The notes beneath the pieces are model-generated. The model made no database searches, was not told where the DNA came from, and saw nothing but the letters and a program-made list of their open reading frames with translations. The translations under genes were made by a program, and so were the position numbers. Source: Desulfobacteraceae bacterium (lineage in GTDB: Bacteria; Desulfobacterota; DSM-4660; Desulfatiglandales; Desulfatiglandaceae). Taken from it: a DNA stretch of 7,564 nt. Below are positions 1 through 7,564 of the stretch, piece by piece; the first letter of the stretch is position 1, and each line of letters opens with the position of its first letter. Location of the stretch: contig DSCZ01000233.1 of assembly GCA_011048855.1 (NCBI GenBank), positions 1 to 7,564 on the forward strand. Reading direction: 5' to 3'.

Positions 1-236
1 GAGTGAAATATAGCATTAGCCCCTCTTTTTTTAAGAACTTTCACCGCAGGGGTGGAAGGCGTTTTTTCTCTGCCCATCTAACTCCTCGCATGCTGTTTTC
101 CCGTTCATTTTTTTCGAACACTGATATGAATACCATACAAGACACGCCGCAAAAAGTACTCATTGAAAAACACCTACGGAAATTCACCTGATTCTCATGA
201 GGGCAACCCGTACCAAGGTTTTTAGTGCAAAGCATC
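1..236. other. Non-coding upstream region with no recognisable gene
   Basis: This stretch is richer in A+T and in T-runs than the coding regions. It holds no open frame whose translation resembles a known protein. A GTG-initiated frame of about 62 codons (3-191) and an overlapping minus-strand frame are low-complexity and rich in F, R and S, so I treat them as chance. The only structures of note are a weak terminator-like hairpin at 39-67 and an 8-bp palindrome (CTCATGAG, 194-201). Any gene upstream would have to end at or before the first few bases of the window. Confidence 0.6.
39..67 (+). terminator. Weak candidate rho-independent terminator
   Basis: TTTCACC (39-45) can pair with GGTGGAA (51-57), including one G-T wobble, around the 5-nt loop GCAGG. 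A run of six T (62-67) begins four bases after the stem. The stem is short and the T-run is offset, so this is a weak call. Its position would suit a plus-strand gene ending just before or at the start of the window. Confidence 0.25.
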
Positions 237-266
237 TTGACACCGGAAATCCGCTTACCTTATATT
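237..266 (+). promoter_or_regulatory. Sigma70-type promoter of the sugar-acid operon
   Basis: A perfect -35 box TTGACA (237-242) is followed after 18 bp by TATATT (261-266), which matches five of six bases of the -10 consensus. Transcription would start near 272-274, giving a leader of about 90 nt before the aldolase start. It is the best promoter match I found in the window. It probably drives the aldolase, dehydrogenase remnant, IlvD-type and UxaA-type genes as one transcript, because no clear terminator lies between them. Confidence 0.65.
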
Positions 267-270
267 TGCC

Positions 271-298
271 GATACAAGCAGGCTCGGACGCCTGTATC
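271..298. promoter_or_regulatory. Inverted repeat at the transcription start, candidate operator
   Basis: GATACAAGC (271-279) and GCCTGTATC (290-298) form 9-bp arms that match as an inverted repeat at 8 of 9 positions, separated by 10 bp. The outer six bases, GATACA/TGTATC, are perfect. The element begins right at the predicted transcription start, a place where a bound repressor could block initiation, as for many carbohydrate regulators of the GntR, LacI or IclR type. It could instead act as an RNA hairpin at the 5' end of the transcript, with AGGC/GCCT extending the stem around a bulge. No regulator gene is visible in the window. Confidence 0.4.
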
Positions 299-349
299 CG
301 GTTATAGACCCCGCAGTGGTTTTTTCGTTTGATTTTTCCTTCAACCGTT

Positions 350-365
350 GGAGAACAACCTTATG
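350..365 (+). promoter_or_regulatory. Ribosome binding site that sets the aldolase start at 363
   Basis: GGAG at 350-353 lies nine bases before the ATG at 363, a good Shine-Dalgarno spacing. An in-frame TTG at 348 would extend the protein by five residues, but it overlaps this site and has no ribosome binding site of its own, so the ATG at 363 is preferred. Confidence 0.7.
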
Positions 366-1127
366 AAATTCATCCGGGAACGTGTTTTAAAACAGGAATT
401 CATGGCCGGCGCCTGGTGTAATCTGGGTTCTCCGATCACCGTGGAAATGGCCGCCCGTGCCGATTTTGACTGGATACTGATAGACCAGGAGCACGGGCCA
501 GGGGACAACATGACCCTCCTCCACCAGATTCAGGCCGCCGAGGCCGGTTCGGCCCCGATCATCGTGCGTATAGCGTGGAATGAAATGCCGAGATTCAAGC
601 GTGTACTCGACCTGGGAGCCGCCGGTGTCATGGTTCCTTATGTTCAGACTCCACAGGAAGCCGCCGACGTAGTATCTTTCATGCGTTATCCACCGGAGGG
701 GGTACGGGGTGTGGCGAGCACCCCCAGGGCGGCTGGATTCGGCCACGATTTCTCCGAATACTTCGACGCCGCAAACCGCAGTCTTCTCACCGTCGTCCAG
801 ATTGAAACGGCCAGAGCAGTTAAGAATTTGGAAGCCATTGCCTCTGTTCCAGGAGTGGATGTTCTTTTCGTCGGTCCTCTGGATCTCTCCATAAGCCTTC
901 AAAAACCAGGACGGTTCAAGGATCCTGATTTTATCGAAGTCTTAAAACATATTTCCTCCGTCGTGAAATCCACCGGCAAGGCGGCGGGAATGTTTCTGCC
1001 CGGTCTGCCCGAACTGCCGCTCGCCGTCGAACTCGGTTTTACGTTTGTCGCTGTATGTACCGACGGAGGCATCGTGACCTCAGGCATGAAAGATTCTATA
1101 ACGGCCGTGAACAAATACAGGCACTAA
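363..1127 (+). CDS. HpcH/HpaI-family class II aldolase
   Basis: This is a 254-residue cytosolic aldolase of the HpcH/HpaI (citrate lyase beta-like) family, a usual length. Family members use a divalent metal and cleave 2-keto-3-deoxy sugar acids or 4-hydroxy-2-oxo acids to pyruvate plus an aldehyde; GarL (ketodeoxyglucarate), RhmA (ketodeoxyrhamnonate) and HpaI are examples. The key positions are visible: the IDQEHGP block with the catalytic base His44, the substrate-binding Arg69 in VRIAWNE, Glu148 in QIET and Asp174 in GPLDLS as metal ligands, and the GAAGVMVP core strand. It is first in an operon with an IlvD-type and a UxaA-type dehydratase, which would make its 2-keto-3-deoxy substrate. 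I infer sugar-acid rather than aromatic catabolism from these neighbours. Which sugar acid it serves cannot be settled by sequence. Confidence 0.93.
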   Translation: MKFIRERVLKQEFMAGAWCNLGSPITVEMAARADFDWILIDQEHGPGDNMTLLHQIQAAEAGSAPIIVRIAWNEMPRFKRVLDLGAAGVMVPYVQTPQEAADVVSFMRYPPEGVRGVASTPRAAGFGHDFSEYFDAANRSLLTVVQIETARAVKNLEAIASVPGVDVLFVGPLDLSISLQKPGRFKDPDFIEVLKHISSVVKSTGKAAGMFLPGLPELPLAVELGFTFVAVCTDGGIVTSGMKDSITAVNKYRH

Positions 1128-1203
1128 CGATGATGGGCCCCCAATTTAAAATCCGAACACGCTCTGACCGATCTAACTGAATAAAACCAAAAAAGGAGTT
1201 CCC

Positions 1204-1522
1204 ATGCCCGATATCCCTACCCGCCTGATTTCATACATCAATCTCGTGGACTTCTGCCGAAGCGCATATGAAAAATGCGGAGTTTCGCCGGAAGAGGCAA
1301 GGATAGGCGCAGAGTACCGTATCAGTAGGCCGGGTCATCCTTAATGCGAAAAATGGCGTTTCAATTCCCCAGGGCTGGGCCGTAGATGCAAAAGGCCGCC
1401 CGACCACCGATCCGGTCGACGTAAGCGAACGCTTATCTTCGGGCACCCCTATACCCGAAGCTGTTGCATGTGAACTGCAGAACCTGGCCAAACGGCTGGG
1501 AGTGACGTTAAGCTTCCAATAG
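1204..1522 (+). pseudogene. Malate/L-lactate dehydrogenase (Ldh2 family) remnant with internal deletions
   Basis: A good ribosome binding site (AAGGAG, within 1191-1200) precedes an ATG at 1204. The first frame encodes an N-terminal piece typical of Ldh2-family NAD(P)-dependent 2-hydroxyacid dehydrogenases (FCRSAYEKCGVSPEEA) and stops at 1342-1344 after 46 residues. From about 1319 a second frame carries a block from the middle to late part of the family (NAKNGVSIPQGWAVDAKG, then RPTTDP). From about 1424 the same frame continues with what looks like the extreme C-terminus (SGTPIPEAV, LAKRLGV) and stops at 1520-1522. Intact members have about 340-360 residues, so most of the NAD-binding and catalytic core is gone in two deletions, near 1315-1320 (with frame change) and near 1415-1430 (frame kept). 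It cannot be active. It sits between aldolase and dehydratase genes, so it was probably the redox enzyme of the same pathway. Confidence 0.82.
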
Positions 1523-1558
1523 CGGCACCCAAAACCAGGCAGGCAGGAGAGAAATTAA

Positions 1559-3244
1559 ATGAAAGACTATGTTTCGATCACCAAGAAGACACGCAGTCGG
1601 ATACTGGTGGAAGGGCCTCATAAAGCCGGTGAACGGGCTCACCTGCGCTCTCTCGGCCTTTCCGGAGATGACTTGAACCGACCGTTCATTGCAATAGCCA
1701 ATTCTTTCAACGAGGCCCATCCGGGACATGTGCACCTGCGCGGCTTGGCCGAAGAAGTGAAAAGAGGTATTTTTCAGGCCGGAGGTATCGCTTTTGAGTT
1801 CAACACGATAGCAATCTGCGACGGCCTGACCCAGGGCCATATCGGCATGAGGTATGTACTTCCCAGCCGCGACCTGATAGCCGACTCGATCGAGCTTGTC
1901 GTCGAGGCTCAACAGATGGATGGTGTGGTTTTTATATCTTCGTGCGACAAAATCGAACCAGCCATGTTAATGGCGATGGTTCGACTCGACCTGCCGTCTG
2001 TGATGCTCACCGGAGGTCCTATGCTGCCCGGCACTTTCAAAGGACGGCCCGTCGCGATTCCGGACATGCGGGAAGCTGTGGGTCGCTGGGTGAGCGGTGA
2101 ATTGAACGACAACGAAATACTGGAGCTTGAATGCAACGTGTGCCCCGGCCCGGGTTCCTGTGCGATGATGGGCACCGCGAATACCATGGCATGCGTAGCC
2201 GAGATCCTTGGCCTGACTCTCCCTGGCTGCGCCACCGCTTCCGCGGTTTCCTCCGTTAAAAAACGCCTGGCCCGGGAAAGCGGCCGGCTTGTAGTGAAAC
2301 TGATCGAAGAAGGGATCACCCCTGGCAAAATCATCACGAAAGCCGGCCTTCACAACGCTGTGACCCTGTGCGCTGCAATAGGCGGCAGCACGAATGCAGT
2401 GCTTCATCTCCCAGCAATTGCCGGCGAGCTGGATATTGACATCGGTCCGGAGGATTTCGACGGTATCAGCCGAAAAACCCCTTATCTCACCAGCATAAAG
2501 CCTTCCGGACCCTATACCACCGCCGACCTGGACAGGGCCGGGGGAGTGCCGGCCCTGATCAAGAGGCTTCTTCCGGTGTTGAACGCGGATGAGAAGAACC
2601 TCTTGGGTGAGACCATCACCCAGATCGCTGCACGGGCCGAAGTGCGGGACCAGGAAGTAATAAGGCCGCTCGACAATCCCGTGCGCAAACAGGGTTCCTA
2701 CGCTGTCCTCAAAGGAAACCTGGCACCGGAGGGAGCTGTTGTCAAAATATCGGGAGTTGCGCCTGAAATGATGCGCCATTCCGGTCCTGCAAGGGTGTTC
2801 AACAGCGAAGAGGAAGCCGACGAGGCGATTTATGACGGCCGAATAAATTCGGGCGATGTGCTCGTACTGCGTTACGAAGGCCCTAAGGGTGGCCCGGGCA
2901 TGAGAGAAATGTTGGGTGCCACAGCCGCATTGATGGGCATGGGACTTGGAACCTCAACCGCCCTGATAACCGATGGCAGGTTTTCCGGGGCGACCCGCGG
3001 CCCCTGCATCGGACACATTGCCCCGGAAGCCGCGGCTGGAGGCCCCATAGCATTTGTGAATGAAGGAGATATTATCGAAATCGACATCCCGGCGCGCACG
3101 CTTGAACTCAAAGTCGCCCGGGAAGAACTGTTAAAGCGGCGTCAAAGCACAACGATCCTAAGCAAAAAAGTCCGTGGTGCACTCAAACGTTACAGCCGCC
3201 TTGTTGGAAGCGTTTCCAAGGGGGCCAGGCTCGATGATGAATGA
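1559..3244 (+). CDS. IlvD/Edd-family Fe-S dehydratase (probable sugar-acid dehydratase)
   Basis: This 561-residue cytosolic enzyme has the full length of the dihydroxy-acid / 6-phosphogluconate / aldonate dehydratase family, which removes water from 2,3-dihydroxy acids to give 2-keto-3-deoxy acids. Visible features are CDGLTQGH (88-94), SSCDK with cluster ligand Cys129 and metal-binding Asp130-Lys131, CPGPGSC with likely cluster ligand Cys201, GGSTNA (275-280), GGPGMREML (444-452) and [11 protein letters not shown] with catalytic Ser476. The first cysteine found in [2Fe-2S] members (in PCN or PCH) is replaced here by PGHVHL (55-60), as in E. coli IlvD, which carries a [4Fe-4S] cluster. AGGAGA at 1545-1550 supports the start. 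The next gene begins 12 bp after the stop. No valine or isoleucine biosynthesis gene is nearby and the neighbours are sugar-acid enzymes, so a catabolic role is more likely, but true dihydroxy-acid dehydratase activity cannot be excluded. Confidence 0.92.
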
Positions 3245-3256
3245 AAGGAAGCCAAA

Positions 3257-4786
3257 ATGTCCGAAACGCGATCCACTATCCTGAAACTTCACCCTGAAGA
3301 CAATGTTGTTCTTGCACTCGTAGATATTCCGGGGGGTTCGGAGCCGGCTCCCGGAGTCTTCTGCAAGCAGAGGATTCCCGCTGCTCACAAAATCGCCTCC
3401 GAACCTATCCCGGCCGGAGCCCCAATCGTCAAGTACGGGCAGATCATCGGATTTGCCTCCACCGATATTCCGGCCGGCGTTCACGTGCACACCCACAATG
3501 TCTTATTCAAAGATTTTCCGCGCGATTCGCAGCCATCATCCGGCAAAATACCGCCACAGGAAACACTTCCACCCGAAAAACGCTCATGTTTCAATGGTAT
3601 TCTCAGGCCTGACGGCAGGGCGGGGACCCGCAACTACATCGGAATCATACCCACATCGGCCTGTTCGAGCCAGGTGGCAGTGGAAATAGCCCGCTCTATT
3701 GGAAAAATCGACATGGAACCCTTTACGCACGTAGACGGAATCGTGGCCCTCCCCCACAAGGACGGCTGCGGGATGCTCGACAGGGACGAAGGGCTCTCGA
3801 TGCTCCAGAGAACCGTCGCAGGGTATGCTGATAACCCTAATTTTGCGTCTGTCGTGTTGGTGAGCCTCGGCTGCGAGGTAAACCAACCGGAAGCTCTCTG
3901 CGAGATGCTTGCTTCCACAGCCTGGAAGCCGGTGGTCAGCATAGACATTCAAAAGCTTGGCGGTGCCCGCGCCGCTATTAATGCCGGTCACGCTGCGGTC
4001 ATGGACATGCTTACAACCGCGGATCAAGCAAGGAGACAATCTCTCTCTGCGGAACATCTCGTGGTGGGACTCGAATGCGGAGGCTCCGACGCCTACTCGG
4101 GAATCAGCGCCAACCCGGCCCTGGGAGCCGCGGTGGATCTACTGGTTCAAAACGGAGGGACCGCGATCCTGTCTGAGACTCCTGAAATATACATGGCCGA
4201 ACACCTTCTCGCCCGCAGAGCTGCAAACCCCAGGGTGCACGACGATCTTCTGGATATAATCGACTGGTGGGAAACCTACTCCTCCACACGGGGACAGACT
4301 ATAAACAACAACCCTACGCCCGGAAACAAGGCGGGGGGTTTGACGACGATCGCGGAAAAATCTCTTGGAGCCGTGGCCAAAGGAGGAACGAGCCCCCTTA
4401 ACGCCGTTTATCGGTACGCTGAAAAGGTCAATGTCGGCGGACTTGTATTCATGGATTCACCGGGCTATGATCCAGTTTCCATCACCGGAAAGGTGGCCGG
4501 GGGAGCAACTCTCATTTGTTTCACCACCGGCTGCGGCAGTGTCTCCGGGTGTAAGCCGTCACCTGTCCTAAAACTGGCAAGCAACAGCAACCTCTACCTA
4601 AGGCTCGAGAAAGACATGGATATAAACTGCGGATCGATATTGGACGGTGAAACCAGTGTCGAAACAATGGGGCGCCGTATTTTTGAGAGGATCCTGTCCA
4701 CGGCCTCAGGATCTCCGACGAAATCGGAACAACAGGGGTTCGGAGACATGGAATTCTCACCCTGGTTGATAGGGGGAGTGCTCTAA
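3257..4786 (+). CDS. UxaA/GarD-family altronate or aldarate dehydratase
   Basis: This 509-residue protein matches the single-chain UxaA layout (E. coli UxaA and GarD are about 495-523 residues). These iron-dependent enzymes dehydrate altronate or galactarate-type acids to 2-keto-3-deoxy acids. An N-terminal SAF domain (about 7-84; LHPEDNV, GHKI-like AAHKI, KYGQIIG, VHVHTHN) is joined by a proline-rich linker to the catalytic part: GILRPDGRAGTRNY (114-127), HKDGCGM (167-173), GLECGGSDAYSG (271-282), FTTGCGS (422-428) and DMDINCG (453-459). SuyAB sulfolactate lyase has related modules on two chains, so the fused form favours a sugar-acid substrate. The start has AAAGGAA six bases upstream and lies 12 bp after the IlvD-type gene, which suggests translational coupling. 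One oddity is Cys426, where the family usually has Arg (TTGRGS). Confidence 0.93.
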   Translation: MSETRSTILKLHPEDNVVLALVDIPGGSEPAPGVFCKQRIPAAHKIASEPIPAGAPIVKYGQIIGFASTDIPAGVHVHTHNVLFKDFPRDSQPSSGKIPPQETLPPEKRSCFNGILRPDGRAGTRNYIGIIPTSACSSQVAVEIARSIGKIDMEPFTHVDGIVALPHKDGCGMLDRDEGLSMLQRTVAGYADNPNFASVVLVSLGCEVNQPEALCEMLASTAWKPVVSIDIQKLGGARAAINAGHAAVMDMLTTADQARRQSLSAEHLVVGLECGGSDAYSGISANPALGAAVDLLVQNGGTAILSETPEIYMAEHLLARRAANPRVHDDLLDIIDWWETYSSTRGQTINNNPTPGNKAGGLTTIAEKSLGAVAKGGTSPLNAVYRYAEKVNVGGLVFMDSPGYDPVSITGKVAGGATLICFTTGCGSVSGCKPSPVLKLASNSNLYLRLEKDMDINCGSILDGETSVETMGRRIFERILSTASGSPTKSEQQGFGDMEFSPWLIGGVL

Positions 4787-4797
4787 GATTTTAGATC

Positions 4798-6540
4798 TCA
4801 CCCGTTGTTCTCGGCCCCCTGCAGCCTGACGAGGTTTTCCCTGGCGAAATCCAGATCCGGATCCAGTTCCAGTGCCAGGCTGTAATATTGAACGGCCTCC
4901 TCCACCTTACCCATATCTCTATAGTTGGAGGCGATGTTGGCGTAGTCGATTCCGGAGCCGGGATTTAAGGCCAACACGCTTTTAAAACATTCTATAGCTT
5001 TTTCATGCTCTTTGAGCTTGAAGTGACAGAATCCCATTAGATTGTAAACATCCGTCCGCTCACGGTCCAGCTGCTCGGCTTTTTTAAGCACCTCTAACGC
5101 TTCCCGGTAACGCTCCAGTTCTTTTAGACAAACCCCGGTATAGGAATAAATGGTAGGCAGCTCCTGTTCGGCAGGATCTAGGTCAGAGGCTGCCCTCAGG
5201 TGCTGAAGAGCCTCTCCAGGTTCATCGATGGAAAGATATGTGAGGCCCAGAAAAAATCGGGTGTAATATTTGCCTGGAAGCCTCCGATTCATCTCCTGAA
5301 GAAGCGGAATTGCGGAATCCGCCCCGTCGCCTCCGGCAATCAGCTTAGCGGTAAGCATACCGACGCTCGTACCGGAAGTGCGCTCACGGAAATGGGCACC
5401 GGGAACCACAACGTAAACAGCAGGAATTTTTAAATCCGGATTTGTAACGTCGATCACGAACGCATGCAGACCCTGATCCGCTAATTTCTGGACGCATTGT
5501 TCAACTTCAACCCGGATATTGGAATCCGACAAATCAGGCAGCGACCGGATAGAAACAACCGTTTCCCCCCCTGTCAGAAATTCAACATCTTCAAGTGCGC
5601 GAGGTTTCGGAAGACCGCTCGCGACATAACTGGAACCGCTGTTGAAGTCCCCCCCGAGCTGGGCCGCTTCGGTTAATGCCCTTACAACGGCCTTTTGCGG
5701 GTCGGGGCTGGTTCCGGCGGTCCATACTATCTCACTTCTGCCGGGAAATGTCGCCGGGTCATAAGCAATCACCCCCACAGTTGCAATTCCGGTATTGAGA
5801 CTCATATCGAAAAGAAACACGCTGATACCGGCATGTTCAAATTTATCAAGAAGCCCCCGGGCTACGGGGTCGGTCACCGTAGCCTTGTCGATGATCGGCA
5901 CCGTCATCTTAGAACGGCTGACCACCGAAGATACATGCCGTTCGACGACCTCACACAGGGCTTGAAGCACGGCTTCTTCGATACAATTACCGGCCGCAGA
6001 GCCATTGTATTCATTGAGCGCAAAGAACCAATCGAACGGCACCAGTCTCTCGTCTCCGGTAGTCAAATCGACGCCCGCCGTCCATTTGACCGGGGTCATG
6101 GAAAAAAGATCGAGTGCTGCAGATGCATCGATCGAATCATCATGAACCGACAGCCGAATCTGGTCCAGCCCCATCGCCTTCCCAGACACTTCTTCATGGG
6201 GAAAACGTATGAAATTGGCTGGATCCGAGCTGAAAGTAAACAGACTGTATCGTTCAGCCAGCTCCATTACCGCACTGGCCTCGGCCTGCGAAGGGCTGGC
6301 GCCTTTTCCCATCTGCTTTTTGGCCCCTGTCGCCGTTTCAGCATCCCTTCCACACAGGCTGAAATAAACCGGTATGTCCAGCCTTCCGTTGTCTATCCTC
6401 ACAGTCTCTTTGAGAATATCCAGCCTCACTCCGGCCAGCTTTTCCCTGAAAACACCCACGGTCTGTTCCGGGGCCATTATCTTGCCGAGTTCGAATGTCT
6501 CGGTCTTAAAAGCATCCTTAAGTGTTATTCCTCGATTCAT
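4798..6540 (-). CDS. YcaO-domain protein with C-terminal TPR repeats
   Basis: This 580-residue protein joins a YcaO domain (about 8-390) to about four tetratricopeptide repeats (about 424-457, 464-491, 498-527, 532-561). YcaO domains phosphorylate a backbone amide with ATP to make azolines or thioamides in peptides and proteins. The ATP-site motifs are present: GKGASPSQA followed by MELAER (Glu93, Glu96, Arg97), GNCIEEA followed by CEVVERH (Glu197, Glu200, Arg201), and GTSPDPQKA with LTEAAQ (276-294). The N-terminus (FKTETFELGK ... LDIPVYFS) resembles the group that includes the McrA-thioglycine enzymes of methanogens more than E. coli YcaO. The C-terminal PxPxP of RiPP cyclodehydratases is absent; the chain ends in the TPR region, a likely partner- or substrate-binding module. 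It lies 46 bp after larE on the same strand, with AGGGAGA (forward 6551-6557) ten bases before its ATG. No precursor peptide, E1-like partner or TfuA gene is visible. Its substrate is unknown. Confidence 0.92.
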   Translation of the reverse strand: MNRGITLKDAFKTETFELGKIMAPEQTVGVFREKLAGVRLDILKETVRIDNGRLDIPVYFSLCGRDAETATGAKKQMGKGASPSQAEASAVMELAERYSLFTFSSDPANFIRFPHEEVSGKAMGLDQIRLSVHDDSIDASAALDLFSMTPVKWTAGVDLTTGDERLVPFDWFFALNEYNGSAAGNCIEEAVLQALCEVVERHVSSVVSRSKMTVPIIDKATVTDPVARGLLDKFEHAGISVFLFDMSLNTGIATVGVIAYDPATFPGRSEIVWTAGTSPDPQKAVVRALTEAAQLGGDFNSGSSYVASGLPKPRALEDVEFLTGGETVVSIRSLPDLSDSNIRVEVEQCVQKLADQGLHAFVIDVTNPDLKIPAVYVVVPGAHFRERTSGTSVGMLTAKLIAGGDGADSAIPLLQEMNRRLPGKYYTRFFLGLTYLSIDEPGEALQHLRAASDLDPAEQELPTIYSYTGVCLKELERYREALEVLKKAEQLDRERTDVYNLMGFCHFKLKEHEKAIECFKSVLALNPGSGIDYANIASNYRDMGKVEEAVQYYSLALELDPDLDFARENLVRLQGAENNG

Positions 6541-6586
6541 CCCGATATACTCTCCCTGCCTCGTCGATAATTCCGGAGAAAACTTT

Positions 6587-7426
6587 TCAACGAGGCGGAT
6601 CTTCTTTGAATTTTGGTAAAAGTTCGCGGTTCATTTTTCCGGAAACATAGCCTTCCAGGTCGAGTGCCACGTGGTAGAACCCGATCGAGCGAAAAGCCTC
6701 AACAACCGCCGTCCGTCGAACCGGATCGATGATTTTTCCAAAGGACTCTGTCGGCAATTCGATCCTGGCCGTCGTTCCATGATGCCGCACACGTGACTGA
6801 CGAAAACCCAGCCTCTCCAGGCATTGCTCGGCATCGCGCACCGCAGTCAGTTTCTGAGCGGTTATCATCGTGCCGTATGGAATCCTGCTGGCCAGGCAGG
6901 CCATTGTCGGAAGGTTCCAGGTCGGCAGTTTTTTTGCCCTTGAAATTTCGCGGATATCTTCTTTCGTAAGACCGGCTTCAAGCAGCGGTGCTCGTATCCC
7001 GGCTTCCTCGGCAGCACGCAAACCGGGGCGAAAATCCTCTGGATCATCGGCATTCGCGCCGTGCACCACCCACGGGACTCCCCTGGAACCGGCAATTCCC
7101 TTCAATTTGTCGATCATCGCTTTCTTACAATAGTAGCAGCGTTCCGGCCCGTTTTCGACAAACTCAGGGATCTCAGTTTCATTCGATCGGATAACGATGT
7201 GTTCCACTCCCAGGTTTTTCGCGAAATTTCTGGCCCTCTCAGTCTCCGAAACGGGATATATAACGGATTCAGCCGTCACCGCTATAACTTTCGAACCCAA
7301 TTTCTGATGGGCTGCAGACAAAAGAAATGCACTGTCAACCCCTCCGGAAAAAGCCACAATCACAGATTCGAACCGGCCTAGAATTTCCAATAGTTTTTCA
7401 AACTTTCGTTCAACATCGTCTGCCAT
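6587..7426 (-). CDS. larE: ATP-dependent sacrificial sulfur transferase LarE
   Basis: This 279-residue cytosolic PP-loop ATPase matches the LarE family in length and motifs. LarE adenylates a carboxylate of the pyridinium biscarboxylate mononucleotide and inserts sulfur, a step in making the nickel-pincer nucleotide of lactate racemase LarA. Visible are the PP-loop SGGVDS (27-32), PERCYYCK (Cys97, Cys100), GANADD (124-128), DFRPGLRAA (131-139), EAGLTKEDIR (150-159) and ACLASRIPYG (176-185), whose Cys177 aligns with the sacrificial cysteine of the Lactobacillus plantarum enzyme. The extra CxxC pair marks the three-cysteine type, which in Thermotoga maritima LarE holds an Fe-S cluster for catalytic sulfur transfer. 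An upstream in-frame GTG (7486) would add 20 residues but lacks a ribosome binding site; the ATG at 7426 has GAGAGG (forward 7437-7442) ten bases before it. It leads the pair with the YcaO gene. Confidence 0.92.
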   Translation of the reverse strand: MADDVERKFEKLLEILGRFESVIVAFSGGVDSAFLLSAAHQKLGSKVIAVTAESVIYPVSETERARNFAKNLGVEHIVIRSNETEIPEFVENGPERCYYCKKAMIDKLKGIAGSRGVPWVVHGANADDPEDFRPGLRAAEEAGIRAPLLEAGLTKEDIREISRAKKLPTWNLPTMACLASRIPYGTMITAQKLTAVRDAEQCLERLGFRQSRVRHHGTTARIELPTESFGKIIDPVRRTAVVEAFRSIGFYHVALDLEGYVSGKMNRELLPKFKEDPPR

Positions 7427-7525
7427 ACAGACACCGCCTCTCTGCAAATCTTCAAAATATCCGGCACCGAACCGACAAAAAAACACCTGAACGATTTTCG
7501 CATAATTTCTGCGCTGAATTGTTTA

Positions 7526-7554
7526 ACATTACATGATGTCAGGTAGCATTTCAA
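7526..7554 (-). promoter_or_regulatory. Weak candidate promoter of larE-ycaO
   Basis: On the minus strand TTGAAA (forward 7549-7554) is followed after 17 bp by TAATGT (forward 7526-7531). The -35 box is good but the -10 box matches only three of six consensus bases. The start would fall near 7519, about 90 nt before the larE ATG. A small inverted repeat, TTCAATATGAA (7550-7560), overlaps the -35 box and might be part of an operator cut by the window edge. A better promoter could lie beyond the window. Confidence 0.25.
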
Positions 7555-7564
7555 TATGAATATC

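Follow-up and report, generated by a model that had tools for sequence, protein, structure and literature searches.

YcaO enzymes are known to thioamidate proteins in two cases, MCR and uL16 (PMC13063428). The first is the work of the McrA-thioamidating YcaO of methanogens (TIGR03266; MJ1094, 6pe3/6peu; M. kandleri, 6ci7). E. coli YcaO (4q84), which thioamidates Met82 of uL16, also has a TPR domain, and the route by which sulfur reaches it is still open (PMC13063428). In a sulfate reducer, D. vulgaris DVU2210 combines YcaO and TPR and is linked to molybdate sensitivity (PMC7774982). For LarE, a CXXC-C cluster motif is described, and S180, R212 and R214 belong to the P2CMN site of the L. plantarum enzyme (PMC9283937); PMC7774982 and PMC9283937 are cited here from excerpts.

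The locus studied here is similar to the ycaO-tfuA thioamidation loci (MCR, RiPPs) in that a YcaO gene adjoins a sulfur-handling gene, but this neighbour is larE, and TfuA was not found in 30 genomes carrying the pair. Neither the larE/YcaO-TPR pair nor a YcaO substrate in sulfate reducers was found described in the open-licence PMC literature, where searches for YcaO, Desulfovibrio and thioamide, and for dissimilatory sulfite reductase with a thioamide, gave no papers; excerpts of PMC7058361, PMC7583248, PMC10128000 and PMC10322722 contain nothing on the pair. We tentatively propose, at slightly less than even confidence, that YcaO-TPR is an orphan YcaO with which sulfate reducers thioamidate a protein and that LarE is an ordinary NPN insertase.

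Gene organization of the window

The five main ORFs of the window, the whole analysed stretch of 7,564 nucleotides, were scanned with Pfam and NCBIfam; the remaining listed ORFs overlap these. larE lies at 7426-6587 on the minus strand (ATG at 7426, stop 6587; 279 aa) and is followed on the same strand by the YcaO-TPR gene at 6540-4798 (580 aa), which matches PF02624 and TPR families. The intergenic gap of 46 bp (6541-6586) contains a purine-rich segment just ahead of the start of YcaO-TPR, and a terminator-like site was not found in it. The two genes converge on a sugar-acid operon encoding an HpaI-type aldolase, an IlvD/EDD dehydratase and an altronate/galactarate-type dehydratase, of which the convergent gene (3257-4786, plus strand) has its stop 11 bp from the YcaO stop. 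This is the layout described in the original prediction, and its further statement that LarA, LarB, LarC and TfuA are missing from the window agrees with the scan, which detected none of them among the five main ORFs.

LarE and the nickel-pincer genes

The window LarE scored 318.7 bits with TIGR00268 (curated cut-off, 150), which places it in the LarE family, and the nearest solved chains are those of L. plantarum LarE (6b2o, E 8.8e-44; 5udq, E 2.9e-43). In an alignment of 49 LarE rows, the PP-loop SGGVDS (residues 27-32; 7331-7348, minus strand), which fits the pattern SGGxDS, had S27, G29, D31 and S32 in 48 rows, the other row being gapped, and G28 in 47. The first two cysteines of the CXXC-C motif (C97 and C100; 7127-7138, minus strand) and the third, C177 (6896-6898, minus strand), were invariant in all 49 rows. 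The window protein has S180, R212 and R214; both arginines are present in 49/49 rows, and position 180 is S or T. In these residues, the window LarE resembles ordinary ATP-dependent sulfur insertases of the [4Fe-4S] type, with a predicted cluster. It is similar to the [4Fe-4S]-dependent LarE of T. maritima, as excerpted from PMC9283937, in its CXXC-C cysteines, SGGxDS loop and a score far above the cut-off, whereas its gene sits with YcaO-TPR instead of larB/larC. We considered and rejected a separate LarE subfamily linked to YcaO, since LarE rows adjacent and non-adjacent to YcaO-TPR are mixed in the tree and have their motif residues in common.

The genomes of 50 of the 80 YcaO-TPR loci collected were chosen by hand for a check of their gene content, 30 in which larE adjoins YcaO-TPR or lies near it (pair genomes) and 20 in which it does not, and the search for TfuA and the location of larC covered the 30. 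The linked LarE was the sole LarE over the cut-off in 27 of the 30 pair genomes, which also had larB (22/30) and larC (25/30), all three genes occurring together in 20; larC was on other contigs or 610 kb away, although separate MAG contigs do not prove distance. A LarA domain was found in 17. These counts give no support to LarE as a dedicated sulfur donor. The original prediction is supported in that TfuA (PF07812) had no match in the 30 pair genomes by a search that found its control.

Conservation of the gene pair

Directly upstream of YcaO-TPR and on the same strand, larE was found in 25 of the 80 loci, two larE being cut by a contig end. Upstream sequence exceeded 900 bp in 64 loci, of which 23 had larE in this position and 3 the next same-strand upstream family. 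The gap in the 25 loci ranged from -29 to 323 bp with a median of 16, and the genes overlapped in 6; in two further loci larE was 609 and 1041 bp from YcaO-TPR and was not counted as direct. The pair is more than a chance arrangement and is found far beyond a single strain, which supports the original prediction; the sequences show larE followed by YcaO-TPR as a conserved unit of two genes within part of the phylum. A conserved downstream partner in the 25 larE-adjacent loci was sought and rejected, the next most recurrent neighbour families occurring in only 5 and then 3 of them. Other neighbour families reach up to 15 occurrences among all 80 loci, chiefly at loci with a non-adjacent larE or none; the families inspected by eye (hisA/hisB, ParA, primase, ABC-transporter-like) seemed ordinary.

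Where the genes are paired, LarE might be the true sulfur donor, an extra cluster sulfide being handed to the activated amide, with a NIL-4Fe4S protein or free sulfide doing this job in other lineages. The tight and at times overlapping gene order, the low recurrence of any other neighbour in the 25 loci and the TfuA result are in its favour, as is the non-core sulfide transfer proposed for T. maritima LarE (PMC9283937, excerpt). However, the linked LarE keeps the NPN residues R212, R214 and S/T180, forms no clade of its own on the tree and is normally the only LarE of a genome that also has larB and larC, so we regard the donor role as unlikely. It is also at odds with locus L016, where a partly deleted larE stands beside an intact YcaO-TPR; this single MAG shows neither another LarE nor a LarC match. 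Decay of larE was considered for L046 as well and rejected, since the break there consists of consecutive N in the sequence record and says nothing on decay.

The pair could instead be an ancient neighbourhood maintained through inheritance and common housekeeping expression, its two proteins being unrelated in function. When near and broken larE were scored as paired, pairing required 5 changes on the tree of LarE and 6 on that of YcaO, indicating few independent origins, which fits such a history. On the other hand, no other same-strand upstream neighbour is nearly as common as larE, which overlaps YcaO-TPR in some loci, and we think it improbable that the arrangement is neighbourhood only.

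Co-occurrence across the phylum

For the co-occurrence of the genes, 247 genomes of the phylum were surveyed, with a minimum completeness of 85 requested. Up to 5 YcaO-TPR, 10 LarE and 7 each of LarC, dsrA and radical SAM candidates were scored per genome, so that misses are possible, and the presence lists used here and for the DsrA and species trees were transcribed by hand. LarE and LarC co-occurred strongly (odds ratio 64), whereas LarE and YcaO-TPR did not (odds ratio 0.59, p 0.20), nor did YcaO-TPR and LarC (odds ratio 0.83, p 0.69), according to Fisher tests that ignore relatedness. A LarE match was lacking in 12 of the 86 YcaO-TPR genomes, 10 of which lacked a LarC match as well, and YcaO-TPR was absent from 147 of the 221 LarE genomes.

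This result bears on three explanations. The role of LarE as a dedicated donor, put forward in the original prediction, was not supported, because LarE presence does not track YcaO-TPR, and the 12 genomes without a LarE match argue against the donor reading. The same lack of correlation favours a mere neighbourhood. The other original suggestion, that YcaO-TPR acts in nickel-pincer cofactor or LarA biology, could draw on the gene order with larE and on the thioamide linkage by which NPN is attached to L. plantarum LarA (PMC9283937, in excerpt), but YcaO-TPR persists without LarE and LarC matches, is missing from most LarE genomes, does not co-occur with LarC and is accompanied by a LarA domain in little more than half of the pair genomes; we rejected YcaO-TPR as a nickel-pincer gene and now consider such a role very improbable.

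A dsrA match was found in all 86 YcaO-TPR genomes, one of them (G224) having only partial matches below the cut-off, and YcaO-TPR was found in none of the 124 genomes without dsrA; 37 dsrA genomes showed no YcaO-TPR. The dsrA search had no positive control, as 0/14 control genomes have dsrA. YcaO-TPR follows sulfate reduction rather than larE, which hints at a protein modification in sulfate reducers. An rpoB tree was made of 79 hand-chosen genomes (29 of the 86, 30 of the 37 and 20 of the 124; the short row G115 was dropped), on which 6 changes account for YcaO-TPR. Among the 6 independent pairs, 1-2 were concordant with dsrA and none discordant (p 0.5-1). The nesting of YcaO-TPR within dsrA genomes is thus mostly phylogenetic, with few independent events. 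A DsrA tree included 36 of the 37 dsrA genomes without YcaO-TPR (the truncated G125 was dropped) and 20 of the 86 carriers. We also looked for, and rejected, a residue of DsrA or DsrB marking YcaO-TPR carriers; the differences separate two DsrAB types, with no single site. In all, 57 dsrAB loci were counted.

The YcaO-TPR protein

YcaO-TPR belongs to the YcaO superfamily, with a PF02624 score of 248.4 bits against a cut-off of 25.7 and the ATP-binding motif Sx6-7Ex3Qx3ExxER at residues 181-201 (5938-6000, minus strand), a strict pattern that 103 of 113 YcaO-TPR proteins match. The YcaO domain covers residues 77-382 (5395-6312, minus strand), and several TPR models match C-terminal to it. An AlphaFold2 model (pLDDT 87.6, pTM 0.85) has helices for this TPR domain at residues 393-576 (4813-5364, minus strand). 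The TPR domain is 39-46% identical over 141-170 aa to the TPR domain of five partner proteins of B12 radical SAM enzymes in other sulfate reducers.

The best YcaO match in the PDB, both by family profile and by VIA-align, was the MCR-thioamidating M. jannaschii enzyme; in the profile search TruD was close behind (1.3e-29) and E. coli YcaO weak (E 1.2e-12). A search with the single window sequence gave another order, azoline-forming TruD (7.9e-21), LynD (1.7e-18) and then MJ1094 (5.8e-18), and Foldseek put LynD first (4.9e-17 vs 2.5e-16). The protein stayed under the cut-off for each of the curated functional subfamilies of YcaO that it matched, namely 139.6 bits vs 365 for McrA thioamidation (TIGR03266), 54.4 vs 700 for uL16 thioamidation (NF040716) and 116.2 vs 219.25 for RiPP thiazole/oxazole formation (TIGR03604), and reached only the generic TIGR00702. 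It differs from the McrA YcaO also in its extra C-terminal TPR domain, in having no TfuA in the pair genomes and in adjoining larE or other sulfur genes. It is similar to E. coli YcaO in its YcaO and C-terminal TPR domains, lack of TfuA and acidity (computed pI 4.87 for the window protein; 4.4 in E. coli, PMC13063428), despite the low profile similarity. With DVU2210 it shares YcaO plus TPR, a sulfate-reducing host and an ATP motif of the same pattern, a comparison that used the published 20-residue motif alone (PMC7774982, excerpt).

The search orders led by TruD and LynD and the scores below each functional subfamily would fit a protein that does not thioamidate but carries out an amidine, azoline or peptidase reaction or another use of ATP, as known in the superfamily (PMC13063428). 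We regard this as quite unlikely, since the MCR-thioamidating enzymes are nearest by family profile and VIA-align, sulfur-insertion genes often adjoin YcaO-TPR, and a RiPP precursor peptide was noticed neither in the window nor among the recurrent families of 60 aa or more in the 80 loci. Of the 179 plasmid records that matched the YcaO domain, none did so over 80% of the query.

Neighbours in other lineages

Ten gene families were sought around 33 YcaO-TPR loci hand-picked for divergence from other lineages. Sulfur-insertion genes were neighbours in 11 of them, and the neighbours include NIL-ferredoxin, HcyS, Thi4, MnmA, a methyltransferase and a B12 radical SAM. The sulfur-insertion context of YcaO-TPR thus recurs in some other lineages, and its return in unrelated ones speaks against a mere neighbourhood. 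That explanation is favoured, however, by 11 loci that have none of the ten families and by two with unrelated TsaE and GT9 neighbours. The gene abutting YcaO-TPR likewise encodes an Fe-S protein in nine Thermodesulfobacterium-like loci, in favour of a donor role of LarE. A methyltransferase-like gene overlaps YcaO-TPR in 8 of the 33, suggesting that another chemistry may be involved.

Proposed role

Under the thioamidation reading that we prefer, YcaO-TPR would be a sulfate-reducer-specific member of the YcaO group acting on whole folded proteins. With ATP, the YcaO domain would activate a backbone amide in a single conserved protein whose gene lies elsewhere, the C-terminal TPR domain may help to hold this substrate, and sulfide would replace the amide oxygen to give the thioamide, TfuA being perhaps unnecessary because the cytoplasm of a sulfate reducer is rich in sulfide. 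LarE would be the ordinary nickel-pincer sulfur insertase of the cell, acting together with larB and larC located elsewhere; larE is probably co-transcribed with YcaO-TPR, we propose owing to a shared need for activated sulfur or to common regulation. Its place is taken in some other lineages by NIL-ferredoxin with HcyS, Thi4 or MnmA genes. A direct hand-off of sulfur from LarE to YcaO-TPR is possible and not required. Of the original mechanism, thioamidation of a protein stands as the best guess, from the nearness of the MCR YcaO by profile and VIA-align and the analogy with E. coli (PMC13063428); a dedicated donor role of LarE was not supported.

A more elaborate maturation system of sulfate reducers, similar to that of MCR, can be imagined, in which TPR docks one conserved protein of dissimilatory sulfur metabolism, with DsrAB as the candidate, YcaO thioamidates it and/or a B12 radical SAM enzyme methylates it, and sulfur for the YcaO step comes from interchangeable, lineage-specific Fe-S carriers (LarE in relatives of the window; NIL-ferredoxin in Thermodesulfobacterium relatives) or free sulfide; we hold this to be a long shot.

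If the preferred thioamidation reading is true, this would be a third case of YcaO protein thioamidation, with its own TPR, without TfuA and often beside sulfur-insertion genes, and there would be a new modified protein to seek in a major biogeochemical guild. It might also explain the appearance of DVU2210 in molybdate-resistance and syntrophy evolution experiments. D. vulgaris DVU2210 is a genetically tractable case for which deletion strains exist, and those keeping sat still respire sulfate, indicating that any modification is not essential there (PMC7774982, from the excerpt).

Conservation of the larE/YcaO-TPR pair

In the window, larE (7426-6587, minus strand; 279 aa; 318.7 bits, far above the curated cut-off) is separated by 46 bp from the YcaO-TPR gene (6540-4798, minus strand), whose 580 aa product carries a YcaO domain (PF02624, 248.4 bits) followed by TPR repeats. 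Both converge on a plus-strand sugar-acid operon at 348-4786, encoding an HpaI-type aldolase, an IlvD/EDD dehydratase and an altronate/galactarate-type dehydratase, which ends 11 bp from the YcaO-TPR stop. The original description of a two-gene unit facing an unrelated operon stands. The five closest proteins among the matches listed showed 81-83% identity, and one of them was labelled Desulfatiglandaceae.

With each species represented by one genome, a tblastn scan (E <= 1e-3) gave 484 stretches encoding a relative, possibly including TPR-only relatives, and the best 80 were retained as loci, all with 54-62% identity across the full or nearly full YcaO-TPR. Of these best 80 of 484, 25 have larE as their immediate upstream neighbour in the same orientation. 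More than 900 bp of upstream sequence was available at 64 loci; these include 23 of the 25, and the runner-up same-strand upstream family was found in 3 of the 64. Across the 25 adjacent loci the median gap was 16 bp (range -29 to 323 bp); the genes overlap in 6, and the runner-up recurrent neighbour family occurred in 5. At 25 of 80 loci, the pairing is wider than the original refuting condition, namely occurrence only in this strain or a few relatives. Three further loci have larE 0.6-4.5 kb upstream, in L046 an upstream larE is interrupted by a run of N, and in L016 (1200-2390) a partly deleted larE precedes an intact YcaO-TPR gene, in a MAG with no other LarE and no LarC match. When near and broken larE were scored as paired, the pairing state needed only 5 changes on the LarE tree (49 rows) and 6 on the YcaO-TPR tree (81 rows), and for this reason the pairing looks old, inherited and broken several times.

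LarE and the nickel-pincer cofactor pathway

The CXXC-C cysteines (C97, C100 and C177) and the P2CMN-site residues R212 and R214 were conserved in 49/49 LarE rows, and position 180 was S or T. These cysteines correspond to those of T. maritima LarE, a cluster-dependent enzyme (PMC9283937).

Gene counts cover 30 genomes in which larE adjoins YcaO-TPR or lies near it. Exactly one LarE above the cut-off was found in 27, with the coordinates of the linked larE; among the other three, two copies were found in one, a partial match in another and no LarE in the last. LarC was present in 25, LarB in 22 and a LarA domain in 17, while TfuA was found in 0 of the 30 by a search that found its control. LarC was on a different contig from the pair, or 610 kb distant (one genome), in all 25 genomes bearing it. 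The original check asked whether the pair occurs without larB, larC and larA; neither larB nor larC was seen adjoining it, but the pathway is present in most cases, with LarE, LarB and LarC together in 20/30. Because larB and larC, though not beside the pair, are mostly present in the genome, this LarE, which looks like an ordinary one, most likely makes the nickel-pincer cofactor. Two genomes without the pair have larE clustered with larB and larC (L081, L082); the Desulfonema magnum cluster (L081:1422-6614) contains larE, larB, a ThiF/MoeB-like gene and larC.

The co-occurrence survey sampled 247 genomes from the phylum to which Desulfonema magnum belongs (Desulfobacterota). Full-length YcaO-TPR was found in 86, a LarE match in 221 (213 above cut-off) and LarC in 216. 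LarE and LarC occurred together in 210 genomes, LarE only in 11, LarC only in 6 and neither in 20 (odds ratio 64). The corresponding numbers for YcaO-TPR and LarE were 74 with both, 12 with YcaO-TPR only, 147 with LarE only and 14 with neither (odds ratio 0.59, p = 0.20), and LarC was absent as well from 10 of the 12 YcaO-TPR genomes without LarE. LarE presence therefore tracks LarC, not YcaO-TPR, and since there are YcaO-TPR genomes without LarE and no association between the two, LarE is not required for YcaO-TPR. The proposal that LarE supplies sulfur to YcaO-TPR is accordingly downgraded, LarE looking like an ordinary enzyme of the cofactor pathway and not an obligate partner.

YcaO-TPR and sulfate reduction

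Of the 247 genomes, 123 gave a dsrA match, which was above the cut-off in 122. YcaO-TPR and dsrA occurred together in 86, YcaO-TPR only in 0, dsrA only in 37 and neither in 124 (p = 3e-37, uncorrected for kinship). As a kinship control, an rpoB tree of 79 of these genomes was used, on which YcaO-TPR needs 6 changes and dsrA 8. Among 6 independent pairs differing in YcaO-TPR, 1-2 differed likewise in dsrA, 0 oppositely and the remainder were equal (p = 0.5-1). The nesting of YcaO-TPR inside dsrA genomes is real, yet the independent events behind it are few. Three genomes (G038, G181, G208) retain a long-type dsrA and gave no YcaO-TPR, LarE or LarC match.

Named relatives among the 120 hits listed for a divergent-member query were from Thermodesulfobacterium, Caldimicrobium, Thermosulfurimonas, Thermodesulfatator, Thermosulfuriphilus and Desulfovibrionales, which are sulfate reducers or sulfur disproportionators. 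The YcaO-TPR family may be a third YcaO system that thioamidates a protein, and it is tied to sulfate reducers; it is this family itself, rather than the LarE link, that deserves attention.

A similar TPR module beside a B12 radical SAM gene

Nine sulfate reducers lacking YcaO-TPR encode a protein of ~570-650 aa with a C-terminal TPR domain resembling that of the window, with 39-46% identity in the five compared. These proteins scored 109-151 bits against the window protein, and dsrAB-adjacent TPR proteins <=57 bits. A B12-binding radical SAM gene adjoins the TPR-protein gene in 7/9 and lies ~2 and ~14 kb off in the other two; it precedes the TPR-protein gene in L101:469-5812, L102:2450-5499, L103, L104, L105, L157 and L159, and in L101 (genome G025) the two are directly upstream of dsrAB. 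Of the 247 genomes, 21 have the radical SAM gene: 13/37 with dsrA and no YcaO-TPR, 7/86 with YcaO-TPR and 1/124 without dsrA. YcaO-TPR or the radical SAM was found in 30/34 rows of one DsrA clade, mostly long DsrA, versus 3/22 of the other, under uneven sampling. Of 10 independent pairs on the species tree, 4-6 agreed with the long DsrA type and 0 ran against it. The similar TPR module and the shared link to one DsrA clade suggest that YcaO-TPR and the B12 radical SAM may have one common substrate, perhaps a Dsr protein.

Compared with the long type, the short DsrAB type (DsrA of 387-409 aa) is missing an internal stretch and most of the C-terminal tail. Its 18 carriers (L122-L125, L131, L132, L135, L136, L139, L143, L144, L146-L148, L153-L156) yielded no match to YcaO-TPR or to the radical SAM. 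In 18/57 dsrAB loci fetched, an adjoining gene on one side or the other encodes a TPR protein of ~210 aa (at most 275 aa as read), for example L173:4325-4957 and L142:538-1173.

Neighbours of YcaO-TPR in other lineages

Ten gene families were sought around each of 33 YcaO-TPR loci from other lineages. LarE was beside YcaO-TPR in 0/33, none of the ten was found in 11/33, and the other nine were absent within 400 bp of YcaO-TPR in the first 80 loci. In 11/33 the gene abutting YcaO-TPR encodes a NIL-4Fe4S protein; nine of these loci are Thermodesulfobacterium- and Thermodesulfatator-like (lineage inferred), with MnmA nearby in 8/9, and the other two (G078, G108) have the order HcyS, NIL-4Fe4S, YcaO-TPR, Thi4. 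In L107:1320-5438 and L280 these four sulfur-linked genes abut or overlap in an operon-like arrangement. In 8/33 (L117, L118, L273-L278) the start of YcaO-TPR shares 4 or 8 bp with a lysine-methyltransferase-like gene, which matched PF10294 in both of two loci scanned. TsaE and GT9 adjoin YcaO-TPR in 2/33. A B12 radical SAM gene is next after YcaO-TPR in G022 (1/33), with the same order by coordinates in G059 and G093. The gene at L120:2-2377, which comes after YcaO-TPR and shares its strand, encodes a 791 aa protein combining B12-binding, radical SAM and FKBP/trigger-factor-like parts. Three loci (L113:125-1594, L114:10440-11897 and L115:2117-3562) have a second YcaO type, ~480 aa long and ending in a short TPR tail, which is closer to the model for McrA thioamidation (L115 scores 176.3 bits).
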